Source of the DNA: an uncultured Nitrospirales bacterium
Lineage (GTDB): Bacteria; Nitrospirota; Nitrospiria; Nitrospirales; UBA8639
Assembly: GCA_958295805.1 (NCBI GenBank)
Contig: OY282373.1
Span: 2,327,001 to 2,391,000 of the forward strand
Reading direction: 5' to 3'
DNA length: 64,000 nt
A program made the translations under genes and the position numbers. The notes under the pieces are model-generated. The model saw only the letters and a program-made list of their open reading frames with translations. It was not told where the DNA came from and made no database searches. How positions within the stretch are numbered: the stretch's first letter is position 1; each line of letters opens with the position of its first letter. Shown piece after piece: positions 1 to 64,000 of the stretch.

Positions 1-104
1 GGTTTGATGGATTTGTCTGCCGGTTTGTCCACGTTCGACGCGGCTTGTTTTATTCGTTGTTTGCGGGTGTTGGTTGCTTTTTCCTAACGGATGGGAAAGG
101 ACGC

Positions 105-138
105 TGGATTCCCGCTTACTCCTGCGGGAATGACGGGG
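105..138. repeat. palindromic repeat (GGATTCCCGC...GCGGGAATGAC)
   Basis: A single copy of the palindrome family seen many times between 53 and 59 kb: arm ATTCCCGC, a short loop, arm GCGGGAAT followed by GAC. The rest of positions 1-255 holds no gene I can support; positions 180-240 carry a second, weaker palindrome (GCCCCTGC / GCAGGG). It lies downstream of sthA on the minus strand and might act as a transcription end. Confidence 0.7.
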
Positions 139-255
139 GGCTTGGGCTTGGCTACGCATTCGGGACTCTCGAGAATTTCTGATCACCCTCGCCCCTGCTT
201 TCGGGGGCAGGGTTTGACCTTCGCCCATTGAGGGAGAAGGGATTTATTTTCAGGT

Positions 256-1653
256 TTATTGTGAGAGTTTGTTGAAGGCGTCCAGGGCGGCAACTTTGTA
301 GCATTCGGCCATGGTTGGGTAGTTGAAGACGGTGGTCAGGAAGTAATCCAATCCTCCGTTCAATCCTAAGACGGCTTGGCCGATGTGGACGAGTTCCGTG
401 GCTCCCGATCCGATGACGTGGACGCCCAGAAGGTGGCGGGTTTTCCGATGAAACAGGAGTTTCAGCAGGCCGGTGTCGTCTCCCATGATTTGTCCTCGGG
501 CGATTTCCCGATAGCGGGCCATGCCGGTTTCATAGGGAATCTTCTTGGTGGTGAGGGCTTGTTCGGTTTCTCCCACCATGGAAATTTCGGGAATGGCGTA
601 TATCCCGATGGGAAAGTGATACCCCATGGGTTCGGCCTTCACGTCAAAGGCGTAACAGGCCGCGAGGCGACCTTGCTCGGACGACGTGGCGGCCAAGCTG
701 GGATAGCCGATGACGTCACCGGCTGCAAAGATGTGAGGGACGGCCGTCCGAAATTGCCCATCGACTTTCAATCGTCCGCGGCCGTCGGCTTCGAGTCCCG
801 CGGCGTGCAGGTTCAAGGATTTTGTTGCGCCGATCCGGCCTACTGAAAACAGCACGAGATCGGATACGAGCTTTTTTCCTGAGTCCAGATGAATGGCGGC
901 TTTCTTCGGTTGTCCTTGGGACTCCAGCCGTTCCACTGTTTCCCCGAGTCGAAAGGTCACGTCCTGATTCCGCATTTGATGAATGAGGGTGTCCACGATT
1001 TCCGTATCCAGAAATTCCAATGGCCGCGTGCGTTTGTCCACCAACGTCACTTCGATGCCCAGCGAGGCAAACATTGAGGCGTATTCGAGACCGATCACGC
1101 CCGCGCCCACGACGACCATGGTCCGCGGGATCTGTTTCAGATTCGTCACTTCGTCACTGGTAATAATCAGCTCATGATTCCAGTCGATTCCTGAAGGAGA
1201 GGCAGGCGTGGTTCCGACGGCAATCAGGATGTAGCGTGGTCGAACGTGTTGCCGCGTCGTTCCGTTGACGACCTGGACCGTTTGCGCGTCCACGAAAGAG
1301 GCTTCGCCCCGAATCATCATGACGTCGTTTCGTTGCAGTTGTCGTTCGACGACTTCGCTTTCTCGTTCGACGACTTCGCTGACTCTCGAAAACAACTGAT
1401 CGACTCCCGGGCGAGATGGAGCCGTGAACCCATGGCGCGTACGAAATTGTTCTGCTTGCCGGCCGAAGGCGAGAACGGCTTCTCGAAAGGTTTTACTCGG
1501 GATGGTGCCGGTATCCAGGCAGACGCCACCGACGACCCGACGTTTTTCGACGACGGCGACGCGCTTGCCCAGCTTCGCCGCTTGCACCGCGGCCCGTTGA
1601 CCCGCGGGGCCGCTTCCGATACAGAGAAGATCAAGGTGCGTCACGTCATTCAT
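256..1653 (-). CDS. sthA: Si-specific NAD(P)(+) transhydrogenase (soluble)
   Basis: Flavoprotein of the pyridine nucleotide-disulfide oxidoreductase family that moves hydride between NADPH and NAD+ in the cytoplasm. The chosen 465-residue product starts MNDVTHLDLL, 42 codons inside the longest frame, and matches the usual SthA length. It shows an N-terminal FAD motif (GSGPAG), a central NAD(P) motif (VVGAGVIGLEYA) and a C-terminal dimerisation domain. In the position of the redox disulfide of lipoamide dehydrogenases there is GGVCLDTGTIPSK, with only one of the two cysteines; loss of the pair is typical of SthA and argues against a dihydrolipoyl dehydrogenase. Stands alone, divergent from the next gene. 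Confidence 0.88.
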   Translation of the reverse strand: MNDVTHLDLLCIGSGPAGQRAAVQAAKLGKRVAVVEKRRVVGGVCLDTGTIPSKTFREAVLAFGRQAEQFRTRHGFTAPSRPGVDQLFSRVSEVVERESEVVERQLQRNDVMMIRGEASFVDAQTVQVVNGTTRQHVRPRYILIAVGTTPASPSGIDWNHELIITSDEVTNLKQIPRTMVVVGAGVIGLEYASMFASLGIEVTLVDKRTRPLEFLDTEIVDTLIHQMRNQDVTFRLGETVERLESQGQPKKAAIHLDSGKKLVSDLVLFSVGRIGATKSLNLHAAGLEADGRGRLKVDGQFRTAVPHIFAAGDVIGYPSLAATSSEQGRLAACYAFDVKAEPMGYHFPIGIYAIPEISMVGETEQALTTKKIPYETGMARYREIARGQIMGDDTGLLKLLFHRKTRHLLGVHVIGSGATELVHIGQAVLGLNGGLDYFLTTVFNYPTMAECYKVAALDAFNKLSQ

Positions 1654-1738
1654 TGTTGTTGGTGCTCGCAGGCACGGATACGATAGACATTTTCCTCTTG
1701 CGAGTCGCTTATCATAATGTCGAAAGCTTCCGGTCGCA

Positions 1739-2152
1739 ATGGTTACAATGATGACTCTTTCGTTTCTCCGACCGACCAACCGGCTTTTGCCGATCAGCCT
1801 TGCCCTGGTGGGCCTTCTTCTGGCGGCTCTGTGGATGTTTCAGTCAAGGGTTCCGGTTTGTGACCCGCAAGCTGCGGAAGCCGAATTGGGGAATTCCGCG
1901 GATAAGGGAATCCACGGGACCAACCGTCCGCCCAGCGCATCAAATTTATTGTGGGTTCACGTGGGGCCTCAATGGCACGCGCTTCCTCAGGTTGAAAAGG
2001 AGGCCTTGGATAAACTTGTGCGTTGTGCCGCAACGACGATTGACGATCAGGGACACCCTACGTGGCAAGCGGCGTACTATGATGCCGCGAGTGGGGAGAT
2101 TGCCGCGCTGTCAAGCCGACAGTATGGGTTCCGCTTGAAACGGTTGCGCTGA
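1739..2152 (+). CDS. hypothetical membrane-anchored protein
   Basis: Not recognised. The 137-residue product has an N-terminal hydrophobic segment (about residues 17-34, LPISLALVGLLLAALWMF) that is a signal anchor or uncleaved signal peptide, then a short soluble domain of about 100 residues with a conserved-looking end (YYDAASGEIAALSSRQYGF). Two further ATGs lie at codons 4 and 5, so the start is uncertain by a few residues. Its last 65 codons are repeated twice more downstream as part of a 337-338 bp tandem unit, in copies that carry a stop and no start, so only this copy should be expressed as protein. Confidence 0.6.
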   Translation: MVTMMTLSFLRPTNRLLPISLALVGLLLAALWMFQSRVPVCDPQAAEAELGNSADKGIHGTNRPPSASNLLWVHVGPQWHALPQVEKEALDKLVRCAATTIDDQGHPTWQAAYYDAASGEIAALSSRQYGFRLKRLR

Positions 2153-2970
2153 AGGTGGAACGAGCCACCCCCAGTCCCCCTCACCCTGGCCCTCTCCCGC
2201 CGGGGGAGAGGGGAGAAGAGGTGGTTGCCTATCCTTCTCACTCTCTCTCCGGTTAGCCCTCTCCCGCCAGGGGAGAGGGGAGAAGAGGTGGGGTCACGTG
2301 GGGACTTGATGGCACGTGCTTCTTCAGGTTGAAAAGGGAGCCTTGGATAAGCTTGTGCGTTGTGCCGCGACGACGATTGACGAGCAGGGACACCCTACGT
2401 GGCAAGCGGCGTACTATGATGCCGCGAGTGGGGAGATTGCCGCGCTGTCAAGCCGACAGTATGGGTTCCGCTTGAAACGGTTGCGCTGAAGGTGGAACGA
2501 GCGAATCCCCAACCCCCCTCACCCTGGCCCTCTCCCGCCGGGGGAGAGGGGAGAAGAGGTGGTTGCCTATCCTTCTCACTCTCTCTCCGGTTAATCCTCT
2601 CCCGTCGGGGGAGAGGGGAGAAGAAGTGGGGTCACGTGGGGACTTGATGGCACGTGCTTCTTCAGGTTGAAAAGGAAGCCTTGGATAAACTTGTGCGTTG
2701 TGCCGCAACGACGATTGACGATCAGGGACACCCTACGTGGCAAGCGGCGTACTATGATGCCGCGAGTGGGGAGATTGCCGCGCTGTCAAGCCGACAGTAT
2801 GGGTTCCGCTTGAAACGGTTGCGCTGAAGGTGGAACGAGCCACCCCCAGTCCCCCTCACCCTGGCCCTCTCCCGCCGGGGGAGAGGGGAGAAGAGGTGGT
2901 AGCCCATCCTCATCACTCCCCCTCACCCTAGTTCTCTCCCGGAGGGAGAGGAGAGAAGGGGTGACGGTTC
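1957..2970. repeat. three tandem units of 337-338 bp (gene 3' end plus palindromes)
   Basis: The sequence TCACGTGGGG starts units at 1957, 2294 and 2632, giving periods of 337 and 338 bp. Each unit holds the last about 195 bp of the upstream gene, followed by two copies of a GC-rich palindrome (CCCTCACCCTGGCCCTCTCC ... GGGGAGAGGGGAGAAG). Units 2 and 3 share changes against unit 1 (GGACTTGATGG in place of GGCCTCAATGG) that create an in-frame TGA, so one of them was copied from the other after the first duplication. This explains the whole gene-free stretch 2153-3048. Confidence 0.9.
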
Positions 2971-3048
2971 TGGAACTGACTCTCCGTGCTATAATATTTG
3001 GAAGTCGTCTCGTCATAGGCCATTCTGAGGGGCGTATCCATTCCACCC

Positions 3049-3726
3049 ATGCGTATTCTGATTGTTGAAGACGAACCGAAGGTCGCCTCGTTTATTCGGC
3101 GCGCGTTGGAGGAGGAACGGTATGCCGTAGACGTGTGCTCCGACGGCATTCAGGGGCGGGATCTGGCGTCGGAAGTCGCCTACGATCTGATTATTCTGGA
3201 TCTCATGCTTCCCGGTCTGCCCGGCATTGACGTGCTGAAGGAATTACGCAGCGGCAAGGTCAAAACCCCGATTTTGATTTTGACGGCCCGTTCGGAGGTT
3301 GACCAACGGGTCAAAGGCCTTGACGCCGGCGCGGACGACTATCTCACGAAACCTTTTGCGATTGAGGAATTGTTGGCCCGAGCGCGAGCCTTGCTGCGTC
3401 GGGCCAGTGGAGAAACCTTGGGCATTTTGCAGGTTGACGATCTGATTCTGAATCCCGTCACCCACGACGTCACGAGAGGCGGGCAACGGATCGACCTGAC
3501 GTCCAAAGAATATGCGTTGCTGGAATACATGATGCGGAACGCGGGGCGCGTGCTCACGCGCACCATGATTTCTGAACACGTCTGGAATCTCGACTTTGAT
3601 ACGTTCACCAACGTCATTGACGTCTACATTCGCTATCTTCGGAACAAAATCGATCGCGGTCGCACGCATGGACTCATCCACACCGTCCGAGGGAGCGGCT
3701 ACACGCTGAAGGCCACCGATGCGTAA
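3049..3726 (+). CDS. OmpR/CusR-type response regulator
   Basis: 225-residue DNA-binding response regulator. Receiver domain at residues 1-115 with the acidic pocket (EDE at 7-9), phospho-acceptor Asp51 (LILDLMLP context), and Lys in LTKPF; winged-helix output domain at about 125-222, ending VRGSGYTLKA. The overall pattern resembles heavy-metal or envelope-stress regulators of the CusR/CopR group, but the signal cannot be read from sequence. Its stop overlaps the start of the partner kinase by 8 bp, so the two are translated together. HtrA and a sigma factor follow, which suggests an envelope-stress role. Confidence 0.9.
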   Translation: MRILIVEDEPKVASFIRRALEEERYAVDVCSDGIQGRDLASEVAYDLIILDLMLPGLPGIDVLKELRSGKVKTPILILTARSEVDQRVKGLDAGADDYLTKPFAIEELLARARALLRRASGETLGILQVDDLILNPVTHDVTRGGQRIDLTSKEYALLEYMMRNAGRVLTRTMISEHVWNLDFDTFTNVIDVYIRYLRNKIDRGRTHGLIHTVRGSGYTLKATDA

Positions 3727-5125
3727 CGCTTCCATCCGCGTCCGATTGACCATCTGGTACGGCGGCGGCTTGGCTTTGATTATGATTATCTTCGCCGGTG
3801 CCCTCTATCTGGTCATGTCGCGGGCCTTGGAAAATCAAATCGACCGCTCGCTGGATGAAGCCGCGGTCGCCGCGGCCCGTTCACTTGAGGAACACCGGTT
3901 TGGGCCGTTTCTGTTGTTGGACGACTTGGCGCAAGCTTTTCCGGAACTCGCACTCATTGATAAGTTTTTTCAGATTTTTGCTCCGCAAGGCCAAGTCACG
4001 CTTCAATCGGCCAATATCAAAACGCGCGACATTCCCCTGAGTCAAACGGCCCTCGAATCGGCGCTTCAGGGACGGGCGACGTTTGAAACCGTCCGTTTTC
4101 ACGATGAGATTCCCATCCGGCTGTTGTCGTATCCCATTCGACATGGGGAAACACTCGTCAACATTTTGCGAGTCGGCACGTCTCTGTCTCCCATGGAAGA
4201 AATGTTGTCCCGTCTGGTGTTTTTCTTGCTCATCGGCTCTCCTCTGGCGGTCGCCGTGAGCGTGTTAGGCGGCTGGTTTCTGGCTAGTCGCGCCCTCAAG
4301 CCCGTGGATTCCATTACCCTGGCGGCACAACGCATTACCGCTGAAGATCTTACGCAACGCATTCACACGACCGCACCGGACGAAATCGGTCGCTTGGCTT
4401 CGACCTTGAACGACATGATCGCAAGACTCGAAACCTCGATCCGTCAGATTCGCCAATTCAGTGCCGACGCGTCCCACGAGCTTCGGACTCCCTTGACGAT
4501 CACCAAAGGCGAAACGGAATTGGCTTTGCGAAAACCTCGGTCGCCCGACGTCTACCGGGAAGTGCTGGAAAGTAACCTGGAAGAGATTGATCGGATGAGT
4601 CGCATTGTGGAAGAGCTTTTATTTCTCTCCCGGGCCGACCTCGGTCAAGTGAAAGTGGCATCGCTCCCCGTCCAACTCGATACCTTGGTGCAGGAAGTTC
4701 AGATGCAAGCCATGATGCTCGGCAAAGATCGAGCCGTTGAGACAATTCTGGAACACGTGGAACCGCTTCAAGTGGTGGGAGATGAATGGCGTCTTCGGGA
4801 ATTGATCCTGAATCTGGTAGACAACGCCGTGAAGTATTCCTCACGTCAGGGAACCGTGGCACTCAGTTTGACGAAAACGCACGACACGGCTGAGCTTGCC
4901 GTCAAGGACGACGGCATCGGCATCGCCCCTGAGGAACAACCGTTCATCTTTGATCGCTTTTATCGAACCGACGCCGCCCGATCTCACGTTCAACACGGGA
5001 CGGGACTGGGGTTATCGATTTGTAAGTGGATTGCCGAGTCCCACCACGGCACCATTGAAGTGACAAGCACCTTCGGCGAGGGGTCCTGTTTTACGGTTTC
5101 TCTTCCCTTGCTTTCTCCTGCCTGA
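3719..5125 (+). CDS. sensor histidine kinase
   Basis: 468-residue inner-membrane kinase paired with the preceding regulator. Two membrane segments (about 12-33 and 166-190) bracket a periplasmic sensor region of about 130 residues; a HAMP domain follows (about 190-243), then the dimerisation/phospho-acceptor domain with His253 in ASHELRTPLT and the HATPase domain with N box (LNLVDNAVKYS), G1 (DDGIGI), F and G2 (GTGLGLSI) boxes. All catalytic boxes are intact. The CusS-like arrangement is family knowledge; the ligand is unknown. Confidence 0.9.
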   Translation: MRNASIRVRLTIWYGGGLALIMIIFAGALYLVMSRALENQIDRSLDEAAVAAARSLEEHRFGPFLLLDDLAQAFPELALIDKFFQIFAPQGQVTLQSANIKTRDIPLSQTALESALQGRATFETVRFHDEIPIRLLSYPIRHGETLVNILRVGTSLSPMEEMLSRLVFFLLIGSPLAVAVSVLGGWFLASRALKPVDSITLAAQRITAEDLTQRIHTTAPDEIGRLASTLNDMIARLETSIRQIRQFSADASHELRTPLTITKGETELALRKPRSPDVYREVLESNLEEIDRMSRIVEELLFLSRADLGQVKVASLPVQLDTLVQEVQMQAMMLGKDRAVETILEHVEPLQVVGDEWRLRELILNLVDNAVKYSSRQGTVALSLTKTHDTAELAVKDDGIGIAPEEQPFIFDRFYRTDAARSHVQHGTGLGLSICKWIAESHHGTIEVTSTFGEGSCFTVSLPLLSPA

Positions 5126-5154
5126 CGAAACGGCGTACATAACCTGCCCCTGCT

Positions 5155-5184
5155 CGTGACTGACCTCCCCGCCTCTCAGTCACG
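5155..5184 (+). terminator. 9-bp perfect inverted repeat after the kinase gene
   Basis: Stem CGTGACTGA / TCAGTCACG with a 12-nt C-rich loop, 30 bp past the kinase stop. It is followed by CATCTTCTTG and not by a clean T run, so it is either a weak intrinsic terminator or a binding site. Confidence 0.5.
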
Positions 5185-5358
5185 CATCTTCTTGCCTTGG
5201 CCTTCGGCCAATTAAGTGCCTTCGCCGAAACGTTCCCGTTTTCCGTCACTGAGAATGAGAAGTTTTTAATCCGCCGTTCATTTTCTTTTCATGTCGTCGT
5301 GCTAGAACGACTTCACAGTGATTCACGATTTCCGCATCACCACTTGAAGGAGGTTTTC

Positions 5359-6894
5359 ATGAAAGATCGTTCGACTTCAACCCCGTCCATTGCCATGAAG
5401 CAGGTTCCCCCAAAGGTCTGGTTTGGTCTCGCCGTGAGTCTCCCTCTTTTGTTGGGCATCATGGTTGCCGCCTTTTCGACCCAGGCCGTGGGCTCTCCGA
5501 CGCAACCCGATCCTTCGACGTCTCCATCCACGGTGCGGGCCGAACGCGCTGATTCAGACGTGCAGTATGGATTTGCGCACGTCGTGAAAGTTGTCCGGCC
5601 GGCCGTGGTCAATATTACGGTCTCCAAAGTCGTGGCCACGGGACCATCGGATGACGCTTTGAGAGGCGTTCCCGATTGGTTTGGTCAAGGCCCATGGGGC
5701 AACCGATTCTTCGGAACGCCTTCCCCCATCCCACCACGGACTCCTCGCGGTCCAGGGATGGGGACCGGCGTCATCGTGCATCCCGACGGCTACGTGGTGA
5801 CCAACCATCACGTGGTTGACGGCGCGAAAACCGTCACCGTGACCTTGCTGGATCAACGAGAATTTGCCGGCACCATCGTAGGAACTGATCCGCAGACGGA
5901 TTTGGCCGTGATTCATATTGAAGGTCGAAACCTGCCCTTCATCCCGTGGGGTGATTCTTCCACGCTTGAAGTCGGCGACTACGTTCTCGCCATCGGGAAT
6001 CCGTTCGGCCTGAACTCCACGGTGACGCAAGGCATCGTGAGCGCCAAGGGACGCGGCGGCATGGGCATCACGCAGTATGAAGATTTTATCCAGACCGATG
6101 CCGCCATCAATCCCGGCAACTCCGGGGGCGCGCTCGTGAACGTGAACGGTGAGTTGGTCGGCATCAATACGGCCATTGTGTCGCGGACCGGAGGCTACCA
6201 GGGCGTCGGTTTTGCCGTTCCGGCGAGCATGGCGAAACACGTACACGACAGCCTCGTGGCTGACGGAAAAGTGGTTCGGGGATATTTAGGCGTCGGCATT
6301 CAAGGCGTCACGCCTGAACTCGTCAAGGCGTTTCAATTAGACGGACCCGCCGGAGCCATCGTGACCGACATCCGCGACCAAAGCCCGGCAGACCGTGCGG
6401 GACTCCAACGCGGAGACGCCATCATTGAATATCAAAGACAACCGATTGCCGATCCGCAAGCCTTACAACGCGCGGTGACCACGACTCCGGTGGGCACGGA
6501 GGTCACGATCCTCGTCGTGCGTGACGGCAAACGACAATCCTTGCAGACAACCATCATTGAGCATCCGATGAATCAACGCGTCGCCTCCCGCCGGCAACCC
6601 GACTCCGCGTTCATGTTGTCCGGCGTGACGGTGCAGGAATTGACCCCGCACGTGGCTCAACGGCTCGGCGTGGACCGACTCACGACGGGCGTGGTGGTGA
6701 CCGACGTTCGCGCCGGCAGTCTGGCCGAGGAGTCCGGCCTGACTCGGGGTGACGTGATTCAGGAGGTCAACCGTCAACCCGTTGAGTCCGTGAAAGATTA
6801 TCGGCAAGTCGTGAAATCCTTGCCGAAGGACCAATCGGCTCTATTGTTTATCCACCGTCAAGGCATTCCTCTTTTTCTGACGATCAAAACGTAA
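5359..6894 (+). CDS. degP: periplasmic serine protease HtrA/DegP family
   Basis: 511-residue Do-type protease and chaperone of the periplasm. I place the start at the ATG behind GAAGGAGGTTTTC, a near-perfect ribosome site, and not at the longer open frame. A membrane segment (about residues 20-40, VWFGLAVSLPLLLGIMVAAF) is a signal peptide or anchor. The trypsin-like domain has the full triad: His in VVTNHHVVDGA, Asp in TDPQTDLAVI and Ser in NPGNSGGA. Two PDZ domains follow, the first near GYLGVGIQGV and the second near LSGVTVQELT. Context after a two-component pair fits stress-induced proteolysis. Confidence 0.93.
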   Translation: MKDRSTSTPSIAMKQVPPKVWFGLAVSLPLLLGIMVAAFSTQAVGSPTQPDPSTSPSTVRAERADSDVQYGFAHVVKVVRPAVVNITVSKVVATGPSDDALRGVPDWFGQGPWGNRFFGTPSPIPPRTPRGPGMGTGVIVHPDGYVVTNHHVVDGAKTVTVTLLDQREFAGTIVGTDPQTDLAVIHIEGRNLPFIPWGDSSTLEVGDYVLAIGNPFGLNSTVTQGIVSAKGRGGMGITQYEDFIQTDAAINPGNSGGALVNVNGELVGINTAIVSRTGGYQGVGFAVPASMAKHVHDSLVADGKVVRGYLGVGIQGVTPELVKAFQLDGPAGAIVTDIRDQSPADRAGLQRGDAIIEYQRQPIADPQALQRAVTTTPVGTEVTILVVRDGKRQSLQTTIIEHPMNQRVASRRQPDSAFMLSGVTVQELTPHVAQRLGVDRLTTGVVVTDVRAGSLAEESGLTRGDVIQEVNRQPVESVKDYRQVVKSLPKDQSALLFIHRQGIPLFLTIKT

Positions 6895-6952
6895 CGGACG
6901 CTCGGGAAGGACCGAGGCATGAGAATTCTGATTTTTTAGAGAGGAGATTCCG

Positions 6953-8194
6953 ATGAAGAACGCGATGATTGCACGCACCCCCCTCGTTGGTGACGAAGGA
7001 AAAACCCGAGGAGTATCTCCACGCACGTCTTTTGGTTCAGATTTTTTCTTTGACGGCGTGCCCACGCTCGATGCCCTCGCTGAGGATCACGTGAGCGATG
7101 AAAAAAAGGAATCGACAAGTCCTGCCTTGGAAACCTTCTATTTTCGCACGTTCCGCTCACGTCCCCTTCTGGACGCAAAAGACGAACTGGCCGTGGCGAA
7201 ACGCATTGACGAAAGCAGTCGAAACATTCGGAATCTCCTCGCGACGGTTATTCACGCCGTCAATGCTCTCGGGAATAAACCGCAGTTCCGGGAGGCGTTG
7301 CAGTCTTTGACTGAAATTCTGGGGCTGAGCGGGTTCTCAGCCCCGGCTCTGGATGAGGCGCACGAGCGATTGTCCATGCTCATGACTGCGCTCTCCTCCG
7401 GCGGACTCAAAAGCCGTTCGCTGAGAAAACGCCTGCAAGGTTTTCAGCGAGAATTAGCCGACAACCGTCGCCAGTTGGAAGAGGCGAAGGACTATCTGGT
7501 TCAACGAAATCTTCGACTCGTGGTGAATCAAGCAAAACGGTTTACAGGGCGGGGGTTGGGTTTGTTGGATCTTATTCAAGAGGGCAACGTCGGATTGATG
7601 CGGGCGGCTGAACGATTCCAATACCGCAAAGGGTTCAAATTCAGCACCTATGCGACGTGGTGGGTGCGCCAGGGTATTTTGCGCGCGGTGGCCGATCAGT
7701 CCCGCACCATTCGCGTCCCCGTCCATACCAACGAGGCATGGCAGCGCATGACCAAAACCGCCATGCGTTTGGCTCAACAATTGGGCCGCGAACCTCGCAG
7801 CGAGGAAATTGCCCGGGCGTTGTCCATTAGCACGGACCGGGTACAAGAAACGACCCAAGCGTTTTTGGAACCGATTTCTCTTGACCACCCCACCAGCGAC
7901 GGGGATCAGTTTTTGGGAGACTTCCTCCCCGACGACAATGCCGTGGCACCGGAAGACATCATTCAAGATGCACAAACGAAGACCCAACTCAATCATATTC
8001 TCGGCATCCTGACTCCACGCGAGGAACAGGTGATCCGGTTACGTTTCGGCATTGGAAACGGACAACCCCGAACGTTGAAACAAGTGGGGAAAAAGATGAA
8101 CGTGACTCGTGAACGGATTCGACAGATCGAGATGGTTGCGCTCAAGAAACTTCGTGAACCCGCGATTCAAGCGCAATTAGCCGAGATGGTCTAA
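6953..8194 (+). CDS. RNA polymerase sigma factor, sigma-70 group 2 (RpoD/RpoS-like)
   Basis: 413 residues. Region 1.2 is recognisable (LLDAKDELAVAKRID), as are region 2 (LLDLIQEGNVGLMRAAERF, then FSTYATWWVRQGILRA), region 3 (IRVPVHTNE) and region 4 with its helix-turn-helix (LKQVGKKMNVTRERIRQIE). There is no region 1.1; instead an unrelated N-terminal stretch of about 60 residues precedes region 1.2, so this is an alternative and not the housekeeping factor. Good ribosome site (GAGAGGAGATTCCG). It lies 58 bp after degP, suggesting a shared stress transcript. Its last 18 bp overlap the oppositely oriented ptrB gene. Confidence 0.9.
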   Translation: MKNAMIARTPLVGDEGKTRGVSPRTSFGSDFFFDGVPTLDALAEDHVSDEKKESTSPALETFYFRTFRSRPLLDAKDELAVAKRIDESSRNIRNLLATVIHAVNALGNKPQFREALQSLTEILGLSGFSAPALDEAHERLSMLMTALSSGGLKSRSLRKRLQGFQRELADNRRQLEEAKDYLVQRNLRLVVNQAKRFTGRGLGLLDLIQEGNVGLMRAAERFQYRKGFKFSTYATWWVRQGILRAVADQSRTIRVPVHTNEAWQRMTKTAMRLAQQLGREPRSEEIARALSISTDRVQETTQAFLEPISLDHPTSDGDQFLGDFLPDDNAVAPEDIIQDAQTKTQLNHILGILTPREEQVIRLRFGIGNGQPRTLKQVGKKMNVTRERIRQIEMVALKKLREPAIQAQLAEMV

Positions 8195-10249
8195 GGCACG
8201 GCTCGACGAATCCGTCAGATTCGCCAAGTCTAAGAGGAAGCTGTAAATAAAGGCCAATTCTTTGTAGCGATGAAATCGGCCGGACGCCCCTGCATGGCCT
8301 GCTTCCATGTTGGTTTTGAGGAGCAATCGATTGGTATCGGTTTTCCAGCGACGTAATTTGGCGACCCATTTTGCCGGCTCCCAGTATTGAACTTGGGAAT
8401 CATGGAGCCCGGTGGTCACCAGCACGTGGGGATAGGCGCGTTGCGTGACGTTGTCGTAGGGGGAATACGACAGCATATAGTCGTAGTAGTCTTTTTGATT
8501 GGGATCGCCCCATTCATCGTATTCTCCCGTGGTCAAGGGAATATCCGGGTCCGACATCGTCGTCACGATATCGACGAACGGGACTTGTGCCACGACTCCA
8601 TGAAACAAGTCCGGCCGCATGTTGAGCACCGCTCCCATGAGCAGCCCGCCCGCACTCCCGCCCATCGCGTAGACGTGTTCTTCGTTTGCGTAGCCTTGTT
8701 GAATGAGGTGTTCGGCACAGGCAATAAAATCGGTAAAGGTATTTTTCTTGTGAAACAATTTTCCGGTCTCATACCATTCACGGCCCAGATCTTCTCCCCC
8801 TCGAACGTGCGCAATGGCAAACACGAATCCGCGATCCAGAAGGCTTAACCGGGGGGAACTGAAACTCGCGTCCATACTCGATCCATAGGAGCCATATCCA
8901 TACAGCAGCAAGGGATTGTTCCGGGAACGCCGAAGGGTTTTCCGATACACCAGGGAAACAGGGATTCTGTTGCCGTCCGATGCCGAAGCCCACGTGCGCT
9001 CAGTCTGATACAGGGCAGAATCGAATTCGCCGAGGACTTCCTCTTGTTTGAGTAACGTTTTCTCCTTGGTTTTCACGTCATAATCATAGACTGAATTCGG
9101 CGTCGTCATGGAGGTATACACGTACCGCAACGTGGACGTCTGAAAATCCGGATTTTTTCCCAACCCTGCTGAATACGTCGGTTCACCGAAATCCACCTCG
9201 TGCCCTTCTTCCCCGCCCCACGACACGACTCTGATTTTCATCAAGCCTTGATGCCGTTCTTCCACGACGAAAAAGTCTTGAAACAATTCAAAGGATTCAA
9301 GGAGAACGTCCTTCCGGTGAGGGATGACTTCTTCCCAGGATGATTTCGCGGTCTGAGTGACGGGAGTCTTCATGAGTCGAAAATTTTTCGCGTGCCAATT
9401 AGTCCGAATATAAAATTCGTCCTGATAATGTTCGACGTCGTACTCATGAAACCGTTCACGAGGGAGAAACACCGAAAATTCGCCCTCGGGATGATCCGCG
9501 TGCAGATAACGATATTCGCTGCTCACGGTCTGGTGTGAGGCAATCATGAGATACCGCTTAGATTTTGTTTTGAAAACGGACGCGGAAAACGTTTCGTCTT
9601 TTTCTTCAAACACCAACGCGTCCGAAGACTCGGGACAACCCAGCTCATGTCGAAAAATTTGAAAGGCGCGCAGGGTCTTCGGATCCTGTCTGGTGTAAAA
9701 GAGCGTTCGATTATCATTCGCCCAGGCCACGTTCCCGGTCACGTTGTAAATCACGTCCTCGCACGACTCGCCGGTTGTCAGATTTTTGAATCGAATCGTC
9801 GAGATGCGTCGGCCTTGGGTATCAACCGCATACGCGAGCACGTCATGGTCAAAGCTGACGGCCATCCCGGTCATGGAAAAAAATTGATGACCTTCGGCCA
9901 ACGCGTTGGCGTCCAGCATGATCTCTTCCTGGGCATCAAGGTTCCCTCGCTTCCGGCAGTACACGGGATATTCTTTCCCTTCCTCAAACCTCGTGTAATA
10001 GTAGTAGGCATCGAGTTTGTACGGGACGGATAAATCGGTTTGCTTGATCCTCCCTTTGATTTCTTCAAACAGGTCTTCTTCGAACTGCGACCGGTGGGCC
10101 ATGACTCGTCGGGTGTAGTCATTTTCCTCCTTGAGATAGGCCAACACGTCGGGATCGTTGCGTCCATTCAACCAATAATAATGATCGACCCGTGCGTGGC
10201 CGTGTTTTTCCAGGACGACGGGAATGGTTTTGGCGATTGGCGGATTCAT
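8177..10249 (-). CDS. ptrB: oligopeptidase B (S9A prolyl oligopeptidase family)
   Basis: 690-residue cytoplasmic serine peptidase that cuts short peptides after basic residues. The N-terminal beta-propeller covers roughly residues 70-400 and the alpha/beta hydrolase domain the remainder; the nucleophile elbow is MGGSAGGLLMGA, with the later Asp (HDSQVQYWEPAKW context) and His (EAGHAGASGR) completing the triad. Length is the family norm. Convergent with the sigma factor gene, whose 3' end it overlaps by 18 bp. Confidence 0.92.
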   Translation of the reverse strand: MNPPIAKTIPVVLEKHGHARVDHYYWLNGRNDPDVLAYLKEENDYTRRVMAHRSQFEEDLFEEIKGRIKQTDLSVPYKLDAYYYYTRFEEGKEYPVYCRKRGNLDAQEEIMLDANALAEGHQFFSMTGMAVSFDHDVLAYAVDTQGRRISTIRFKNLTTGESCEDVIYNVTGNVAWANDNRTLFYTRQDPKTLRAFQIFRHELGCPESSDALVFEEKDETFSASVFKTKSKRYLMIASHQTVSSEYRYLHADHPEGEFSVFLPRERFHEYDVEHYQDEFYIRTNWHAKNFRLMKTPVTQTAKSSWEEVIPHRKDVLLESFELFQDFFVVEERHQGLMKIRVVSWGGEEGHEVDFGEPTYSAGLGKNPDFQTSTLRYVYTSMTTPNSVYDYDVKTKEKTLLKQEEVLGEFDSALYQTERTWASASDGNRIPVSLVYRKTLRRSRNNPLLLYGYGSYGSSMDASFSSPRLSLLDRGFVFAIAHVRGGEDLGREWYETGKLFHKKNTFTDFIACAEHLIQQGYANEEHVYAMGGSAGGLLMGAVLNMRPDLFHGVVAQVPFVDIVTTMSDPDIPLTTGEYDEWGDPNQKDYYDYMLSYSPYDNVTQRAYPHVLVTTGLHDSQVQYWEPAKWVAKLRRWKTDTNRLLLKTNMEAGHAGASGRFHRYKELAFIYSFLLDLANLTDSSSRALDHLG

Positions 10250-10317
10250 TGACGCTTCGGTCTCCTCTGAGGGTAAGGGTCACACGTCGCTCGTTTTTGC
10301 CGACCTCGATCCGTGGG

Positions 10318-10749
10318 TCACGGTTCGTTGTCCGCCGGAGTCGGACGCATGCGCCGTTGTTTTACCTGTCCTCGTCGTTTTTTGTGATCGACTCGTTGCA
10401 CGCGGGAACGTTCGGGTACTTGGGTTTCTCGTCTGGCACGTTGCGGAGTGAGGGCTTCGCGAAGAAGCCGGCAGAATTTGTCGAGCAAGTCGGCACGATT
10501 CATCGCCTGACTGCGAGAGCGGTGAGCATACAAATAGAAGATGCCGTCCTTGTTGATACGGGTCTTCAGCTTTTGGCTCACCCGGGATTTTTGCGCCACG
10601 GTCAACGATGGGGAATTCCTGATATCAAAATGGAGCGTCACTCGCGTGTTCACCTTGTTGACGTGTTGACCTCCTGGACCACTGCTGCGTGATGCACGAA
10701 ACTGGAGTTCATGGTCAGGAATGGAGAGGTTGGAGGTTATGACCAGCAC
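10318..10749 (-). CDS. arfB: alternative ribosome-rescue peptidyl-tRNA hydrolase ArfB
   Basis: Release-factor-like hydrolase that frees stalled ribosomes. The GGQ catalytic motif sits in SSGPGGQHVNKVNTRVTLHF and the C-terminus is a strongly basic tail (KKRRGQVKQRR) of the type that enters the empty mRNA channel. I chose the GTG giving the N-terminus VLVITSNLSIPDHELQF, which lines up with the known ArfB start and has AAGAGGG upstream; an ATG 16 codons earlier (10797) is the alternative. Predicted length 143 residues against about 140 for the family. Confidence 0.88.
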   Translation of the reverse strand: MLVITSNLSIPDHELQFRASRSSGPGGQHVNKVNTRVTLHFDIRNSPSLTVAQKSRVSQKLKTRINKDGIFYLYAHRSRSQAMNRADLLDKFCRLLREALTPQRARRETQVPERSRVQRVDHKKRRGQVKQRRMRPTPADNEP

Positions 10750-10796
10750 GTTTCCCTCTTGACGCCTGACGCTCTCAGGCCACTTCTGGATTCCCA

Positions 10797-10815
10797 CCCC
10801 GTATCAAGTACGGGG
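10797..10815. repeat. perfect inverted repeat CCCCGTA-TCAAG-TACGGGG
   Basis: Seven-bp perfect arms with a 5-nt loop upstream of arfB and downstream of hsp20. It resembles a dispersed palindrome more than a terminator, as no T run follows on either strand. Confidence 0.5.
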
Positions 10816-10836
10816 CAGGCCGTGCGCGGGAACTGT

Positions 10837-10886
10837 AAAAAGGGGGCGAAGCATTCGGTTCCGTACAGAAACCCGTCTTCGCCCCC
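10837..10886 (-). terminator. intrinsic terminator of hsp20
   Basis: Read on the minus strand: GGGGGCGAAG, a 25-nt loop, CTTCGCCCCC, then TTTTT. A 10-bp perfect stem with a T run 35 bp after the hsp20 stop is a textbook Rho-independent terminator. Confidence 0.88.
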
Positions 10887-10921
10887 ACGTCGTGAGATTC
10901 AAAGCACGCGTTGAATCGGCG

Positions 10922-11350
10922 TCAGCCTTTGACTTCGACCGGAATCAATTTGGGTTTGGCTTGTTCCTGCTTGGGAACCTTCACCGTCAAGACGCCTTTG
11001 TCATACGTTGCCGTCGCTTCACCCGTTTTCACGTAGTTGGGCAAGCGAAAGCTCCGAGCAAAAGACCCGTAGTGCGCTTCACGGAAATGATAGTTCCCCT
11101 GGTCCTCCGTTCGTTCGTGTTTCCGTTCTCCTTGAAGAAGCAACGTGCGATCCGTCACGGATATCTTCACGTCGTTCATTTCAATGCCCGGGACTTGCGC
11201 TTCCACGACGACGTTTTCTTTGTCTTCGTAGACGTCCACCAGAGGAGCCCAATTGATCACTTGTACGTTCGGGTCGTCCACGCAGCAACTGAGAAACGGT
11301 CGCGTGTCCCACCGATCAAACGTTTTCAACAGATCCAGTTTTTCCATCAT
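10922..11350 (-). CDS. Hsp20 / alpha-crystallin small heat shock protein
   Basis: 142-residue holdase chaperone. An alpha-crystallin domain runs from about residue 37 to 130 (PLVDVYEDKENVVVEAQVPG at its start, ending GVLTVKVPK), with a short N-terminal arm that contains an unusual SCC pair near residue 21. An AAGGAGGT ribosome site precedes the tandem ATGATG start. Single-gene transcript ended by a strong terminator; I saw no CIRCE element upstream. Confidence 0.93.
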   Translation of the reverse strand: MMEKLDLLKTFDRWDTRPFLSCCVDDPNVQVINWAPLVDVYEDKENVVVEAQVPGIEMNDVKISVTDRTLLLQGERKHERTEDQGNYHFREAHYGSFARSFRLPNYVKTGEATATYDKGVLTVKVPKQEQAKPKLIPVEVKG

Positions 11351-11453
11351 GATCCACCTCCTTTTGGCAGTATGAATTTCTCTCGTTATCCATCCCGCTT
11401 CCCAATTTCTTGAAGCGGCGTCTGCCTTTCAGATAAGTCTCGTCGTCAAGAAG

Positions 11454-11882
11454 TCAAGAATCAGACGCTTCGTTTTGCTGCGGAGGCTTTTGTTGAATCA
11501 CGTTGAAATCTTTTTGCGTAATGAACGAACCATTTGCAAACAATCGAAACTCATAACGGCCCGGTCCCGGAAAGACCAGTGAAGGAATGTTGACGCCAAA
11601 ATCGTGTATCTGCAACCGGTCTTTGATTTCGACCGACGATAACGCGGCTTTTCCGATTACTTGATCCTGATCCAGATACACGAGTTGCAGCTCAAATTCA
11701 TAAAGCCCTTCTGCGTCCGTCAAACATAAATAGACCCCTAACTGGGCATGTTGGCAGGGAAATCGTGGCGCCCAGAGGTGGGTGAACGTTCCAATGATGC
11801 TCTTCTTTCCGGTAAACCCGTCAAGGATCACGGAGTCGCACACCAGAAAAGCCTGGACGATAGGTTTGACAAAATCGTTCAT
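11454..11882 (-). CDS. hypothetical protein, DUF6941-like
   Basis: 142 residues, no signal peptide, predicted all-beta. It opens with a stretch of the kind FLVCDSVILDGFTGKKSIIG followed by TFTHLWAPRFP, and continues with a beta-sandwich-like segment (GPGRYEFRLFANG). This resembles the DUF6941 family, whose members start with a similar 'target of regulation' phrase; function is not known. The match is from memory of the pattern and is tentative. The C-terminal tail is polar and probably disordered. Confidence 0.6.
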   Translation of the reverse strand: MNDFVKPIVQAFLVCDSVILDGFTGKKSIIGTFTHLWAPRFPCQHAQLGVYLCLTDAEGLYEFELQLVYLDQDQVIGKAALSSVEIKDRLQIHDFGVNIPSLVFPGPGRYEFRLFANGSFITQKDFNVIQQKPPQQNEASDS

Positions 11883-12033
11883 CGGACGGCTCTCGTTCTG
11901 CTCATGGCTTCACCTCATTCACGCGGTTTCATCCTGTTCTTGATTCATGATACCAAGGGATTGACGGCGTACAGACGTTCACGTTCAGTCCAAATTTTGC
12001 ACTTCTCTCACGTCACCGAGTTATGACCGGCAA

Positions 12034-12789
12034 TCACGTCATGACGGCTTTGATGCTGAGATACATGATGATGACTTCTATCGTATGCGCGACAATGACC
12101 GCGTACAGGCTCTGTAATCGCACCCAAAGCCACCCCCAGATCAGACCATCCCAAACGGCAATCCAATGCAGATGCCGGAACGTCATCACCATAAAGGGGT
12201 CAAAGGCAAACACCAGCGCCGAGCCCAGAATCGCAAGCACGGACCCGCCGGCAGCGTTTTCTACGCAGGGCACGCGCAGCGACCGGCAGAAGATCACTTC
12301 CAACCGTCCAAGTAAAAACGCCCGAAAATTGAGTTCCACGAAGGCGGCAATGCCAAGAATTCCCCAGGGAACCATGAACCACGTCGGCATCGCGGCATGT
12401 GGGGTTTCTCGAAGAAACGTCACGTCTTCACCAATCGCGGGTACCCCGAAAAGGATCACGCACGTATTGATGATACCAAGCAGCACCCCCGTCGCACATC
12501 CCCATAAGACGGATCGATTCAGACCCGTCACGCGCAATCCGAGTCGATCCTTCACGTTCGTGTTACTACGAACCCAAAACACGAGGGCGAAATAGGCCGA
12601 CGCCTGAGGAACAAACTGAAGCAGCCGCGATTGTTGAACGTCGCCAGGCAGAACATAAAACAGTCCCGCGACAAGAAGCGGCAGACAGATCACCCATGAA
12701 ATTTTCTCTTCAGACTTCTGATGAGCATTTCCGCCCCTTGCAGCAGGCGTCTCTTTCCTCGTATGATCCAGTGAATCGTTCATTGGCAA
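12034..12789 (-). CDS. CPBP-like intramembrane protease family protein (degenerate motif)
   Basis: 251-residue polytopic inner-membrane protein with about seven hydrophobic segments. Three spaced elements recall the CPBP (Abi) glutamic protease family: FVELNFRAFLLGRL where EExxxR is expected, a His-rich element FRHLHWIAVWDGLIWG, and AHTIEVI at the end. The first motif has Val in place of the first Glu, and the third lacks the usual Asn, so activity is doubtful. Its 5' end is divergent to the next gene. Confidence 0.55.
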   Translation of the reverse strand: MPMNDSLDHTRKETPAARGGNAHQKSEEKISWVICLPLLVAGLFYVLPGDVQQSRLLQFVPQASAYFALVFWVRSNTNVKDRLGLRVTGLNRSVLWGCATGVLLGIINTCVILFGVPAIGEDVTFLRETPHAAMPTWFMVPWGILGIAAFVELNFRAFLLGRLEVIFCRSLRVPCVENAAGGSVLAILGSALVFAFDPFMVMTFRHLHWIAVWDGLIWGWLWVRLQSLYAVIVAHTIEVIIMYLSIKAVMT

Positions 12790-12812
12790 AAATTTACGAC
12801 GTGGTGACTTTC

Positions 12813-13649
12813 ATGCAGAAACGCGCATCCTTCACGACCAGGGACTACGGCTTTGATTTCCTTCCATTCTCCTTCGACGTCGGCCTTTGTTTTCGTGGCT
12901 TCTTCCCAAGCCTCATCTGCATCGGCATGCTCCTTGGCGTCGGAATGCCTTCTGCTTTTGCAGAAGAGGACGAGCCCCTGAAAGAACTGCCCAGAGCCGT
13001 TTTCCGACATACGCCCCCTCTGTTTGCCGAATGGAATTTTGAAACCGACGTAGATGCCGTGGTCCCCCCCGGGTTCTCTCCTCAGACCCTGGGTCATGGT
13101 CATCCCGGAGAATGGATGGTTCAGACGAATGACCATGCCCCAAGCCGGACCCACGCGTTGGTCCAATTGACGCCGTGCTTGGATTCCAGTTGCTATCAAC
13201 TCCTCATCAATGACACGATTCGCGTGGAATACCTTGACCTCTCGGTCGGCATCCTCTCGAAACTCGGGACACCCACGTCGGCGGCCGGGTTGGTGTTAGG
13301 AATGCAGGACCTGAAAAATTTTTATGCCGTGCTCGTTTACCCGGCGAGCAACGTGGTCCGGGTCCATCGTTTTGTTGACGGGGTCCCGACGCTGATTAAA
13401 GAACACGCCGTGATTCCCAAAAAACGAACGCCTTGGCATTTTCTCCGCATTCAGAGAAACACCATCGTCAGCAAAGAGTTTTTTGAAATTTCGTTCGACA
13501 ACCAATTCTTCCTCTCCGTCTATGATTCGACCTTCCACACGGGACAGATCGGACTCGTGACCACCGGCGGAGGAGCCTTTGCCTTCGATAACCTGCGAGT
13601 CGTGGAACTCCTCACAAGCCGCCCCCTCTCTCGACCGCCTGCCTACTGA
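12813..13649 (+). CDS. secreted concanavalin-fold (LamG/glucanase-like) protein
   Basis: 278 residues from the chosen ATG. The N-terminal region carries a hydrophobic stretch (FPSLICIGMLLGVGMPSAFA) that reads as a signal peptide cleaved after AFA; a shorter start just before it is possible. The mature part has the layout of laminin-G/DUF1080-type jelly-roll domains: WNFETD start, an LVLGMQDLKNFYAVLVYP strand pair and a closing GQIGLVTTGGGAFAFDNLRV. Such domains bind or cleave glycans; no catalytic residues can be assigned. The start used avoids most of the overlap with the divergent membrane-protein gene. Confidence 0.6.
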   Translation: MQKRASFTTRDYGFDFLPFSFDVGLCFRGFFPSLICIGMLLGVGMPSAFAEEDEPLKELPRAVFRHTPPLFAEWNFETDVDAVVPPGFSPQTLGHGHPGEWMVQTNDHAPSRTHALVQLTPCLDSSCYQLLINDTIRVEYLDLSVGILSKLGTPTSAAGLVLGMQDLKNFYAVLVYPASNVVRVHRFVDGVPTLIKEHAVIPKKRTPWHFLRIQRNTIVSKEFFEISFDNQFFLSVYDSTFHTGQIGLVTTGGGAFAFDNLRVVELLTSRPLSRPPAY

Positions 13650-13768
13650 CGCCATATAACCCACGTGGAGCATATCCACGATGCGGCAAAGGTAAGCTTT
13701 CCCACAAACCCACCACGTGTTCTAGTTTTTCCAAAAATGATTGGTTGGGTTTTCCCCGTCAAGCCGTA

Positions 13769-14308
13769 TCAGGCCTTCTCCAGAAGATTGAGCAATTGTT
13801 CCGGGTCAGGGGCTACCGTGACCAACGCACGATTCTCGGGGGTGATAAACCCTTCCCGCGTCTGATGATCTAAAAAGGTGAGGAATGAATCAAAAAAACC
13901 TTCCACGTTCAGGAGCCCACAGGGTTTCTGCTGGAGCCGAAGTTGTCTCCATGTGATCATTTCACAAAATTCTTCCAAGGTCCCATACCCACCGGGGAGT
14001 GCGATAAAGGCATCAGCCAAGTCGGCCATGAGGGCTTTCCGCTCGTGCATTGACCCGACCACGTGAAGGGTCGAGACGTCGTGCCGAGCAAAGTTCTGCT
14101 CAGCCATAAACTTGGGAATCACTCCGATCACCCGGCCGTGTTCCGCGAGACAGGCTTCCGCAACCACGTCCATCAACCCGACGTTGCCGCCGCCGTAGAC
14201 TAATCCCAACCCGCGAACGGCAAGCCGTCGGCCCAACAGTCCGGCCGCGTCAACGTACCGACTCTTGCCCCCGATGCTGGAGCCGCAAAAAACACAGACG
14301 TTCTGCAT
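13769..14308 (-). CDS. LOG family protein (cytokinin riboside monophosphate phosphoribohydrolase type)
   Basis: 179-residue Rossmann-fold nucleotide phosphoribohydrolase. It has the family signature PGGYGTLEE (consensus PGGxGTxxE), the preceding MHERKALM (R/K for substrate phosphate) and a GGGNVGLM nucleotide loop. I use the ATG giving MQNVCVFCGSS; a GTG two codons earlier also fits. The substrate in bacteria is AMP or related monophosphates; cytokinin release is possible but cannot be shown here. Confidence 0.88.
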   Translation of the reverse strand: MQNVCVFCGSSIGGKSRYVDAAGLLGRRLAVRGLGLVYGGGNVGLMDVVAEACLAEHGRVIGVIPKFMAEQNFARHDVSTLHVVGSMHERKALMADLADAFIALPGGYGTLEEFCEMITWRQLRLQQKPCGLLNVEGFFDSFLTFLDHQTREGFITPENRALVTVAPDPEQLLNLLEKA

Positions 14309-14346
14309 GAACACGTTCCGGTTACGCCTCGGATGGATGACACACG

Positions 14347-15261
14347 TTACGGAAGGGCCAACAACGAGTAGGGATCAATCCGTGCTCCATTCAGTCGCAC
14401 TCCCCAATGAAGGTGTGGCCCGGTTGCCCGGCCGGTCGAGCCGACTCTCCCGATCATCTGGCCTTTCTGAACGGTCTGATTTTGCTCCACGTCCACGGAG
14501 GAGAGGTGAAAATACATGGAGAACAGACCGAGACCATGGTCCACGATGACTCCTTTTCCCGTAAAAAAATGATTGATCGTGAGCCGCACGATTCCATGAT
14601 TCATCGCTGCCACGGGCGTCCCTTCCGGCGCCGCAACGTCTTCTCCGCTGTGAGGACTTCTGGGTTGTCCGTTGATGATCCGGCGACTGCCGAAGCGCCC
14701 GGATACTTGTCCTTGGACCGGTTCCAGAAATCGTCCCTTCCATAAAGGACGCGGCACAACGCTCTCAAAAGCCTGATGGAGGGCTTGTGATTCGGCCTCG
14801 ACGCGAACAAGCGTTTTCTGGTCGAGATCGACCATTGCCTTGGGCAACGTCAGCCGTTGCTCGGGGTAGGCTTCCTTCCGCACCAGCACCGACACGTGCC
14901 GACGTTCGGTTCGTTGGGGGTACGCGACGTGGATCGTCAGTGCGTACTGACCGGGTTGATCCTGCATATCCAGCCCCAACAGTCCGGCATACGTGTTGTT
15001 CTGATGGGGGAAAAACGTCAGCGTGCGTTGTAAAAATTCTCCCGTGACCCGGTCCGGCCGTTCCTGGATCGGCACCGTCACGAGCAGGACTTCTCCTTGT
15101 TTGCCACGTAATTGACCCTCTGCACCAACGGCAGAATGAGGGTCTTCGCTCCGTAATGAATCGACTGCAAACAGACTTACCAGAACGAAACCGACGACGA
15201 TGGGCCATCGCCAGGTCGAGAGGCGCGCGCGTGAAAAGAAAGGGTAAGCCGTCACGGTCAT
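14347..15261 (-). CDS. M23 family metallopeptidase (LytM domain)
   Basis: 304-residue periplasmic cell-wall hydrolase. N-terminal membrane segment (about 19-35), an Ig-like region, and a C-terminal LytM domain with all zinc ligands: the His/Asp pair in PHSGEDVAAP, FHLSS, and HLHWGV. Because the zinc site is complete it should be active, unlike the EnvC protein at 26 kb. Its ATG overlaps the pafA stop (ATGA), so it is translationally coupled to the proteasome run; the functional reason is not known. Confidence 0.9.
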   Translation of the reverse strand: MTVTAYPFFSRARLSTWRWPIVVGFVLVSLFAVDSLRSEDPHSAVGAEGQLRGKQGEVLLVTVPIQERPDRVTGEFLQRTLTFFPHQNNTYAGLLGLDMQDQPGQYALTIHVAYPQRTERRHVSVLVRKEAYPEQRLTLPKAMVDLDQKTLVRVEAESQALHQAFESVVPRPLWKGRFLEPVQGQVSGRFGSRRIINGQPRSPHSGEDVAAPEGTPVAAMNHGIVRLTINHFFTGKGVIVDHGLGLFSMYFHLSSVDVEQNQTVQKGQMIGRVGSTGRATGPHLHWGVRLNGARIDPYSLLALP

Positions 15262-16631
15262 GGATAGAGGCGCGCGGCCGACACTTGCGCCAACAGTTCA
15301 TCCACCCGCCGATTGAACGCACAAAAGGGATCCATACACAAGATCGTTTCTTCCCAATAGCCGTTCAGTTTCAAATACGTCCAATCCACCGCGTAGGATC
15401 GGTTTTTGGCTCGGGCAAATCGAATGAAATCCCCGCGAACCTTCGCTCGCGTCGACTGGGGAGGGACGGACATGGCCCGTTCAATCGCTTGTTCGTCCAC
15501 CATCTTCACCGTCTTCTCATGCGCCTCCAGCATATAATAGAGACCGCGCTTCCGGTTCACGTCGTGGTATTGCAAATCCATCATCGCCACTCGCGGATCA
15601 TCCCACCCGCACCCTTTTCGATCCACGTACGATTGAATCAGCCACTTTTTGGTCACCCAATCGATCTCTCCCACCAGTTGCATGGGATTGGTCTCCAAGG
15701 CCGTCAAGACCCGTTCCCATTCTTGTAAGACGTCGTCCATCACTGTATCAGAAGGCTGCGTGCGGAGAAACTCAGCGGCACTGTCCAGATACAGCCGTTG
15801 AATGTCCAACGCGGACAATTCCCGTCCATCTTCCAGCTTCACCTTTTTCTTCAACGTGGGATCTCGAGAAATTTCCCTGATGGCCTTGACGGGATCTTCC
15901 AATTCAATTCCCGGGATACACCATCCTTCTTCGATCATGGAAAGCACCAGATCCACCGTGCTGACCTTCAGGTACGTGGCAAACGCGGACATGTTCGAAT
16001 CACCCAGAATGATGTGGAGGCGTCGATACCGTTCGGCGTCGGCGTGCGGCTCATCCCGCGTGTTGATAATGCTTCGGGACGACGTCGTCGACGACGAGGT
16101 TTTTTCGTGAATGTGCTGGGCTCGCTGAGACAGAAAATACTGCGGTTTGCCGGATACCTTGAGCACCTTGCCTGCTCCGGAGAAGATTTGCCGCGTCACG
16201 AAAAATGGAATGAGTTGTTCGGCCACTTTCCAGAAATCCACGTCGCGCCGCATCAAAAAATTTTCATGACACCCATACGTGTTCCCCAGGGAGTCGGTGT
16301 TGTTCTTAAAAATGTAGATGGCTCCGGAAAGTCCTTCGTCACGGAGTCGCTCTTCGGCGGTAGGCAGACAGGATTCGAGAATTCGCTCCCCCGCTTTTTC
16401 ATGCACCACCAGATCGAAAATATCGTCACATTCCGGAGTGGAATATTCAGGATGACATCCGGTGTCCTGATAAAACCTGGCACCATTCGTCAAGAAGGCG
16501 TTGGACGGCCAACTGTTGGGAATCAACCCTTCAAAGATGTATCCCAGAATTTTTTCAATGGGCAGATACACGCGGCCATTGGGAGAAAAGGTCAGGCCGT
16601 ATTCACATTCGAGTCCGAATATGCGTTTCAT
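15258..16631 (-). CDS. pafA: Pup--protein ligase PafA
   Basis: 457-residue ligase that joins the C-terminal glutamate of Pup to lysines of target proteins using ATP. The carboxylate-amine ligase fold is recognised from the start RIFGLECEYGLTF, the STPECDD and NTDSLGNTYGCHENF segments, NTRDEPHADAERYRRLH and the DLQYHD block that precedes the small C-terminal domain. Start chosen at the internal ATG (MKRIFGLE), since 19 extra upstream codons are not family-like. Last proteasome gene of the run; 90 bp separate it from prcA. Confidence 0.93.
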   Translation of the reverse strand: MKRIFGLECEYGLTFSPNGRVYLPIEKILGYIFEGLIPNSWPSNAFLTNGARFYQDTGCHPEYSTPECDDIFDLVVHEKAGERILESCLPTAEERLRDEGLSGAIYIFKNNTDSLGNTYGCHENFLMRRDVDFWKVAEQLIPFFVTRQIFSGAGKVLKVSGKPQYFLSQRAQHIHEKTSSSTTSSRSIINTRDEPHADAERYRRLHIILGDSNMSAFATYLKVSTVDLVLSMIEEGWCIPGIELEDPVKAIREISRDPTLKKKVKLEDGRELSALDIQRLYLDSAAEFLRTQPSDTVMDDVLQEWERVLTALETNPMQLVGEIDWVTKKWLIQSYVDRKGCGWDDPRVAMMDLQYHDVNRKRGLYYMLEAHEKTVKMVDEQAIERAMSVPPQSTRAKVRGDFIRFARAKNRSYAVDWTYLKLNGYWEETILCMDPFCAFNRRVDELLAQVSAARLYP

Positions 16632-16720
16632 CTGCTCGTCCTGAGATGGATGCCACGGAGCATACACCTCTGTTTCGCACGGCTTCAACTGAATCGTGGA
16701 CGAACAAGAACGAGAATGGA

Positions 16721-17404
16721 TCAGGAGAGAAGGGCGTTCGCCTCTTGGAAGGCCACTCGCCGAAACTTACGTCCGACGCGCGTGCGATCCAGGGTCGCCA
16801 CCTCGAGACCGTCGAGTGACACCTTCTGGTCCGTGGCGGTTTCGAGAGCGTGTATGCAGTGCGTGAGCGCGGTTTTCACGTCCGGCACGGTTTCCGAATC
16901 GCGCGCGCGCAGGGCGGAGAGCACGGCGTCGGCTCGTCCCCCAATGGCCACACGTTGCTTTTCGTGGAAAATGGTCCCGTCGAACGCGATGCGATACAAC
17001 TCCGTCTCGCGTGAACCGTTCCCTATCTGGGCCAAGAGGATTTCCACTTCAAAGGGTTTCAGTTCCTGACTGAAAATCGTGCCCAGGGTTTGCGAATAGG
17101 CATTGGCCAACGCACGAGCCGTGACGTCTTCGCGGCTGTACATGAACCCTTTCAAATCGGCGTGTTGGATGCCGGCTTTGCGCAGACGTTCAAATTCGCT
17201 GTATTTCCCCGCACCGGAGAAGGCGATCGTGTCGTAAATTTCCGAAATCTTGAACAGGGAACTGCTGGGATTATCCGCCACGAACAACACGCCGTCCCCG
17301 TATTCCATGGCAACAATCGACCGTCCCTTCGCAATGCCTTTTTTCGCATACTCGGCCTTATCCTGCATCAATTGTTCGGGAGAAACGTAAAACGGAAGCG
17401 ACAT
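16721..17404 (-). CDS. prcA: 20S proteasome subunit alpha
   Basis: 227 residues. The N-terminal signature SPEQLMQDKAEYAKKGIAKG is that of actinobacterial-type PrcA and forms the gate and outer ring. There is no catalytic N-terminal threonine, as expected for alpha. Starts 2 bp after the prcB stop, so both are made from one message in near-equal amounts. Confidence 0.94.
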   Translation of the reverse strand: MSLPFYVSPEQLMQDKAEYAKKGIAKGRSIVAMEYGDGVLFVADNPSSSLFKISEIYDTIAFSGAGKYSEFERLRKAGIQHADLKGFMYSREDVTARALANAYSQTLGTIFSQELKPFEVEILLAQIGNGSRETELYRIAFDGTIFHEKQRVAIGGRADAVLSALRARDSETVPDVKTALTHCIHALETATDQKVSLDGLEVATLDRTRVGRKFRRVAFQEANALLS

Positions 17405-17406
17405 GA

Positions 17407-18255
17407 CTATTCCCGTTCCAATCTCGCACGCGCCAACGGCTCACACAGGGAGGCCACTTGAGATTCTTCAACGTCCCGCACGCCTTGGGCGTCCACGAGT
17501 TTGAGCGTGGGATAAATTCCCCGAAAGACGTCGGGGCCACCGGTTCCCACGTCCTCCTCCGCGGCACTCAGCAACGCTTGCAGCGCCAGGGTGATCGTTT
17601 CGGATTCGGACACGTTTTTGCGAAACCGTTCCTTCACGGTCACGCGGGCGTCCTTTCCACCGGAGCCGACGGCATGATAATCCGTTTCTTCATATTTCCC
17701 GCCGGTGACGTCATATTTGAAAATCCGCCCCGTGTTCTGTTTCACGTCAAACCCGACGAACAAGGGGATCACCACCAGGCCTTGCATGACCATCGGGAAA
17801 TTCGCTTTGACCATGTGCCCCAATCGATTCGCCTTGCCTTCGCAGGACAATGGGACCCCATCCAGTTTTTCATAATGTTCAAGTTCAACGGCAAACAACT
17901 TGGCCATTTCGACGCAGGGTCCGGCCACGCCGGCAATGGCCACCGCGGAATGACTATCCGTTTTGAACACCTTCTCCATTCGACGCGACGCGACTTGATA
18001 CCCCTCGGTCGCCCGTCGATCACCGGCGATGACGACTCCCTCGTCATACTTGATGGCCAACACGGTCGTCCCGTGCGTAAGCTGCGGCAGGATCGTTCGC
18101 TGCACCTCATCCGCGGACCACGTCTTCGGTCCATCTGTCCCCCACCGTGCAGCCGGCATCAGTTCCGGTCTCGCGTGAGCAATAAAATCAAAAAAACTCG
18201 AACACTGGCTCATTGGCACGTCTGCTCTGGTCCATTCCATACGCAATCGTCTCAT
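17407..18255 (-). CDS. prcB: 20S proteasome subunit beta (catalytic)
   Basis: 282 residues with a 62-residue propeptide; the motif LTHGTTVLAIKY places the mature N-terminal nucleophile at Thr63, exposed by autocleavage after HG. The Lys of the catalytic centre lies about 33 residues later within YQVASRRMEKVF, and the Asp (AGDRRAT) is present. Start uncertain: ATGs at codons 1, 6 and 15 all lack a clear ribosome site. Only 36 bp separate it from dop, where pup is found in many other organisms; no such gene fits here. Confidence 0.94.
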   Translation of the reverse strand: MRRLRMEWTRADVPMSQCSSFFDFIAHARPELMPAARWGTDGPKTWSADEVQRTILPQLTHGTTVLAIKYDEGVVIAGDRRATEGYQVASRRMEKVFKTDSHSAVAIAGVAGPCVEMAKLFAVELEHYEKLDGVPLSCEGKANRLGHMVKANFPMVMQGLVVIPLFVGFDVKQNTGRIFKYDVTGGKYEETDYHAVGSGGKDARVTVKERFRKNVSESETITLALQALLSAAEEDVGTGGPDVFRGIYPTLKLVDAQGVRDVEESQVASLCEPLARARLERE

Positions 18256-18291
18256 CGTTACGGCGTTCGGCTTCTCGTCAACCGATCTTTT

Positions 18292-19767
18292 TTACACCGA
18301 CAATCGGTTGAGCAGTTGTTGTGCCGTGTCTACGCCTTCCAATACGTCATTGGTCAAATCCTGGGTTCCCCGCCACGGGTCCATCAACGGGACTCGTTTG
18401 ACGGAAGCGTCTCCCACGTCAAACAACAGGGAGGTCCAGCTCGCCCCGTAGATTTGACGAGAAAATTTCTGCAAGCAGGCGCCACGGAAAAAGGCTCGTG
18501 TGTTACGCGGGGCGTGAAATTCCGCGCTCGCCACGTCTGCATCATCCAGCAACCGCTCAATGCGTCTGCTGCGTTCGAGCGTATAGTAGAGTCCTTTGTC
18601 CGGTCGAACGTCGTGGTATTGCAAATCCACCAGGGCCACGCGCGGATCATCCCATCCACAGCCCTTCCGATCCACGTACGATTCAATCAGTTGCTTTTTG
18701 GCCACCCAGTCAAGTTCATGGACCAACCGCATGGCGTCGCGTTCAAGTGTATCCAGAACGGTTTCCCATCTCACCAGAATATCCTTGGTCGCGGGAGACA
18801 ATTCACGACACGCGTAGAAATCGTGTGCGGCCCGGAGGTAGGCGCGCTGGATGGCAATCGCATTGGTCACGCCTCCATCCGACAACTTCAGGTCCGCCCG
18901 CATGGTCAGGTCACGGGAGACGCTCTTGATCGCCGTCACCGGATTATCCAGGACAATGGAGGGAATCGCTGCCCCCTCGTCCAACATGTGCGTGATGATC
19001 GCCGTGGTCCCGACTTTCAAGTACGTGGACAATTCCGCCATGTTGGCGTCACCCACGATGACGTGCAGGCGTCGAAATCGAGAAGCCTCCGCGTGTGGCT
19101 CATCACGTGTATTGACCAGGGGCCGCTTGACCATCGTGTTGAGATCAGCCACGCATTCAAAAAAGTCCGCACGTTGAGAAATTTGATACTCCACGGGAGA
19201 CGTCCCGTTCTCAGCGCCGACTTTTCCGGCCCCGGCGAAGATGAGACGAGAAACAAAAAACGGCACCAACGCCTGAATTATCACGTCGAAGGGCACCGAG
19301 CGGGCCATTAAATAATTCTCATGGTACCCGTAACTGTTCCCTTTCCCATCGGAATTATTTTTGTACACCACGTACACGTTTCCCCCTGCCGCCCGATTCA
19401 TGGCTTCCAGGCATTTGGCGGCAATCCGCTCACCCGCGCGCTCATACGCGACCAGTTCTCGTGCATGACTACATTCGGGAGTCGAATACTCAGGATGGGC
19501 ACCGTCGACGTACAGTCGGCCGGCGTTCGTCAGCAGTTTGTTGACGACGCGATTATACTCCGGTCCCGGGCGTTCACGTTCACCCTCGACCTCAAACCCC
19601 CGAGCGTCCACCAGAGGGTTCTCGTTTTCGTAGTCCCAAATGGCCCGGGGAGCAGGGAGCACGGGATAATAACTGATCAGTTGGAGAGCATGGTCAACGG
19701 CGTCGGAGGCGTGCCCCTGACGCGAGGCAATGCCGAATTCCGTTTCCGTCCCGATAATACGTTGCAC
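18292..19767 (-). CDS. dop: deamidase/depupylase Dop
   Basis: 491 residues, a PafA homologue that deamidates Pup ending in Gln and removes Pup from substrates. Features: RIIGTETEFGIAS start, HPEYSTPECSHARE, NNSDGKGNSYGYHENY, VNTRDEPHAEASRFRRLH and the end block LMDPWRGTQ. Its start is a GTG with no good ribosome site. Presence of Dop suggests either that the Pup used ends in Gln or that Dop serves as depupylase only. 28 bp from mpa. Confidence 0.92.
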   Translation of the reverse strand: MQRIIGTETEFGIASRQGHASDAVDHALQLISYYPVLPAPRAIWDYENENPLVDARGFEVEGERERPGPEYNRVVNKLLTNAGRLYVDGAHPEYSTPECSHARELVAYERAGERIAAKCLEAMNRAAGGNVYVVYKNNSDGKGNSYGYHENYLMARSVPFDVIIQALVPFFVSRLIFAGAGKVGAENGTSPVEYQISQRADFFECVADLNTMVKRPLVNTRDEPHAEASRFRRLHVIVGDANMAELSTYLKVGTTAIITHMLDEGAAIPSIVLDNPVTAIKSVSRDLTMRADLKLSDGGVTNAIAIQRAYLRAAHDFYACRELSPATKDILVRWETVLDTLERDAMRLVHELDWVAKKQLIESYVDRKGCGWDDPRVALVDLQYHDVRPDKGLYYTLERSRRIERLLDDADVASAEFHAPRNTRAFFRGACLQKFSRQIYGASWTSLLFDVGDASVKRVPLMDPWRGTQDLTNDVLEGVDTAQQLLNRLSV

Positions 19768-19795
19768 GGCCGCCCCATTGCATTGAGAACGCAGG

Positions 19796-21475
19796 TTACA
19801 CGTAATGACCCGCGTTCACAGTTTCAATTTCTCGCGCTTCTTCCGATCCGGGCGTGAGGGTTCGAACGTGGACGATCTTTTCGCCTTTTTTCCCGGCGAT
19901 ACGGGCCCAATCATCAGGGTTCGTCGTATTGGGAAGATCTTCATGCGCCTTGAATTCGTGCCGGACGGCGGACAACAGGTCTTCTTCTTTCAAGCCTTTT
20001 TCCCCCGTGTGAATGGCTCGCTTCACGGCGGCCTTTTTCGCTCGTGACACCACCCCTTCGATCAACGCGCCGCTGGAAAGGTCCTTAAAGTACACGGTCT
20101 CTTTTTCTCCGTTGGCATAGGTGACTTCGAGGAACTTATTTTCGTCCGATCGGGCATACATGGCCTCCACCGTGACGTCAATAAGATGGGCGGCCACCGC
20201 CTTGGGATCCTGATCGCGCCGATCAAGTTCTTCCTTGGCAAACGGCAGCGTGCTCGTGAGGTATTTGGAAAAAATATCCCGAGCACCGCGTGGGTCCGGT
20301 CTGGGAATTTTGACCTTGACGTCCAACCGTCCGGGTCTCAGGACCGCCGGATCAATGAGATCCTGTCGATTGCTCGCCCCGATCACGATCACGTGTTCGA
20401 GTTTTTCGACTCCATCAATTTCGGCCAGAAACTGAGGCACGATGGTGGACTCAACGTCGGACGAAATTCCCGACCCGCGCGTCCGGAACAACGAGTCCAT
20501 TTCGTCGAAAAAGACGACCACCGGATTGCCCGTGGCCGCCTTGTCTCGTGCTTTCGCGAAGACTTCTCTGATGTGCCGTTCGGATTCGCCGACGTATTTA
20601 TTCAACAATTCCGGCCCCTTCACGTGCAGAAAATAACTTCGGACTTCCTTGCCGGATAAATGGCCCAATTTTTTGGAAATGGAATGGGCAACGGCCTTGG
20701 CTATCATCGTCTTTCCACAGCCGGGAGGCCCATATAACAGGATGCCTTTTGGAGGAACGAGATGATGTTCCTTGAAAAGATCGGGATGTAAAAAAGGCAA
20801 CTCCACGGCATCGGTCACTTGTTCCACTTCTTTTTCCAACCCGCCGACGTCCTCATATCGCACGTCAGGCACTTCTTCTATCACCAACTCTCCGATTTCG
20901 GCCTTGGGGAGTTTCTCAATGACGTACCCGGATCGCCCGTCATAAAGAAGATGGTCGCCCACGTTGAGACGCTCACGGAGCAACGGCTCGCTCAGTTCCA
21001 CGACTCGCTCTTCATCATGGTGCAACCGAATCAGTGCCCGGGTTCCGTCAAGCCGATCTTTCAACGTCACCACTTGTCCCTGGGGATCAAAGCCGCGCGC
21101 TTCAATGACGTTGAAGGCTTCATTCACGATCACTTCCTGCCCTTTTCGTAAACTCAGGCTATCCACGGAGCTATGCACGCTGACGCGCATTTTTCTTCCG
21201 GAGACGTAGACGTTCGCACTCTGATCGTCGTTCAGACTACAGAAGAGCGCGTAAGAAGACGGCGGGGCAGTCAGTTTGGCGATTTCGTCGCGGAGTTGTT
21301 CAATGTGGGATTTGGCTTCCTGGAGACTGGCCGTCAGCCGTTCGTTCTGTTTTTGCGATTGCTGCAACTTCACGCGGGTCTCATAGAGATTCCGCATTTG
21401 ATGTTCGAGGGATTGAAGTTCCCCGCGCAGCTTATCTATTTCCCGATGATACTCTTCGGATTTTCTCAATCCCAT
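19796..21475 (-). CDS. mpa: proteasome-associated AAA ATPase Mpa/ARC
   Basis: 559 residues from an ATG behind TTGAGGGAAG. Order: N-terminal coiled coil (about 1-60) that binds Pup, OB interdomain (about 75-210), AAA module with Walker A GPPGCGKTMIAKAV, Walker B VVFFDEMDSLF and arginine-finger region RPGRLDVKVKI. The C-terminus is GHYV, which keeps the penultimate Tyr needed to dock on the alpha ring. It unfolds pupylated proteins and feeds them to PrcAB. Confidence 0.94.
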   Translation of the reverse strand: MGLRKSEEYHREIDKLRGELQSLEHQMRNLYETRVKLQQSQKQNERLTASLQEAKSHIEQLRDEIAKLTAPPSSYALFCSLNDDQSANVYVSGRKMRVSVHSSVDSLSLRKGQEVIVNEAFNVIEARGFDPQGQVVTLKDRLDGTRALIRLHHDEERVVELSEPLLRERLNVGDHLLYDGRSGYVIEKLPKAEIGELVIEEVPDVRYEDVGGLEKEVEQVTDAVELPFLHPDLFKEHHLVPPKGILLYGPPGCGKTMIAKAVAHSISKKLGHLSGKEVRSYFLHVKGPELLNKYVGESERHIREVFAKARDKAATGNPVVVFFDEMDSLFRTRGSGISSDVESTIVPQFLAEIDGVEKLEHVIVIGASNRQDLIDPAVLRPGRLDVKVKIPRPDPRGARDIFSKYLTSTLPFAKEELDRRDQDPKAVAAHLIDVTVEAMYARSDENKFLEVTYANGEKETVYFKDLSSGALIEGVVSRAKKAAVKRAIHTGEKGLKEEDLLSAVRHEFKAHEDLPNTTNPDDWARIAGKKGEKIVHVRTLTPGSEEAREIETVNAGHYV

Positions 21476-21549
21476 CGGATCTTCCCTCAAGAGACAAGGA
21501 ATTCTAACACTGGTTTCTGTTTTTGAAAAGGGTGACAATCACGGTGTTC

Positions 21550-22188
21550 TCATGGACAATTTGCCCGAAGTTTCGTCACGTAATGCTTAACGGCCTCACG
21601 CGGAACAGGCGACCGGAAGATGGAAGAAATGACCGCCACGCCATACGCGCCGACTTCCATGACTTCGTCCACGCGAGCAAGCGTGACCCCACCAATGGCA
21701 TACACGGGAACGTGACAGCGCCGGCAAGCGTCTCGAAGCGCACCGACGCCTAACGGGGGGCCATATTTCCGTTTGGATGGGGTTTCATAAATGGGTCCGA
21801 GCACGACAAAATCCGCGCCGTCTGTTTCACTTCGGATCGCTTCTTCCTGGGAATGGACGGATTGTCCAATGAAAAAGTCCGGTCCCAGACACTTCCTCGC
21901 CTCTTTGACTGGCATACTGTCCGATCGAAGATGCACGCCGGCCGTTTGCGTGGCCAAGACCAGATCAACGCGGTCATTGATGAAACATGGGACTTGGAAG
22001 GGACGCGCCACGCGCTGAATCTCACGCACGAGACTGAGCAGTTCTCGCGTGCCAAGGTCTTTTTCCCGAATCTGGAGCATCAGTCCCGGTTCAGACGTGA
22101 TGTCCTGGAGGATTTGCTGGAATCGGTCCTCACCGGTCTGATGTCGATCTGTGACGACGTACACAGGAGGAAGTTGAGGCCTTGTCAC
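21550..22188 (-). CDS. thiE: thiamine-phosphate synthase
   Basis: 212-residue TIM barrel joining HMP-PP and thiazole phosphate to give thiamine phosphate. Recognised by VYVVTDR, LQIREKDL, FINDRVDLVLATQTAGVHL, DFVVLGPIYETPSK and IGGV segments; these carry the pyrophosphate and Mg ligands. Start is GTG with AGGAGGAAG-like purines nearby. Sits between mpa and thiG, all co-directional. Confidence 0.92.
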   Translation of the reverse strand: MTRPQLPPVYVVTDRHQTGEDRFQQILQDITSEPGLMLQIREKDLGTRELLSLVREIQRVARPFQVPCFINDRVDLVLATQTAGVHLRSDSMPVKEARKCLGPDFFIGQSVHSQEEAIRSETDGADFVVLGPIYETPSKRKYGPPLGVGALRDACRRCHVPVYAIGGVTLARVDEVMEVGAYGVAVISSIFRSPVPREAVKHYVTKLRANCP

Positions 22189-22231
22189 AAAAAAAGACGG
22201 AACGCAGATGGATGGGGTTGGTACCCTTTGC

Positions 22232-23005
22232 CTACAACATGCCTTCGATCGGACTGCTCGCCGAGGCGTGGAGTTTTCGGGGAATGCGACCCGCTTGAAA
22301 CGCCAATCGTCCGGCTTCTACGGCGTACTTCATGGCTTCAGCCATGACAAGCGGGTGTTGTGCGCCCGCAATCGCGGTATTCATCAAGACCGCGTCCGCT
22401 CCATATTCCATTGCCAACGCCGCGTCTGAGGCCGTCCCAACTCCGGCATCAACGATGATCGGAACGTTGACGGTGTCGAGGATGATTTTCAAGTTGTACG
22501 GATTGCGTATCCCTAACCCTGACCCAATAGGAGCCGCTAAGGGCATCACGGCCGGGCATCCAATATCCACGAGCTTTTGGGCCACGATAGGGTCGTCGTT
22601 GGTATAGGGCAACACCACGAACCCTTCCTTCACCAGGATTTTGGCTGCTTCAATGAGACCGGCGGTATCAGGGAAGAGCGTTCGTTCATCGCCGATTACC
22701 TCGAGTTTCACCAGATCCGACACTCCGGCCGCCCGGGCTAATCGGGCATAGCGTACCGCATCATCCACCGTGTAACATCCCGCCGTATTGGGAAGAATGG
22801 TGTACGTCTTGGGGTCAAGATAATCGAGCAGATTCTCGGAATGTCTGTCGGTAATATTGACTCGACGAACGGCCACGGTGACGACCTCGGCCCCGGAGGC
22901 TTCAATGGCTTTCTGCGTCTCAAGAAAATCCTTATATTTTCCGGTCCCGACCCACAAGCGAGAATGAAACGTTCGGCCGGCTATGGTCAAAATATCGCCA
23001 CCCAT
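22232..23005 (-). CDS. thiG: thiazole synthase
   Basis: 257 residues. TIM-barrel enzyme that builds the thiazole ring from DXP, dehydroglycine or iminoglycine and sulfur delivered by ThiS thiocarboxylate. Shows [16 protein letters not shown] near the start, the active-site Lys in LVKLEVIGD, and the phosphate-binding [20 protein letters not shown] segment. The ATG at 23005 with GGAG five bases before is preferred to one 7 codons upstream. Confidence 0.94.
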
Positions 23006-23056
23006 GTTTTCTCCATCTCTTCCCATCGAAGGCGAAGTCCGTTCAACTCTTGCTTC

Positions 23057-23266
23057 TTAAGAAACGGTGCCGCCTCCGATAAAACTCATGATTTCAACGC
23101 GGTCACCTTCGTTCAGCAGCCGACCGTCAAAATCCTGCTTATCCAGAATCTCCAGATTGACTTCCACCGCCACTTTCCTGGCAGTCAGTTGTAATGCTTC
23201 CAGGAGTCCCGTGACGGTGGTCCCTTCGGACACGTCACGCGGTTGACCATTGACGTGAATATCCAT
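23057..23266 (-). CDS. thiS: sulfur carrier protein ThiS (C-terminally extended)
   Basis: 69-residue ubiquitin-like sulfur carrier. Recognised by length, position 5' of thiG, VNGQPRDV at the start and LNEGDRVEIMSFIGGG at the end. The frame continues with TVS after the glycines, whereas ThiS normally ends exactly at Gly-Gly so that it can be adenylated and thiocarboxylated. Either a protease trims it or the stop is misplaced by a sequence error. No thiF is present in the window. Confidence 0.88.
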   Translation of the reverse strand: MDIHVNGQPRDVSEGTTVTGLLEALQLTARKVAVEVNLEILDKQDFDGRLLNEGDRVEIMSFIGGGTVS

Positions 23267-23475
23267 ACATGTGTTAGCTCGGAAAACGTGCCGTCCTTCC
23301 GCCGTACCCCATTCAAAGTCCCATGTTCGCCAATCAGGTGGATCATCCTACGAGAGCATCTCAAGCCTTGTCAATTTGGGAACGGGATCGCGTCAAAAGG
23401 CTCCCTATCATCTCCAGTCGCAATCTTCTACAATTGGAACCTTATCTTCTGACGCTCTGACGCGACCGAAGTTTT

Positions 23476-23952
23476 ATGCCCCACGACGTGAACAGCAAAC
23501 TCGCGAATCTCTTTTTGGCCATGGCAGCGTCGTTGCAAAGCAATGGAGCAAATTCCTATCGGGTTCGCGCCTATAAGCGAGCGGCCGACACCATTGCTCA
23601 CATGGAGAATCCCGTGACCGAACTCATCGATAACGGCGACATTCAAACCCTTCCAGGTATTGGAAAAGACCTTGCGACTAAAATCCATGAATACTTGGCC
23701 ACGGGGACCATCCAAGCCTACGAAGAGTTAAAAACGCCCCTGCCGCCGGACGTTCGTCCATGGGCCGCTTTGCCCGGCTTGTCCGAGCCCATTGTTCATG
23801 AGTTGTATTATCGATTAGGCATTCAGACGCTCGATGATCTCGAAATCCTCGCCCGTTCTCACATGCTGAGAACGCGACCCGGAGTCACCGTGACCGCGGA
23901 AGAACTGCTTGCAGCCATTCAACGTTTACGGATACGTCCCCCGATTCATTGA
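23476..23952 (+). CDS. helix-hairpin-helix protein, PolX N-terminal-like
   Basis: 158 residues. It matches the 8-kDa lyase/HhH region of family X DNA polymerases: LANLFLAMAASLQSNGANSYRVRAY is the classical start, followed by the first hairpin TLPGIGKDLATKIHEYLATG and a second, weaker one (ALPGLSEPIVHELYYRLG). The nucleotidyl-transferase and PHP domains of PolX are absent, so it is a stand-alone DNA-binding module. Role unknown; DNA repair is possible. Confidence 0.75.
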   Translation: MPHDVNSKLANLFLAMAASLQSNGANSYRVRAYKRAADTIAHMENPVTELIDNGDIQTLPGIGKDLATKIHEYLATGTIQAYEELKTPLPPDVRPWAALPGLSEPIVHELYYRLGIQTLDDLEILARSHMLRTRPGVTVTAEELLAAIQRLRIRPPIH

Positions 23953-24041
23953 CCAATCGTCGAAGCCTTTGATACTGTCCCCTGCACTCTTGAACGAAAC
24001 GCGCCCACACGCAAACCAAGCAAACAAGGAACAACCGAAAC

Positions 24042-24278
24042 ATGATGATATCGGCATTTGTCATGATTGACGTGGCAGGAGACCACACGAAAAGTGCTTT
24101 CAAGACCATCACCCGAATTCCCGGGGTAAAAACCGTTCACGCCGTCACCGGACCCTATGATCTGGTGGTCCAGATTGAGGCGGAGACGGTGGAACTCCTC
24201 AATGAATTGGTCCTGTCACGCATACGCGGCGTGGACGGCGTGACCAAAACCACCACCGCGATCGTGTTAAATCTGTAA
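24042..24278 (+). CDS. stand-alone Lrp/AsnC ligand-binding (RAM) domain protein
   Basis: 78 residues that comprise just the RAM (SAM) effector domain: ISAFVMIDV, the turn FKTITRIPGVKTVHAVTGPYD, and RGVDGVTKTTTAIVL. The DNA-binding half of Lrp regulators is missing. Such free RAM proteins form dimers and higher rings and may sense amino acids or tune Lrp relatives by mixing. Purine-rich stretch before the ATGATG start. Confidence 0.85.
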   Translation: MMISAFVMIDVAGDHTKSAFKTITRIPGVKTVHAVTGPYDLVVQIEAETVELLNELVLSRIRGVDGVTKTTTAIVLNL

Positions 24279-24294
24279 CTCGCCTGTCTCCGCC

Positions 24295-25611
24295 TTATGA
24301 CAGGGGGCGCAGGTCTTTAAACACGTTCCAGGTCTTGAGCAATTCAATGGCTTTTTGAAGCTGCACGTCCTTTTTCATGAATTCCGCTTCAATATCTTCC
24401 TTCTTCTTTTTCTCTTGATGACCGTCTGACCGTTCATTGTCTGCTGACGAAGCGGCGTCACCTCCTGATGGTCGGGAAGCTGCGTCCTTTGTCTCCTGAT
24501 CCACGGTCGGGGGTTTCGGCTCTACCACAATGTCGGGCTTGACTCCGACGGAATGGATTGATTCTCCGCGGGGCGTATAGTATTTAGCCGTCGTGAGTCG
24601 AAGCCCTGACCCATCCGACAACGGAAGAATCGTTTGAACGGAGCCTTTGCCAAACGTCGTCTTTCCCACGATCACGGCCTTCCCCCAATCCTGCATGGCT
24701 GCCGCAACAATTTCCGACGCGCTGGCGGAGCCCTGGTTCACTAAGACAATCATGGGGTATTCCGGAGGAGGCGTCGTCCCTCGAGCCCGATATTCATCTT
24801 TCTGACCATCTCGCCCCTTGATCGACACGACTAATTGGTCCGACGTCAAGAAGTGTTCGGACACCCCGACCGCAGCGGACAATAACCCTCCCGGATTATT
24901 CCGTAAATCCAAAATGAGCCCGTGGATGCCTTGATCGTGCAACGCGACTAATTCGACGCCCAGATCGTCGGGCGTGGATTCCTGGAACTGAGAAATCCGC
25001 ACGTATCCGACGTGCTCGTCAATGACCCGTGAGCGGACGCTGCGAATCTTGATGATATCCCGAGTCAACGTGAAGGTCAGCGGGCCTTGGGCACCTTTTC
25101 GCTCAACCGTGAGTGTGACGTCCGTCCCTTTGGGTCCCCGCATCCGTTGCACCGCTTCCATCAGCGTCAGGTCTTTTGTCGGCGTCTCATCGACTTTTGC
25201 AATGACGTCACCGGATTCTATGCCTGCCGCGTACGCGGGCGTGCCTTCAATCGGAGCAATAACGATCACCAGATGGTCTTTGATCCCGATTTGGATGCCT
25301 AATCCGCCGAATTCTCCCTTGGTTTCCACCTGCATTTCTTTATACATGTCCGGGGTCATGTAAGAAGAATGAGCATCCAACGTTTTAAGCATACCGCGAA
25401 CGGCGCCATGGACCAGATTTTTGGTCTCCGTTTCTTCGACGTAACTTTTCTTCACCTGCGTGAGGACTTCCGCAAAAATTTTGAGTTCTTCATAGGACTC
25501 ACTGGCATAACCCGTCTTTTCTAATCCCTTTCCGATGACCACTCCCAGAACCAATACGCCCAGCACAATAAGTCCCGACGCCCACGTTGTCGAAAGTCGT
25601 TCTTTTTCCAT
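24295..25611 (-). CDS. ctpA: S41 C-terminal processing peptidase
   Basis: 438-residue periplasmic protease. Signal anchor (about 9-27), PDZ domain around GLGIQIGIKDHLVIVIAPIE, tail-specific protease domain with the Ser of NQGSASASEI and the Lys of VGKTTFGKGSVQ as dyad. A Lys/Glu-rich low-complexity stretch near the C-terminus (EKKKKEDIEAEFMKKD) follows. Downstream of envC and ftsX; coupling of a Ctp protease with EnvC is common and fits control of peptidoglycan hydrolysis. Confidence 0.92.
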   Translation of the reverse strand: MEKERLSTTWASGLIVLGVLVLGVVIGKGLEKTGYASESYEELKIFAEVLTQVKKSYVEETETKNLVHGAVRGMLKTLDAHSSYMTPDMYKEMQVETKGEFGGLGIQIGIKDHLVIVIAPIEGTPAYAAGIESGDVIAKVDETPTKDLTLMEAVQRMRGPKGTDVTLTVERKGAQGPLTFTLTRDIIKIRSVRSRVIDEHVGYVRISQFQESTPDDLGVELVALHDQGIHGLILDLRNNPGGLLSAAVGVSEHFLTSDQLVVSIKGRDGQKDEYRARGTTPPPEYPMIVLVNQGSASASEIVAAAMQDWGKAVIVGKTTFGKGSVQTILPLSDGSGLRLTTAKYYTPRGESIHSVGVKPDIVVEPKPPTVDQETKDAASRPSGGDAASSADNERSDGHQEKKKKEDIEAEFMKKDVQLQKAIELLKTWNVFKDLRPLS

Positions 25612-25741
25612 TTTGCAATCCTGATTCGTTAGAAAAATGATGATAATCGCGGATGATTGATTCGCATCGTGCCGCGCAGTCTCCCACCGTGACGAACAAC
25701 CACCCGGGGCAACCGCACATGAGGACTGATTACCACGTCAT

Positions 25742-26908
25742 TCATCGCTTCGCAAACCAGCCCACCGGGTTCACGGCTCTCGTTCCTTTGCGCAGTTCAA
25801 AGTACAAGATGGTTTTATCGGTTAATCCGAAGGATCCGGTTTCCCCAAGGACGGCGCCTTTGGCAACCGCGTCCCCTTCCCGCACCGATAATTGAGACGC
25901 ATGGGCATACAATGTAAAGTAATTCCTTCCGTGATCCAGAATCACGACGAGGCCATAGCCTTTGAGCCAATCCGCGTAGACCACCTCTCCATCCGACACG
26001 GCGTGGATCGCACTGCCTTCGCGCGTGGCAATTTCAATCCCTTTCCTGTCAATATACGTATCGAACGTCGGGTGCCGTTGCCGTCCAAAAGTCCCCACGA
26101 GATCACCTTCAGCGGGCCAGACCAACGTGCCTTTCTTGAACGGCGCGGATCGCCCGGACGGATGACTTCGCTGCTCCAGTTCTCTGAGTAAGGATTCTTT
26201 GCGATGCTCGGCCCGTTGAAGCGTTGAGAGCGCGTGTTCATGGGATCGCGTCTCTCGTTGCAAACTGGTTAAGACCTCCCGCTTTTTGGTCTTGATTCCC
26301 TTCATCACGTTTAATTTCTTGTCAATTCGTTTCTTCTTTTCCAACAACGCTTGACGGGCGTTCGCCTGTTGCTCGTGCAGTCGTTCAATCTCCGTCAAAT
26401 CGCGTTGTTCCTGCTCAAATACTTGACGCTCCCGCGTCACGAGGGCGGAAAGATACAAGACCCGACGTTCAAATTGCGCATACGAATCGGACGTCACGAG
26501 TGGTTGAAACCAGCCGGCCTGGCCGTCCATATAAAGGCGTCTCAACCGCGTTTCAATCATGGTTTTCCGATCATCCATCTGGGATTGAAGCGCGCTTCCT
26601 TGCGTGACTATTTTTTCAAGTTCTTGCTCAATTTGCTGTAACTCACGAGTGATGGTCGATGCGTCCCGTCGTTCCTTGTGATATTGACGATCCAACCGTT
26701 CAATCGATTGCAGGACCGCGTCCCGTTTTTTCTGAGATCGATCACGTTGTTTCCTGGTTTTCCGGATGTCCTGTTTTAACTGTTCAAGGGTATGTTTTTC
26801 TTTTTCAATTTTTTCCCGGAGGGAGGATTGGCCCCATACCCATGCAGGCGCACAGGCAAGGAGTCCCACCCACGTCCCTAGAACCGCCACGAAGACCACG
26901 TGCCTCAT
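25742..26908 (-). CDS. envC: murein hydrolase activator EnvC
   Basis: 388 residues. Signal peptide (MRHVVFVAVLGTWVGLLACA...), a long coiled coil (about 25-260) and a C-terminal LytM domain. The zinc site is degenerate: KGIEIATREG stands where an HxxxD-type element is needed, so it should activate amidases and not cut itself. The ATG overlaps the ftsX stop (ATGA), consistent with the known FtsEX-EnvC partnership at the division site. Confidence 0.9.
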   Translation of the reverse strand: MRHVVFVAVLGTWVGLLACAPAWVWGQSSLREKIEKEKHTLEQLKQDIRKTRKQRDRSQKKRDAVLQSIERLDRQYHKERRDASTITRELQQIEQELEKIVTQGSALQSQMDDRKTMIETRLRRLYMDGQAGWFQPLVTSDSYAQFERRVLYLSALVTRERQVFEQEQRDLTEIERLHEQQANARQALLEKKKRIDKKLNVMKGIKTKKREVLTSLQRETRSHEHALSTLQRAEHRKESLLRELEQRSHPSGRSAPFKKGTLVWPAEGDLVGTFGRQRHPTFDTYIDRKGIEIATREGSAIHAVSDGEVVYADWLKGYGLVVILDHGRNYFTLYAHASQLSVREGDAVAKGAVLGETGSFGLTDKTILYFELRKGTRAVNPVGWFAKR

Positions 26909-27804
26909 CAATCCCTCGTTTTCATCAATCCGAAGACTGAGAACAGACTGCTCCCACAACCTAACAGCATCCCCATCAGAATCAACAGCATGGAAACCGG
27001 CACGGAGAAAAACATGAGGATATGGTCCATCCCCCGAAACCAGCCCGACGCACCGATTTCGAATCGCAGAAATTCAAACGTTCCCTTCAACACCCCAAGG
27101 GACAGCACTCCCCCCAGTGTGCCCAGAATCGCGCCTTCGATCACGTAAGGAACGGCGATAAAGGCACCCGTCGCGCCGATTAACCGAAGGATTTCAATCT
27201 CCTCCCGTCTCGTATAAAAAGACAACCGCACCGTATTTGTAATAATCGTCACCGTGGCCACGGCCAGAATCGTCCCGATCACCACCGCCCCGAATTCAAA
27301 ATGGCTGACAAACAGGGCCAGCGTATCGATCCAATCCTGGCTGTATCGCACGTGAGTCACGCCGGGAAACTGCCGGACGCGGTCGGCAAACGCCCCAATG
27401 GATTCGGCATCCTGAAATCGTGGAGAGACGTTGACGACAAAGGACGCAGGAAGCGGGTTGCTTCCCATCCCATCCAATAACGTCGATTCATCGGGAAACT
27501 GTTCATGAAATTCTCGAAGCGCCCGTTCCTTCGACACAAAGGTGATCGTGGTGGCCGCCGGTTCACGTTCCAGACGTTGGTTCACCCCTGACGTGGTCTG
27601 CACCGAGGCCTCGGGCTCCAAATACACGATCACTTGAACGTCGTTCTGCAAGAATGCGGCAAGATTTTTGAGATTGAGGTACAACAACAAAAATCCCCCG
27701 AAGCACGAAATGGTAAAAGCCGTCGTGACAACGCCAATCAGGACGGTTCCGCGATTCCCGCGCAGATGGGTCAACGATTCCCGCATGATGTACCACACTC
27801 TCAT
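26908..27804 (-). CDS. ftsX: cell division protein FtsX
   Basis: 298 residues, four membrane helices: one at about 22-43, then an extracellular domain of about 120 residues (VQVIVYLEPEA through PGVTHVRYSQDW) and three more helices. The start at MRVWYIMRESL overlaps the ftsE stop by 4 bp; the longer frame adds 23 unlikely residues. With FtsE it forms an ABC-type complex that transmits the division signal to EnvC in the periplasm. Confidence 0.93.
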   Translation of the reverse strand: MRVWYIMRESLTHLRGNRGTVLIGVVTTAFTISCFGGFLLLYLNLKNLAAFLQNDVQVIVYLEPEASVQTTSGVNQRLEREPAATTITFVSKERALREFHEQFPDESTLLDGMGSNPLPASFVVNVSPRFQDAESIGAFADRVRQFPGVTHVRYSQDWIDTLALFVSHFEFGAVVIGTILAVATVTIITNTVRLSFYTRREEIEILRLIGATGAFIAVPYVIEGAILGTLGGVLSLGVLKGTFEFLRFEIGASGWFRGMDHILMFFSVPVSMLLILMGMLLGCGSSLFSVFGLMKTRD

Positions 27805-28472
27805 TCGCCCTCTCCCCGCGTATCGGAGACTAAACGGCCCGCCTGCAAATGCAAGACCCGGCCCTTCATGCACCCGACCACCACTTGGTTATGCGTCGCC
27901 ACGAGCATCGTCGTTCCCTGCGCGTGAATCGATTTCAACAGTTCCACGATTTCCATCGTCAACTCCCCGTCTAAATTTCCCGTTGGTTCGTCCGCCAGCA
28001 CGATCATGGGTCTGTTCACAATGGCTCGGGCAATACAGACTCGCTGTTGTTCCCCCACCGAAAGGCCGCCGGCCCGTATCGCGCGTTTGTGCTCCATACC
28101 GACCGCTCCTAAGGTTTCCTTCACTCGCTTCTGCGCTTCACGACTCTTCACGCCTTGAATAATAAGTGGCAAAACCACGTTCTCATGCACGGTTTTTTGC
28201 GGAAGCAGTTGAAAGTTTTGCAGGACGAACCCGATCGTGCGGCGCAGATAGGGCACGTCTCCTTGACGCAATCGGGCAATGTTGCGGTTCTGCACGAGAA
28301 TCTGGCCTTCATCAGGAACCTCCGATCCAAAAATCACCTTGAGCAAGGTGGTCTTTCCCGCGCCGCTCGGTCCCGTCAGCAGGACGCATTCGCCTTTGTC
28401 AATTCGGATCGTGACGTCACGAAGTGCCGCGCATTGATCAAAAAATTTGGAAACGTGAAACAACCGGATCAT
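27801..28472 (-). CDS. ftsE: cell division ATP-binding protein FtsE
   Basis: 223-residue ABC ATPase. Walker A GPSGAGKTTLLK, Q loop (FVLQNFQLLP), signature SVGEQQRVCIARA (the usual LSGGEQ is SVGEQQ here), Walker [13 protein letters not shown] and switch His (ATHNQ). Begins at the ATG of MIRLFHVSKFF. Part of the ftsE-ftsX-envC unit. Confidence 0.93.
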   Translation of the reverse strand: MIRLFHVSKFFDQCAALRDVTIRIDKGECVLLTGPSGAGKTTLLKVIFGSEVPDEGQILVQNRNIARLRQGDVPYLRRTIGFVLQNFQLLPQKTVHENVVLPLIIQGVKSREAQKRVKETLGAVGMEHKRAIRAGGLSVGEQQRVCIARAIVNRPMIVLADEPTGNLDGELTMEIVELLKSIHAQGTTMLVATHNQVVVGCMKGRVLHLQAGRLVSDTRGEGE

Positions 28473-28533
28473 GAGAAGCACAGTTCGTCGTGGCAAAAAT
28501 TTTTATCGACCATCTTGACGACAATCCGCGTCT

Positions 28534-28920
28534 TTACCAACGCCGATCATTGTCTGACACGTCAAAGGCCCGTTCCACGTGTTCAAGGACGGGACGCCCC
28601 GACGCCTCAGCATGATAGAGGAGCACGTCAAACCGACACGTCTGATTTGCTAATTGACGGTGCGCAAGATACCGCGCAGCCAGTTGAATGAGTTGTTGTT
28701 CTTTTTGCGGAGTGACGGCGTATGACGCACCACCGTAGCGATCCGTTCGGCGAGCTTTGACTTCGACAAAGACCAGCGTTTCCCCGATTCGGGCCACCAT
28801 ATCCAATTCTCCACGACCGAACCGGACGTTGCGATCAAGAATCGTATACCCTTTGCGGCGAAGAAAGCGTTCGGCAGCAACTTCGGCTTCTTTGCCGAAA
28901 CGTTGTGGGGTGACGGTCAC
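28534..28920 (-). CDS. YraN family protein (UPF0102)
   Basis: 128 residues, endonuclease-like (PD-(D/E)xK) fold: GRGELDMVAR followed by LVFVEVKARRT carries the D-ExK residues. I put the start at the GTG that overlaps the rnhB stop (GTGA) with GGGAGGGG five bases before; an ATG 9 codons upstream would give 137 residues. A neighbour of rnhB in many bacteria; function unsettled. Confidence 0.87.
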   Translation of the reverse strand: MTVTPQRFGKEAEVAAERFLRRKGYTILDRNVRFGRGELDMVARIGETLVFVEVKARRTDRYGGASYAVTPQKEQQLIQLAARYLAHRQLANQTCRFDVLLYHAEASGRPVLEHVERAFDVSDNDRRW

Positions 28921-29594
28921 GGCCCCTCCCGTTGGGGTTCCAAACATCTCCGGACCGGACCAAAACTCCGCCGATGGACGGGACTCGGTCCAAACTGACT
29001 GAGCAATCGCAGATGCTCGGTCGTCGGATACCCTTTATGAACGTGGAACCGATAACGAGGATCGCGTCGATGGTATTCACACATGATGCGGTCACGGGAA
29101 ACTTTGGCAAGGATGGACGCCGCCGCAATGGAGCAGGAAAGCTGGTCGCCATGTATCACGGAACGATGAGGAATAGACACGGGAGCGCCCAAGTGTCCGT
29201 CAATTAACAAAAAATCCGGTGAGATCGTCAAGCGCATGAGGGCCCGTTGCCACGCTAAACGGGTTGCCTGGAGAACGTTGAGCGAATCAATTTCAGCTTC
29301 GGACGCGAGGCCGATGCCCCAAGCGAGCGCGTGTGTGGTGATCAACGAAAAGAGCGTCTCGCGTTCGGTCGGAGACACCCGTTTGGAATCGTCAAGCCGC
29401 CTTAACGAAAACCGACGAGGCAAAATCACCGCGACCCCGACAACCGGCCCGGCCAGGGGGCCACGTCCGGCTTCGTCCAGTCCCGCCACGTGTGGATACC
29501 CACGGGCCCGTGCATCTTCTTCAAGAGCGCACGTCGGGCCCAGCGATCCCACCCCTCTGGCGTCATCGGTCACGGTCACAGGATCACGTGACAA
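28917..29594 (-). CDS. rnhB: ribonuclease HII
   Basis: 225 residues. Cleaves RNA in RNA-DNA hybrids and at single ribonucleotides. The catalytic motif VAGLDEAGRGPLAGPVV is near residue 38, with the other acidic residues in LLIDGHLG and in SIAAASILAKVSRDRIM. About 35 residues precede the usual start of the domain, so the true start may be internal. Follows rplS by 15 bp. Confidence 0.93.
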   Translation of the reverse strand: MSRDPVTVTDDARGVGSLGPTCALEEDARARGYPHVAGLDEAGRGPLAGPVVGVAVILPRRFSLRRLDDSKRVSPTERETLFSLITTHALAWGIGLASEAEIDSLNVLQATRLAWQRALMRLTISPDFLLIDGHLGAPVSIPHRSVIHGDQLSCSIAAASILAKVSRDRIMCEYHRRDPRYRFHVHKGYPTTEHLRLLSQFGPSPVHRRSFGPVRRCLEPQREGP

Positions 29595-29609
29595 TCTCCA
29601 ACGGCCGGA

Positions 29610-30059
29610 TCAGTCGCCCGTTTCCTCTGCGGGGGCGGCTTTCTCCACCGGGGCTTGGACGGCCGCCGCGGCCACGGCATTGTCCTTTGAGTGTCTGGCT
29701 TTACTCGCGGTTCGAGAAAATTCCCGTTCAGGGACTTTGGCTTGTTTCCCTTTTTTATCACGGAGATAGTACAACTTTGCTCGCCGCACTTTTCCCTTTC
29801 TCATGACGTCGATCTTGGCGACGTTCGGAGAATGGACGGGAAAGATCCGTTCAACCCCCACCCCATAGGAAATTTTTCGGACAGTAACCATCTCGCTGAT
29901 TTTCTTACCTTTTCGAGCAATCACCACGCCTTCAAAAACCTGAATCCGTTCTTTCTCTCCTTCAATGACTTTCACGTGGACGCGAACGGTATCCCCAATT
30001 TCAAAAGCCGGAACCGTATTCGTGGGAAACGTTTGCTCTAACCGTTCAAGTCGATTCAT
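29610..30059 (-). CDS. rplS: 50S ribosomal protein L19
   Basis: 149 residues; the core (about 1-115) carries [44 protein letters not shown] and [13 protein letters not shown]-terminal tail of about 30 residues rich in Ala, Lys and Glu goes beyond the normal 115-residue protein. Lies 5 bp after trmD in the classic rpsP-rimM-trmD-rplS order. Confidence 0.96.
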
Positions 30060-30064
30060 GATGA

Positions 30065-30835
30065 TTATCCTCCCCCTTCGCTCACCGAGGTCACTCGTTC
30101 ACGTTCTTCGGAAATATCCGACAATACTTGTTGATCTTCTTGAGTCAACGATTCCCGTTGCAATAAATCAGGCCGTTTCACGTGCGTATTCCGCAAGGCT
30201 TCTTGGCGGCGCCACCGCCGGATGGCCTCATGATTCCCCGACAGTAAGACCTCAGGCACCTGGTAGCCGCGAACCGTCCGCGGTTTCGTATAATGCGGAA
30301 AATCCAGCAAGGACCCGGAAAAGGAATCCTGTTCCGCCGACGTGGCGTCGCCCAGCACGCCGAAAACCAACCGGATGGTCGCATCGATCATAACCAAGGC
30401 CGGCAGCTCTCCGCCCGTCAACACGTAATCGCCCAGAGAAATTTCTTCCGGCTCTAAACGAATCAGCACGCGTTCGTCAATGCCTTCATAATGGCCGCAG
30501 ATCCACACCAATCGTCGAGACTCTTGACTCAACTCTTTCGCCAATCGTTGGGTAAAGAGGCGGCCTTGCGGCGACGGCACGATAATCCGCAACCGACTCC
30601 GTTCGTGATCCAAGGCATCCACCGCGCCAAAAATGGGCTCGGCCTTCATGACCATGCCGGCACCACCGCCGTATGGTGTATCATCGGCGACCCGATGCCG
30701 ATCATCACTGAACTCACGAATATTATGCACGCCGATTGACACCAACCCTTTTTCTTGCGCACGCTTGACGATGGAGTGTGAGACGACGTTCTCCACCATC
30801 TCGGGAAACAAGGTCAACAGATCAACGCGCAACAT
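30065..30835 (-). CDS. trmD: tRNA (guanine37-N1)-methyltransferase
   Basis: 256 residues. SPOUT enzyme with trefoil knot; motifs [24 protein letters not shown] and [19 protein letters not shown] bind SAM. The ATG at 30835 ([13 protein letters not shown]) is preferred to the GTG just before it. Overlaps the rimM 3' end by 14 bp. Confidence 0.95.
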
Positions 30836-31349
30836 CACTCACCCATTCCTCCGTTGGCGCCACAATCATGACTCCTTCGGCAACGTCAACGTTGAGAATC
30901 CATTTTCGGGAAGCCGGCAACAGAAATTCTTTCTCAGCCCCGCGAATCACGAACAGATGCTGGTGGGGCAACGTGACCACTTCTTCCAATTCTCCCAAGA
31001 CGTTTCCGGTCTCTTCTCGTACCGTCAACCCAATGAGTTCAAACTGGTAATAGTGCCCTTCCGGGGCGGGAGGCACGGCCGCCCTGGGAATTTTCAACCA
31101 CGCCCCCCGAAAGTTTCCAACCTCCTCCGGCGTGGAAAAGGCCGTAAATCGCAAGAGATATGAACGGCCGTCGGCATGCACGTCAGTAATGCTCGTCACC
31201 AGCGTTTTGCCGGTCGGCGACTCAAGGGTGACTTCCTTCAGCGTCTCAAATCGATTGGGTACGTCCGTGAGCGAAAGAACCCGGGCCTGCCCCCTCACGC
31301 CAAATGCTTTCACGAGTTTCCCAACCGTGACCATGTGTTCCGTCGCCAT
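30822..31349 (-). CDS. rimM: ribosome maturation factor RimM
   Basis: 175 residues. N-terminal RimM barrel (VTVGKLVKAFGVRGQARVLSL) and C-terminal PRC barrel (YYQFELIGLTVREETG, ending ILNVDVAEGVMIVAPTEEW). Helps assemble the 30S head through S19. Separated from rpsP by 121 bp that hold no gene I can see. Confidence 0.94.
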   Translation of the reverse strand: MATEHMVTVGKLVKAFGVRGQARVLSLTDVPNRFETLKEVTLESPTGKTLVTSITDVHADGRSYLLRFTAFSTPEEVGNFRGAWLKIPRAAVPPAPEGHYYQFELIGLTVREETGNVLGELEEVVTLPHQHLFVIRGAEKEFLLPASRKWILNVDVAEGVMIVAPTEEWVSDVAR

Positions 31350-31462
31350 CGCTCCACCTTCAATCCAGGGACGAGATCAGCAGAGAGGCGTTGGGGAAAG
31401 CCGGTTCATCGCTCGCATCTCCAACGCACACGTAGGAAGGGAAACCTGACGTAAGGAAAGCC

Positions 31463-31741
31463 TCAGCCGTTCGTCTTCTTTTTTGATTCTTCGAAGGTTT
31501 TCAAAATTCCCGACCGACGAAGGAGGGTCCGAACGGTCACCGAAGGTTGAGCCCCTTTGTGAAGCCACTCCAAGACCCGATCGGCTTTCAAGTCCGATCG
31601 AGCTGGTTCCGTTAAGGGATCATACGTGCCTAACATCTCGATGTATCGTCCATCCCGACGCGATCGGGAATCCACCGCAACGACTCGATAAAACGGCCGT
31701 TTGTGTCGCCCCATTCGGGTTAATCGTAAATGTACCGCCAC
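31463..31741 (-). CDS. rpsP: 30S ribosomal protein S16
   Basis: 92 residues from a GTG start (VAVHLRLTRMGRHKRPFYRV), which matches the canonical S16 N-terminus. GGGGAGG lies 9 bases upstream of this GTG but directly abuts the ATG three codons earlier, which decides for the GTG. First gene of the rpsP-rimM-trmD-rplS set; TATTATACT about 50 bp upstream may contain its -10 box. Confidence 0.93.
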   Translation of the reverse strand: MAVHLRLTRMGRHKRPFYRVVAVDSRSRRDGRYIEMLGTYDPLTEPARSDLKADRVLEWLHKGAQPSVTVRTLLRRSGILKTFEESKKKTNG

Positions 31742-31820
31742 AACCGTCATCCTCCCCTGCAATAAGAGTTTTTCAAAAGGAGCCTAGTATAATACAACGC
31801 GCGTGCGACCGGAAAGACAC

Positions 31821-33203
31821 TTATGAGGATTGAAGGGCGCGAATCAACTTTCCGCGCTTCTTCCGTTTCCCTGATTTTCCTGGTTTTCCGCGGATCAGTG
31901 ACTGCATCACGTTGCGTGCCGTGAGAAATTGCTTGATGAGGCGATTGACGTCTTGCACGGACGTGCCGCTTCCTTTGGCTACGCGTTTTTTCCGACTGCC
32001 GTTCAACAGGGTATGATCCCGGCGTTCCTTCAGGGTCATCGAATCAATCATCGCGACCACCCGTTTCATGTCCGTCTCCGGGACCTCCTGGCTCATCCCT
32101 CTGCTCATCATCGACTTGATCTTTCCTCCGCCCGGAAGCATTTCCAGAATCTGGTCCATGGACCCCAGTTTGTCGACTTGCTGCATTTGCTCACGAAAAT
32201 CCTCCAGCGTCAGGGTCTTGCTCGAAACCTTCTTCTGTAAGGCCACGGCGTCTTCTTGAGAATAGGATTCCTGTGCCTTTTCAATCAGCGACAACACGTC
32301 GCCCATCCCCAAAATCCGGGAAGCCATGCGGTCCGGGTGAAACGGTTCAAGGGCATCCGATTTTTCACCCACGCCAAGATACAGAATGGGCTTCCCCGTC
32401 GCCGCATGAATCGACAGCACGGCTCCACCCCGCGCATCGCCTTCGATTTTGGTCAAAATCACGCCGGTCAATCCCAAGCGCCGGTCAAATTGTTCCGCCA
32501 CGTTGACCGCTTCTTGACCGGTCATCGAATCGGCGACCAATACGACTTCCTGAGGAGCGACGGCCGACTGAACGTCTTCCAACTCCAACATCAACTCGTC
32601 ATCGACGTGCAGCCGGCCGCCGGTATCCAAAAGCACGACGTCATAGCCGTGGTCTCGCCCGCGGGAGACCCCCGCCGAACAAAAATCCACCACCGCGGCT
32701 CGAGTGGACAGGGTCTCGTTCGCGCGATGAACGGGAACGTCAAGAGAAGCGCCCAAGGCGGCTAATTGATCGGCAGCCGCAGGACGGCGCGGATCCGCAG
32801 CGACGAGCAGGACCCGCTTTCCCTGTTGGGTGAAGACCCGCGCAACTTTGCCGCAGGTGGTGGTCTTGCCTGCCCCTTGCAAGCCAACGAGCATTATGAT
32901 GGTCGGCGGGTGAGAAGACAGCGTGAGACCGGAACGTTCATGGCCCATCAAGTCACGTAATTCTTCCCACACAATTTTGACGACCTGATGGCCGGGAGTC
33001 AGGCTTGCGAGCACGTCGCGGCCAACGGCCTTCTCTTGCACGCGCCCGATGAAGTCCTTGACAATGCGAAAATGGATGTCGGCCTCAAGCAGAGCCAGAC
33101 GAACGCCCTGCAAGGCCTCGGTCACGTCCCGTTCTTTCAGAACCCCGGGACCCCGCAGCTTTTTGAGCACGCCGTCAATTCGTTCGGTGAGAGACGAAAA
33201 CAT
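31821..33203 (-). CDS. ffh: signal recognition particle protein Ffh
   Basis: 460 residues. N domain, GTPase G domain (GLQGAGKTTTCGKV, DTGGRL, TKIEGDARGG) and Met-rich M domain at about 320-450 (MDQILEMLPGGGKIKSMM, SRKKRVAKGSGTSVQDVNRL) that binds 4.5S RNA and signal peptides. Basic C-terminal tail. Leads the long minus-strand core run. Confidence 0.96.
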   Translation of the reverse strand: MFSSLTERIDGVLKKLRGPGVLKERDVTEALQGVRLALLEADIHFRIVKDFIGRVQEKAVGRDVLASLTPGHQVVKIVWEELRDLMGHERSGLTLSSHPPTIIMLVGLQGAGKTTTCGKVARVFTQQGKRVLLVAADPRRPAAADQLAALGASLDVPVHRANETLSTRAAVVDFCSAGVSRGRDHGYDVVLLDTGGRLHVDDELMLELEDVQSAVAPQEVVLVADSMTGQEAVNVAEQFDRRLGLTGVILTKIEGDARGGAVLSIHAATGKPILYLGVGEKSDALEPFHPDRMASRILGMGDVLSLIEKAQESYSQEDAVALQKKVSSKTLTLEDFREQMQQVDKLGSMDQILEMLPGGGKIKSMMSRGMSQEVPETDMKRVVAMIDSMTLKERRDHTLLNGSRKKRVAKGSGTSVQDVNRLIKQFLTARNVMQSLIRGKPGKSGKRKKRGKLIRALQSS

Positions 33204-33494
33204 GAATGCTGGTCCTAACCAGTGGAAAATTCAAAGAAAATTCCGTGCAGTCTAGTCAAGCCCGTGAAAGGGTGTCAAGGAACGTGTCCAGGGTCAAGAC
33301 ATATGAGACCAATCAGGCTGTCCGTGCCGTTGCTCCCGCGCCCGGAATCCAGATTCTTCGCTACGCTCAGAATGACAGGCGGGTATGGTCAGAAGGACAC
33401 AATCTTGACTCGTCGCGGTGAATTACCGTACGTTTTCGACCTGTTCGTCAAGAGACACGAGGATTCCCACTTTCCGGCTGCAAAGCGTACACAC

Positions 33495-33755
33495 GTGAAA
33501 AAATCTGGATGGACGTTACTAGGATTTGTCTTCATCGGCGGATTGCTGGGCAGAGTCCTCGGTGAAATTCTTAAGGAGTTTTCCTCAGCCGGACCCATTC
33601 AGACCATTTTTGCCGAATCAATCTCCACGGGCGTCCATCCACCTCTGACCGTCGATCTGGTCTTGATCTCCATCACTCTGGGGTTTTTACTCAAACTCAA
33701 CCTGCTGACGTTGTTGGGTATTGTGTTCGGCTATTATCTCCACAAAAACCTCTAG
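33495..33755 (+). CDS. small membrane protein, DUF4321 family
   Basis: 86 residues from the GTG at VKKSGWTLLGFVFIGG; the open frame extends 91 codons further upstream without family-like sequence and through a palindromic repeat remnant (about 33340-33400). Two membrane segments: GFVFIGGLLGRVLG and LVLISITLGFLLKLNLLTLL. This is the DUF4321 pattern, function unknown. Weak ribosome site, so the start is inferred from family length. Confidence 0.72.
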   Translation: MKKSGWTLLGFVFIGGLLGRVLGEILKEFSSAGPIQTIFAESISTGVHPPLTVDLVLISITLGFLLKLNLLTLLGIVFGYYLHKNL

Positions 33756-33762
33756 CCCGGGG

Positions 33763-35769
33763 CTAGGCCACCGATCCACCCAACTCTAATTCTTTGTGCC
33801 GCAGGGCTCGAATTCGATCGCGCAGAATCGCGGCTCGTTCAAACTTCAGGGCTTTCGCGGCAGCCTTCAGTTCTTTTTCCAAGGCAATAATCGTCTTCTT
33901 CCTATCGGCTTCGGTCTCATAGACCGACTCATCTTCCGCGGCGATGCCCACGTCAACGTAATCCGCCTGGGCAATGTGATAGGTCAAATCATGGATGCGT
34001 TTTTTGATGGTCTCCGGCGTAATCCCGTATTCGCGATTATACTCAGCCTGAAGTTGACGCCGCCGTTCGGTTTCATCCATGGTCGTCCTCATCGAATCGG
34101 TGATCCTGTCTCCATACAGCACCACTTTCCCTTCGCTGTTTCGTGCGGCACGGCCAGCGGTTTGAATCAACGCCCGATGGCCGCGAAGGAATCCTTCTTT
34201 ATCGGCGTCCAACACGGCCACGAGTGCGACCTCCGGCAGATCCAATCCCTCCCGTAACAAATTGATGCCGACCAGGACGTCAAACGCCCCCTTGCGCAGA
34301 TCACGAATAATTTCTGTCCGTTCCAGCGTCTTGACGTCGGAATGGAGATACCGGACCTTCACTCCCAAATCGTGATAATATTCCGTCAGATCCTCGGCCA
34401 TGCGCTTGGTCAGGGTGGTCACCAACACCCGAAAGCCTTTGGCAATGACCGCCTGCGCCTCTTTCAGGAGATCATCCACCTGTCCCTTCGCCGGCTTGAC
34501 GGCAATCACCGGATCCATGAGACCCGTCGGCCGAATAATCTGTTCCACGACGTGTTGGCCGCCGTGGGTCAATTCATACGGACCAGGCGTGGCCGACACG
34601 TAAATCACCTGATTCATGGTTCGTTCAAATTCCTTGAACGTCAACGGACGATTATCCATGGCCGACGGCAACCGAAAGCCATACGCCACTAACGTTTTCT
34701 TACGGGAGTGGTCGCCTTCGTACATTCCGCCGAATTGAGGAATCGTCACGTGGGATTCATCAACAATGAGCAAATAGTCCTTGGAGAAATAATCCAGCAG
34801 CGTCGGAGGCGGCTCACCCGGCGCACGGCCGCTCAAATGCCGCGAATAATTTTCAATGCCGTGGCAATAGCCCATCGCTCGAATCATCTCAAGATCGAAC
34901 TTCGTGCGTTGCTCCACGCGCTGCGCTTCAAGAAGCTGGTTGTTGCGCTGGAAATAGGCCACGCGTGCTTCAAGTTCTTCTTCAATGCCTTGCAGGGCGT
35001 GGTCATACCGATCCGGCGCAATCACGTAATGGCTCTTCGGATAAATGGGAACTTTGGAAAGTCGAGCCAGAGACGCGCCGGTGAGCGGGTCGATCTCGGA
35101 GATCGCATCCACGGTATCGCCGAATAATTCCACGCGGACCGTATTCGAATCGGAAGCCGCCGGGAAAATTTCAATGACGTCGCCACGTGCCCGAAACGTC
35201 CCGCGCTGAAGTTCCACGTCATTTCGGGAATATTGAATCTCCACCAATTTGGCGAGGATGGCTTCTCGCCGAATCTCCATGCCTTCTTCCAAATAGAGCA
35301 ACATGCCGTGATACACCTCCGGAGAACCCAAACCGTAAATACAGGACACCGAGGCCACAATGATCGTATCGTCACGCTCCAAGAGCGCGGACGTCGCCGC
35401 GTGTCGCAATTGATCTATCGTGTCGTTAATTGAGGCGTCTTTGGCAATGTAGGTGTCGGTCGAGGGAATATAGGCCTCGGGCTGGTAATAGTCGTAATAA
35501 CTGACGAAGTACTCCACGGCATTGTGCGGAAAAAAACTTTTGAACTCCTGGTATAACTGCGCCGCCAGCGTCTTATTGTGGACTACCACCAGCGTGGGTT
35601 TCTGTACCGCGGCAATGACGTTGGCCATGGTAAACGTCTTGCCCGAGCCGGTGACTCCCAGCAGCACCTGATGCGGCTTGCCGCCGTGAATTCCTTCCGT
35701 CAGCGCAGCGATCGATTTGCACTGATCGCCCTTGGGAGAAAAATCGGATTCTAAGGTAAACGCAGCCAT
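33763..35769 (-). CDS. uvrB: excinuclease ABC subunit B
   Basis: 668 residues from [16 protein letters not shown]. Walker [19 protein letters not shown], beta-hairpin region [20 protein letters not shown], helicase motifs ([19 protein letters not shown]) and a C-terminal UVR domain ([21 protein letters not shown]) that binds UvrC. Convergent with the DUF4321 gene with a 7-bp gap. Confidence 0.96.
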
Positions 35770-35865
35770 GGATGTTCTGAAGGCAGTCAAGTGCCGTTGA
35801 CCGTCCAATACGACTAGGCGAAGACCACTCTCCATTCAGTGAGAAAGCAACGCAAAGAAGAGTTA

Positions 35866-36114
35866 TCAATAGACGGCTTGCACGTGTCGTTGATTGTGAA
35901 TCACGACCGTCGGATCAGGGTTGTGAGACGGCACGGAGAGCCCCTTTTGTTCTAAAAGGGAGACGTGTTCTTGCACGCCCCATTTCGCCTTGTATAAGCC
36001 GTCCTCAATGGAATGACCCACTCCCGTAAAACCTTCAAGCTCTTGCGAATAAAACCCGAAAAAATCAGGGTCTTCCGTCGCTTCAATGATTAAAGAATAC
36101 GTGAGATCAATCAT
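35866..36114 (-). CDS. HicB-like protein without a partner toxin
   Basis: 82 residues. The N-terminal half has the HicB/RNase-H-like look: LTYSLIIEATEDPDFFGFYS, then a GFTGVGHSIEDGLYKAKWGVQEHV stretch in place of the usual GCxTQGxTxEEAxxNAxE. No HicA gene lies next to it and no DNA-binding domain follows, so it is an orphan or a chromosomal relative without toxin duty. Confidence 0.68.
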   Translation of the reverse strand: MIDLTYSLIIEATEDPDFFGFYSQELEGFTGVGHSIEDGLYKAKWGVQEHVSLLEQKGLSVPSHNPDPTVVIHNQRHVQAVY

Positions 36115-36211
36115 GCCTGCCTTCCCCCTTCTTCGATAAACCTGCCGCCCTCAAAATCGCATGGCAGGTTCCTGGAACTTCTTTTGGTCCATCTTTCTTC
36201 CAGAACCAAAA

Positions 36212-37891
36212 TCAAAACAACCCCTCAATATTCCCGGAGGCATCGACTCCCACGGCTTCAGCAGCCGGGACACGCGGTAAACCAGGCATGGTCATGACGT
36301 CGCCCGCGAGCACAACGATGAATTCGGCGCCCAGGGACAGACGAATTTCTCTGACGGGAATGGAAAATCCGCTGGGGGCTCCTTTTTTCTTGGGATCGGC
36401 TGAAAAGCTGTATTGCGTTTTGGCCATGCAAATGGGGAAATGGCCGTATCCGTTTTCCTCCAATTCCTCAAATCCTTTCAGCACGGGCTTGGGGAACTCG
36501 ACGTCCTCGGATCCATAGATCTCCCGGCTGATCGTCCGGACTTTTTCAGCAAGCGACGTAGCATCGGGATACAACACGCGAAATGTCGCTGCCTCTTGCT
36601 CAACGACTCTGACCACGGTTTCCGCCAACGCGACGGCCCCGTCACCGCCTTTTTCATACTGTTCTGCCAGCACCACGTGGATGCCACGCTCGGCACACCG
36701 GTCATGAAAGAGGTCCAGTTCTGCCTTGGTATCACTTGTGAATCGATTGACGGCCACCACGGCCGGCACCCCGAATTTTTTTATATTGTCCACGTGCCGC
36801 ACGAGATTCGGAAGTCCTTGTTTCAGACAATCGAGATTTTCGGTTTCAAGGTTTTTGAGATCGGCCCCGCCGTGCAGCTTTAACGCTTTGACCGTCGCCA
36901 CCACCACGGCACAGTCCGGTTTGAACCCTGCCTTTCGACAGACAATGTTGAAAAATTTCTCCGCGCCCAGGTCGGCACCGAAGCCGGCCTCCGTCACGAC
37001 GTAGTCCGCCAACGTCAACGCAGCCTTGGTCGCAACCACGGAGTTGCAGCCGTGCGCGATGTTTCCAAAGGGTCCACCGTGTACCAACGCCGGATTGTGT
37101 TCCAGGGTTTGGACGACGTTGGGATTCAAGGCCTCTTTCAACAACGCGGTCATGGCGCCGTCGGCTTTGACGTCCCGCGCAAAAACCATTTCTTTCTTGG
37201 CCGTCCGTCCGACTTTGATATTGCCTAACCGCCGGTGCAAATCCTGCAAATCCGACGCAAGGCACAAAATCGCCATCACTTCCGACGCCGCGGTAATGTC
37301 AAACCGACTTTCACGGGCAAACCCATTGGCTTTTCCACCGAGCCCCGTCACCACGGTCCGCAACGATCGATCATTCACGTCCAGGACGCGGCCCCAGGTG
37401 ATTCGTCGGGCATCAATCTCCGGAGCGTGGCCCCAAACCAGATGATTCTCAACCATGGCCGCCAATAAATTGTGGGCTGAGGTCACCGCATGAAAGTCAC
37501 CGGTGAAATGTAAATTGATGTCGCTCATCGGAACGACTTGAGCGTAGCCGCCGCCGCACGCCCCGCCTTTCATGCCGAAGCAGGGACCGAGGCTGGGTTC
37601 TCGCAATGCCGCGATGGCCCGCTTCCCGATTTTAGCCAGCCCATCAACCAAGCCGATGGACGTCGTGGTTTTCCCTTCACCCGCCGGAGTCGGGGTCATC
37701 GCGGTGACAAGGATCAGTTTGCCCGATCGGTCGGAACGGGTCTTAAAGGAAGTCAGCGGCAGTTTGGCTTTATATCGGCCAAACGGCTCCAGGGCTTCGA
37801 CTGGAAATTCCAGCTTCGTTTCCACCACGTCGGCAATAGGCCACAGTTCCGCCCCACCGGCAATTTCACTATTACGATTGTGAGTCGTCAT
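36212..37891 (-). CDS. fhs: formate--tetrahydrofolate ligase
   Basis: 559 residues, the family norm, from MTTHNRNSEIAGG; the longer frame adds 39 residues that lie in the promoter region. The ATP site is TPTPAGEGKTTTSIGLVDGL; further blocks are GGGYAQVVPMSDINLHFTGD and EAGFGADLGAEKFFNI. Makes 10-formyl-THF for one-carbon metabolism. Stands alone, divergent from the endonuclease-family gene. Confidence 0.95.
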   Translation of the reverse strand: MTTHNRNSEIAGGAELWPIADVVETKLEFPVEALEPFGRYKAKLPLTSFKTRSDRSGKLILVTAMTPTPAGEGKTTTSIGLVDGLAKIGKRAIAALREPSLGPCFGMKGGACGGGYAQVVPMSDINLHFTGDFHAVTSAHNLLAAMVENHLVWGHAPEIDARRITWGRVLDVNDRSLRTVVTGLGGKANGFARESRFDITAASEVMAILCLASDLQDLHRRLGNIKVGRTAKKEMVFARDVKADGAMTALLKEALNPNVVQTLEHNPALVHGGPFGNIAHGCNSVVATKAALTLADYVVTEAGFGADLGAEKFFNIVCRKAGFKPDCAVVVATVKALKLHGGADLKNLETENLDCLKQGLPNLVRHVDNIKKFGVPAVVAVNRFTSDTKAELDLFHDRCAERGIHVVLAEQYEKGGDGAVALAETVVRVVEQEAATFRVLYPDATSLAEKVRTISREIYGSEDVEFPKPVLKGFEELEENGYGHFPICMAKTQYSFSADPKKKGAPSGFSIPVREIRLSLGAEFIVVLAGDVMTMPGLPRVPAAEAVGVDASGNIEGLF

Positions 37892-38066
37892 CCCGATTCT
37901 TTCCTTTCCCACGCGGGCGACATCCAAAACGTCGTATGCGCTATTGTATCCCAAACCGTCGTGCTGAACCAATTCATCCACGTCCTCTTCAAAACCATCA
38001 TGCCCCACGGAAGATGCACGTGTTCACACTTGGTATTTCACGCACCGTTTGCTAAGAAGACCTTTT

Positions 38067-39169
38067 ATGGGCATTCCGCTGAGATATTCATGTGTCGTCC
38101 CTTGCGTCGTCCTGCTTATGGCGCCCCTTACCTTTGCGTCAGATTCAGGCGAGGAAAAAACTCAAACAACGCTCCACGTCAGTTCCGAAACGGAAGAAGC
38201 ATCCGTGTGGGATTCCCGGGAAGGTTGTCTCCAGGTGGTCGATACGGGTGGACGCATGGCCGTGCCTTCATCAACCACTCTGCGAGTCGGCACGTGGAAC
38301 ATCCGATGGTTTCCCTATGGAGATGCGCCCAATCGCTCAGGACAATCTGATGGGGCAACCGATCTACCTTGGCTCATCTGTACACTTGCATGGCTGAACG
38401 TGGATGTCTTAGCCGTGCAAGAAAATCTGGACACCCCGAAAACAACGTGGCAGACCGTTTTGGAATCACTGGCCGACACGACGGGCGACACTTGGCAATG
38501 GACTCCCCAACCATGTGGAAAATCCGAGAGTCAAAAACTTGGATTCCTATGGAATTCCAACCGGGTGGCCGTTACGCAGGTAAAAAGCCTCTGGCAGTTC
38601 AACGTCAGAGCCCGATCAGACCGAAGCCCGTGTGAAGGCCGATTACGTCCGGGACATTATGGGTACGTGCAATCTCGTCATGAGTCGGGAGCGGATTTTC
38701 ATCTGATTGCCCTGCATTTGAAATCCGGACCGACCGTGTCTGCCGTTGAGGCCCGACAACGAGCCCTTAACCGAATCGATCAAACCGTCAGACAGTTCCT
38801 TGCCACGGACCAGGACGTTGTGATCCTTGGCGATTTCAACACGATGGGGGCAGGAGACAACGCGTCGCGAAGATTTGAGCTATTGAGCTAAAGTACCTGC
38901 GGCGCATGGTCGCCAAAGAGAAGCCCGGCTTTCAAGACCTCCCGCTGAACCCGCCCTGTTCCCACTATTTTCGCGGACGCGGCGGATGGCTCGATCATAT
39001 TATGGTGAATACAGACATGGAAGAGGTTCACACGAGATCGGCCCGCGTCACCGGCTACTGCGTTCAGAACGCGTGCCGCCGCATACAGGGAGACTATCCC
39101 GCGGCCTATCAACAATTATCCGATCACTGCCCCGTGGTCATGACCATCGAAAACCAGGACCGGGATTAA
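38067..39169 (+). pseudogene. endonuclease/exonuclease/phosphatase family protein, broken by an 8-bp duplication
   Basis: Secreted EEP-fold hydrolase (DNase I-like). Signal peptide MGIPLRYSCVVPCVVLLMAP...; then TLRVGTWNIRWFP, LAVQENLD, LHLKSGP and VVILGDFNTMG, which carry Asn, Glu, His and Asp metal-site residues; the C-terminal GWLDHIMVNTD and SDHCPVVMTIE blocks lie in a different frame after an early stop at 38889-38891. Removing one copy of the 8-bp tandem repeat at 38875-38890 joins both parts into one 364-residue frame (RRFELKYLRRMVAKEKPGF). So the gene was intact recently or varies in the population. All catalytic motifs are otherwise present. Confidence 0.85.
38875..38890. repeat. 8-bp tandem duplication TTGAGCTA x2
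   Basis: Two adjacent exact copies of TTGAGCTA within the EEP gene. The extra 8 bp shift the frame by two and bring in a TAA, which is the only lesion seen in the gene. Confidence 0.9.
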
Positions 39170-39334
39170 CGCCACGCATCGAAGATAAGCGTCAACACGA
39201 TGAACCCCTGCCATCCTCTCATCCGTTCCTCCGTAGCGGCGACATCTCATGGCGCCCCATCTTGGGATGCGACGAGCTCTTGCCGCCCCGTCAGCAGACC
39301 AAGCAGGGAGGCGCGATAAGATCGCGCAACGACG

Positions 39335-39466
39335 ATGCCGACCCCATCACCTACCCGATGTTCCTGGGCAACCAACACGCTCCTCATCCGCTACCATGAT
39401 CGAGAATGGGGCATTCCGCTGCATGATGAGAAGAAATTCAGAAATTCATCTAATCTAGATGATTAG
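39335..39466 (+). pseudogene. truncated 5' copy of the tag gene
   Basis: The first 35 codons read as DNA-3-methyladenine glycosylase I (RCSWATNTLLIRYHDREWG, then IPLHDEKKF) and then run into AT-rich foreign DNA and a stop. The nucleotide stretch 39325-39429 is about 95 percent identical to 40576-40680 at the start of the full tag gene (five mismatches in 105). The changes give HDREWGIPLHDE against HDDEWGTPLHDD, both plausible Tag sequences, so the two copies may derive from two different tag alleles. The rest of 39170-39334 holds nothing I recognise. Confidence 0.85.
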
Positions 39467-39532
39467 AATTTGGGGAAAGGATACGCCAACATATTTTCTT
39501 TACCATTAGGCAAAAATGGGAGAATTGTTAAG

Positions 39533-40405
39533 ATGGAAAAGATAGAATCTGACGGAGAAAGACAGATAAGAATAACTCTTGATGAGATGGGAGTTTCTTA
39601 CCAGAAAGAGAAATTATTAGACAATCTCAAAGAAGATTCCAAGGAATTTAGAATAGTTGATTTTTATCTTCCAGAATTTGATGTGTACATAGAATATTTT
39701 GGCGGGTGGGACAAAGCTGACCCTGATAAGAGGCGCAAGGAACGAAAAAGGTATGAGGATAAAATACACGTCTACAAAATTAATAATATCACGTGCATAT
39801 ATATTTATCCTAAACAACTTAAATATCTTCAAAGAGCGATTGAACTTGAGTTGAGCAATTATGGATATTCAAAAAAGAAAAAAGTCCAAATAAGAACAGA
39901 TGTCGAAAAAAAATATTCGATCAAATTTCATCGCTCCATCATTTTCATTATTTCAGGGTTTATGATTTTAGGTCTTATTTATTATGTGGCATTACATTCA
40001 ATGGGTACAAAATTTGAATTGAAGAAAGTTATAGATGGAGACACGATAGAGATACAAAATGATGAAGGAACTATACGATTACAATTGATAGGTATTGATT
40101 CTCCTGAACCAAATGAATGTTTTGGTAAAAAGGCACGTAGGAAAGCAAATGAGGTTTTAACCCAGGCAGGGCAATTTATAGTAGAAGAAGATGACACACA
40201 AGACAAAAAAGATAAATATGAAAGACTCTTAGGGTATATTCATTTACCTGATGGAAGAAACTTTAATGAAATGATGATAAGAGAGGGTTATGCTTCCGAA
40301 TATACCTTTAAGAAACCTTATAAATACGAATCCGATTTTAAGAATGCACAACGATACGCACAACAAAATAATATAGGAATATGGAAAAATTGTAATCAAA
40401 AATAA
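39533..40405 (+). CDS. membrane-anchored double nuclease: PD-(D/E)xK-like domain, TM helix, thermonuclease (SNase) domain
   Basis: 290 residues from MEKIESDGERQ; strongly AT-rich with AT-type codon use, unlike all neighbours. N-terminal part (about 10-105) looks like a restriction-type fold: VDFYLPEFDVYIEYFGGWD followed by RKRYEDKIHVYKINNITCIYIYP, as in Vsr/DUF559-like proteins. One membrane helix (about 122-146, IIFIISGFMILGLIYYVAL). C-terminal SNase domain with ViDGDTIEI, RLQLIGIDSPEP and YERLLGYIHL, which keep the two Arg and the acidic residues of staphylococcal nuclease, ending GIWKNC. The combination is unusual. It sits between two tag 5' ends and was clearly acquired. Confidence 0.8.
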   Translation: MEKIESDGERQIRITLDEMGVSYQKEKLLDNLKEDSKEFRIVDFYLPEFDVYIEYFGGWDKADPDKRRKERKRYEDKIHVYKINNITCIYIYPKQLKYLQRAIELELSNYGYSKKKKVQIRTDVEKKYSIKFHRSIIFIISGFMILGLIYYVALHSMGTKFELKKVIDGDTIEIQNDEGTIRLQLIGIDSPEPNECFGKKARRKANEVLTQAGQFIVEEDDTQDKKDKYERLLGYIHLPDGRNFNEMMIREGYASEYTFKKPYKYESDFKNAQRYAQQNNIGIWKNCNQK

Positions 40406-40575
40406 TCTTTTCTCTTTCCTCATACTAGAATTTTTGAAAAACCGTGTGCTGACGGAACTCAAACGCCGGACGGGACATTCCGGGAAGTGGTCGATAAAAA
40501 AAGCAGAAAACCTAAAAGCCATCACGTCGCCAGACGTGGAACGCCATAGGATGACTCTTTCCGACACTCAGAGAC

Positions 40576-40680
40576 CGCAACGACGATGCCGACCCCATCA
40601 CCTACCCGATGCTCCTGGGCAACCAACACGCTCCTCATCCGCTACCATGATGACGAATGGGGCACTCCGCTGCATGATGA
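40576..40680. repeat. right copy of the 105-bp direct repeat flanking the AT-rich island
   Basis: Partner of 39325-39429; it covers the first 32 codons of tag and 10 bp upstream. Between the copies lie about 1.1 kb of low-GC DNA with the nuclease gene and, at 40430-40575, about 145 bp of normal-GC sequence that I cannot assign. Confidence 0.88.
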
Positions 40681-41158
40681 CGTTCGATTGTTTGAATTCC
40701 TCATTCTTGAAGGCGCTCAAGCCGGATTGAGCTGGGACACGATTCTACGCAAACGTGACGCGTTCCGAGAAGCCTTCGATCATTTCGACGCGGTTGCCGT
40801 CTCCATGTACAACAAGCGAAAAGTGCAGACACTGTTGAACAATCCCGGAATTATTCGGAACAGGCTCAAAATACAGTCGGCCATCCAGAACGCCAACGCG
40901 TTTCTCGCCATTCAACAAGAATTCGGTTCGTTCGATGAGTACATTTGGCGATTCGTTGGAAGGAAACCGATGATGAATCATTGGAAAACACGTGGAGACG
41001 TTCCCTGCCGAACAGCGGAATCTGACGCCATGAGCAAAGACCTCAAGAGACGGGGTTTCTCCTTCGTCGGCACCATCATCTGCTATGCGTTCATGCAAGC
41101 CGTCGGTATGGTCAACGACCATACGATCGATTGCTTCCGCCATCAAGCTCTCCGCTAG
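40586..41158 (+). CDS. tag: DNA-3-methyladenine glycosylase I
   Basis: 190 residues. Removes 3-methyladenine from alkylated DNA. The zinc ligands of Tag are present (Cys9 in RCSW, His21 in YHDDEW, and the His and Cys of NDHTIDC), as is the catalytic region LFEFLILEGAQAGLSW and the RGFSFVGTIICYAFMQA block. Full length against about 187 for E. coli Tag. The start region is duplicated upstream of the AT-rich island, so promoter and first codons may have been exchanged during the insertion. Confidence 0.92.
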   Translation: MPTPSPTRCSWATNTLLIRYHDDEWGTPLHDDVRLFEFLILEGAQAGLSWDTILRKRDAFREAFDHFDAVAVSMYNKRKVQTLLNNPGIIRNRLKIQSAIQNANAFLAIQQEFGSFDEYIWRFVGRKPMMNHWKTRGDVPCRTAESDAMSKDLKRRGFSFVGTIICYAFMQAVGMVNDHTIDCFRHQALR

Positions 41159-41175
41159 CCCCTCTCCCGCCCGGT

Positions 41176-42420
41176 TCACGATTCTGCCCACAACGTACTA
41201 ATCGGCACCGCCCACGTCCCTGACCCGAACGGCAGGATGTCTTCTCCGGCGTATAAGACAATCCCCGTGAACTTTTTCTGTTGAGCCAAGTTTTCCTGAA
41301 ACCATCGCAGATGCTTGAAGTTGTCCCCTTTCACCATGGAACTCGCCTTGACTTCAATTCCGAGCAACGCGCCATCCTCGCGCTCAATCAGAAAATCAAT
41401 CTCTCGCTTCTTTTGGTCCCGATAGTGAAACAGTTGGTACCGTTCGCTTTCTTCGGCGTCCACTTGAGCGGCAAGTTCGTTGAAGACGAAAGTCTCGAAT
41501 ATCTTTCCAACCTGATCGGGATTCAGCCACATGTTATTCATCGGCCATCCCAGAATAGAGGCCATCAACCCGGAATCCGTCAGGAAGAGTTTGCGCTGTC
41601 TTCCGATTTGGGCGTAGTCCGTGTTTGTCCAAGGCGGTACAGGTTCAACCAGATAAAGCAATTTCAGTGCCTCGATGTAACTGTCGAGAGTGGACCGCTG
41701 CATGGACAGACCGGCGCCGATTGCCGAAATATTCATACACTTTCCTGACCACGCGGCCAGTACGGCAACAAGGTCCCGCAACGCGCCATGGCGCCTGATG
41801 CGGGATATATCTTTCAAATCCCGTTGCAACAATGATTCAATGTAATTGTCATACCACTGCCGGCGCCGAAGATAACTCAACTTTGCAGGTTCTGGAAAAC
41901 CGCCCCGGAGTGCCAGTTCAAGCAATTCTCTGCGATTCTCGGCGGCAGGTCGTTTTTTCCTCACGAAAGTCCGGTCGAATGCGGCCGGTAAAAATCCCGG
42001 ACTCACTCTCCTCATCTCGCCCTGAGTCAACGGGCGCAACCGGATTCTGTGCGTTCGTCCGGCCAGGGATTCAATGGCAACTGGTGAGGTCAAGACATCC
42101 GATGAGCCGGTCAGCAGGAACTGCCCAGGCCGATTGTCTTCATCCACCGCTTGCTTGATGGCCAGAAGCAAATCCGGCGCACGCTGAAATTCATCAATAA
42201 TCAGCGTGGATTTTTCGTGTCGGATAAACTCCCGTGGATCATGACGCACGGCCTCCAGGGTTCTGCCGTCGTCCAGCGTGAGGTACTCTATTTCCCCGGA
42301 AGCGAGCATCCGCGCCAAAGTGGTTTTTCCGCATTGCCTGGCTCCCGACAAGACGACGATTCGTGCATATTGTAGGGCCTGCTTGACAAGGGGCAACTGC
42401 CAGCGTGGATACGTGTTCAT
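41176..42420 (-). CDS. AAA_14/DUF4143 family ATPase
   Basis: 414 residues from MNTYPRWQ. Walker A LSGARQCGKTTLARM, Walker B TLIIDEFQRAPDLL, arginine/sensor segment GQFLLTGSSDVL, then the DUF4143 winged-helix part and a C-terminal PD-(D/E)xK-like element EIDFLIEREDGALLGIEVKAS. These proteins are widespread in accessory regions and of unknown function. Placed between tag and an AT-rich gene-free stretch, which marks it as part of the variable region. Confidence 0.88.
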   Translation of the reverse strand: MNTYPRWQLPLVKQALQYARIVVLSGARQCGKTTLARMLASGEIEYLTLDDGRTLEAVRHDPREFIRHEKSTLIIDEFQRAPDLLLAIKQAVDEDNRPGQFLLTGSSDVLTSPVAIESLAGRTHRIRLRPLTQGEMRRVSPGFLPAAFDRTFVRKKRPAAENRRELLELALRGGFPEPAKLSYLRRRQWYDNYIESLLQRDLKDISRIRRHGALRDLVAVLAAWSGKCMNISAIGAGLSMQRSTLDSYIEALKLLYLVEPVPPWTNTDYAQIGRQRKLFLTDSGLMASILGWPMNNMWLNPDQVGKIFETFVFNELAAQVDAEESERYQLFHYRDQKKREIDFLIEREDGALLGIEVKASSMVKGDNFKHLRWFQENLAQQKKFTGIVLYAGEDILPFGSGTWAVPISTLWAES

Positions 42421-43000
42421 GGCAACGGCAGTATCAAGAAATAGTAAGATTTGCGCATTATTCAATGTTATATTTGATGATAATACATAGTTATTTTTGA
42501 GTATTTAAGTAAGTAATATTTGTATATTATAAATATTTTTTTTGACTTAAATCAATAGAATACACTCTAAAAAATTATTGTTGAATTATCGAGACCAATT
42601 CTAAACTAAAGGGCTTTTCAACAATCTGAAATTCAGAACGGACGTCATGTTTATTTCCAAGTCGGCTGGATTACGGCTTCCACCTGAATGACGGAGTGTA
42701 GCGGGGTAACGAATGAAATTCACTACGATCCGCAATCTGAACGCGTCTAAATCTACATCGAGATTCCCATACATAAAAGTACTTGACAAAAAATAGAATA
42801 ACGCAATATATTGTGGTATCACTATAAAGCAAGCACATGATATGTAAATCATAGCTTGCTCATGAGTCGCCCCTTTCTGAGAAGACAGAAACTTGTCACA
42901 AAGAATTTCCGTATAAGTAACGCGAAACTTCCGCGGGTTGTGTTTGATCCAATCGTGATACAGGAGAGCGTCGCTCTATCCACGCGAAAGGAGACGTGTT
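42421..43000. other. gene-free AT-rich stretch with a candidate promoter
   Basis: Low-GC DNA at 42470-42600 and 42780-42860. A sigma-70-like pair TTGACA (42783-42788), 18-bp spacer, TATATT (42807-42812) points right. An imperfect hairpin CAAGC...GCTTG with inner ATGAT/ATCAT follows at 42829-42857. A degraded palindrome copy may lie near 42665-42705. No coding frame supported. Confidence 0.45.
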
Positions 43001-43252
43001 ATGGCTAGTCAGGTCACCATTGAACACAAGCACGCCATCTTCAAGAAACGTCGGCTCAAAGGACAAGGCCAATGGTTTGTCCGGGTTTCGTGTAATTTTC
43101 TCGAACCTCGAGTCTATGGCCCATTTCTTGATGAGCAACAGGCCGAACGTTTTCGAGAGGGTGCCGAATTTGAACTCCGAAAACTGCTGGATTGCCAACT
43201 CCCCACCATCTCCGGGGACTTTCATCTTTCCTTCCCTCGGCGCGAAATGTAG
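43001..43252 (+). CDS. small hypothetical protein
   Basis: 83 residues behind a good ribosome site (GAAAGGAGACGTGTT). Basic N-terminal half (HKHAIFKKRRLKGQGQWFVR) and a Glu/Arg-rich helix (EQQAERFREGAEFELRKLLD). No family recognised, no signal peptide. The promoter-like pair about 190 bp upstream could serve it. Confidence 0.55.
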   Translation: MASQVTIEHKHAIFKKRRLKGQGQWFVRVSCNFLEPRVYGPFLDEQQAERFREGAEFELRKLLDCQLPTISGDFHLSFPRREM

Positions 43253-43844
43253 CCTGTCCCTCTGCACTGTTTGAATTGACGTGACGTATCGGAGGAAAAA
43301 GGTAACCGGATTCGGTTAGCCTTGGCCGGAGCAGCAGCAGACCATTTTCCGGGGTGACCGACCGTGCCTCGGCCTGCATAAGTGTCTATCATTATCAGAA
43401 ATATCCTTCATAATCTCCGCTTCCGCCTGTTCCCAAATCTGGACCGTAATCCACCAGCTATGCACAGGCACTTATTGTGAAATACGTAAAAGGTACGTAA
43501 ATAAATATTCATAACACTTTGATTATATTGATTTCTTAGAAATTCAAGAAGGTCATCCCCTAAATATGGGGATAAGGTTGTGGATTAGTGTTGTACAAAG
43601 AAATAGAACAAAGTGGTGAAAGGATTTTTTACCAATATGCCTCTTTTTTGGGCATTGTGGCCAGAACATGCAGACCACAAAATCTATGGTGAGGAAGTCC
43701 CTTGCGGAAGGGTACGTAGAGAACGTTTTTTGGGGTTCATCCCTGGCTTGGCGAGGATTCAGATTTCATTGCATTCAGACTTCGCTCTTTGTACATTGCC
43801 CTTCGCAACGTCTCCCATTTTTTTGATAGAGAGAACAAGCCCGT
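43253..43844. other. intergenic stretch without supported gene
   Basis: AT-rich in the middle (43470-43620). Contains a perfect inverted repeat ATCCCC-TAAATAT-GGGGAT near 43553-43571 and two TACGTAAA direct repeats near 43486-43500. An open frame at 43613-44086 overlaps the peptidase gene in another frame and has no family features. Confidence 0.5.
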
Positions 43845-45383
43845 ATGCCGAACCCAACACAAGCCCTGGCTCCCTTAAAGGCCAAACTCCTGGAAATTCA
43901 ACACCTGAAGGATGCAGCGGCTCTGCTGTCGTGGGATCAAGAAACGTATATGCCGGCCGGCGGAGGACAAGCCCGTGCCGAACAACTCGCTACGCTGCAA
44001 ACCCTGGCTCATACAAAACTTGTGTCTCCGGACATCGAAAACCTGCTCCTGACGACCATCGATCCTTCGACGGGCGTGGTGCATGATCCCGACCATAGCC
44101 TGGATTCAGCCGACCACGCGTTGTTTCGTGAAACGTGGCGCGACTTCAGTAAGGCCCAAAAACTCCCCTCCGATTTTGTGAATCGCCTGGAACGGGAACG
44201 TGCTCTGGCCCAGCAAGTGTGGACGCAGGCTCGAGCCCGCAACGACTTCGCGCAATTTCTCCCCAACCTTCGAACCGTTCTGGACTTAAAACGTGAAGAA
44301 ATTAACTATCGAGGCTATACGGATTCTCCCTACAACGCGCTCTTGGACACCTACGAGCCCGGGGCCACCGTGGCGCACCTTCAGCCGTTATTTGCGAGGC
44401 TTCGCGATGGGTTGGCGGAACTGTTGAAACACGTCCAAGCCTCCTCCTCACGTCCCGATAATCGCTTTCTGTTTCACTCCTACGATTGTGACCGGCAATT
44501 GGCATTCGGCAAACTCATGCTCGACAAAGTGGGATACGATTTTCATCACGGCCGGCTGGATCTCTCGGAGCACCCTTTTACCATGGCCTTTCATCCCACG
44601 GACGTCCGCATGACGACCCGCGTGTTCGAGAAAGACCTTCCCTCCTGTATCTTCAGTTGTCTCCATGAAGGAGGGCACGGTCTCTACGATCAAGGTCTGC
44701 CTCAACGCCATTACGGCACGCCCTTAGGGGAGGCGCTGTCGCTCGGTCTCCATGAAAGCCAATCCCGCTTGTGGGAAAACAACGTCGGCCGGTCACAAGC
44801 CTTTTGGACGTATTTTTTCCCGTTGCTTCAACAACAGTTTCCCTCACAACTCGGCTCGATGTCCGTAGACGCCTTTTATGCCGCGTTGAATACCGTCAAC
44901 CCCTCGTTGATCCGGGTGGAGGCGGACGAGGTCACGTACAACCTCCACATTATGGTGCGGTTTGAAATTGAACTCGCCTTGTTTGACCAACGGATTCACG
45001 TCGAAGACCTGCCCGCGACGTGGCGAGAGAAAATGCAGGAACATCTTGGAATTGTTCCCGAACGAGACGCGGATGGCGTCCTGCAAGACGTCCATTGGTC
45101 GCTTGGGGCCTTCGGCTACTTTCCCACCTATACCCTGGGCAACCTGTACGCCGCGATGTTTTTCCAGCAGGCCTGCCAGGACGTCCCTACGCTGGAATCC
45201 GAAATCAAGCAAGGGAGCCTGCTTGCACTCAAAAACTGGCTGACCCGACGGATCCATCAGCACGGCCGTCGCTACTCGGCCACCGAACTCCTCCACCGCG
45301 TCACCGGACAACCGCTGAGCCCCGAACCCTTTTTATCCTACCTCCAGACCAAAATCGGAAAGATTTACGGCTTCAGCATTTAA
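43845..45383 (+). CDS. carboxypeptidase M32 (thermostable carboxypeptidase 1 family)
   Basis: 512-residue cytoplasmic metallo-carboxypeptidase. The zinc site is HEGGH in CIFSCLHEGGHGLYDQGLPQ with the third ligand Glu in GLHESQSRLWENNVGRS. Start and end segments (LKDAAALLSWDQETYMPAGG and GYFPTYTLGNLYAAMFF) are typical of the family and the length is normal. A decayed copy of its zinc-site region lies 1.2 kb downstream, beyond the DUF3800 cassette. Confidence 0.93.
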   Translation: MPNPTQALAPLKAKLLEIQHLKDAAALLSWDQETYMPAGGGQARAEQLATLQTLAHTKLVSPDIENLLLTTIDPSTGVVHDPDHSLDSADHALFRETWRDFSKAQKLPSDFVNRLERERALAQQVWTQARARNDFAQFLPNLRTVLDLKREEINYRGYTDSPYNALLDTYEPGATVAHLQPLFARLRDGLAELLKHVQASSSRPDNRFLFHSYDCDRQLAFGKLMLDKVGYDFHHGRLDLSEHPFTMAFHPTDVRMTTRVFEKDLPSCIFSCLHEGGHGLYDQGLPQRHYGTPLGEALSLGLHESQSRLWENNVGRSQAFWTYFFPLLQQQFPSQLGSMSVDAFYAALNTVNPSLIRVEADEVTYNLHIMVRFEIELALFDQRIHVEDLPATWREKMQEHLGIVPERDADGVLQDVHWSLGAFGYFPTYTLGNLYAAMFFQQACQDVPTLESEIKQGSLLALKNWLTRRIHQHGRRYSATELLHRVTGQPLSPEPFLSYLQTKIGKIYGFSI

Positions 45384-45603
45384 GGTTGTTTACCCATTTC
45401 GGGATAAGGATCGGCATCTTTTTCGCTCATTGGCGAGAAACTTGTTAGTGTGCGGGAAACGGAACTGAAAGAACTCTCTGATAGGATTACTCCTAGATTT
45501 TAGAAAATATGTTAACGACATATGTTCTCCCACTCGTAAATATTTCTGATATATATCTGATATATACTAAGGCTAGATTGTGTCAATAATTGTATTCACT
45601 GTG

Positions 45604-45632
45604 TTGACGACGTGATTTTTGTTTGTTATCTT
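45604..45632 (+). promoter_or_regulatory. sigma-70 promoter of the DUF3800 RNA/gene
   Basis: TTGACG (45604-45609), 17-bp spacer, TATCTT (45627-45632). A start about 7 bases on falls at 45639-45640, right at the 5' edge of the folded RNA stretch. The stretch 45384-45603 before it is AT-rich and shows no gene. Confidence 0.7.
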
Positions 45633-45640
45633 GTAGTTCA

Positions 45641-45704
45641 GTCGGCGCCGGAAGGCAGGGCTGCTAGCTAAGCCCGTCGGGGCTTTCCCCGGTCGGCTGC
45701 TTTT
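45641..45704 (+). ncRNA. compact structured RNA candidate upstream of DUF3800
   Basis: By hand folding: closing stem 45651-45657 (GAAGGCA) with 45698-45704 (TGCTTTT); inside it hairpin GGGCT/AGCCC (45658-45662 with 45671-45675, loop GCTAGCTA) and hairpin CGGGG/CCCCG (45678-45682 with 45687-45691, loop CTTT). In addition GCCGG (45647-45651) can pair with TCGGC (45693-45697) across the closing stem, a pseudoknot. GC content and pairing density contrast with the AT-rich surroundings. It ends 14 bp before the DUF3800 ATG. Predicted RNA motifs upstream of DUF3800 genes have been described; which one this is, if any, I cannot tell. Confidence 0.65.
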
Positions 45705-45718
45705 GTAAACAGAACAGA

Positions 45719-46501
45719 ATGTACATTCTGTATCTTGACGAGTCCGGTACCCATTCAGAGGCCAGCTACTTTGTGTTAGCTGGCCTCGCTGTTTTTGAGC
45801 GCGAAATCCACTGGTTTTCTCAAGATCTTGATGCACTGCAGAGGGAATATTTTCCCGCTGAAAACGAACCGGTTTTTTTCCACGCCCGGACACTTCGAGT
45901 ACCCGATACCACCGGATTGCCGGCGCCTCTGAATCAACTCAACAGGGAACGGTTGAGGGAGATAAAGGACAAAATCTACGACATTCTCCGCAAACGCGGG
46001 GCAGTATTATTTGGATGTGCCGTAGAGAAGAACTATGCCGAAGTGCGCCGTGAAGACCCATATGAATGGGCATTTGAAGACTTGATCAGCCGCTTCGATC
46101 TGTTTCTCAGGCGAATTAACCGATTAGCGGTAGAGGAAAGCAGAGAAGAACAAAGAGGTCTCGTGGTGCTCGCCGAATCAAACTACAAAAAAACAATTTC
46201 CTTGTTAGCGCAAAGATTAAAGCAATCAGGTACCCGGTGGCGGTCAATCCGTAACGTCACTGACATTCCGCTGTTTGCGCCTGCTCGTGATTCGAGAATG
46301 CTTCAATACGCAGATTTTTGTGCCAACGCAATCTATGGACGATATCATGGAGGATTGACTGGCGATTTCGACAAAATCGCGCCCAAATTCGATAGAGAAG
46401 GCGGGGCCGTCCATGGGCTGTCGCACCTATCCAACGACTCAAGCTGCGTTTGCCTAGCATGCCTTGGTCGCCAGGGACGCCAACAGGGCTTATCGATTTA
46501 G
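45719..46501 (+). CDS. DUF3800 domain protein
   Basis: 260 residues. Family marks: MYILYLDESG at the very start (the conserved Asp-Glu-Ser) and RMLQYADFCANAIYGRY near the end; a middle segment GLVVLAESNYKKT carries another acidic residue. The fold is thought to be RNase H-like, so nuclease activity on RNA is a reasonable guess, not shown. The last 35 residues look non-family and could be read-through into flanking DNA. No plain ribosome site precedes the ATG; the folded RNA just upstream may control or be the partner of the protein. Confidence 0.85.
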   Translation: MYILYLDESGTHSEASYFVLAGLAVFEREIHWFSQDLDALQREYFPAENEPVFFHARTLRVPDTTGLPAPLNQLNRERLREIKDKIYDILRKRGAVLFGCAVEKNYAEVRREDPYEWAFEDLISRFDLFLRRINRLAVEESREEQRGLVVLAESNYKKTISLLAQRLKQSGTRWRSIRNVTDIPLFAPARDSRMLQYADFCANAIYGRYHGGLTGDFDKIAPKFDREGGAVHGLSHLSNDSSCVCLACLGRQGRQQGLSI

Positions 46502-46599
46502 CAGATGTTCCCGCAGTCAATTAACACCTGCGCCACTTGGTATTCTCCTTGCTCGCGACTCACGAACTCACTCGTACACAGGCACGTGTAACGCCGCCG

Positions 46600-46705
46600 A
46601 GCGCGCATATTCGAGAAGGATATTTCCTCCAACTTTCTTCAGTTGTATCCATGAGGACAGACTATGCCTTTACGATCAAGGCCTACCTCAACGACATTGT
46701 CGTGA
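46600..46705 (+). pseudogene. decayed fragment of an M32 carboxypeptidase gene
   Basis: Reads FPPTFFSCIHEDRLCLYDQ then GLPQRH, against CIFSCLHEGGHGLYDQGLPQ of the intact gene; nucleotides match 44615-44715 at roughly three quarters of positions. The zinc motif HEGGH is HEDRL here and there are frameshifts. Neighbouring DNA in 46502-46875 has no other gene. Confidence 0.8.
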
Positions 46706-46783
46706 AACTATGACGAAACTATGATGTTGATATTGAATATAAATTAGTTATCATAGAAGAATTCGGTCGCAAGCGCGATTGAA

Positions 46784-46822
46784 ATCTCCATGATGCTTGC
46801 AATACTCATTCATCACGGAGAT
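46784..46822. repeat. inverted repeat upstream of the comEA-like gene
   Basis: ATCTCC-A-TGATG and CATCA-C-GGAGAT with a 15-nt loop; 12-bp arms with one mismatch. It lies about 55 bp before the gene start and may be an operator or a terminator of leftward or rightward transcripts. Confidence 0.5.
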
Positions 46823-46875
46823 AATCCGCGCAGACTTTTCCATTATCACCATTCAAAGTTCAAAGGAGGAATCTT

Positions 46876-47238
46876 ATGCAACGCTTTTCGCAACTCAGTC
46901 GGTCGTACGTCACGCTCAGTCTGCTGACGGTCATGCTCGTCGTCGGTTTTTCAGGGATGGTCTTGGCTGATGAAAAACAGAGTGAGACCGGCGCGATGGC
47001 CGAACCGATGGCCGAACAAAAGATTGACGTGAATACGGCGACGGCCGAAGAACTTCAGCAATTAAAGGGAATCGGCGAAAAAAAGGCTGAGGAAATCGTT
47101 AAACACCGAACCGCCAACGGGCCATTCAAGAGCGTGGACGACTTGGCAAACGTCAAAGGCATTGGCGAAGCGACTGTCGCGAAGCTCAAGGACCAAGTCA
47201 CGGTTGGGATGCCCCCCAAAGCAAAAGCATCAGAGTAG
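46876..47238 (+). CDS. secreted helix-hairpin-helix protein (ComEA-like)
   Basis: 120 residues with an AAAGGAGGAATCTT ribosome site. Signal peptide ending near MVLADE, then one HhH module pair: KIDVNTATAEELQQLKGIGE and the repeat FKSVDDLANVKGIGEATVAKL. This is the ComEA DNA-binding domain of periplasmic DNA-uptake receptors, here without the long linker. No other competence genes lie nearby. Confidence 0.85.
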   Translation: MQRFSQLSRSYVTLSLLTVMLVVGFSGMVLADEKQSETGAMAEPMAEQKIDVNTATAEELQQLKGIGEKKAEEIVKHRTANGPFKSVDDLANVKGIGEATVAKLKDQVTVGMPPKAKASE

Positions 47239-47371
47239 TCCCCCGCCATTGCCGGCGGTCTCGTGGAGCTGAGGTTTTCGGCCTCAGCTCTGCCCCTCCC
47301 CATTTCCTTGACCGACGCCATCCGATTATTTTTGGACCGGACAAGAAGAGACCCTTTCACACGCGACCAGT

Positions 47372-47938
47372 TTACATGCCCAAAGCCGTATTGAGTTTTG
47401 AGAGCGTCGCGGGAGGAACGGAAAATTCGCCGGTCACTTCAACGCGAGAAGGCACCAGCACGATCACGTGAAACGGAACGTCTCGAATACGTACTTTCTC
47501 CTCGGGACGATCAACGACGCTCATCTCCACGTTCTCGACGGATGCCGTGATCTCACCGACGTCTTGAGGACCATAGGTCTCCACGACGGTTTCCAGAATT
47601 TCCATAATCCGTTCATTGGCTTCAACCCCGGCAATCGACTTTTCCAACAGGGGAAGACAGTCTTCCGCCTGCCCCACCACGTCAAAATTCTGTAATCGTT
47701 CTTTTTTGCGCAAGGCCAGGAGATCGTTATCGAGTTCTTTGCTGAAAGCCCCATAGGGGAAACGCATAAATTCGTAGTGCAATCCGCGCAAGCCCTTCCC
47801 CAGCATTTGCAGTTCCGCAAGAAAAATGAGTTGTTGCACCTTCACGTCGCTGACCATCGAACATTCGTTCGACGCGGCAAGGTGCAACACGTACACGAGT
47901 AAGGTTCGATCAATCGAAATATCGTGAGGTTTGCGCAT
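47372..47938 (-). CDS. hypothetical protein, weakly SocA/Panacea-like
   Basis: 188 residues. The first half (residues 10-75) has a winged-helix look with KVQQLIFLAELQML and HYEFMRFPYGAFSKELDNDL, reminiscent of the Panacea/SocA antitoxin domain (a KLQKLLYFA-type helix followed by a YGP-type turn). The second half is unassigned. No toxin-like partner is adjacent. Divergent from fur. Confidence 0.55.
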   Translation of the reverse strand: MRKPHDISIDRTLLVYVLHLAASNECSMVSDVKVQQLIFLAELQMLGKGLRGLHYEFMRFPYGAFSKELDNDLLALRKKERLQNFDVVGQAEDCLPLLEKSIAGVEANERIMEILETVVETYGPQDVGEITASVENVEMSVVDRPEEKVRIRDVPFHVIVLVPSRVEVTGEFSVPPATLSKLNTALGM

Positions 47939-48127
47939 AGGCGTGAGGGTTGTGATTGAAAAAAACGATCCTACTGGTCAAAAAAATGATCGTCAACGAC
48001 GGGCGCCCAAGAACCGGACGGGTCATGCTCGTCACTCTCAATGGGGTCACTGGGTGTTTCCGACTTGACCCTTCAACCACATTTCGGTTTTAATACGGCT
48101 CTGCCGATAACATGGGAGGGCACAGCA

Positions 48128-48613
48128 ATGGCCAAACCCACCAAAGAACTTGACGTTCTCAAACAACATCTTTGGAAAAATCACCTCAAACTGACTCGTC
48201 AACGCGAGAATATCCTCACCAGCTTTTTGAAAATGGAACACGTGACGGCCGAGCAACTGTATCGGCTGCTCGCCAAAAAGGACCCTCACATCGGATTGGC
48301 GACCGTGTACCGCACGCTGAAACTGCTGTGCGAGACCGGCTTGGCGCAAGAGCAACATTTCGGAAGTCAGACCCAATTCGACAACGTGGCGCACAAAGGG
48401 CACCATGACCATCTCATCTGCACGACGTGTGATAAAATTATTGAATTCGAGAATTGCCAAATTGAAGAATTGCAGGAAGAGGTCGCCAGAAAAAACGGGT
48501 TTACCATCCGCACTCACAAATTGGAACTGTATGGGACGCCCGTTCAGTTGCCGAACGGTGCGTGCAAGAATTGCGGACGAGATTTGAGCAGCGAGAAAAA
48601 AGGACGACCTTGA
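48128..48613 (+). CDS. fur: Fur family transcriptional regulator
   Basis: 161 residues from MAKPTKELDVLKQHL. Winged-helix domain with LTRQRENILTSFL and the recognition helix IGLATVYRTLKLLCETGL; dimerisation/metal domain with GHHDHLICTTCDKIIEFEN and CKNCGRD, which supply the metal-binding His and two Cys pairs. Immediately upstream of and overlapping the iron transporter genes, so Fur rather than PerR or Zur is the best reading. Confidence 0.9.
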   Translation: MAKPTKELDVLKQHLWKNHLKLTRQRENILTSFLKMEHVTAEQLYRLLAKKDPHIGLATVYRTLKLLCETGLAQEQHFGSQTQFDNVAHKGHHDHLICTTCDKIIEFENCQIEELQEEVARKNGFTIRTHKLELYGTPVQLPNGACKNCGRDLSSEKKGRP

Positions 48614-49641
48614 GACCACGGATTCGCGATACTCGTCTCGTCATCCCGCACTTTCTCCTCCTGGCAGCGATGCTGGCTGCCCCCTCCGTGTGCTTCGCCG
48701 ATGAGACTCTTGTCGTCTACTCCGGCCGAGCCGAACGGCTCATTCAACCCGTCCTGGATGCCTTTCAAGCCGAATCGGGCGTCAACGTTCAGATGTTGAC
48801 CGCAGACAGTACGGCCTTGGTCAATCGACTTCAGATGGAAGGAGATCGTACGCCTGCCGACGTCTTGATCACCAATGACGCCGGCTCGTTGGAACGCGCG
48901 CGTGAATTACGGCTACTCCAACCCGCGACGATTCCCGGCATTGAAGAAACCATTCCTCCTCCATTCCGAGCGCCGGACAACAGTTGGATCGGACTCTCAG
49001 GCCGCATTTGGGTGATCGTCTATAACACGTCGTTGGTCAACCCTGATGACCTGACCTCCATTCTGGACCTTGCCGATCCAAAATGGAAAGGCACGGTGGC
49101 CATCCCGAGTGCGGGCAGCGTCTATTTGCAAACCGGCGTCTCGGTGATTCGTGCGGTCAAGGGAGAGGAAACCACCATCCGGTTCCTGCGAGGCGTAAAG
49201 GACAACGCGGGGTCATTTGTGTACGGGAAAAATCGGCAGATCGTGGCAGCCGTGGCACGCGGCGAAGTCGCCGTGGGCCTCGTCAATCATTACTATATTA
49301 CCCGCCATCTGGCCAAACACCCTGATGCGCCGATTGCCCCGCTCCTGACCGATCAAGAGGACAACGGCATGGGCAGTATTCTCAACGCCGCCGGGGTCGG
49401 CATGACCGCGTACACCAAACACCGTGCGCAGGCTCAGGCGTTGATCCAATTTCTGATTTCTCCCAAAGGGCAGCGACTATTCGCCGACGTCAACAAAGAA
49501 TATCCGCTGAATCCGCAGGTGACGGCTGCGCCCGAACTTGTCCCGCTTGAGAATTTTCGAGTCGCGAACGTTCCGCTCAGCCACTTGGCTCAACTCCGTG
49601 ACCCCACCATGACGGTCATTGAAGACGTTGGACTCCGTTAA
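48610..49641 (+). CDS. ferric iron ABC transporter, substrate-binding protein (FbpA/FutA type)
   Basis: 343 residues starting at a TTG that overlaps the fur stop (TTGA) with AAAGGA upstream. Signal peptide (IPHFLLLAAMLAAPSVCFADE). Mature part begins TLVVYSGRAERLIQPVLDAF and contains AVGLVNHYYITRH, the twin tyrosines that bind Fe3+ in FbpA proteins. Delivers iron to the permease encoded next. TTG plus coupling to Fur should keep the level tied to regulator synthesis. Confidence 0.9.
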   Translation: MRPRIRDTRLVIPHFLLLAAMLAAPSVCFADETLVVYSGRAERLIQPVLDAFQAESGVNVQMLTADSTALVNRLQMEGDRTPADVLITNDAGSLERARELRLLQPATIPGIEETIPPPFRAPDNSWIGLSGRIWVIVYNTSLVNPDDLTSILDLADPKWKGTVAIPSAGSVYLQTGVSVIRAVKGEETTIRFLRGVKDNAGSFVYGKNRQIVAAVARGEVAVGLVNHYYITRHLAKHPDAPIAPLLTDQEDNGMGSILNAAGVGMTAYTKHRAQAQALIQFLISPKGQRLFADVNKEYPLNPQVTAAPELVPLENFRVANVPLSHLAQLRDPTMTVIEDVGLR

Positions 49642-51238
49642 CCCTTCTCTCCCACGGCACTCGCTCCGGTTTCGTTTCTCTTCGCCTCTTCGCTTCCTGG
49701 GGTTGTGTCTGGCCGTTCTCCTGATGTTGCCGTTGCTCTACGTGGTCGTCACGGCCATGACGGCAGACTTCGCCGTCTGGCAGAGACTCTGGAGCACCCG
49801 CGTACCGGAACTGCTCCTGAACACCCTTTCCTTGTCCATCGGAGTGACCGTCATCAACCTGATCCTCGGCGTCTCATTGGCGTGGATCCTGACGCGCTAC
49901 ACCTTTCCCGGCTCCGGCGTATGGAACTGGTTGTTGATTCTGCCCCTGTCCATCCCTTCGTACGTTCTGGCCTACACGTTCACGTCCCTTCTGAAACGGG
50001 GTGGGCCCGTGGAACACCTGTGGCAAAGTCTTGCCGGGGCAGAGGCCGTACTCTTTTCACCGTTCAGTTTGACGGGAGCCGTGCTCGTCCTCGCGTTGAA
50101 TACCTTTCCATTCGTCTACCTCCTGGCTCGGTCGGCGCTGAAAAATTTCAACGTCTCCTTTGAAGAAGTGGCCCACGTGACCGGAGCCGGTCGAGTCACG
50201 ACGTTCGTCCGCGTCTCACTTCCCTTGATCCGGCCCTCGCTGATCGCCGGACTCTTCTTAGCCATTCTGTACGTCGCTTCTGATTTCGGCGCGGTGTCTC
50301 TGTTGCGGTATCAGACCTTTACCTACGCCGTCTATCAGCAAATGACCGGACGATTCGACAACACCGCGGCCGCGTGTTTAAGCCTCGTGCTGGTCGCTTG
50401 CGCCTTTGTCTTTCTCGCTGGTGAACGGTGGTTCCGACGACGGAGCCGGTTTTATCAAACCACCGGTCGATACCGAAAACCGATTCCGCAACCCTGCCAT
50501 CCCCTCACGGCCCTGCTGTTTACGGGCTACCTTCTACTCGTGTTCGCGGCCGCATTCGGCGTCCCGGTGGTTCTCCTGATCCAATGGACCATTGAGGCCG
50601 CATCCGCCGGTCATCTTTCCGGTAAGTTTCTGGGCTACGTGTGGAACAGTCTTTCACTCTCCGCCGTCACCGCCACCGTGGCCATTGTCTGTGGCATTCC
50701 CCTCGCCTACGTCGCGTGCCGCCGGCAGACCTGGGCCAGTACCCTTTGTGTACAAGGAGCCTATACCGGCTACGTCCTGCCCGGCCCGGTCGCGGCCCTG
50801 GCCGTCCTGGTTCTGGTCTCACAAATCATTCCGCAATTGTACGGCACGGTGTTCGTCTTGCTGTTGGCCTATCTGGTCCATTTTCTCCCGGCCGCGTTGC
50901 AAGGCATGGAATCCACCTTTCAACAGCTCACGCCCAACCTCGAAGAAGCCTCGCGCAGCCTTGGCATTCGTTCCATTCGAACGTTTTTTCACGTAACGTT
51001 TCCGTTGGTGCGTGGCGGATTTCTCAGCGCCTGGATCCTGGTCTTTGTCCAATGTATGAAGGAGTTGCCCGCGTCCCTCTTGCTCCGTCCCGTCGGGTTC
51101 GATACACTCGCCGTCAGAATCTGGCTTGAAGCCAGCGAAGAACTGTATCAATCAGCCGCGCCCCCGGCCTTGCTGATCGTGTTGATCACGATTCCGGTCG
51201 CGTTGCTCTTAATGCAAAAAGATCGGCAGACGACGTGA
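49619..51238 (+). CDS. ferric iron ABC transporter, fused permease (FbpB type)
   Basis: 539 residues with about 12 membrane helices: two BinDependent permease halves in one chain, each with its EAA-type loop (FEEVAHVTGAGRVTTFVRVSLPLI and LEEASRSLGIRSIRTFFHVTFP). Starts at a TTG 23 bp inside the preceding gene; a second TTG three codons on is also possible. Inner membrane channel for iron taken from the binding protein. Confidence 0.9.
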   Translation: MKTLDSVNPSLPRHSLRFRFSSPLRFLGLCLAVLLMLPLLYVVVTAMTADFAVWQRLWSTRVPELLLNTLSLSIGVTVINLILGVSLAWILTRYTFPGSGVWNWLLILPLSIPSYVLAYTFTSLLKRGGPVEHLWQSLAGAEAVLFSPFSLTGAVLVLALNTFPFVYLLARSALKNFNVSFEEVAHVTGAGRVTTFVRVSLPLIRPSLIAGLFLAILYVASDFGAVSLLRYQTFTYAVYQQMTGRFDNTAAACLSLVLVACAFVFLAGERWFRRRSRFYQTTGRYRKPIPQPCHPLTALLFTGYLLLVFAAAFGVPVVLLIQWTIEAASAGHLSGKFLGYVWNSLSLSAVTATVAIVCGIPLAYVACRRQTWASTLCVQGAYTGYVLPGPVAALAVLVLVSQIIPQLYGTVFVLLLAYLVHFLPAALQGMESTFQQLTPNLEEASRSLGIRSIRTFFHVTFPLVRGGFLSAWILVFVQCMKELPASLLLRPVGFDTLAVRIWLEASEELYQSAAPPALLIVLITIPVALLLMQKDRQTT

Positions 51239-51299
51239 TCCAGGACGCAGACGTGACGGCTTCATTGGCAAACCAACGGCAGCAACTGCTCGTGTCGTG

Positions 51300-52376
51300 A
51301 TGACGCAACCGCCTCCCAACGCCAAACCCCTTGTGCTTGAGATCAAGAACGTCACCTGTGCCTATGAAGCCGGACGCCCGGCCATTGAAGACGTCTCCTT
51401 TGCCGTGCAAAAGGGAGAGATCATTTGTTTGTTGGGACCGTCCGGGTGCGGGAAGACAACCACGCTTCGGGTCATTGCAGGGTTTGAATCGGTTTCCAGC
51501 GGCGAGATCATCCTCAACGAGAACGCCGTGGCGACGGTTGACCGACACGTGCCCCCTGAACAACGACACGTCGGCATGGTCTTTCAGGAATACGCCCTCT
51601 TTCCCCACTTGACCGTAGAAAAAAACGTCGGATTCGGGCTGACCCACGTCTCGGCCAACGACCGTCAACGCCAGATTGACAAGATGCTCGCCCTCACCGG
51701 CCTATCGGACCTGGCCGATCGATACCCTCATTCCCTGTCGGGCGGACAACAACAACGGGTGGCGCTGGCGCGTGCCTTGGCCCCTCAACCCGTCATGCTC
51801 CTGCTGGATGAACCATTCAGCAATCTGGGGCCTGACATGACCTACCACATGCGTCGAGAACTGCGCCAATTACTGAAAAAACTCCGGACGAGCGCCATTC
51901 TGGTCACGCACGATCACGTTGAAGCTTTTGCCATGGCCGATACCGTGGCCGTCTTGAATCACGGGAAGCTTGAACAATTCGCCTCACCCGAAACCTTGTA
52001 TAATCATCCGGCCTCACCGTTTGTGGCTAAATTTGTGGGGCAGGCAGACTTCATTCCCGGAACCATCCACGATTCGACGATCGTCACCGAACTGGGTGAA
52101 TGGCCTCTCCCGCAACCCTATCAAGGCCCTCGGGACGTGCTGGTCATGATCCGACCGGACGACGTCCGGATTGAGAAAAGCGAAACCGGATGCGGAATCA
52201 TCGAGTCCCGGGAGTTTCGAGGCTCGGACGTCCTGTATGGAATCCGCCTCAATACCGGCGAACTCGTGCACGGCAGCGAACCTTCACCCCGGTCCTTCCC
52301 GATCAAGACCCGGGTAAAATTGAACGTCACCGCCACGCATACGGTCGTCTTCGACAGACCTGCCCACGACTCGTGA
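51300..52376 (+). CDS. ferric iron ABC transporter, ATP-binding protein (FbpC type)
   Basis: 358 residues. Walker A LLGPSGCGKTTTLRV, signature LSGGQQQRVALARAL, Walker B VMLLLDEPFSNL and switch His (LVTHDHVEA); the C-terminal TOBE-like domain follows (about 280-358). A GTG directly precedes the ATG chosen here. Energises the permease. Last gene of the fur-iron run. Confidence 0.92.
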   Translation: MTQPPPNAKPLVLEIKNVTCAYEAGRPAIEDVSFAVQKGEIICLLGPSGCGKTTTLRVIAGFESVSSGEIILNENAVATVDRHVPPEQRHVGMVFQEYALFPHLTVEKNVGFGLTHVSANDRQRQIDKMLALTGLSDLADRYPHSLSGGQQQRVALARALAPQPVMLLLDEPFSNLGPDMTYHMRRELRQLLKKLRTSAILVTHDHVEAFAMADTVAVLNHGKLEQFASPETLYNHPASPFVAKFVGQADFIPGTIHDSTIVTELGEWPLPQPYQGPRDVLVMIRPDDVRIEKSETGCGIIESREFRGSDVLYGIRLNTGELVHGSEPSPRSFPIKTRVKLNVTATHTVVFDRPAHDS

Positions 52377-52508
52377 CGTTGATGTGTTACGGTGACGCTC
52401 AGGTTGTACAATACGCTTAGCGTCGGTTGTCACGCCACGAGTTTCAAACACGCTGACCATAGAGAAACGTTCACCGGAGCAACTCACCCTTCAAAGGAGG
52501 AACCCGTT

Positions 52509-53222
52509 ATGAAAAGCCACAAACCAGCCGTCCCGTCATGGTTGACATCCATTGCACTCGCGAGCAGTGCCTTGCTTCTCTGTGCTGCCTCGACCTTTGC
52601 CGAGCCTCCCGGCCATACGTGGGGATCGTCTCATGGCAATGCTTCGTATGAGGGGCATCATGAGTCTTCGCGTCATGGTGACGTGCATAAGAAGAAACAC
52701 GGCGGAACCCATCATAAGATGAATCGGTCGGGATACGGAAAACGTCACGCCAAAGGGTATAGCGATCATGGTGACGGGGCGACGCATCCCGGCACCCATC
52801 AAGGCGCAGCCGCATTCATTACGCACGTCTTGAAATTTAAAAAAGGCATGAGCTTGACGGCCGAACAGGAGCAACAACTTCACGCGATCAAGACGAGTTA
52901 CAAGAAAACCAAAATCAAGATGAAGGCCGACATCCAATTAGCCAACGTCGACCTGCATGAAGTCTTGAGAAACGACAAGGCGAGTCTCTCAGAGATTGAA
53001 TCGCAATTGAACGCCGTTCACGCCCTGAGGACGAAGCTGTACTTGGCCTCCATCAAAGCCAAGCGGGACGCCAAAGCCGTGTTGACCGAAGAGCAACGAG
53101 CGCGGATGGACGCCATTCACGAACGCATTAAGTCCCACGGCGGCAATCCCGCGCACGACGGCGGGTATTCCAAACATAAGAAAAAGAAAACCCACGGCGA
53201 TTCGTCTGGTGGGCATAACTAA
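52509..53222 (+). CDS. His-rich periplasmic Spy/CpxP-like protein
   Basis: 237 residues behind AAAGGAGGAACCCGTT. Signal peptide ending STFAEP; a His/Lys/Gly-rich region (about 40-105, many HxH and HKKKH groups) likely binds metal ions; then a helical Spy/CpxP-type domain with LTAEQEQQLHAIKTSYKKTK and LTEEQRARMDAIHERI, the LTxxQ repeats of the family. A second His/Lys tail closes the protein. A metal-linked periplasmic chaperone is likely; proximity to the iron transporter may or may not be meaningful. Confidence 0.75.
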   Translation: MKSHKPAVPSWLTSIALASSALLLCAASTFAEPPGHTWGSSHGNASYEGHHESSRHGDVHKKKHGGTHHKMNRSGYGKRHAKGYSDHGDGATHPGTHQGAAAFITHVLKFKKGMSLTAEQEQQLHAIKTSYKKTKIKMKADIQLANVDLHEVLRNDKASLSEIESQLNAVHALRTKLYLASIKAKRDAKAVLTEEQRARMDAIHERIKSHGGNPAHDGGYSKHKKKKTHGDSSGGHN

Positions 53223-53228
53223 CGATCA

Positions 53229-53470
53229 ATGGTCATCCCGCGATCAATGGTCATTCCGAAGAATTTCTCCTGTCATTCCCGCCGCTCTCCTCTCTGTCAT
53301 TCCCGCCGCCCTCCCCTGTCATTCCCACCGGTCGTTAGCGGGAATCCAGGGAATCCAGCATCTCTTGAGAAAAAACCCAGACTGGATTCCCGCTAAAAAA
53401 TTGCGGGAATGACAGAAACCGTAAATTGTCATTCCCGCCGACTTCCCCTGTCATTCCCGCCGGTCTCCCC
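53229..53470. repeat. cluster of palindromic repeats (TCATTCCCGC family)
   Basis: At least eight half or full copies of TCATTCCCGCC within 240 bp, including one complete pair at 53319-53415 (outer arms GTCATTCCCACC and GCGGGAATGACAG, inner GCGGGAATCCAG / CTGGATTCCCGC). Directly downstream of the Spy-like gene and directly left of the GIY-YIG element. Confidence 0.85.
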
Positions 53471-53848
53471 CTGTCATTCCCGCCGGTCGTTAGCGGGAAT
53501 CCAGTCTTTGATTAAAGCAACTGTTCATACATATCTTGCCAGTTAGAATTCTGCTTTTCTATCAGTGCGATTTTCCATTGCCGATTCCACTTTTTTAGCT
53601 GCTTTTCACGCTGAAGGGCAGACTCAATATTATCCGATTGCTCCCAATAGACCAATTTATGAACGCGATATGTCTCAGTGAACCCTTCTACTCCATTGTT
53701 TTTGTGTTCATACACGCGGCGGATCAGATCATTGGTTACGCCAATATACAAGGTGCCGTTGCGTCTGCTGGCCATGATGTACACATAGTAGGTTTTGTGG
53801 TTCATAAAACGGCTCTGGATTCCCGCTAAAAAATTGCGGGAATGACAG
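53471..53848. mobile_element. GIY-YIG gene framed by inverted 34-bp palindromes (candidate mobile unit)
   Basis: The left end 53471-53504 and right end 53815-53848 are inverted copies: 13 bp (CTGTCATTCCCGC) and 14 bp (TAGCGGGAATCCAG) are identical and only about 7 central bases differ. Each end is itself a hairpin. The 310 bp between them hold one gene that starts 9 bp from the right end and stops 7 bp from the left end, the packing of an insertion sequence. No transposase is present. Confidence 0.65.
53512..53805 (-). CDS. GIY-YIG family endonuclease
   Basis: 97 residues, the short YhbQ/UPF0213-like type. Motif YYVYIMASRRNGTLYIGVTN contains the GIY-YIG equivalents (YVYI...LYIG), followed by the catalytic Arg (NDLIRRVYEH), EGFTETYRVHKLVYWE and the Glu in ALQREKQLKKWNRQWK. 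All active-site residues are there. AT-richer than its neighbours. Flanked on both sides by the palindromic repeat, with no promoter of its own evident. Confidence 0.9.
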   Translation of the reverse strand: MNHKTYYVYIMASRRNGTLYIGVTNDLIRRVYEHKNNGVEGFTETYRVHKLVYWEQSDNIESALQREKQLKKWNRQWKIALIEKQNSNWQDMYEQLL

Positions 53849-53849
53849 T

Positions 53850-54878
53850 TTACGGGGTCAACTGCAACCGATCTTGTAATCCCGAAGACGTGGATAGGCT
53901 GCCATCCGCACCAACAATCACGCCTTCTACGCCAGGCAGACGTTCGATCAGGGCCATGCCTTGTTCCGGTCCCATCACAAAGATTCCGGTATCCAGCCCA
54001 TCCGCGAGCACGCCGCTTCGAGCGACGATGGTGACGCTTTGAGCGAGACGAGCCGGACGCAGGGTGCGCGGGTCGAGAATGTGATGGTAGCGAATGCCGT
54101 TCTTCAGAAAATAGCGTTGATAGTCGCCGGCCGTAGAAACCGCTTCATCTTCGAGTTCGAGTCGTCCCAACGTGATTCCATTCTCTTGTCGAGGATGTTG
54201 AATGCCAAACACGAACCGTTGGCCATCGGGCAGACGACCAAAGGTTTTGATATCACCGGAAATCGCCACCACGCCCGCGGCGGCACCGGCCTCCTCCATG
54301 ACGCGGGCCGCTGAATCAGCCGCGTACCCCTTGCCGATGCCGCCGACGTCCACCCGCATCCCGGAACGAGCCAGATACACGGTGCCGGCCTCCTCGTTCA
54401 CGTGAACCTCGGAAAGATCCATAAGCGACCGTGCGGCATCCAACGATTCTTGCGAAGGAATCCGGCCTTCCCGACTGACGTTCCACGCCTCCACGGCCGG
54501 ACCAATGGCAACGTTGAAGCCACCATCGGTCAATTGAGCCATGGCCAACGAGTGCTCCAAGACCTCAATGGTTTCCGGGCTGACCTTGACGGGCGCGTTT
54601 CCTGCCGCGGCATTGACCCGGGAGAGTTCACTCTCAGGAATCCACGTGCTCAAAATTTCTTCCAATCGGTGAATTTCGGCAAACCCTTTTTCAATGGCAT
54701 CGTGGGCAAGCTGGTCGTCCGAAGCCACGGCCGTCAGAAAGACCAAGGTCCCCATGTGCATCTGACCGCGCTTCACGACGTGAGCGGAGGAAGCGCACCC
54801 GAGCAACCACCAGACCTGAAGGCAGACAACGACCCCACAGGCGAGTTTCAACAAGACGGAAGACATCTGTTTCATCAT
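53850..54878 (-). CDS. apbE: FAD:protein FMN transferase (ApbE), lipoprotein
   Basis: 342 residues. Lipobox LLGC near residue 28 puts it on the outer face of a membrane. It moves FMN from FAD to a Thr in a D/SGAT-type target site of partner proteins. Family blocks: HMGTLVFLTAV, EEILSTWIPESELSRVNAAAG, GGFNVAIGPAVEAW, DVGGIGKGYAADSA and the DTGIFVMGPEQG metal site. A target, the FMN-binding protein with TGATM, lies 5 kb away. Its stop lies next to the right end of the GIY-YIG unit. Confidence 0.92.
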   Translation of the reverse strand: MMKQMSSVLLKLACGVVVCLQVWWLLGCASSAHVVKRGQMHMGTLVFLTAVASDDQLAHDAIEKGFAEIHRLEEILSTWIPESELSRVNAAAGNAPVKVSPETIEVLEHSLAMAQLTDGGFNVAIGPAVEAWNVSREGRIPSQESLDAARSLMDLSEVHVNEEAGTVYLARSGMRVDVGGIGKGYAADSAARVMEEAGAAAGVVAISGDIKTFGRLPDGQRFVFGIQHPRQENGITLGRLELEDEAVSTAGDYQRYFLKNGIRYHHILDPRTLRPARLAQSVTIVARSGVLADGLDTGIFVMGPEQGMALIERLPGVEGVIVGADGSLSTSSGLQDRLQLTP

Positions 54879-54891
54879 TTCACGCGACCGT

Positions 54892-55476
54892 CTATCGGCG
54901 GTAGAAATATTTCACCTTCGGTAACGGAGCAACCTGAAACACGCGAGTTTCAAATGTATCCGGCTCAGGCAACGCCGTTTCAATGGGCATGGCGTTCGAG
55001 ACAATATCCGCAGAAAGCGCCTTGGGGAACTCCGGCTCCCCTTCCAGGATACGGATCCGGACACGCCGGATGGTACGCGGCGTGTCTACCGTAAACTCCC
55101 ACGCGCCTAAATAAGCCGCTTTCCCGTCAGGCACGCGCACGTTCAAATGCACGTGGGATTCGGCCATGAAGGGACCGGCGTTAAACTGCACGCGATCCAC
55201 CACGTAGTTTCCAGCCGCCAACCTGAGAGAAAAGACGTCCGAATCTGAGTGGACGTCCACCCGAAACCGTTCTCCCGTGTCTTCATTGGTCAAGGAAAAA
55301 AACCTCAGCGTAGTGGGAAACATGCGTGGATGAGGGCCATCGGTCGCCACGTGAATAGAGCCAAACGCCAATGGACTCATCCGTGAGTCCTGCGGAGAAC
55401 TCCCAGGCACGGACAGACATCCCGACAAAAGAAAAAAAGAGAGGCTCGCCAATCGAAACACCGTTCTGACGCCCAT
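54892..55476 (-). CDS. hypothetical lipoprotein
   Basis: 194 residues. CGGAGG six bases before the ATG decides the start (MGVRTVFRLASLSFFLLSGC); the lipobox LLSGC gives a short signal peptide and lipidated Cys. The mature part looks all-beta (LRLAAGNYVVDRVQFNAGP, YLGAWEFTVD), somewhat like peptidase-regulatory or DUF2846 domains. Function unknown; 13 bp upstream of apbE in the same direction, so the two are probably co-expressed. Confidence 0.7.
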   Translation of the reverse strand: MGVRTVFRLASLSFFLLSGCLSVPGSSPQDSRMSPLAFGSIHVATDGPHPRMFPTTLRFFSLTNEDTGERFRVDVHSDSDVFSLRLAAGNYVVDRVQFNAGPFMAESHVHLNVRVPDGKAAYLGAWEFTVDTPRTIRRVRIRILEGEPEFPKALSADIVSNAMPIETALPEPDTFETRVFQVAPLPKVKYFYRR

Positions 55477-55682
55477 CACCATCCTCCGCGTGGCCATGAT
55501 TCTTCGTTCATCAACAAGCCCGTCGTCCAACGACAACGTGATCGTTCATGATCACGTTTTTTCTTTTCATCCTGAAGAGGGTTGACAGACATCAGAAATT
55601 TATGTATTTGTGATACGATTTATCAAAATCAATTTAAAGGTAAACGACAACCGAACTCAATAAATTTCGATAGAAAAACATC

Positions 55683-55853
55683 ATGAGAAAGCCCGTTGAA
55701 TCGACTGAAACCAGATGTGAATGCGGGCATCTCATTGCCAAGATGAGAGAGACCGGTCTTGAGCTGAAGTGCAAACGCTGTAAACGGATTGTCTCTATTT
55801 CCTATGCCAGTATCAAGGGCACTGAATTCACGATCGCGCCGTGCGCACATTAG
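55683..55853 (+). CDS. Com-like zinc-finger protein
   Basis: 56 residues, MRKPVESTETRCECGHLI then AKMRETGLELKCKRCKRIVS. The CxC ... CxxC pattern and the hydrophobic LELKCKRC core match the phage Mu Com family, small zinc-finger regulators that bind RNA or DNA. No phage gene is near, so it is a stray or host-adopted copy. No strong ribosome site, coding status fairly likely because of the complete zinc ligand set. Confidence 0.68.
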   Translation: MRKPVESTETRCECGHLIAKMRETGLELKCKRCKRIVSISYASIKGTEFTIAPCAH

Positions 55854-55879
55854 CAAGAGGCTGAAACAGATAATGGATT

Positions 55880-55972
55880 CCCGTGCTTTCCCCTCTGTCA
55901 TTCCCGGCGCCCTCTGTCATTCCCGGCGCCCTCTGTCATTCCCGGCGCCTCCTGTCATTCCCGACGCCCCTC
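55880..55972. repeat. array of TCATTCCCGGCGCC half palindromes
   Basis: Five close repeats of CTGTCATTCCCGGCGCC at about 19-20 bp steps, directly left of a complete paired unit. It reads like repeated slippage or serial insertion of one arm. Confidence 0.75.
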
Positions 55973-56091
55973 TGTCATTCCCGACGTTTTTAATCGGGAA
56001 TCCAGAGTTTTTTCCCAAGCAGAACCACACAAATGAAGAGACAAAAGGAAAAAGACCCTGGATTCCCGCTAAAAACAGGCGGGAATGACAG
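55973..56091. repeat. paired palindrome unit, copy A (about 118 bp)
   Basis: Outer arms GTCATTCCCGACG / CGGGAATGACAG, inner arms TCGGGAATCCAG / CTGGATTCCCGC, core about 50 bp (TTTTTTCCCAAGC ... GAAAAAGACC). The same unit recurs at 58344, 58684 and 58871. The remainder of 55854-56239 holds only an AT-neutral leader to the porin gene. Confidence 0.85.
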
Positions 56092-56239
56092 AAAGTAGGA
56101 ACACGGCAAGAATCCAGAAGTCTAAAAAGAAGCTTGGAAATTCACGAAACACCGAAGATTTTCCTGAGGACCACAAGAGTCCCGTTTAATCACGGAGAGG
56201 ACCACCAGAGTCCCCCAACAACAAGATGGAGGGTGTTCG

Positions 56240-57748
56240 ATGAAACGATTGTTGATTGCGGGGGCAATGATGGTCCTCATGATTGTTCCACAAACGACGG
56301 TTTGGGCAGAAGATGCGGAATTTACTCCCGCCCAAATGAAGCAGATACGCAAAATGTTTGAAGAGTGGTCAAAGGAGCAGCGCCAGACACAGCGTCCGAT
56401 GGACGCGGGAGCACCCCCAATGGCGCCACCGGCCAAAACGGGGCCTTCCGTGCCGACCATGGGCGACACCTCAAAACAGTCAATCCGATACGGCACGGAC
56501 TTCTCGGGTGGTACTGGCCTGCAGGGTGGACGGACCATCTACGCCAGACCCTTCGTCAAGGCTCCGAAAACCATCATCGGGGGTTACATCGACTTTACAA
56601 TCTCGGACTGTGAAGGCAAGCCTGGCTCGGCACACAATAGTGGAGGCTCACGGGATTGTAGAAACGGGATTGATTTCGACCAGGAACGCTTCGTGCCGTT
56701 CTTCTATTCCCAGGTCACGGACCGGCTCAGCGTGGCCGCCGAACTCGAAGTGGAACACGGCGGACCCCAGGGCAACCAGGGGGACGGGGACATCAAGATG
56801 GAATTCGCCACCATGGACTATCGGTTCAACGACGCATTCAACCTGCGGGGGGGAATCATCCTGATGCCCATGGGCCGGTTCAACCTCATCCACGACTCGC
56901 CCTTGAACGATTTGCCTCTTCGGCCAATGGTGAGCCGATTGATCCTGCCTTCCACGTTTGCCGAAAGCGGAATCGGCTTTTACGGCACGTTCTATCCGAC
57001 CCAGCTTTCCAAGATCGATTACGAATTTTACCTCACGAATGGCTTTGATGGCGCTGACGGCCAGTTTTCGGTTGAGGAAGGAAGCGGGGCGCGATCTGCT
57101 CGCGGAAGTTTTCAAAAGGATAACAATCGAAACAAGGCGATTGTCAGCCGGGTCTCGTTCAGCCCGCTGTTGGGCGTCGAGGTGGCCGGGTCCATTCACC
57201 ACGGCCAATGGAACGATGAGGACGACGCTGAGGACCATTACCTGACCCTGCTCGCCATTGACGGGAACCTGCAACGAGGGCCCTTTGACATCCAGGGTGA
57301 AGCCGGCTGGGCCAACGCCGAAGGGTCCGGGACGTATACGCGTCGCAAGGGTACGACATTTTTCACTCAGGATACTACCGGAGCAACGAGGCGCCAGCAT
57401 GTTGCAGAAGGAGACTCAAGTTACGTCGTCCCCGAAAATATGTTCGGATATTACGTGCAGTTGAATTACCACTTTATGCCGGAGGCGTTCACCAGGGCCT
57501 TGCCCAGCTACTTCGGCCAGGACTCGACGTTTACGGGTGTCATTCGCTGGGGACAGGTGGATACCAACACCGATGACGACAGCAACCCGAATGCCATCGA
57601 CCGGTTGACCCTGGGGCTCAATTTCCGGCCGATAGAAGATTCGGTCATCAAGTTTGCGTATACGTTTAATAGACACGAGAAGGAAGGTAGTAGCACGTCG
57701 GGCACGGACCGCGACGGGTTCCAAATCAACTTGTCAACGTACTTTTAA
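56240..57748 (+). CDS. outer-membrane porin-like protein
   Basis: 502 residues with a signal peptide (MKRLLIAGAMMVLMIVPQTTVWAE). A helical, Gln/Lys-rich periplasmic segment of about 30 residues follows, then a beta-barrel of alternating strands (e.g. SVAAELEVEHGG, FNLRGGIILMPMGRFNL, IDYEFYLTNGFDG) and a last strand ending QINLSTYF with the C-terminal Phe of outer-membrane proteins. Resembles phosphate-selective or general porins; substrate unknown. GATGGAGGG precedes the ATG. Confidence 0.8.
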   Translation: MKRLLIAGAMMVLMIVPQTTVWAEDAEFTPAQMKQIRKMFEEWSKEQRQTQRPMDAGAPPMAPPAKTGPSVPTMGDTSKQSIRYGTDFSGGTGLQGGRTIYARPFVKAPKTIIGGYIDFTISDCEGKPGSAHNSGGSRDCRNGIDFDQERFVPFFYSQVTDRLSVAAELEVEHGGPQGNQGDGDIKMEFATMDYRFNDAFNLRGGIILMPMGRFNLIHDSPLNDLPLRPMVSRLILPSTFAESGIGFYGTFYPTQLSKIDYEFYLTNGFDGADGQFSVEEGSGARSARGSFQKDNNRNKAIVSRVSFSPLLGVEVAGSIHHGQWNDEDDAEDHYLTLLAIDGNLQRGPFDIQGEAGWANAEGSGTYTRRKGTTFFTQDTTGATRRQHVAEGDSSYVVPENMFGYYVQLNYHFMPEAFTRALPSYFGQDSTFTGVIRWGQVDTNTDDDSNPNAIDRLTLGLNFRPIEDSVIKFAYTFNRHEKEGSSTSGTDRDGFQINLSTYF

Positions 57749-57754
57749 CCGAAG

Positions 57755-57800
57755 GCCCCCTCACCCCGGCCCTCTCCCTCCAGGGGAGAGGGGGCGGAAA
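57755..57800. repeat. GC-rich palindrome CCCTCACCCCGGCCCTCTCC...GGGGAGAGGG
   Basis: Same palindrome family as in the 2.1-3.0 kb tandem units, here between the porin and lipoprotein genes, where it could modulate the shared transcript. Confidence 0.8.
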
Positions 57801-57806
57801 GAAATT

Positions 57807-58256
57807 ATGGGCAGACACGTCGTTCTTTCCTTGTTTCTGGTCGTCTCTACGGTGGGGTGCGCCACGTTTTCCGGCGTACCCAACACCGTGAAGACCGGCT
57901 GTGCCTATGACCAGGCATGGTCCGTGGCCCTCGCGAGCGTGGATGAATTTGAACTGCGCGAAGTCGATCAAGCCGGCGGGGTGATTGCGACCGAATGGAG
58001 GGGCTTTGCTTCCCAGCGAAAAGCCGGGGCGCTTCAACGCCAGGTCAACGAAGAACGCGCACGATTTTTTCTGAACGTCGAAGCAGCCCGGCCGATCAGA
58101 ATCTCCGTGCAGCAAGTCCGGGAGTTCTATTCTCCCGTGGGCGCGCGGTCGCAATCCACGTGGCGACGCATTCCTCCCGTCGCCGAAGAAGAACGGCGTC
58201 TAATCCGACGGATTACCAATCAACTACTGGATAAAGGATGCACGGTCATCGGTTAA
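57807..58256 (+). CDS. hypothetical lipoprotein
   Basis: 149 residues. Lipobox STVGC at about 18, then ATFSGVPNTVKTGCAYDQAW. The Cys near residue 32 and the ending NQLLDKGCTVIG (another Cys) might form a disulfide. No family recognised, though it resembles short outer-membrane lipoproteins with a BamC/LolA-unlike alpha-beta fold. 58 bp after the porin stop, same strand. The last 11 codons and the following 10 bp are copied at 58608-58647. Confidence 0.62.
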   Translation: MGRHVVLSLFLVVSTVGCATFSGVPNTVKTGCAYDQAWSVALASVDEFELREVDQAGGVIATEWRGFASQRKAGALQRQVNEERARFFLNVEAARPIRISVQQVREFYSPVGARSQSTWRRIPPVAEEERRLIRRITNQLLDKGCTVIG

Positions 58257-58343
58257 TACAGAGTCCGGCAGAGGCCCCCTCTGTCCTTCCCGGGGTCCCT
58301 CCGTCCTTCCCGATGTCCCCTCTGTCCTTCCCGACGCCCCCCC

Positions 58344-58461
58344 TGTCATTCCCGACATTTTTAATCGGGAATCCAGGATTTTTTCCCAGACGGAGCCACC
58401 CGAATGAAGGGGCAGAAGAAAAAGACCCTGGATTCCCGCTAAAAACCTGCGGGAATGACAG
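58344..58461. repeat. paired palindrome unit, copy B
   Basis: Same architecture as copy A, with core TTTTTTCCCAGACGG ... GAAAAAGACC. Preceded by three variants of CCTCTGTCCTTCCCGG where A of TCATTCC is replaced by C, i.e. decayed arms. Confidence 0.85.
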
Positions 58462-58473
58462 AGGGGGGCCGAC

Positions 58474-58606
58474 GGGACGGACAGAGGGGACTCGGCGGGA
58501 CGGACAAAGGGACCCGGGCGGGACGGACAGAGGGACCCGGGCGGGACGGACAGAGAGACCCCGGACGGGACGGACAGAGGGAACCCGACGGGACGGACAG
58601 AGAACT
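58474..58606. repeat. 23-bp minisatellite, six copies
   Basis: GGGACGG starts at 58474, 58497, 58520, 58543, 58567 and 58590: steps 23, 23, 23, 24, 23. The unit reads GGGACGGACAGAGGGACCCG plus 3 bases. A tandem repeat with perfect phasing, likely variable in copy number. Confidence 0.88.
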
Positions 58607-58607
58607 G

Positions 58608-58647
58608 TTGGATAAAGGATGTACGGTCGTCGGTTAATACGGAGTCT
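58608..58647. repeat. copy of the lipoprotein gene 3' end
   Basis: TTGGATAAAGGATGTACGGT... matches 58226-58265 (TACTGGATAAAGGATGCACG...) with about five changes over 40 bp, including the stop codon. It directly follows the minisatellite, so both arose by rearrangement of the gene end. Confidence 0.82.
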
Positions 58648-58683
58648 CGCAGATGTCCACTCTGTCATTCCCAACGCCCCCCC

Positions 58684-58804
58684 TGTCATTCCCGACATTT
58701 TTAATCGGGAATCCAGAGGTTTTTTCCCAGACGGGGAGGTACACGAAGGAAGGGACCGAAGAGAAAGACCCTGGATTCCCGCTAAAAACCGGCGGGAATG
58801 ACAG
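58684..58804. repeat. paired palindrome unit, copy C
   Basis: As copies A and B; core TTTTTTCCCAGACGGGGAGG ... GAGAAAGACC. Confidence 0.85.
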
Positions 58805-58870
58805 GGGGGACTTGCGGGAAATGACGTCATGCCCGATATCCCCTCCCCTGTCATGCCCGACGCACCCTCT

Positions 58871-58991
58871 GTCATTCCCGACGTTTTTAATCGGGAATCC
58901 AGAGGGGTTTTTCCCAGACGGGGAGGTACACGAAGGAAGGGACAGAAGAAAAAGACCCTGGATTCCCGCTAAAAACCGGCGGGAATGACAG
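58871..58991. repeat. paired palindrome unit, copy D plus decayed arms to 59100
   Basis: Core nearly identical to copy C (both contain GGGGAGGTACACGAAGGA). On its right, five GCGGGAATGACAGAGG-like arms follow down to about 59090. The stretch 58257-59179 thus consists of repeats and holds no gene I can support. Confidence 0.85.
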
Positions 58992-59179
58992 AAGGGGACT
59001 TGCGGGAATGACAGAGGGGAAACCTGCGGGAATGACAAGAGGAGGAAATAGCGGAAATGACAGAGGGGAGAACTCGCGGGAATATGACAGGGAGAGAGCG
59101 GGAAAGACAAGATTCTAGGCATCGTGTTGGCCGTTTTCATACCATTCATACTCATACCAACGACAAAAAGAAAACAGGC

Positions 59180-59959
59180 ATGAACGCAAAATCTGGTGCA
59201 GCTCCCCGTCCATCATTCCCGAGAGCAGTATCCTTTTCGTCATTCCCGCAGTCTTTAGCGGGAATCCAGATTTTGGTCATTTTTACTCTTTGCAGCGTCT
59301 TGACGGGATTTCTTTCATCCTCTGGATTTGCCCAGACGCAAGCCCCTCAGGAACAAATCTGGGACCATGAGGTGAAGCGATGGCTGACGCCGGAGGAACT
59401 GGGACATTTAGAAATTTATTTTACCGAGGACGACGCCGCAAAAGTCATGTTTCCGGATTCCGAAAGGATCCGCAGAGAAACTCTGACGCTGACGGCGGAA
59501 CAAAAATCCTTCGTCGAACAAGTCATCGGCTGGGAATTTCCCGAATTCACCTTTGACGTCTTCATCGGGGAAACCCAGGGGAATATCGACGGATACGCGA
59601 TCATCCAGAATACCATCGGCAAGCATCGCCCGATTACGTACATGGTGGGCGTGAGTTCGACGGGCGAATGTACGAATTTTGAAGTCCTGGTGTACCGGGA
59701 AGCCCGGGGAAACGAGATCGCCACGAAACGCTTCAATTATCAGTACCAGGGGAAAACCATCGGGGACCCGGTGCGGATCAATCGGGATATCATCAACATC
59801 ACCGGGGCAACGATGTCTGTACGGTCCGCGAGCGCCGGGGTGAAACGCGTGCTCGTCCTGGTGAATGAATTCTATTTGAAGCCTCTCGGGCTCGGCAGAG
59901 ACGTCCTTGCAGCCACCAGTAAAGAAAAGGGATTCTTTGAAGCCCTCCTGGGGCTCTGA
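59180..59959 (+). CDS. FMN-binding-domain protein, periplasmic flavoprotein
   Basis: 259 residues from MNAKSGAAPRPS. A hydrophobic segment (ILVIFTLCSVLTGFLSSSGFAQ) serves as signal peptide. The FMN-binding domain covers about residues 125-225; NITGATMSVRSASAGVKRVL holds the flavinylation site (Thr of TGATM), to which ApbE attaches FMN. The N-terminal coding stretch SFPQSLAGIQ is made of the palindromic repeat itself (TCATTCCCGCAG..TAGCGGGAATCC), so the protein start has been extended by a repeat, or the true start is a later codon. Followed by a four-helix membrane protein, its likely electron partner. Confidence 0.82.
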   Translation: MNAKSGAAPRPSFPRAVSFSSFPQSLAGIQILVIFTLCSVLTGFLSSSGFAQTQAPQEQIWDHEVKRWLTPEELGHLEIYFTEDDAAKVMFPDSERIRRETLTLTAEQKSFVEQVIGWEFPEFTFDVFIGETQGNIDGYAIIQNTIGKHRPITYMVGVSSTGECTNFEVLVYREARGNEIATKRFNYQYQGKTIGDPVRINRDIINITGATMSVRSASAGVKRVLVLVNEFYLKPLGLGRDVLAATSKEKGFFEALLGL

Positions 59960-60025
59960 GTGAGCCCCCTCACCCGGGACTCTCTCACCAGGAGACCTTG
60001 CAAAACGTCATGACCTCTGCACAAT

Positions 60026-60075
60026 GTCATTCTGAGCGAAGCGCCTGCCCTGATCTTCGCGCCTCAGAATGACAG
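60026..60075. repeat. palindrome GTCATTCTGAG...CTCAGAATGACAG
   Basis: Another family of dispersed inverted repeat with 11-bp arms. A half copy (CGCTCAGAATGACAGG) lies near 33370-33385. It separates the flavoprotein and membrane-protein genes. Confidence 0.75.
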
Positions 60076-60111
60076 CAGGGGCTCAGGGCTCTACGTGAAG
60101 ATGCGTGTCCA

Positions 60112-60621
60112 ATGCGGAATTTCAACGCCCGGTTTCGACTTCGTGACACTGACCGCCACATCCGATTGGTGTACACGTGGTTTCTTCTTCTCATGTTCGT
60201 GGGATTCGTCTTCACCTTTATGTGGGCGCACAGCATGACCGACCTGACGCCGAAGGGCATTGCCCTGCACTATCGCGGATCCCCTGAAAATTTCGGCGAG
60301 CCCATGTCATTCGGCCAATTAGCTGAAACCACGCATTTTCATTTATTCACGATGCCCGTCGTGTTTTTGATTATGGTACACGTGCTCTATCTGACCATGG
60401 CCGGTCCGCTCGTGAAGGGGCTGACCACGTGGGTGGCTTTTCTCGGCGTAACGTTGGACCTCGTGTCGCCGTGGCTGATTACCTACGTGTCTCCCCTCTT
60501 CGTGGTGACGTTGTTGACCGGTGACGTGCTCATGACGGTCACGTTTTTGATCATGTTTGCGATTCCCATGTACGAAATGTGGATCGTGAAGCGTCCCTTG
60601 ATGATGCAAGGAGATTCTTAA
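60112..60621 (+). CDS. four-helix membrane protein, possible heme/quinone partner of the flavoprotein
   Basis: 169 residues, four membrane segments (about 22-40, 78-98, 103-123, 127-150). Conserved-looking polar residues: ETTHFHLF at the start of helix 2 and MVHVLYLT inside it, AHSM and LHYRGSPENFGEPMSFGQLAE in the loop. The paired His could ligate heme, but no known cytochrome motif is complete. Position after an FMN-binding protein suggests electron transfer across the inner membrane. Inference only. Confidence 0.6.
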   Translation: MRNFNARFRLRDTDRHIRLVYTWFLLLMFVGFVFTFMWAHSMTDLTPKGIALHYRGSPENFGEPMSFGQLAETTHFHLFTMPVVFLIMVHVLYLTMAGPLVKGLTTWVAFLGVTLDLVSPWLITYVSPLFVVTLLTGDVLMTVTFLIMFAIPMYEMWIVKRPLMMQGDS

Positions 60622-60757
60622 TAACGGTTCGTCGTTGATCGCGCATTGAGGCCCGAGACCGTCCCCGTCCAGAGCCCAAGACTGCCGATGCTTTCTTGGG
60701 CTTTCTTGTTCATCCAGCCCAAGAAGGGAGCGAGGCACATCCTTGCTCCTCTCCCTG

Positions 60758-60791
60758 CCGGGAGGCTTCTCCCTCCTGTGAAGCCTCCCGG
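60758..60791 (+). terminator. strong hairpin before the AraC gene
   Basis: CCGGGAGGCTTC, 10-nt loop, GAAGCCTCCCGG: a 12-bp perfect stem followed by TCCCCTTT. It ends the transcript of the preceding membrane protein, 137 bp past its stop, or acts as a weak attenuator for araC. Confidence 0.7.
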
Positions 60792-60819
60792 TCCCCTTTA
60801 CAAAGCCCGTGGGTGTTTA

Positions 60820-61386
60820 ATGAAGACGGACGAAAAAAACCAGCGGCATTCGGCCGCACTCACCCTTGGTCCAGGCTCATTCTTGCCTCCCGCCGTAAAC
60901 CATGAGGATGCCCTTATTCTGGAATTGTGTGAGTATACTGAAAATTGGGTCAGACGCTTTTATCGAATCCGGCAAGACCATGATATGCAATACGTCGCGG
61001 ACTTTATCTCCAGCATGCTGTTACCGAATTCCAACAACCTCGCGTCACCCAACTCCACCCTGTCAGACCAACTCCACACATTCGTCGTGACCCATCTCCA
61101 TCAGGGAGTCACGCTCAAGAACGTAGCGGAACATTTTGGATATTCAGAAAAGCATTGTTCCAAGGTGTTCCGGTTCCACATGGGAGAATCCTTTACGATT
61201 TATATGAAACGGATTCGCCTCCAAACGGCCAAACGTCTTATGGGGAATCCACACAAAACAATGGGGGACATTGCCAATGCCATCGGATTTCAAGATCAAT
61301 TCTCTTTCAGCCATTTTTTCAAAAAGGAGACGGGGTCATCACCACGGGACTTTCGAAATGCCGTCTTTTTGGATTCTCGGACGTGA
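60820..61386 (+). CDS. AraC family transcriptional regulator
   Basis: 188 residues from MKTDEKNQRHS. A short N-terminal part of about 80 residues with no recognisable sensor domain, then the double helix-turn-helix (about 85-182): VTLKNVAEHFGYSEKHCSKVF and MGDIANAIGFQDQFSFSHFFKK. Likely controls the adjacent ABC exporter, whose first gene overlaps or lies within 9 bp. Confidence 0.87.
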   Translation: MKTDEKNQRHSAALTLGPGSFLPPAVNHEDALILELCEYTENWVRRFYRIRQDHDMQYVADFISSMLLPNSNNLASPNSTLSDQLHTFVVTHLHQGVTLKNVAEHFGYSEKHCSKVFRFHMGESFTIYMKRIRLQTAKRLMGNPHKTMGDIANAIGFQDQFSFSHFFKKETGSSPRDFRNAVFLDSRT

Positions 61387-61394
61387 ACTCGCAC

Positions 61395-62651
61395 ATGAAA
61401 GAGAGGGAACGGGATCATTCTTCCTCGTCGGACGAGGACGTTCCGGATCTCAATGACCTGATTATCCACGGGAACGATGCCATTCGGAAGAAAAAGCGCC
61501 ATGGAAAAGCCATCGCCATCGGGGTCGGAGCCGCCCTGGTGCTTCTTGCTCTCGTGTTCTACATCGGCTCCTCGTCGCACGCCACTCGCGTGCAGGTCAC
61601 CCACGTTCAGCGTCTTTCTGCGTTACCCACTCAAGGGCTGTTGACCGCAACGGGATACGTCGTGGCACAGCGGCAGGCGTCCGTCGCCTCAAAAGGCACG
61701 GGCCGCTTGACGTCCGTTCGCGTCGCCGTGGGAGACCGGGTCACCAAGGGAGACGTGATTGCGACACTCGAACAGGCCGACGTGAAGGCAAAACTCTTAC
61801 AAACGCAAGCCCGATTAGACGTGGCCAAGGCCACGTTGGCCAACACGCGCCCCGAGTTACGAGAAGCCACGCTTCATTACCGGCGAATCAAGGCCTTATG
61901 GAACAAGGGACTTGTGACTCGGGCAGAACTCGACGCCGCAGAGGCCCGTTTGTATCGAGCACGGGCATCGGTGCGGTCGTCACGCTCGGCCGTGAATCTC
62001 GCACGAGCAGAAATTCAAGCCGTGACGGTCGAAGTTGAAAATACCGTCATTCGCGCCCCTTTCGATGGAACCGTCATAAAAAAATTCGCTGAAGTCGGAG
62101 AAATCGTGGCGCCAATGGCCGGCGCGTCGCAGTCTAGAGGTTCCGTTGCCGCTATCGCCGATTTACGCACGTTGCACGTAGAAGCCGAAGTCTCGGAGCC
62201 CTTTCTCGGGTCGGTGGCCCTCGATCAACCGGTCCACGTTACCCTGGAAGCCGTTCCGGATCGTCTCTATCACGGCAGCGTGAGCCGGATTGTCCCGACC
62301 GCAGATCGCACGAAAGCCACGATTCCCGTCAACGTCCGCTTTGCGGATCTGGACGACAAGGTTTTCCCGGACATGAGCGCCACGGTGACCTTTTTGGAGG
62401 AGTCTTCCCCAAAAGAAGCGCCATCTGACGCCTTGGGGGTTTCCCCCGAAGCCATCGTGACTCGAAACGGACAAACGATAGTCCTGCTGGTCGAGAACAA
62501 CGTGACGTCGGAAATTCCCGTTGAAACCGGATCGCCTCTGAACGGACTCATTCCCATTCGAGGAAACGTCATCCAGGGACAGACCGTCGTCATGAATCCC
62601 TCCGACGATCTCGTGACGGGCAGCATCATTCAAAAACGCGTTCAGGAGTGA
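61395..62651 (+). CDS. membrane fusion protein (HlyD/MacA-like periplasmic adaptor)
   Basis: 418 residues. Cytoplasmic N-terminus (about 40 residues), one anchor helix (about 44-63), barrel-sandwich lipoyl halves (ATGYVVAQRQASVASKGTGR and VIRAPFDGTVIKKFAEVGE) around a coiled coil, and a beta-barrel plus membrane-proximal domain. Start chosen at the ATG; a GTG 12 bp upstream overlaps the araC stop (GTGA). Connects the ABC permease to the outer membrane. Confidence 0.88.
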   Translation: MKERERDHSSSSDEDVPDLNDLIIHGNDAIRKKKRHGKAIAIGVGAALVLLALVFYIGSSSHATRVQVTHVQRLSALPTQGLLTATGYVVAQRQASVASKGTGRLTSVRVAVGDRVTKGDVIATLEQADVKAKLLQTQARLDVAKATLANTRPELREATLHYRRIKALWNKGLVTRAELDAAEARLYRARASVRSSRSAVNLARAEIQAVTVEVENTVIRAPFDGTVIKKFAEVGEIVAPMAGASQSRGSVAAIADLRTLHVEAEVSEPFLGSVALDQPVHVTLEAVPDRLYHGSVSRIVPTADRTKATIPVNVRFADLDDKVFPDMSATVTFLEESSPKEAPSDALGVSPEAIVTRNGQTIVLLVENNVTSEIPVETGSPLNGLIPIRGNVIQGQTVVMNPSDDLVTGSIIQKRVQE

Positions 62652-62655
62652 CTCC

Positions 62656-63330
62656 ATGACCTCATCCATCATCGACCTGCAAAAGATTTCGCACTCCTAT
62701 TTCCGGGACGACGTCGAAATTCCCGTTCTGAAGCAACTGACGCTTGCCATCGAACCCGCGAGTTTTGTCGCCTTGCTGGGTCCCTCCGGATCGGGAAAAA
62801 CCACCGTGTTGAATCTCATGGCCGGCTTCGATCGCCCCACGCGCGGACGCGTGTCCATCAATCAGACCACCGTGAGCCACCTGTCCGACCGTCAACTTGC
62901 CAAATGGCGAGCCAACACGCTCGGCTTCATTTTTCAGTTTTACAATTTGATTCCGGTTCTGACGGCGGCTGAAAACGTGGAGTTGCCCTTGTTGCTGACG
63001 TCTTTGTCCCGCGTGCAGCGTGCAAAACACGTGACGACGGCACTGCGTCTCGTCGGACTGGGCGACCGAATGACGCATTACCCACGCCAGCTCTCGGGAG
63101 GACAGGAGCAACGCGTGGCAATTGCACGCGCGATCGTGATGGATCCGAAGATTCTTCTCGCGGATGAGCCGACGGGCAACCTGGACGGTGAAGCCGCAGA
63201 CGAGATCATGACTCTTCTCCAACGACTGAACGCGGAACAAGGCAAGACGATCGTGTTGGTCACTCATGACCTCGAAGCCGCTCAACGCGCCACAAGCATC
63301 TGCAAGCTTCAGAAGGGAAGGTTGGTGTAA
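62656..63330 (+). CDS. ABC transporter ATP-binding protein (MacB/LolD-like)
   Basis: 224 residues. Walker [17 protein letters not shown] loop [10 protein letters not shown], signature [15 protein letters not shown], Walker [14 protein letters not shown], His switch VTHD. Belongs to the mechanotransmission type (MacB, LolD, FtsE). Four bp after the adaptor stop. Confidence 0.92.
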
Positions 63331-63333
63331 GAC

Positions 63334-64000
63334 GTGACGTTGTTTCGCTACGTCCTCCGCAACCTGGTCCGTCATCCACTCCGGACCACCTTAACCATTC
63401 TGGCCATCAGCATTATCATTCTGGCCTTCGGTCTCCTTCGCACGACGGTCACGGCTTGGTACGCGGAAGCCCTCGGGTCGCCACCCGATCGCTTGAGAAC
63501 CCGACACGCCGTTTCCATTTCCTTTCAACTTCCCGTGAGTTACCAACAACGCATTGCCGCGATTCCCGGCGTGATCGGGGTTTCCTACGCAAACTGGTTT
63601 GGTGGACGATGGAAAGACGGCAAAGCGTTTTTTCCTCGCTACGCCGTCGAGCCGACCTCGTATTTAGCACTCCATCCCGACGTTCACTTACCGCCTCTCC
63701 AACAACAAGCCTTTCTCCAGGACCGTCGGGCCTGCGTCGTTGGACGAAAACTTGCTGAAAAACTCGGGTGGCGCATTGGAGACGTTGTCCGACTGCAAGG
63801 CAGTCTCTATCCGGGCAATTGGGAATTCACGATACGAGGAATCTACACGGGAACGTCTCCTACCACTGATGAAGGGAACATGTATCTTCATTGGGCCGCG
63901 ATGGATGAGCGACGGCGAATCGAAGACCCGGGTCGTGCGGGGACCGTCGGCTGGTTTGTCGTTCGGATGGAGAAACCGGAGGACGCCGCGCAACTCTCCA
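63334..64000 (+). CDS. ABC transporter permease, MacB-like (cut by the window end)
   Basis: Starts at a GTG 3 bp after the ATPase stop: VTLFRYVLRNLVRHPLRTTL. First membrane helix (LTILAISIIILAFGLL), then the MacB-type periplasmic domain (VSISFQLPVSYQQRIAAIPG, CVVGRKLAEKLGWRIGDVV). 222 codons are open up to the right edge; three C-terminal helices should follow outside. With the adaptor and ATPase it forms a tripartite exporter. Confidence 0.88.
   Translation, partial: MTLFRYVLRNLVRHPLRTTLTILAISIIILAFGLLRTTVTAWYAEALGSPPDRLRTRHAVSISFQLPVSYQQRIAAIPGVIGVSYANWFGGRWKDGKAFFPRYAVEPTSYLALHPDVHLPPLQQQAFLQDRRACVVGRKLAEKLGWRIGDVVRLQGSLYPGNWEFTIRGIYTGTSPTTDEGNMYLHWAAMDERRRIEDPGRAGTVGWFVVRMEKPEDAAQLS

What the first reader, a model, noticed from the sequence alone, without database searches (positions are those of the whole stretch)
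39533..40405. Unusual fusion: restriction-like domain, membrane helix and thermonuclease domain in one protein
Two putative nuclease domains are separated by one membrane helix, so one would face the cytoplasm and the other the periplasm or cell surface. I do not know of a described family with this order. The low GC and island position suggest a defence or DNA-processing role against incoming DNA.
Basis: inference. Interest (0 to 1): 0.6.

Follow-up and report, generated by a model that had tools for sequence, protein, structure and literature searches.

The report
Membrane protein carrying two nuclease folds
A single foreign-looking gene encodes a protein with one DNA-cutting-enzyme fold predicted inside the cell and another outside, joined by one membrane helix; the combination was not seen elsewhere in the genomes searched, and it may guard the point where foreign DNA enters, although this is untested.

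Summary
Window 39533-40405 (+) is an intact 290-residue ORF with three parts. Residues ~1-112 are a Vsr/EDxHD-like PD-(D/E)xK nuclease fold: PADLOC PDC-S69 E=3e-9; modelled fold matches I-Bth0305I at Z 11.6. Residues ~134-156 are one membrane helix. Residues ~158-290 are a staphylococcal-nuclease (SNase) domain: Pfam 1.3e-20, Z 21.4.

Two corrections. The SNase domain has Gln184 at the position of catalytic Arg35; R stood there in 96 of 96 motif matches from 103 loci scanned. So its cutting activity is doubtful, while the cytoplasmic domain keeps E9, D43, E54 and K77. Also, the 'island' is one AT-rich kilobase (GC 0.32) between flanks of GC 0.51-0.61, inserted between two genes that abut in 13 of 13 congeners examined, with the first 105 bp of tag present twice.

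No same-architecture relative was found, but the main genome-wide test was a narrow motif pattern. Best explanation (0.4): a membrane-tethered nuclease acting on DNA crossing the membrane, SNIPE-like in logic but built from other domains. No functional evidence exists. New variant of a known kind; single instance.

The parts
39533..40405 (+). ORF of 290 aa: PD-(D/E)xK-like domain, membrane helix, SNase domain
39548..39868 (+). residues 6-112: Vsr/EDxHD-like PD-(D/E)xK nuclease domain; E9, D43, E54, K77 conserved
   Evidence: PDC-S69 3.3e-9; 3r3p 4.9e-5 by profile; model pLDDT 79-96, Z 11.6; invariant residues in 30 of 30 rows of A4
39932..40000 (+). residues 134-156: single predicted membrane helix, preceded by a K/R-rich stretch
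40004..40402 (+). residues 158-290: SNase domain with Gln184 (codon 40082-40084) at the Arg35 position; E192 and R231 kept
39433..40435 (+). AT-rich insert (GC about 0.32 against 0.54 for the window) that carries only this gene
39325..39429 (+). partial copy (95% over 105 bp) of the start of tag, left of the insert
40576..40680 (+). second copy of the same 105 bp: start of the intact tag gene (40586-41158)
39220..39335 (+). copy of a dispersed palindromic intergenic repeat on the left flank

Best explanation
It is a horizontally acquired, inner-membrane-anchored nuclease that acts on DNA while it crosses the membrane (phage injection, conjugation or transformation). Inferred steps: the protein sits N-in/C-out like a type II signal-anchor SNase; the periplasmic SNase fold grips or weakly nicks DNA in the periplasm; the cytoplasmic Vsr-like PD-(D/E)xK domain, whose E9/D43/E54/K77 set is intact, cuts the DNA as it emerges. 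Anchoring would keep it away from the host nucleoid, the logic shown for SNIPE. Shown here: the three parts, their folds (by sequence and model), the residue patterns, the foreign composition and the empty site in congeners. Not shown: topology, catalysis, DNA binding, any defence phenotype.
For: Domain evidence. N-domain catalytic residues invariant with 29 viral relatives, and K77 with Y81 also matched in cellular and viral proteins nearer in subtype (L183, L185, L206). Best whole-domain match is to a PADLOC candidate defence family. Single-gene AT-rich insertion absent from 13 of 13 congener sites examined and not found by protein search in 20 of 20 relatives beyond its SNase half. Precedents read: SNIPE, a membrane-bound nuclease cleaving phage DNA at injection (PMC13190303: abstract and passages); Nuc2, a type II membrane SNase facing outward (PMC3994088: abstract and passages).
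Against: No functional data. Gln184 replaces the catalytic Arg of the SNase site. The N-domain lacks the His and last Asp of the EDxHD motif, so activity there is also unproven. No surrounding defence genes among those scanned. Known in a single genome, so no sign of selection can be measured. PADLOC matches cover only the last third of the PDC-S69 profile.
Confidence: 0.4

Rival explanations
1. It is an outward-facing DNA-processing SNase (environmental DNA degradation or nutrient scavenging), and the N-terminal nuclease fold is a regulatory or chance addition.
For: TM/signal plus SNase proteins without the N-domain are common: at least 5000 plasmid records match the SNase part, and 67 of 398 genomes of one other phylum at E<=1e-8. 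Nuc2 is a known membrane SNase with outward orientation.
Against: Gln184 at the Arg35 position suggests poor outward catalysis, while the N-domain keeps its putative catalytic residues, the reverse of what this predicts.
Confidence: 0.2
2. It is a mobile, homing-endonuclease-like gene: the Vsr/EDxHD-type domain once drove its insertion next to tag, and the duplicated tag start is the scar.
For: The N-domain's phage relatives sit next to terminase or in RNA polymerase genes. The insert is one gene wide and is flanked by 105 bp of duplicated tag sequence.
Against: No intron or ribozyme in 38000-44000 at gathering score; EDxHD His and last Asp not kept; no zinc-ribbon-like recognition region as in several of the phage proteins; a membrane helix and SNase are not expected in a homing enzyme; no second copy in the genome.
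Confidence: 0.1
3. It is a gene carried in with a plasmid or conjugative element, acting in the donor's own DNA transfer, now stranded.
For: Membrane or secreted SNases are frequent on conjugative plasmids (3632 of the 5000 best records were typed conjugative). The insert is compositionally foreign.
Against: No plasmid or transfer gene beside it; no record with 80% query coverage on plasmids or phages.
Confidence: 0.15
4. It is a decaying acquired gene without function; Gln184 and the altered EDxHD motif are signs of degeneration.
For: Gln184; His and last Asp missing in the N-domain; single genome.
Against: Open frame of 290 codons with a plausible ribosome-binding site and three coherent domains; the four other N-domain residues kept; positions G1>G2 in codons as in coding AT-rich DNA.
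Confidence: 0.15

Closest known systems
I-Bth0305I / Vsr / DUF559-like branch of the PD-(D/E)xK superfamily, with PADLOC candidate PDC-S69
   Same: Fold of residues 6-112 (Z 11.6, 10.6 and 9.6 to 3r3p, 1cw0, 3hrl); E9, D43, E54 and K77 kept; best profile PDC-S69.
   Different: His and last Asp of EDxHD absent; no sequence-recognition domain; only profile positions 191-286 of 289 of PDC-S69 are matched.
Nuc2-type membrane SNase (Staphylococcus aureus; PMC3994088)
   Same: One N-terminal-side membrane helix followed by an SNase domain, predicted outward.
   Different: A 110-residue nuclease fold precedes the helix; Arg35 position is Gln.
SNIPE (PMC13190303)
   Same: Membrane-anchored nuclease, one membrane helix; the proposed logic of cutting DNA at entry.
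   Different: SNIPE has DUF4041 and GIY-YIG domains, both cytoplasmic; none of these is present here, and here a second nuclease fold is predicted on the outer side.

Membership tests
SNase family (PF00565) | profile match above the curated cut-off | tested here: met
   74.3 bits against a cut-off of 21
SNase family (PF00565) | SNase fold | tested here: met
   Z 21.4, rmsd 1.4 over 128 residues, on a model made with 14 SNase rows
SNase family (PF00565) | catalytic Arg35, Glu43, Arg87 (staphylococcal numbering, recalled) | tested here: not met
   Glu43 and Arg87 kept as E192 and R231, Arg35 is Gln184. Active SNase, therefore, not established
PD-(D/E)xK superfamily, Vsr/EDxHD branch | common core fold | tested here: met
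   the model used 29 relatives of that branch, so it is not independent of the sequence match
EDxHD homing endonucleases | E, D, H, D motif (motif recalled; family named in PMC6083498, search listing) | tested here: not met
   E9 and D43 kept; QH column reads W59-D60 or a gap and the last D column reads Y74 or D76 by alignment
EDxHD homing endonucleases | residence in or beside an intron, intein or split gene | tested here: not met
   no Rfam match in 38000-44000; tag itself is intact
PADLOC PDC-S69 | match over the profile | tested here: not met
   positions 191-286 of 289 only
SNIPE | DUF4041 plus GIY-YIG nuclease | tested here: not met
   Pfam scan at E<=10 lists SNase only
Nuc2-type type II membrane SNase | single helix N-terminal to SNase, C-terminus outside | tested here: inconclusive
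   helix and SNase present; orientation inferred from K/R before the helix and from the large N-terminal domain
Anti-phage defence system | protection against phage or plasmid | not testable with these tools
   none

The most novel reading that the evidence does not exclude
A two-sided DNA-entry trap: a periplasmic SNase fold that has lost its catalytic Arg serves as a DNA gripper or sensor, and through one membrane helix positions a cytoplasmic Vsr-like nuclease that cuts the DNA as it emerges. Self and non-self would be told apart by location alone, in a protein unrelated to SNIPE.
Probability: 0.2. Interest if true: 0.75.

Novelty: new variant of a known kind. Interest (0 to 1): 0.42.

Why it matters
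If it works as proposed, location-based immunity at the inner membrane, shown so far for SNIPE among single-protein nucleases in the papers read, would have been reached again from different domains, with a nuclease fold on each side of the membrane. It would also give a use for an SNase domain without its catalytic Arg. If it does not, it is a rare fusion of two common modules.

Tried and rejected
Same-architecture searches. (1) search for related loci with the whole protein: genome contigs 60 candidate stretches, 0 confirmed; viral contigs 5 candidates, 0 confirmed; these patterns find close relatives only. (2) A DNA pattern for DF(Y/F)xP-x5-xE followed 301-361 nt later by DGDT: 7 matches in genome contigs, all 7 rejected by translation (frame, stop or unrelated protein); a slightly stricter form gave 0 in viral contigs and the same form gave 1 of 395 phylum genomes, the window's own. 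Its sensitivity is limited: it requires codon GAT, and by eye 6 of the 9 N-domain relatives fit the peptide motif, so absence is weak evidence. (3) N-domain alone in 395 phylum genomes: own genome and one DUF559 protein. (4) PDC-S69 in 295 phylum genomes: 6 with a match including own; in the 5 others the ORFs translated (a 257-aa protein, a RecD-like helicase, a 406-aa protein, two DUF559-like) showed no helix-plus-SNase. (5) Whole protein in 398 genomes of another phylum: 67 with SNase matches, none starting before query residue 109; 15 of these ORFs plus one other were scanned with an N-domain profile, best E 0.46. (6) N-domain subtype pattern: 2 viral matches, both without an SNase; stricter form 0; 0 of 398 genomes.

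A mixed alignment of N-domain and SNase fragments misaligned and was dropped. In one search one row (L187) was taken in a wrong frame and is ignored. A4 used 29 of the 42 viral loci; A7 used 14 of the 80.

Arg35 check: the 96 of 96 count is of motif matches in 103 loci; loci without the motif are not counted. It is not universal in more divergent SNases: in alignment A2 three of the seven relatives have N at that position.

Papers: searches for the architecture or the candidate family gave 0 papers, or papers in which SNase does not occur (4 listed; titles and abstract starts only). A search for insertion at tag gave 0. Searches are listings apart from the papers named as read.

Promoter and terminator scans of the insert were at chance level. 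Rfam at E<=1 gave three eukaryotic-family matches below gathering score, taken as chance.

Full report
What is there. The ORF at 39533-40405 (+) is as described: ATG to stop, 290 residues, no internal stop, with GGGAG about 10 nt upstream of the ATG. Pfam sees only SNase, residues 182-286, E=1.3e-20. The best helix window is residues 136-154, mean hydropathy 2.51. It is preceded by a K/R-rich stretch (KKKK...RTDVEKKYSIKFHR), which together with the 130-residue domain before it favours N-in/C-out; this is inference.

The N-terminal domain. Pfam has nothing, but PADLOC's PDC-S69 matches residues 6-112 at 3.3e-9 and HEAT_CxxC_PDDEXK residues 4-65 at 2.2e-7. tblastn against phages gives 34 records at E<=0.1, best 5e-5, nearly all over residues 5-57. 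Eight phage or plasmid regions were opened; those with annotated context include proteins lying between terminase pieces or inside an RNA polymerase gene, as homing endonucleases do. A profile of the domain and nine relatives (A1) finds the catalytic domain of I-Bth0305I (3r3p, 4.9e-5), 3hrl (1.7e-4) and AbaSI (0.0015) among solved structures; the single sequence finds none. An AF2 model with 29 viral relatives shows H-E-E-E-H-E-H at pLDDT 79-96 over residues 1-110; VIA-align gives Z 11.6 (3r3p, rmsd 2.6 over 94), 10.6 (Vsr 1cw0, rmsd 2.9 over 103) and 9.6 (3hrl, rmsd 2.3 over 87). The control model, with no relatives of this part in its alignment, did not resolve it, so the fold call depends on the homology. 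E9, D43, E54 and K77 are invariant in 30 of 30 rows. The EDxHD His and last Asp are not kept. Proteins nearer in subtype (IE-aromatic-aromatic-G, then K-x3-Y) were found in the phylum (L183 and L185) and in one viral contig (L206); K77 and Y81 fit that subtype. This subtype reading is by eye.

The C-terminal domain. With SNase relatives in the alignment, block means of pLDDT are 86-98 over residues 161-290, and the fold matches staphylococcal nuclease at Z 21.4, rmsd 1.4 over 128 residues. In the ungapped alignment, D170, D189, E192 and R231 fall on D21, D40, E43 and R87 (numbering recalled), but Arg35 falls on Gln184. R stands there in 96 of 96 motif matches from 103 loci; three of seven divergent relatives in A2 have N. 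Loss of Arg35 is expected to cripple catalysis (recalled from enzymology; not read here). R182, two residues before it, cannot be excluded as a substitute.

How it got there. The AT-rich stretch is 39433-40435, about 1.0 kb, GC about 0.32; its flanks have GC 0.57-0.61 on the left and 0.51-0.53 on the right. Left of it lies a 105-bp copy, 95% identical, of the start of tag; the intact tag (methyladenine glycosylase, PF03352 4.3e-81) lies right of it. In 13 of 13 congener loci examined the upstream exo/endonuclease-phosphatase gene abuts tag within a few bases; a fourteenth tag match (L026, a second copy in one congener) was not examined. So about 1.4 kb was inserted in this lineage. No second copy of the insert exists in the genome. 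A palindromic repeat on the left flank has 70 matches at E<=1 in the genome, the query itself included. Downstream, an AAA_14/DUF4143 ATPase gene at 41176-42465 lies in a second stretch without counterpart in congeners.

Distribution. No protein with the same architecture was found: details and limits are under Tried and rejected. The strongest single test is the genome contigs pattern, 7 matches of which none survived translation, and its sensitivity is modest. The fusion is therefore rare or rapidly changing, not proven unique.

Mechanism. Two facts pull in one direction: the inside domain keeps a plausible active site, the outside domain has lost part of its own. The most economical working idea is that the outside domain binds DNA and the inside domain cuts it, with the membrane setting where this can happen. 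SNIPE shows that a membrane-bound nuclease can cut phage DNA during injection and that anchoring prevents self-damage (PMC13190303, abstract and passages; review PMC12904381, passages). Nuc2 shows that a helix-plus-SNase protein faces outward (PMC3994088, abstract and passages). Neither shows this for the present protein. The rivals (outward DNase, homing relic, plasmid transfer gene, decaying gene) stay open, and I give the main reading 0.4.

Verdict. New variant of a known kind; interest 0.42 because it is a single instance without function.

Noticed in passing
window 39220-39335; G000 C1 2624500-2625600 (L207), C1 40900-42900 (L208): A dispersed palindromic intergenic repeat (core close to GGCGCCATGAGATGGCGCC) occurs many times in this genome, in places as arrays with about 90-bp or 310-345-bp spacing; one copy borders the insert and ends just before the partial tag copy.
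   Followed up: partly
window 41176-42465 (-): AAA_14/DUF4143 ATPase gene in a stretch between tag and the next conserved gene that congeners lack: a second accessory insertion beside the first.
   Followed up: partly
window 46876-47238 (+): Small protein with a signal-like start and a helix-hairpin-helix-like repeat, resembling ComEA by eye (recalled, no profile run); a periplasmic DNA-binding protein a few kb from a DNA-entry candidate.
   Followed up: no
window 45719-46501 (+): DUF3800 protein (PF12686, 2.6e-17), a family of unknown function.
   Followed up: no
G277 C99:4061-4321 (L185): RecD-like helicase with a C-terminal domain of the same nuclease subtype as the N-terminal domain studied here.
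   Followed up: no
L026 (G285:C58): A second, truncated-looking tag copy in one congener (match to residues 26-189).
   Followed up: no

Follow-up and report, generated by a model that had tools for sequence, protein, structure and literature searches.

Organization of the DUF3800 locus

The analysed stretch of 64,000 nucleotides, hereafter called the window, carries on its plus strand a DUF3800 gene that is preceded by a promoter and a short structured RNA. The individual features are as follows:

45604 to 45632, plus strand: sigma-70 promoter TTGACG-17-TATCTT, read from the sequence and top-scoring upstream of the RNA in an independent scan
45639 to 45699, plus strand: 61-nt structured RNA, assigned by its fold, a weak full-length match to RF02915 and the best match of covariance model R1 in the window
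45639-45646 paired with 45692-45699, plus strand: closing stem P1, 8 bp
45647-45656, plus strand: extra hairpin GCC-GGAA-GGC, 3-bp stem with a GNRA cap
45657, plus strand: unpaired A
45658-45675, plus strand: hairpin H1
45662 to 45671, plus strand: H1 loop with the hexamers GCUAGC (45663-45668) and UAGCUA (45665-45670), candidate kissing-loop dimer site
45676-45677, plus strand: GU linker
45678-45691, plus strand: hairpin H2
45700 to 45704, plus strand: U-run CTTTT immediately 3' of the closing stem, an intrinsic-terminator-like 3' end (layout A)
45719 to 46501, plus strand: DUF3800 gene, intact ORF of 260 aa with a predicted RNase HII-like fold (Pfam, AlphaFold2, Foldseek)
45758 to 45787, plus strand: 11-bp perfect inverted repeat in codons 14-23 of the DUF3800 coding sequence, possible mRNA hairpin

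The boxes of the sigma-70 promoter, TTGACG at 45604-45609 and TATCTT at 45627-45632, are separated by a spacer of 17 bp, and a gap of 6 nt lies between the end of the -10 box and the RNA. The first-pass annotation of this DNA had assigned the gene a promoter of its own, and the independent scan selected the identical boxes as the best ones upstream of the RNA. The GC-rich folded stretch that had been described in front of the gene corresponds to the RNA at 45639-45699 together with the U-run at 45700-45704; the ATG codon at 45719 is located 19 nt downstream of the RNA and 14 bp downstream of the end of the U-run.

The minimum-energy structure calculated with RNAfold (-36 kcal/mol) consists of a closing stem that encloses three hairpins. 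The previously proposed closing stem and two hairpins were thus recovered along with a third hairpin, GCC-GGAA-GGC, whereas the pseudoknot that had been considered likely is not supported, since no two unpaired segments within the folded window RNA are complementary over 4 bp or more. The folding energy is unremarkable (z -1.45) and unconvincing by itself, so that the support for the window RNA comes from the comparison with its relatives. A string descriptor of the RNA architecture, which allowed for the insert and whose limits were chosen after inspection of the window (a mild circularity), detected a single site on both strands of the 64 kb, namely 45639-45699, and none in 3000 dinucleotide shuffles of the window. 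Applied to 1.17 million strand-bases of the relatives, it matched in 40 loci, in each case in front of a DUF3800 gene, and gave no hit at any other place.

Relationship of the RNA to the DUF3800-VI family

The window yielded no match to Rfam at the gathering threshold. A permissive search returned a full-length match (1-52) to RF02915, the DUF3800-VI RNA, with 16.5 bits, a score that does not reach the gathering value of 35. The stem-and-hairpin architecture of RF02915 is present in the window RNA with one inserted hairpin, and the placement is likewise that of RF02915, just upstream of a DUF3800 gene and on the same strand. The window RNA is related to DUF3800-VI but divergent, and by Rfam's own score it is not a member. 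Relatives of the window protein have above-threshold RF02915 copies just upstream of their genes. The relation to an Rfam family already described before DUF3800 genes was missed in the first-pass annotation, as were the inserted GNRA hairpin and the palindrome in the H1 loop. A minus-strand match to SSRC10 (26.8 bits, gathering 56) that overlaps the inverted repeat of the coding region was rejected as a chance hit.

For the comparative analysis, 80 genome loci and 8 viral loci were retrieved, to which further plasmid and genome loci were added. Their shared upstream architecture comprises a closing stem of 8-11 bp followed by a single unpaired A; next come a hairpin of 7 bp, a linker of 2 nt and a hairpin of 5-6 bp that stacks directly on the closing stem. 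Among 43 RNAs, both sides have changed in 18 of 21 pairs, and the covariation that had been proposed as a check is therefore strong. Pairing cells amounted to 96.2% in these RNAs versus 74.7% after shuffling and approximately 45% in slid controls, a percentage that is biased upwards because the RNAs were partly selected by fold topology; the covariation and the independent Rfam matches are less affected by this selection. The covariance model built from the 43 RNAs (R1) detected the RNA on the same strand, within about 160 nt upstream of the gene, in 85 of 98 DUF3800 loci. Inspection by hand revealed the same architecture in seven of the 13 other loci, the closest relatives of the window included, and the absence of the second hairpin from L034. 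The pairing within the clade of the window was also checked by hand, MAFFT having misplaced the 3' strands of L012, L013, L129 and L067.

In the 64 kb, model R1 matches the window RNA best (13.9 bits, E 0.15); the low score is due to the insert GCC-GGAA-GGC, which separates the closing stem from the unpaired A by 10 nt. The loci L125 and L131-L133, with intermediate scores of 16-26 bits, form a bridge between the window variant and the main group. The window contains a single copy of the RNA, and two tandem copies precede one gene in L039, L044, L055, L057 and L085.

A separate observation concerns a cyanobacterial, Bacteroidota and Acidobacteria subclade in which the loops of the two hairpins contain complementary ACC and GGU trinucleotides (L032, L035, L038, L045-L050, L052, L054, L059, L060, L063, L074, L079-L081, L087 and L088). 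Compensating changes occur in this pair, for instance ACU/AGU in L052, and judged from the sequences the pair likely represents a loop-loop contact. This short contact is supported in that subclade, which is not the one that contains the window.

Boundaries of the RNA and possible transcriptional attenuation

In 88% of the loci (71 of 81), a distance of 4-13 nt (mode 6-7) separates the end of the -10 box of the best sigma-70 promoter from the RNA, compared with 16% in shuffles. Since this spacing is conserved, transcription should begin with the first nucleotide of the closing stem; the start is thus predicted to lie at the RNA and not after the fold. A lack of covariation and a transcription start past the fold had been named beforehand as outcomes that would speak against the two-part interpretation, and the sequence evidence points to neither.

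Two arrangements were distinguished at the 3' end: layout A, in which a U-run directly follows the closing stem, and layout B, in which a terminator structure of its own follows the RNA. Under strict criteria, a U-run directly after the closing stem was found in 45 of 82 loci (random sites 4%, local shuffles 30%) and a separate terminator hairpin before the gene in 15 of 82, so that 60 of 82 loci have one or the other; weaker versions are present in most of the other 22. On the protein tree (77 labelled rows), the terminator layouts require 2 changes versus at least 20 in shuffles. The layout B RNAs additionally display a conserved CC(U/G)AAUUC-like stretch ahead of the separate terminator (L005-L011, L028, L040, L041, L043, L056, L082 and L091-L096).

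These boundaries bear on plain cis-regulation, according to which folding of the leader, perhaps stabilised by DUF3800, would cause early termination and set the expression of the gene, the role of the RNA being confined to its own transcript. Such attenuation is the main rival of a type III-like pair. DUF3800-VI is filed as Cis-reg in Rfam, the RNA is always located in cis just upstream of the gene, the closing stem and U-run of layout A themselves resemble a terminator, and RCd22, the RNA of the AbiF/RCd22 pair, lowers transcription of its own gene in addition to neutralising the AbiF protein by binding (PMC12373285). However, no competing antiterminator is apparent, the RNA and the terminator are distinct structures in layout B, and attenuation needs neither tandem RNA copies nor self-complementary loops that are kept by compensating changes. 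On balance, we regard this explanation as possible and somewhat unlikely.

The DUF3800 protein

The identification of the gene product as a DUF3800 protein was corroborated by PF12686, the sole Pfam family matched, with 64.3 bits over residues 3-206 (curated cut-off 21). An AlphaFold2 model based on a 63-sequence alignment reached a pLDDT of 95.4 and a pTM of 0.92, and a Foldseek comparison of this model with the PDB placed RNase HII on top (E 6.5e-4, probability 1.00), the matches being RNase HII and HIII. These results agree with the RNase H-like fold that had been presumed for the protein. The residues D7, G10, G22, R193, Q196 and D199 are among those that are invariant in the 63-row alignment, and the YLDESG start resembles the DE motif of RNase HII. 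A sequence search of solved structures gave nothing meaningful. An RNase H fold has been reported for a CRISPR-linked DUF3800 protein, in agreement with the window model (PMC10910872).

The common acidic residue D152 is replaced by A or S throughout the clade of the window (A152 in the window), with an acidic residue at position 153 in the inspected rows of the clade, and E53 is replaced by F in the window protein. Catalysis is therefore uncertain. The altered residues A152 and F53, the Rfam score below gathering and the broken genes in several relatives of the window clade could also be taken to indicate that the window copy is a non-functional relic, which would account for both its divergent RNA and its altered acidic residues. 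We consider this very unlikely, as the ORF, the promoter and the RNA architecture are all intact, the predicted fold is confident, and the change at residue 152 is common to the whole clade and not private to the window.

The predicted fold would also suit an RNA-guided or RNA-activated nuclease, in which the RNA serves as a scaffold or guide that switches the protein on against invading nucleic acid. Some Cas12a2 and VI-F CRISPR loci are accompanied by DUF3800 proteins, and the unit is carried by plasmids and phages. Nevertheless, the closing stem ties up both ends of the RNA, and most members have no unpaired stretch longer than about 10 nt, which leaves no free guide, and the loops appear lineage-specific rather than spacer-like. 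Such a nuclease is accordingly an improbable interpretation.

The inverted repeat within the coding sequence is distinguished from synonymous recodings by a z value of -3.9. The equivalent place is structured in L015 (-2.5) and L013 (-2.3), with differing letters in L013/L014 and L015, and such a structure is absent in most relatives.

Genomic setting and mobility

The neighbours of the unit in the window are housekeeping-like, with an M32 carboxypeptidase gene upstream and a gene for a helix-hairpin-helix protein downstream. These two genes adjoin each other in same-genus genomes that have neither the RNA nor the DUF3800 gene, and this empty site indicates that RNA and gene arrived as one unit. 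Behind the DUF3800 gene, a degraded M32 carboxypeptidase fragment was detected at 46557-46697 besides the complete upstream gene; it is possibly a scar of the unit's arrival. Near the helix-hairpin-helix gene, positions 47372-47938 encode a protein of 188 aa that matches no Pfam family and shows 74-82% identity in most same-genus genomes and 61% in one.

The unit of RNA and DUF3800 gene was found on enterobacterial plasmids of 3.6-5.7 kb; of 5426 complete E. coli genomes, 12 have it, plasmid-borne every time. It also adjoins a CI repressor in two Pseudomonas phages; a search of viral contigs with the window protein alone gave no match. No recurrent partner gene was present among the neighbours of 117 proteins, and in a test for defence islands a few neighbours matched PADLOC models, none of them recurrently. 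The view of RNA and protein as a two-part unit, as proposed in the first-pass annotation, is borne out by the distribution of the terminator layouts on the protein tree, by the plasmids and phages and by the empty site, all of which indicate that the two components change and move together.

A search with the RNA only in 296 genomes of the window's phylum yielded six matches, five of which adjoin a DUF3800 gene or its remnant; three of these five genes are broken. The sixth match lies within an unrelated gene and is probably due to chance. Intact-looking RNAs were found upstream of DUF3800 genes broken by frameshifts or stops in L101, L102, L104, L125, L129 and L067, some of which may be errors of draft assemblies. 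The genome of L112 contains a second, short DUF3800 fragment (1465-1809, 22 bits) that adjoins apparent nucleotidyltransferase and PIN-domain genes.

The broken genes are relevant to a reversal of roles in which the RNA is harmful and restrained by the DUF3800 nuclease. A strain-specific Legionella DUF3800 gene, assigned at family level only, scored as essential in a transposon screen (PMC7811196), a result that favours this reversal and counts against a plain toxin reading. On the other hand, a harmful RNA is predicted to be lethal beside a broken DUF3800 gene, and such combinations exist in L101, L102, L104, L125 and L129, even if some are perhaps assembly errors. The reversal of roles is thus scarcely credible.

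A palindromic H1 loop in the clade of the window

On the protein tree, the window forms a clade of 7 rows (SH-aLRT 98) with L012-L015 and L017/L018, which originate from genomes of Chloroflexota and Gammaproteobacteria; further searches enlarged this clade by L125, L129 and L131-L133. All ten RNAs examined from the clade contain a self-complementary hexamer in the H1 loop where 1.4 would be expected, whereas outside the clade a hexamer palindrome occurs in one of 43 loops (4.4 expected); as the clade loops are related by descent, a product of the individual chances overstates the significance. The hexamers are UAGCUA/GCUAGC (window), GUUAAC, GCUAGC, UCUAGA, AGGCCU, GCUAGC, GAGCUC, CGCGCG and GGUACC (twice), and six of the ten RNAs carry the palindrome in the identical register of a 10-nt loop. 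Related rows differ by double changes that preserve the palindrome (GCUAGC in L013, GUUAAC in L012, UCUAGA in L129). The hexamer of L131 and L132 could alternatively form a small internal hairpin.

According to the simplest reading of these sequences, the palindromic H1 loop predicts that the RNAs of the window clade form kissing-loop dimers. A binding site at the DNA level is less likely, since the letters vary while the self-complementarity persists.

A two-part model of RNA and DUF3800 protein

The explanation that we favour, with a probability of about one half, is a mobile two-part unit akin to type III toxin-antitoxin systems or AbiF/RCd22, in which the RNA restrains a protein that stops growth or fights phages. 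Transcription would begin at the first base of the compact RNA, and most transcripts would stop at the U-run after the closing stem, giving a discrete RNA of approximately 60-70 nt in excess, while read-through would provide small amounts of DUF3800 mRNA. The RNA would bind the RNase H-fold protein and keep it inactive, probably as a dimer formed through the palindromic H1 loop in the window clade. If the supply of RNA drops, for example when a phage or the loss of a plasmid halts transcription, the protein would be freed and might act as a growth-stopping nuclease or a nucleic-acid-binding toxin.

The sequence comparisons support the RNA structure, its promoter and terminator boundaries, the co-inheritance with the protein, the mobility, the fold and the loop palindromes; from these we infer RNA-protein binding, inhibition, toxicity and phage defence. 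The two-part model draws on the covariation, the placement of the motif, the spacing of promoter and terminator, the layouts on the protein tree, the tandem RNA copies, the intact RNAs beside broken genes, the occurrence on plasmids and phages, the empty site and the lack of a recurrent partner, and on AbiF/RCd22 with its same order of promoter, RNA, terminator and toxin (PMC12373285). The cis-regulatory class in Rfam, the altered acidic residues and the RNA score below the Rfam threshold argue against it. More tentatively, the DUF3800-VI RNAs might be trans-acting partners of an RNase H-fold effector and constitute a new class of RNA antitoxin, with homodimers in the window clade that assemble through the palindromic kissing loop into a 2:2 RNA-protein particle.

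The literature that was searched yielded no functional study of the Rfam-catalogued RNA motifs before DUF3800 genes, nor toxicity, binding or transcript data for DUF3800-VI pairs. As far as we have seen, the GNRA insert, the palindromic loop, the RNA end boundaries across the family and the two terminator layouts that track the protein tree are new; parts of what concerns the family as a whole may already have been published. The comparisons place the ends of the RNA at promoter and terminator and indicate that the protein changes and moves along with its RNA; the E. coli plasmids of 3.6-5.1 kb that carry the unit offer a small test system. If the model holds true, an RNase H-fold protein would join the RNA-controlled toxins or phage-defence proteins, and an RNA dimer would represent an unusual control device.

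Comparison with known systems

The window RNA shares with RF02915 (DUF3800-VI) the site just before a DUF3800 gene as well as the closing stem, the unpaired A, H1, the 2-nt linker and H2, and differs from it in having a 10-nt GNRA hairpin ahead of the unpaired A and, like its clade, a palindrome in the H1 loop. Ribonuclease HII is the best structural match of the DUF3800 model, yet with 9-16% identity and a TM-score of about 0.4-0.5; moreover, DUF3800 has an extra C-terminal part, and the acidic residues are partly replaced in the clade of the window.

The AbiF/RCd22 pair of a Clostridioides difficile prophage, composed of an abiF RNA (RF03085) and an Abi_2 protein, has a promoter at the RNA and an intervening terminator with read-through, and it likewise is a stand-alone pair on mobile DNA whose RNA motif is doubled, as in some DUF3800 loci (PMC12373285). 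It differs from the DUF3800 unit in protein fold and RNA family; neither RF03085 nor Abi_2 was matched in the window, where the protein corresponds to DUF3800 alone in Pfam. Neutralisation of the toxin by RNA binding has been demonstrated for AbiF/RCd22 (PMC12373285) and is proposed for the DUF3800 unit.

The type III toxin-antitoxin systems ToxIN, CptIN and TenpIN share with the window a structured RNA upstream of the gene and a terminator between them, and the separation of RNA and gene that is characteristic of type III is provided here by the U-run after the closing stem. In contrast to these systems, the window has a predicted RNase HII-like fold instead of a ToxN/AbiQ-like one, a single RNA copy instead of a repeat array, and an RNA that lacks a pseudoknot. 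Judged by protein fold or by RNA repeats, the DUF3800 unit is thus not a type III toxin-antitoxin system, although it may work like one.
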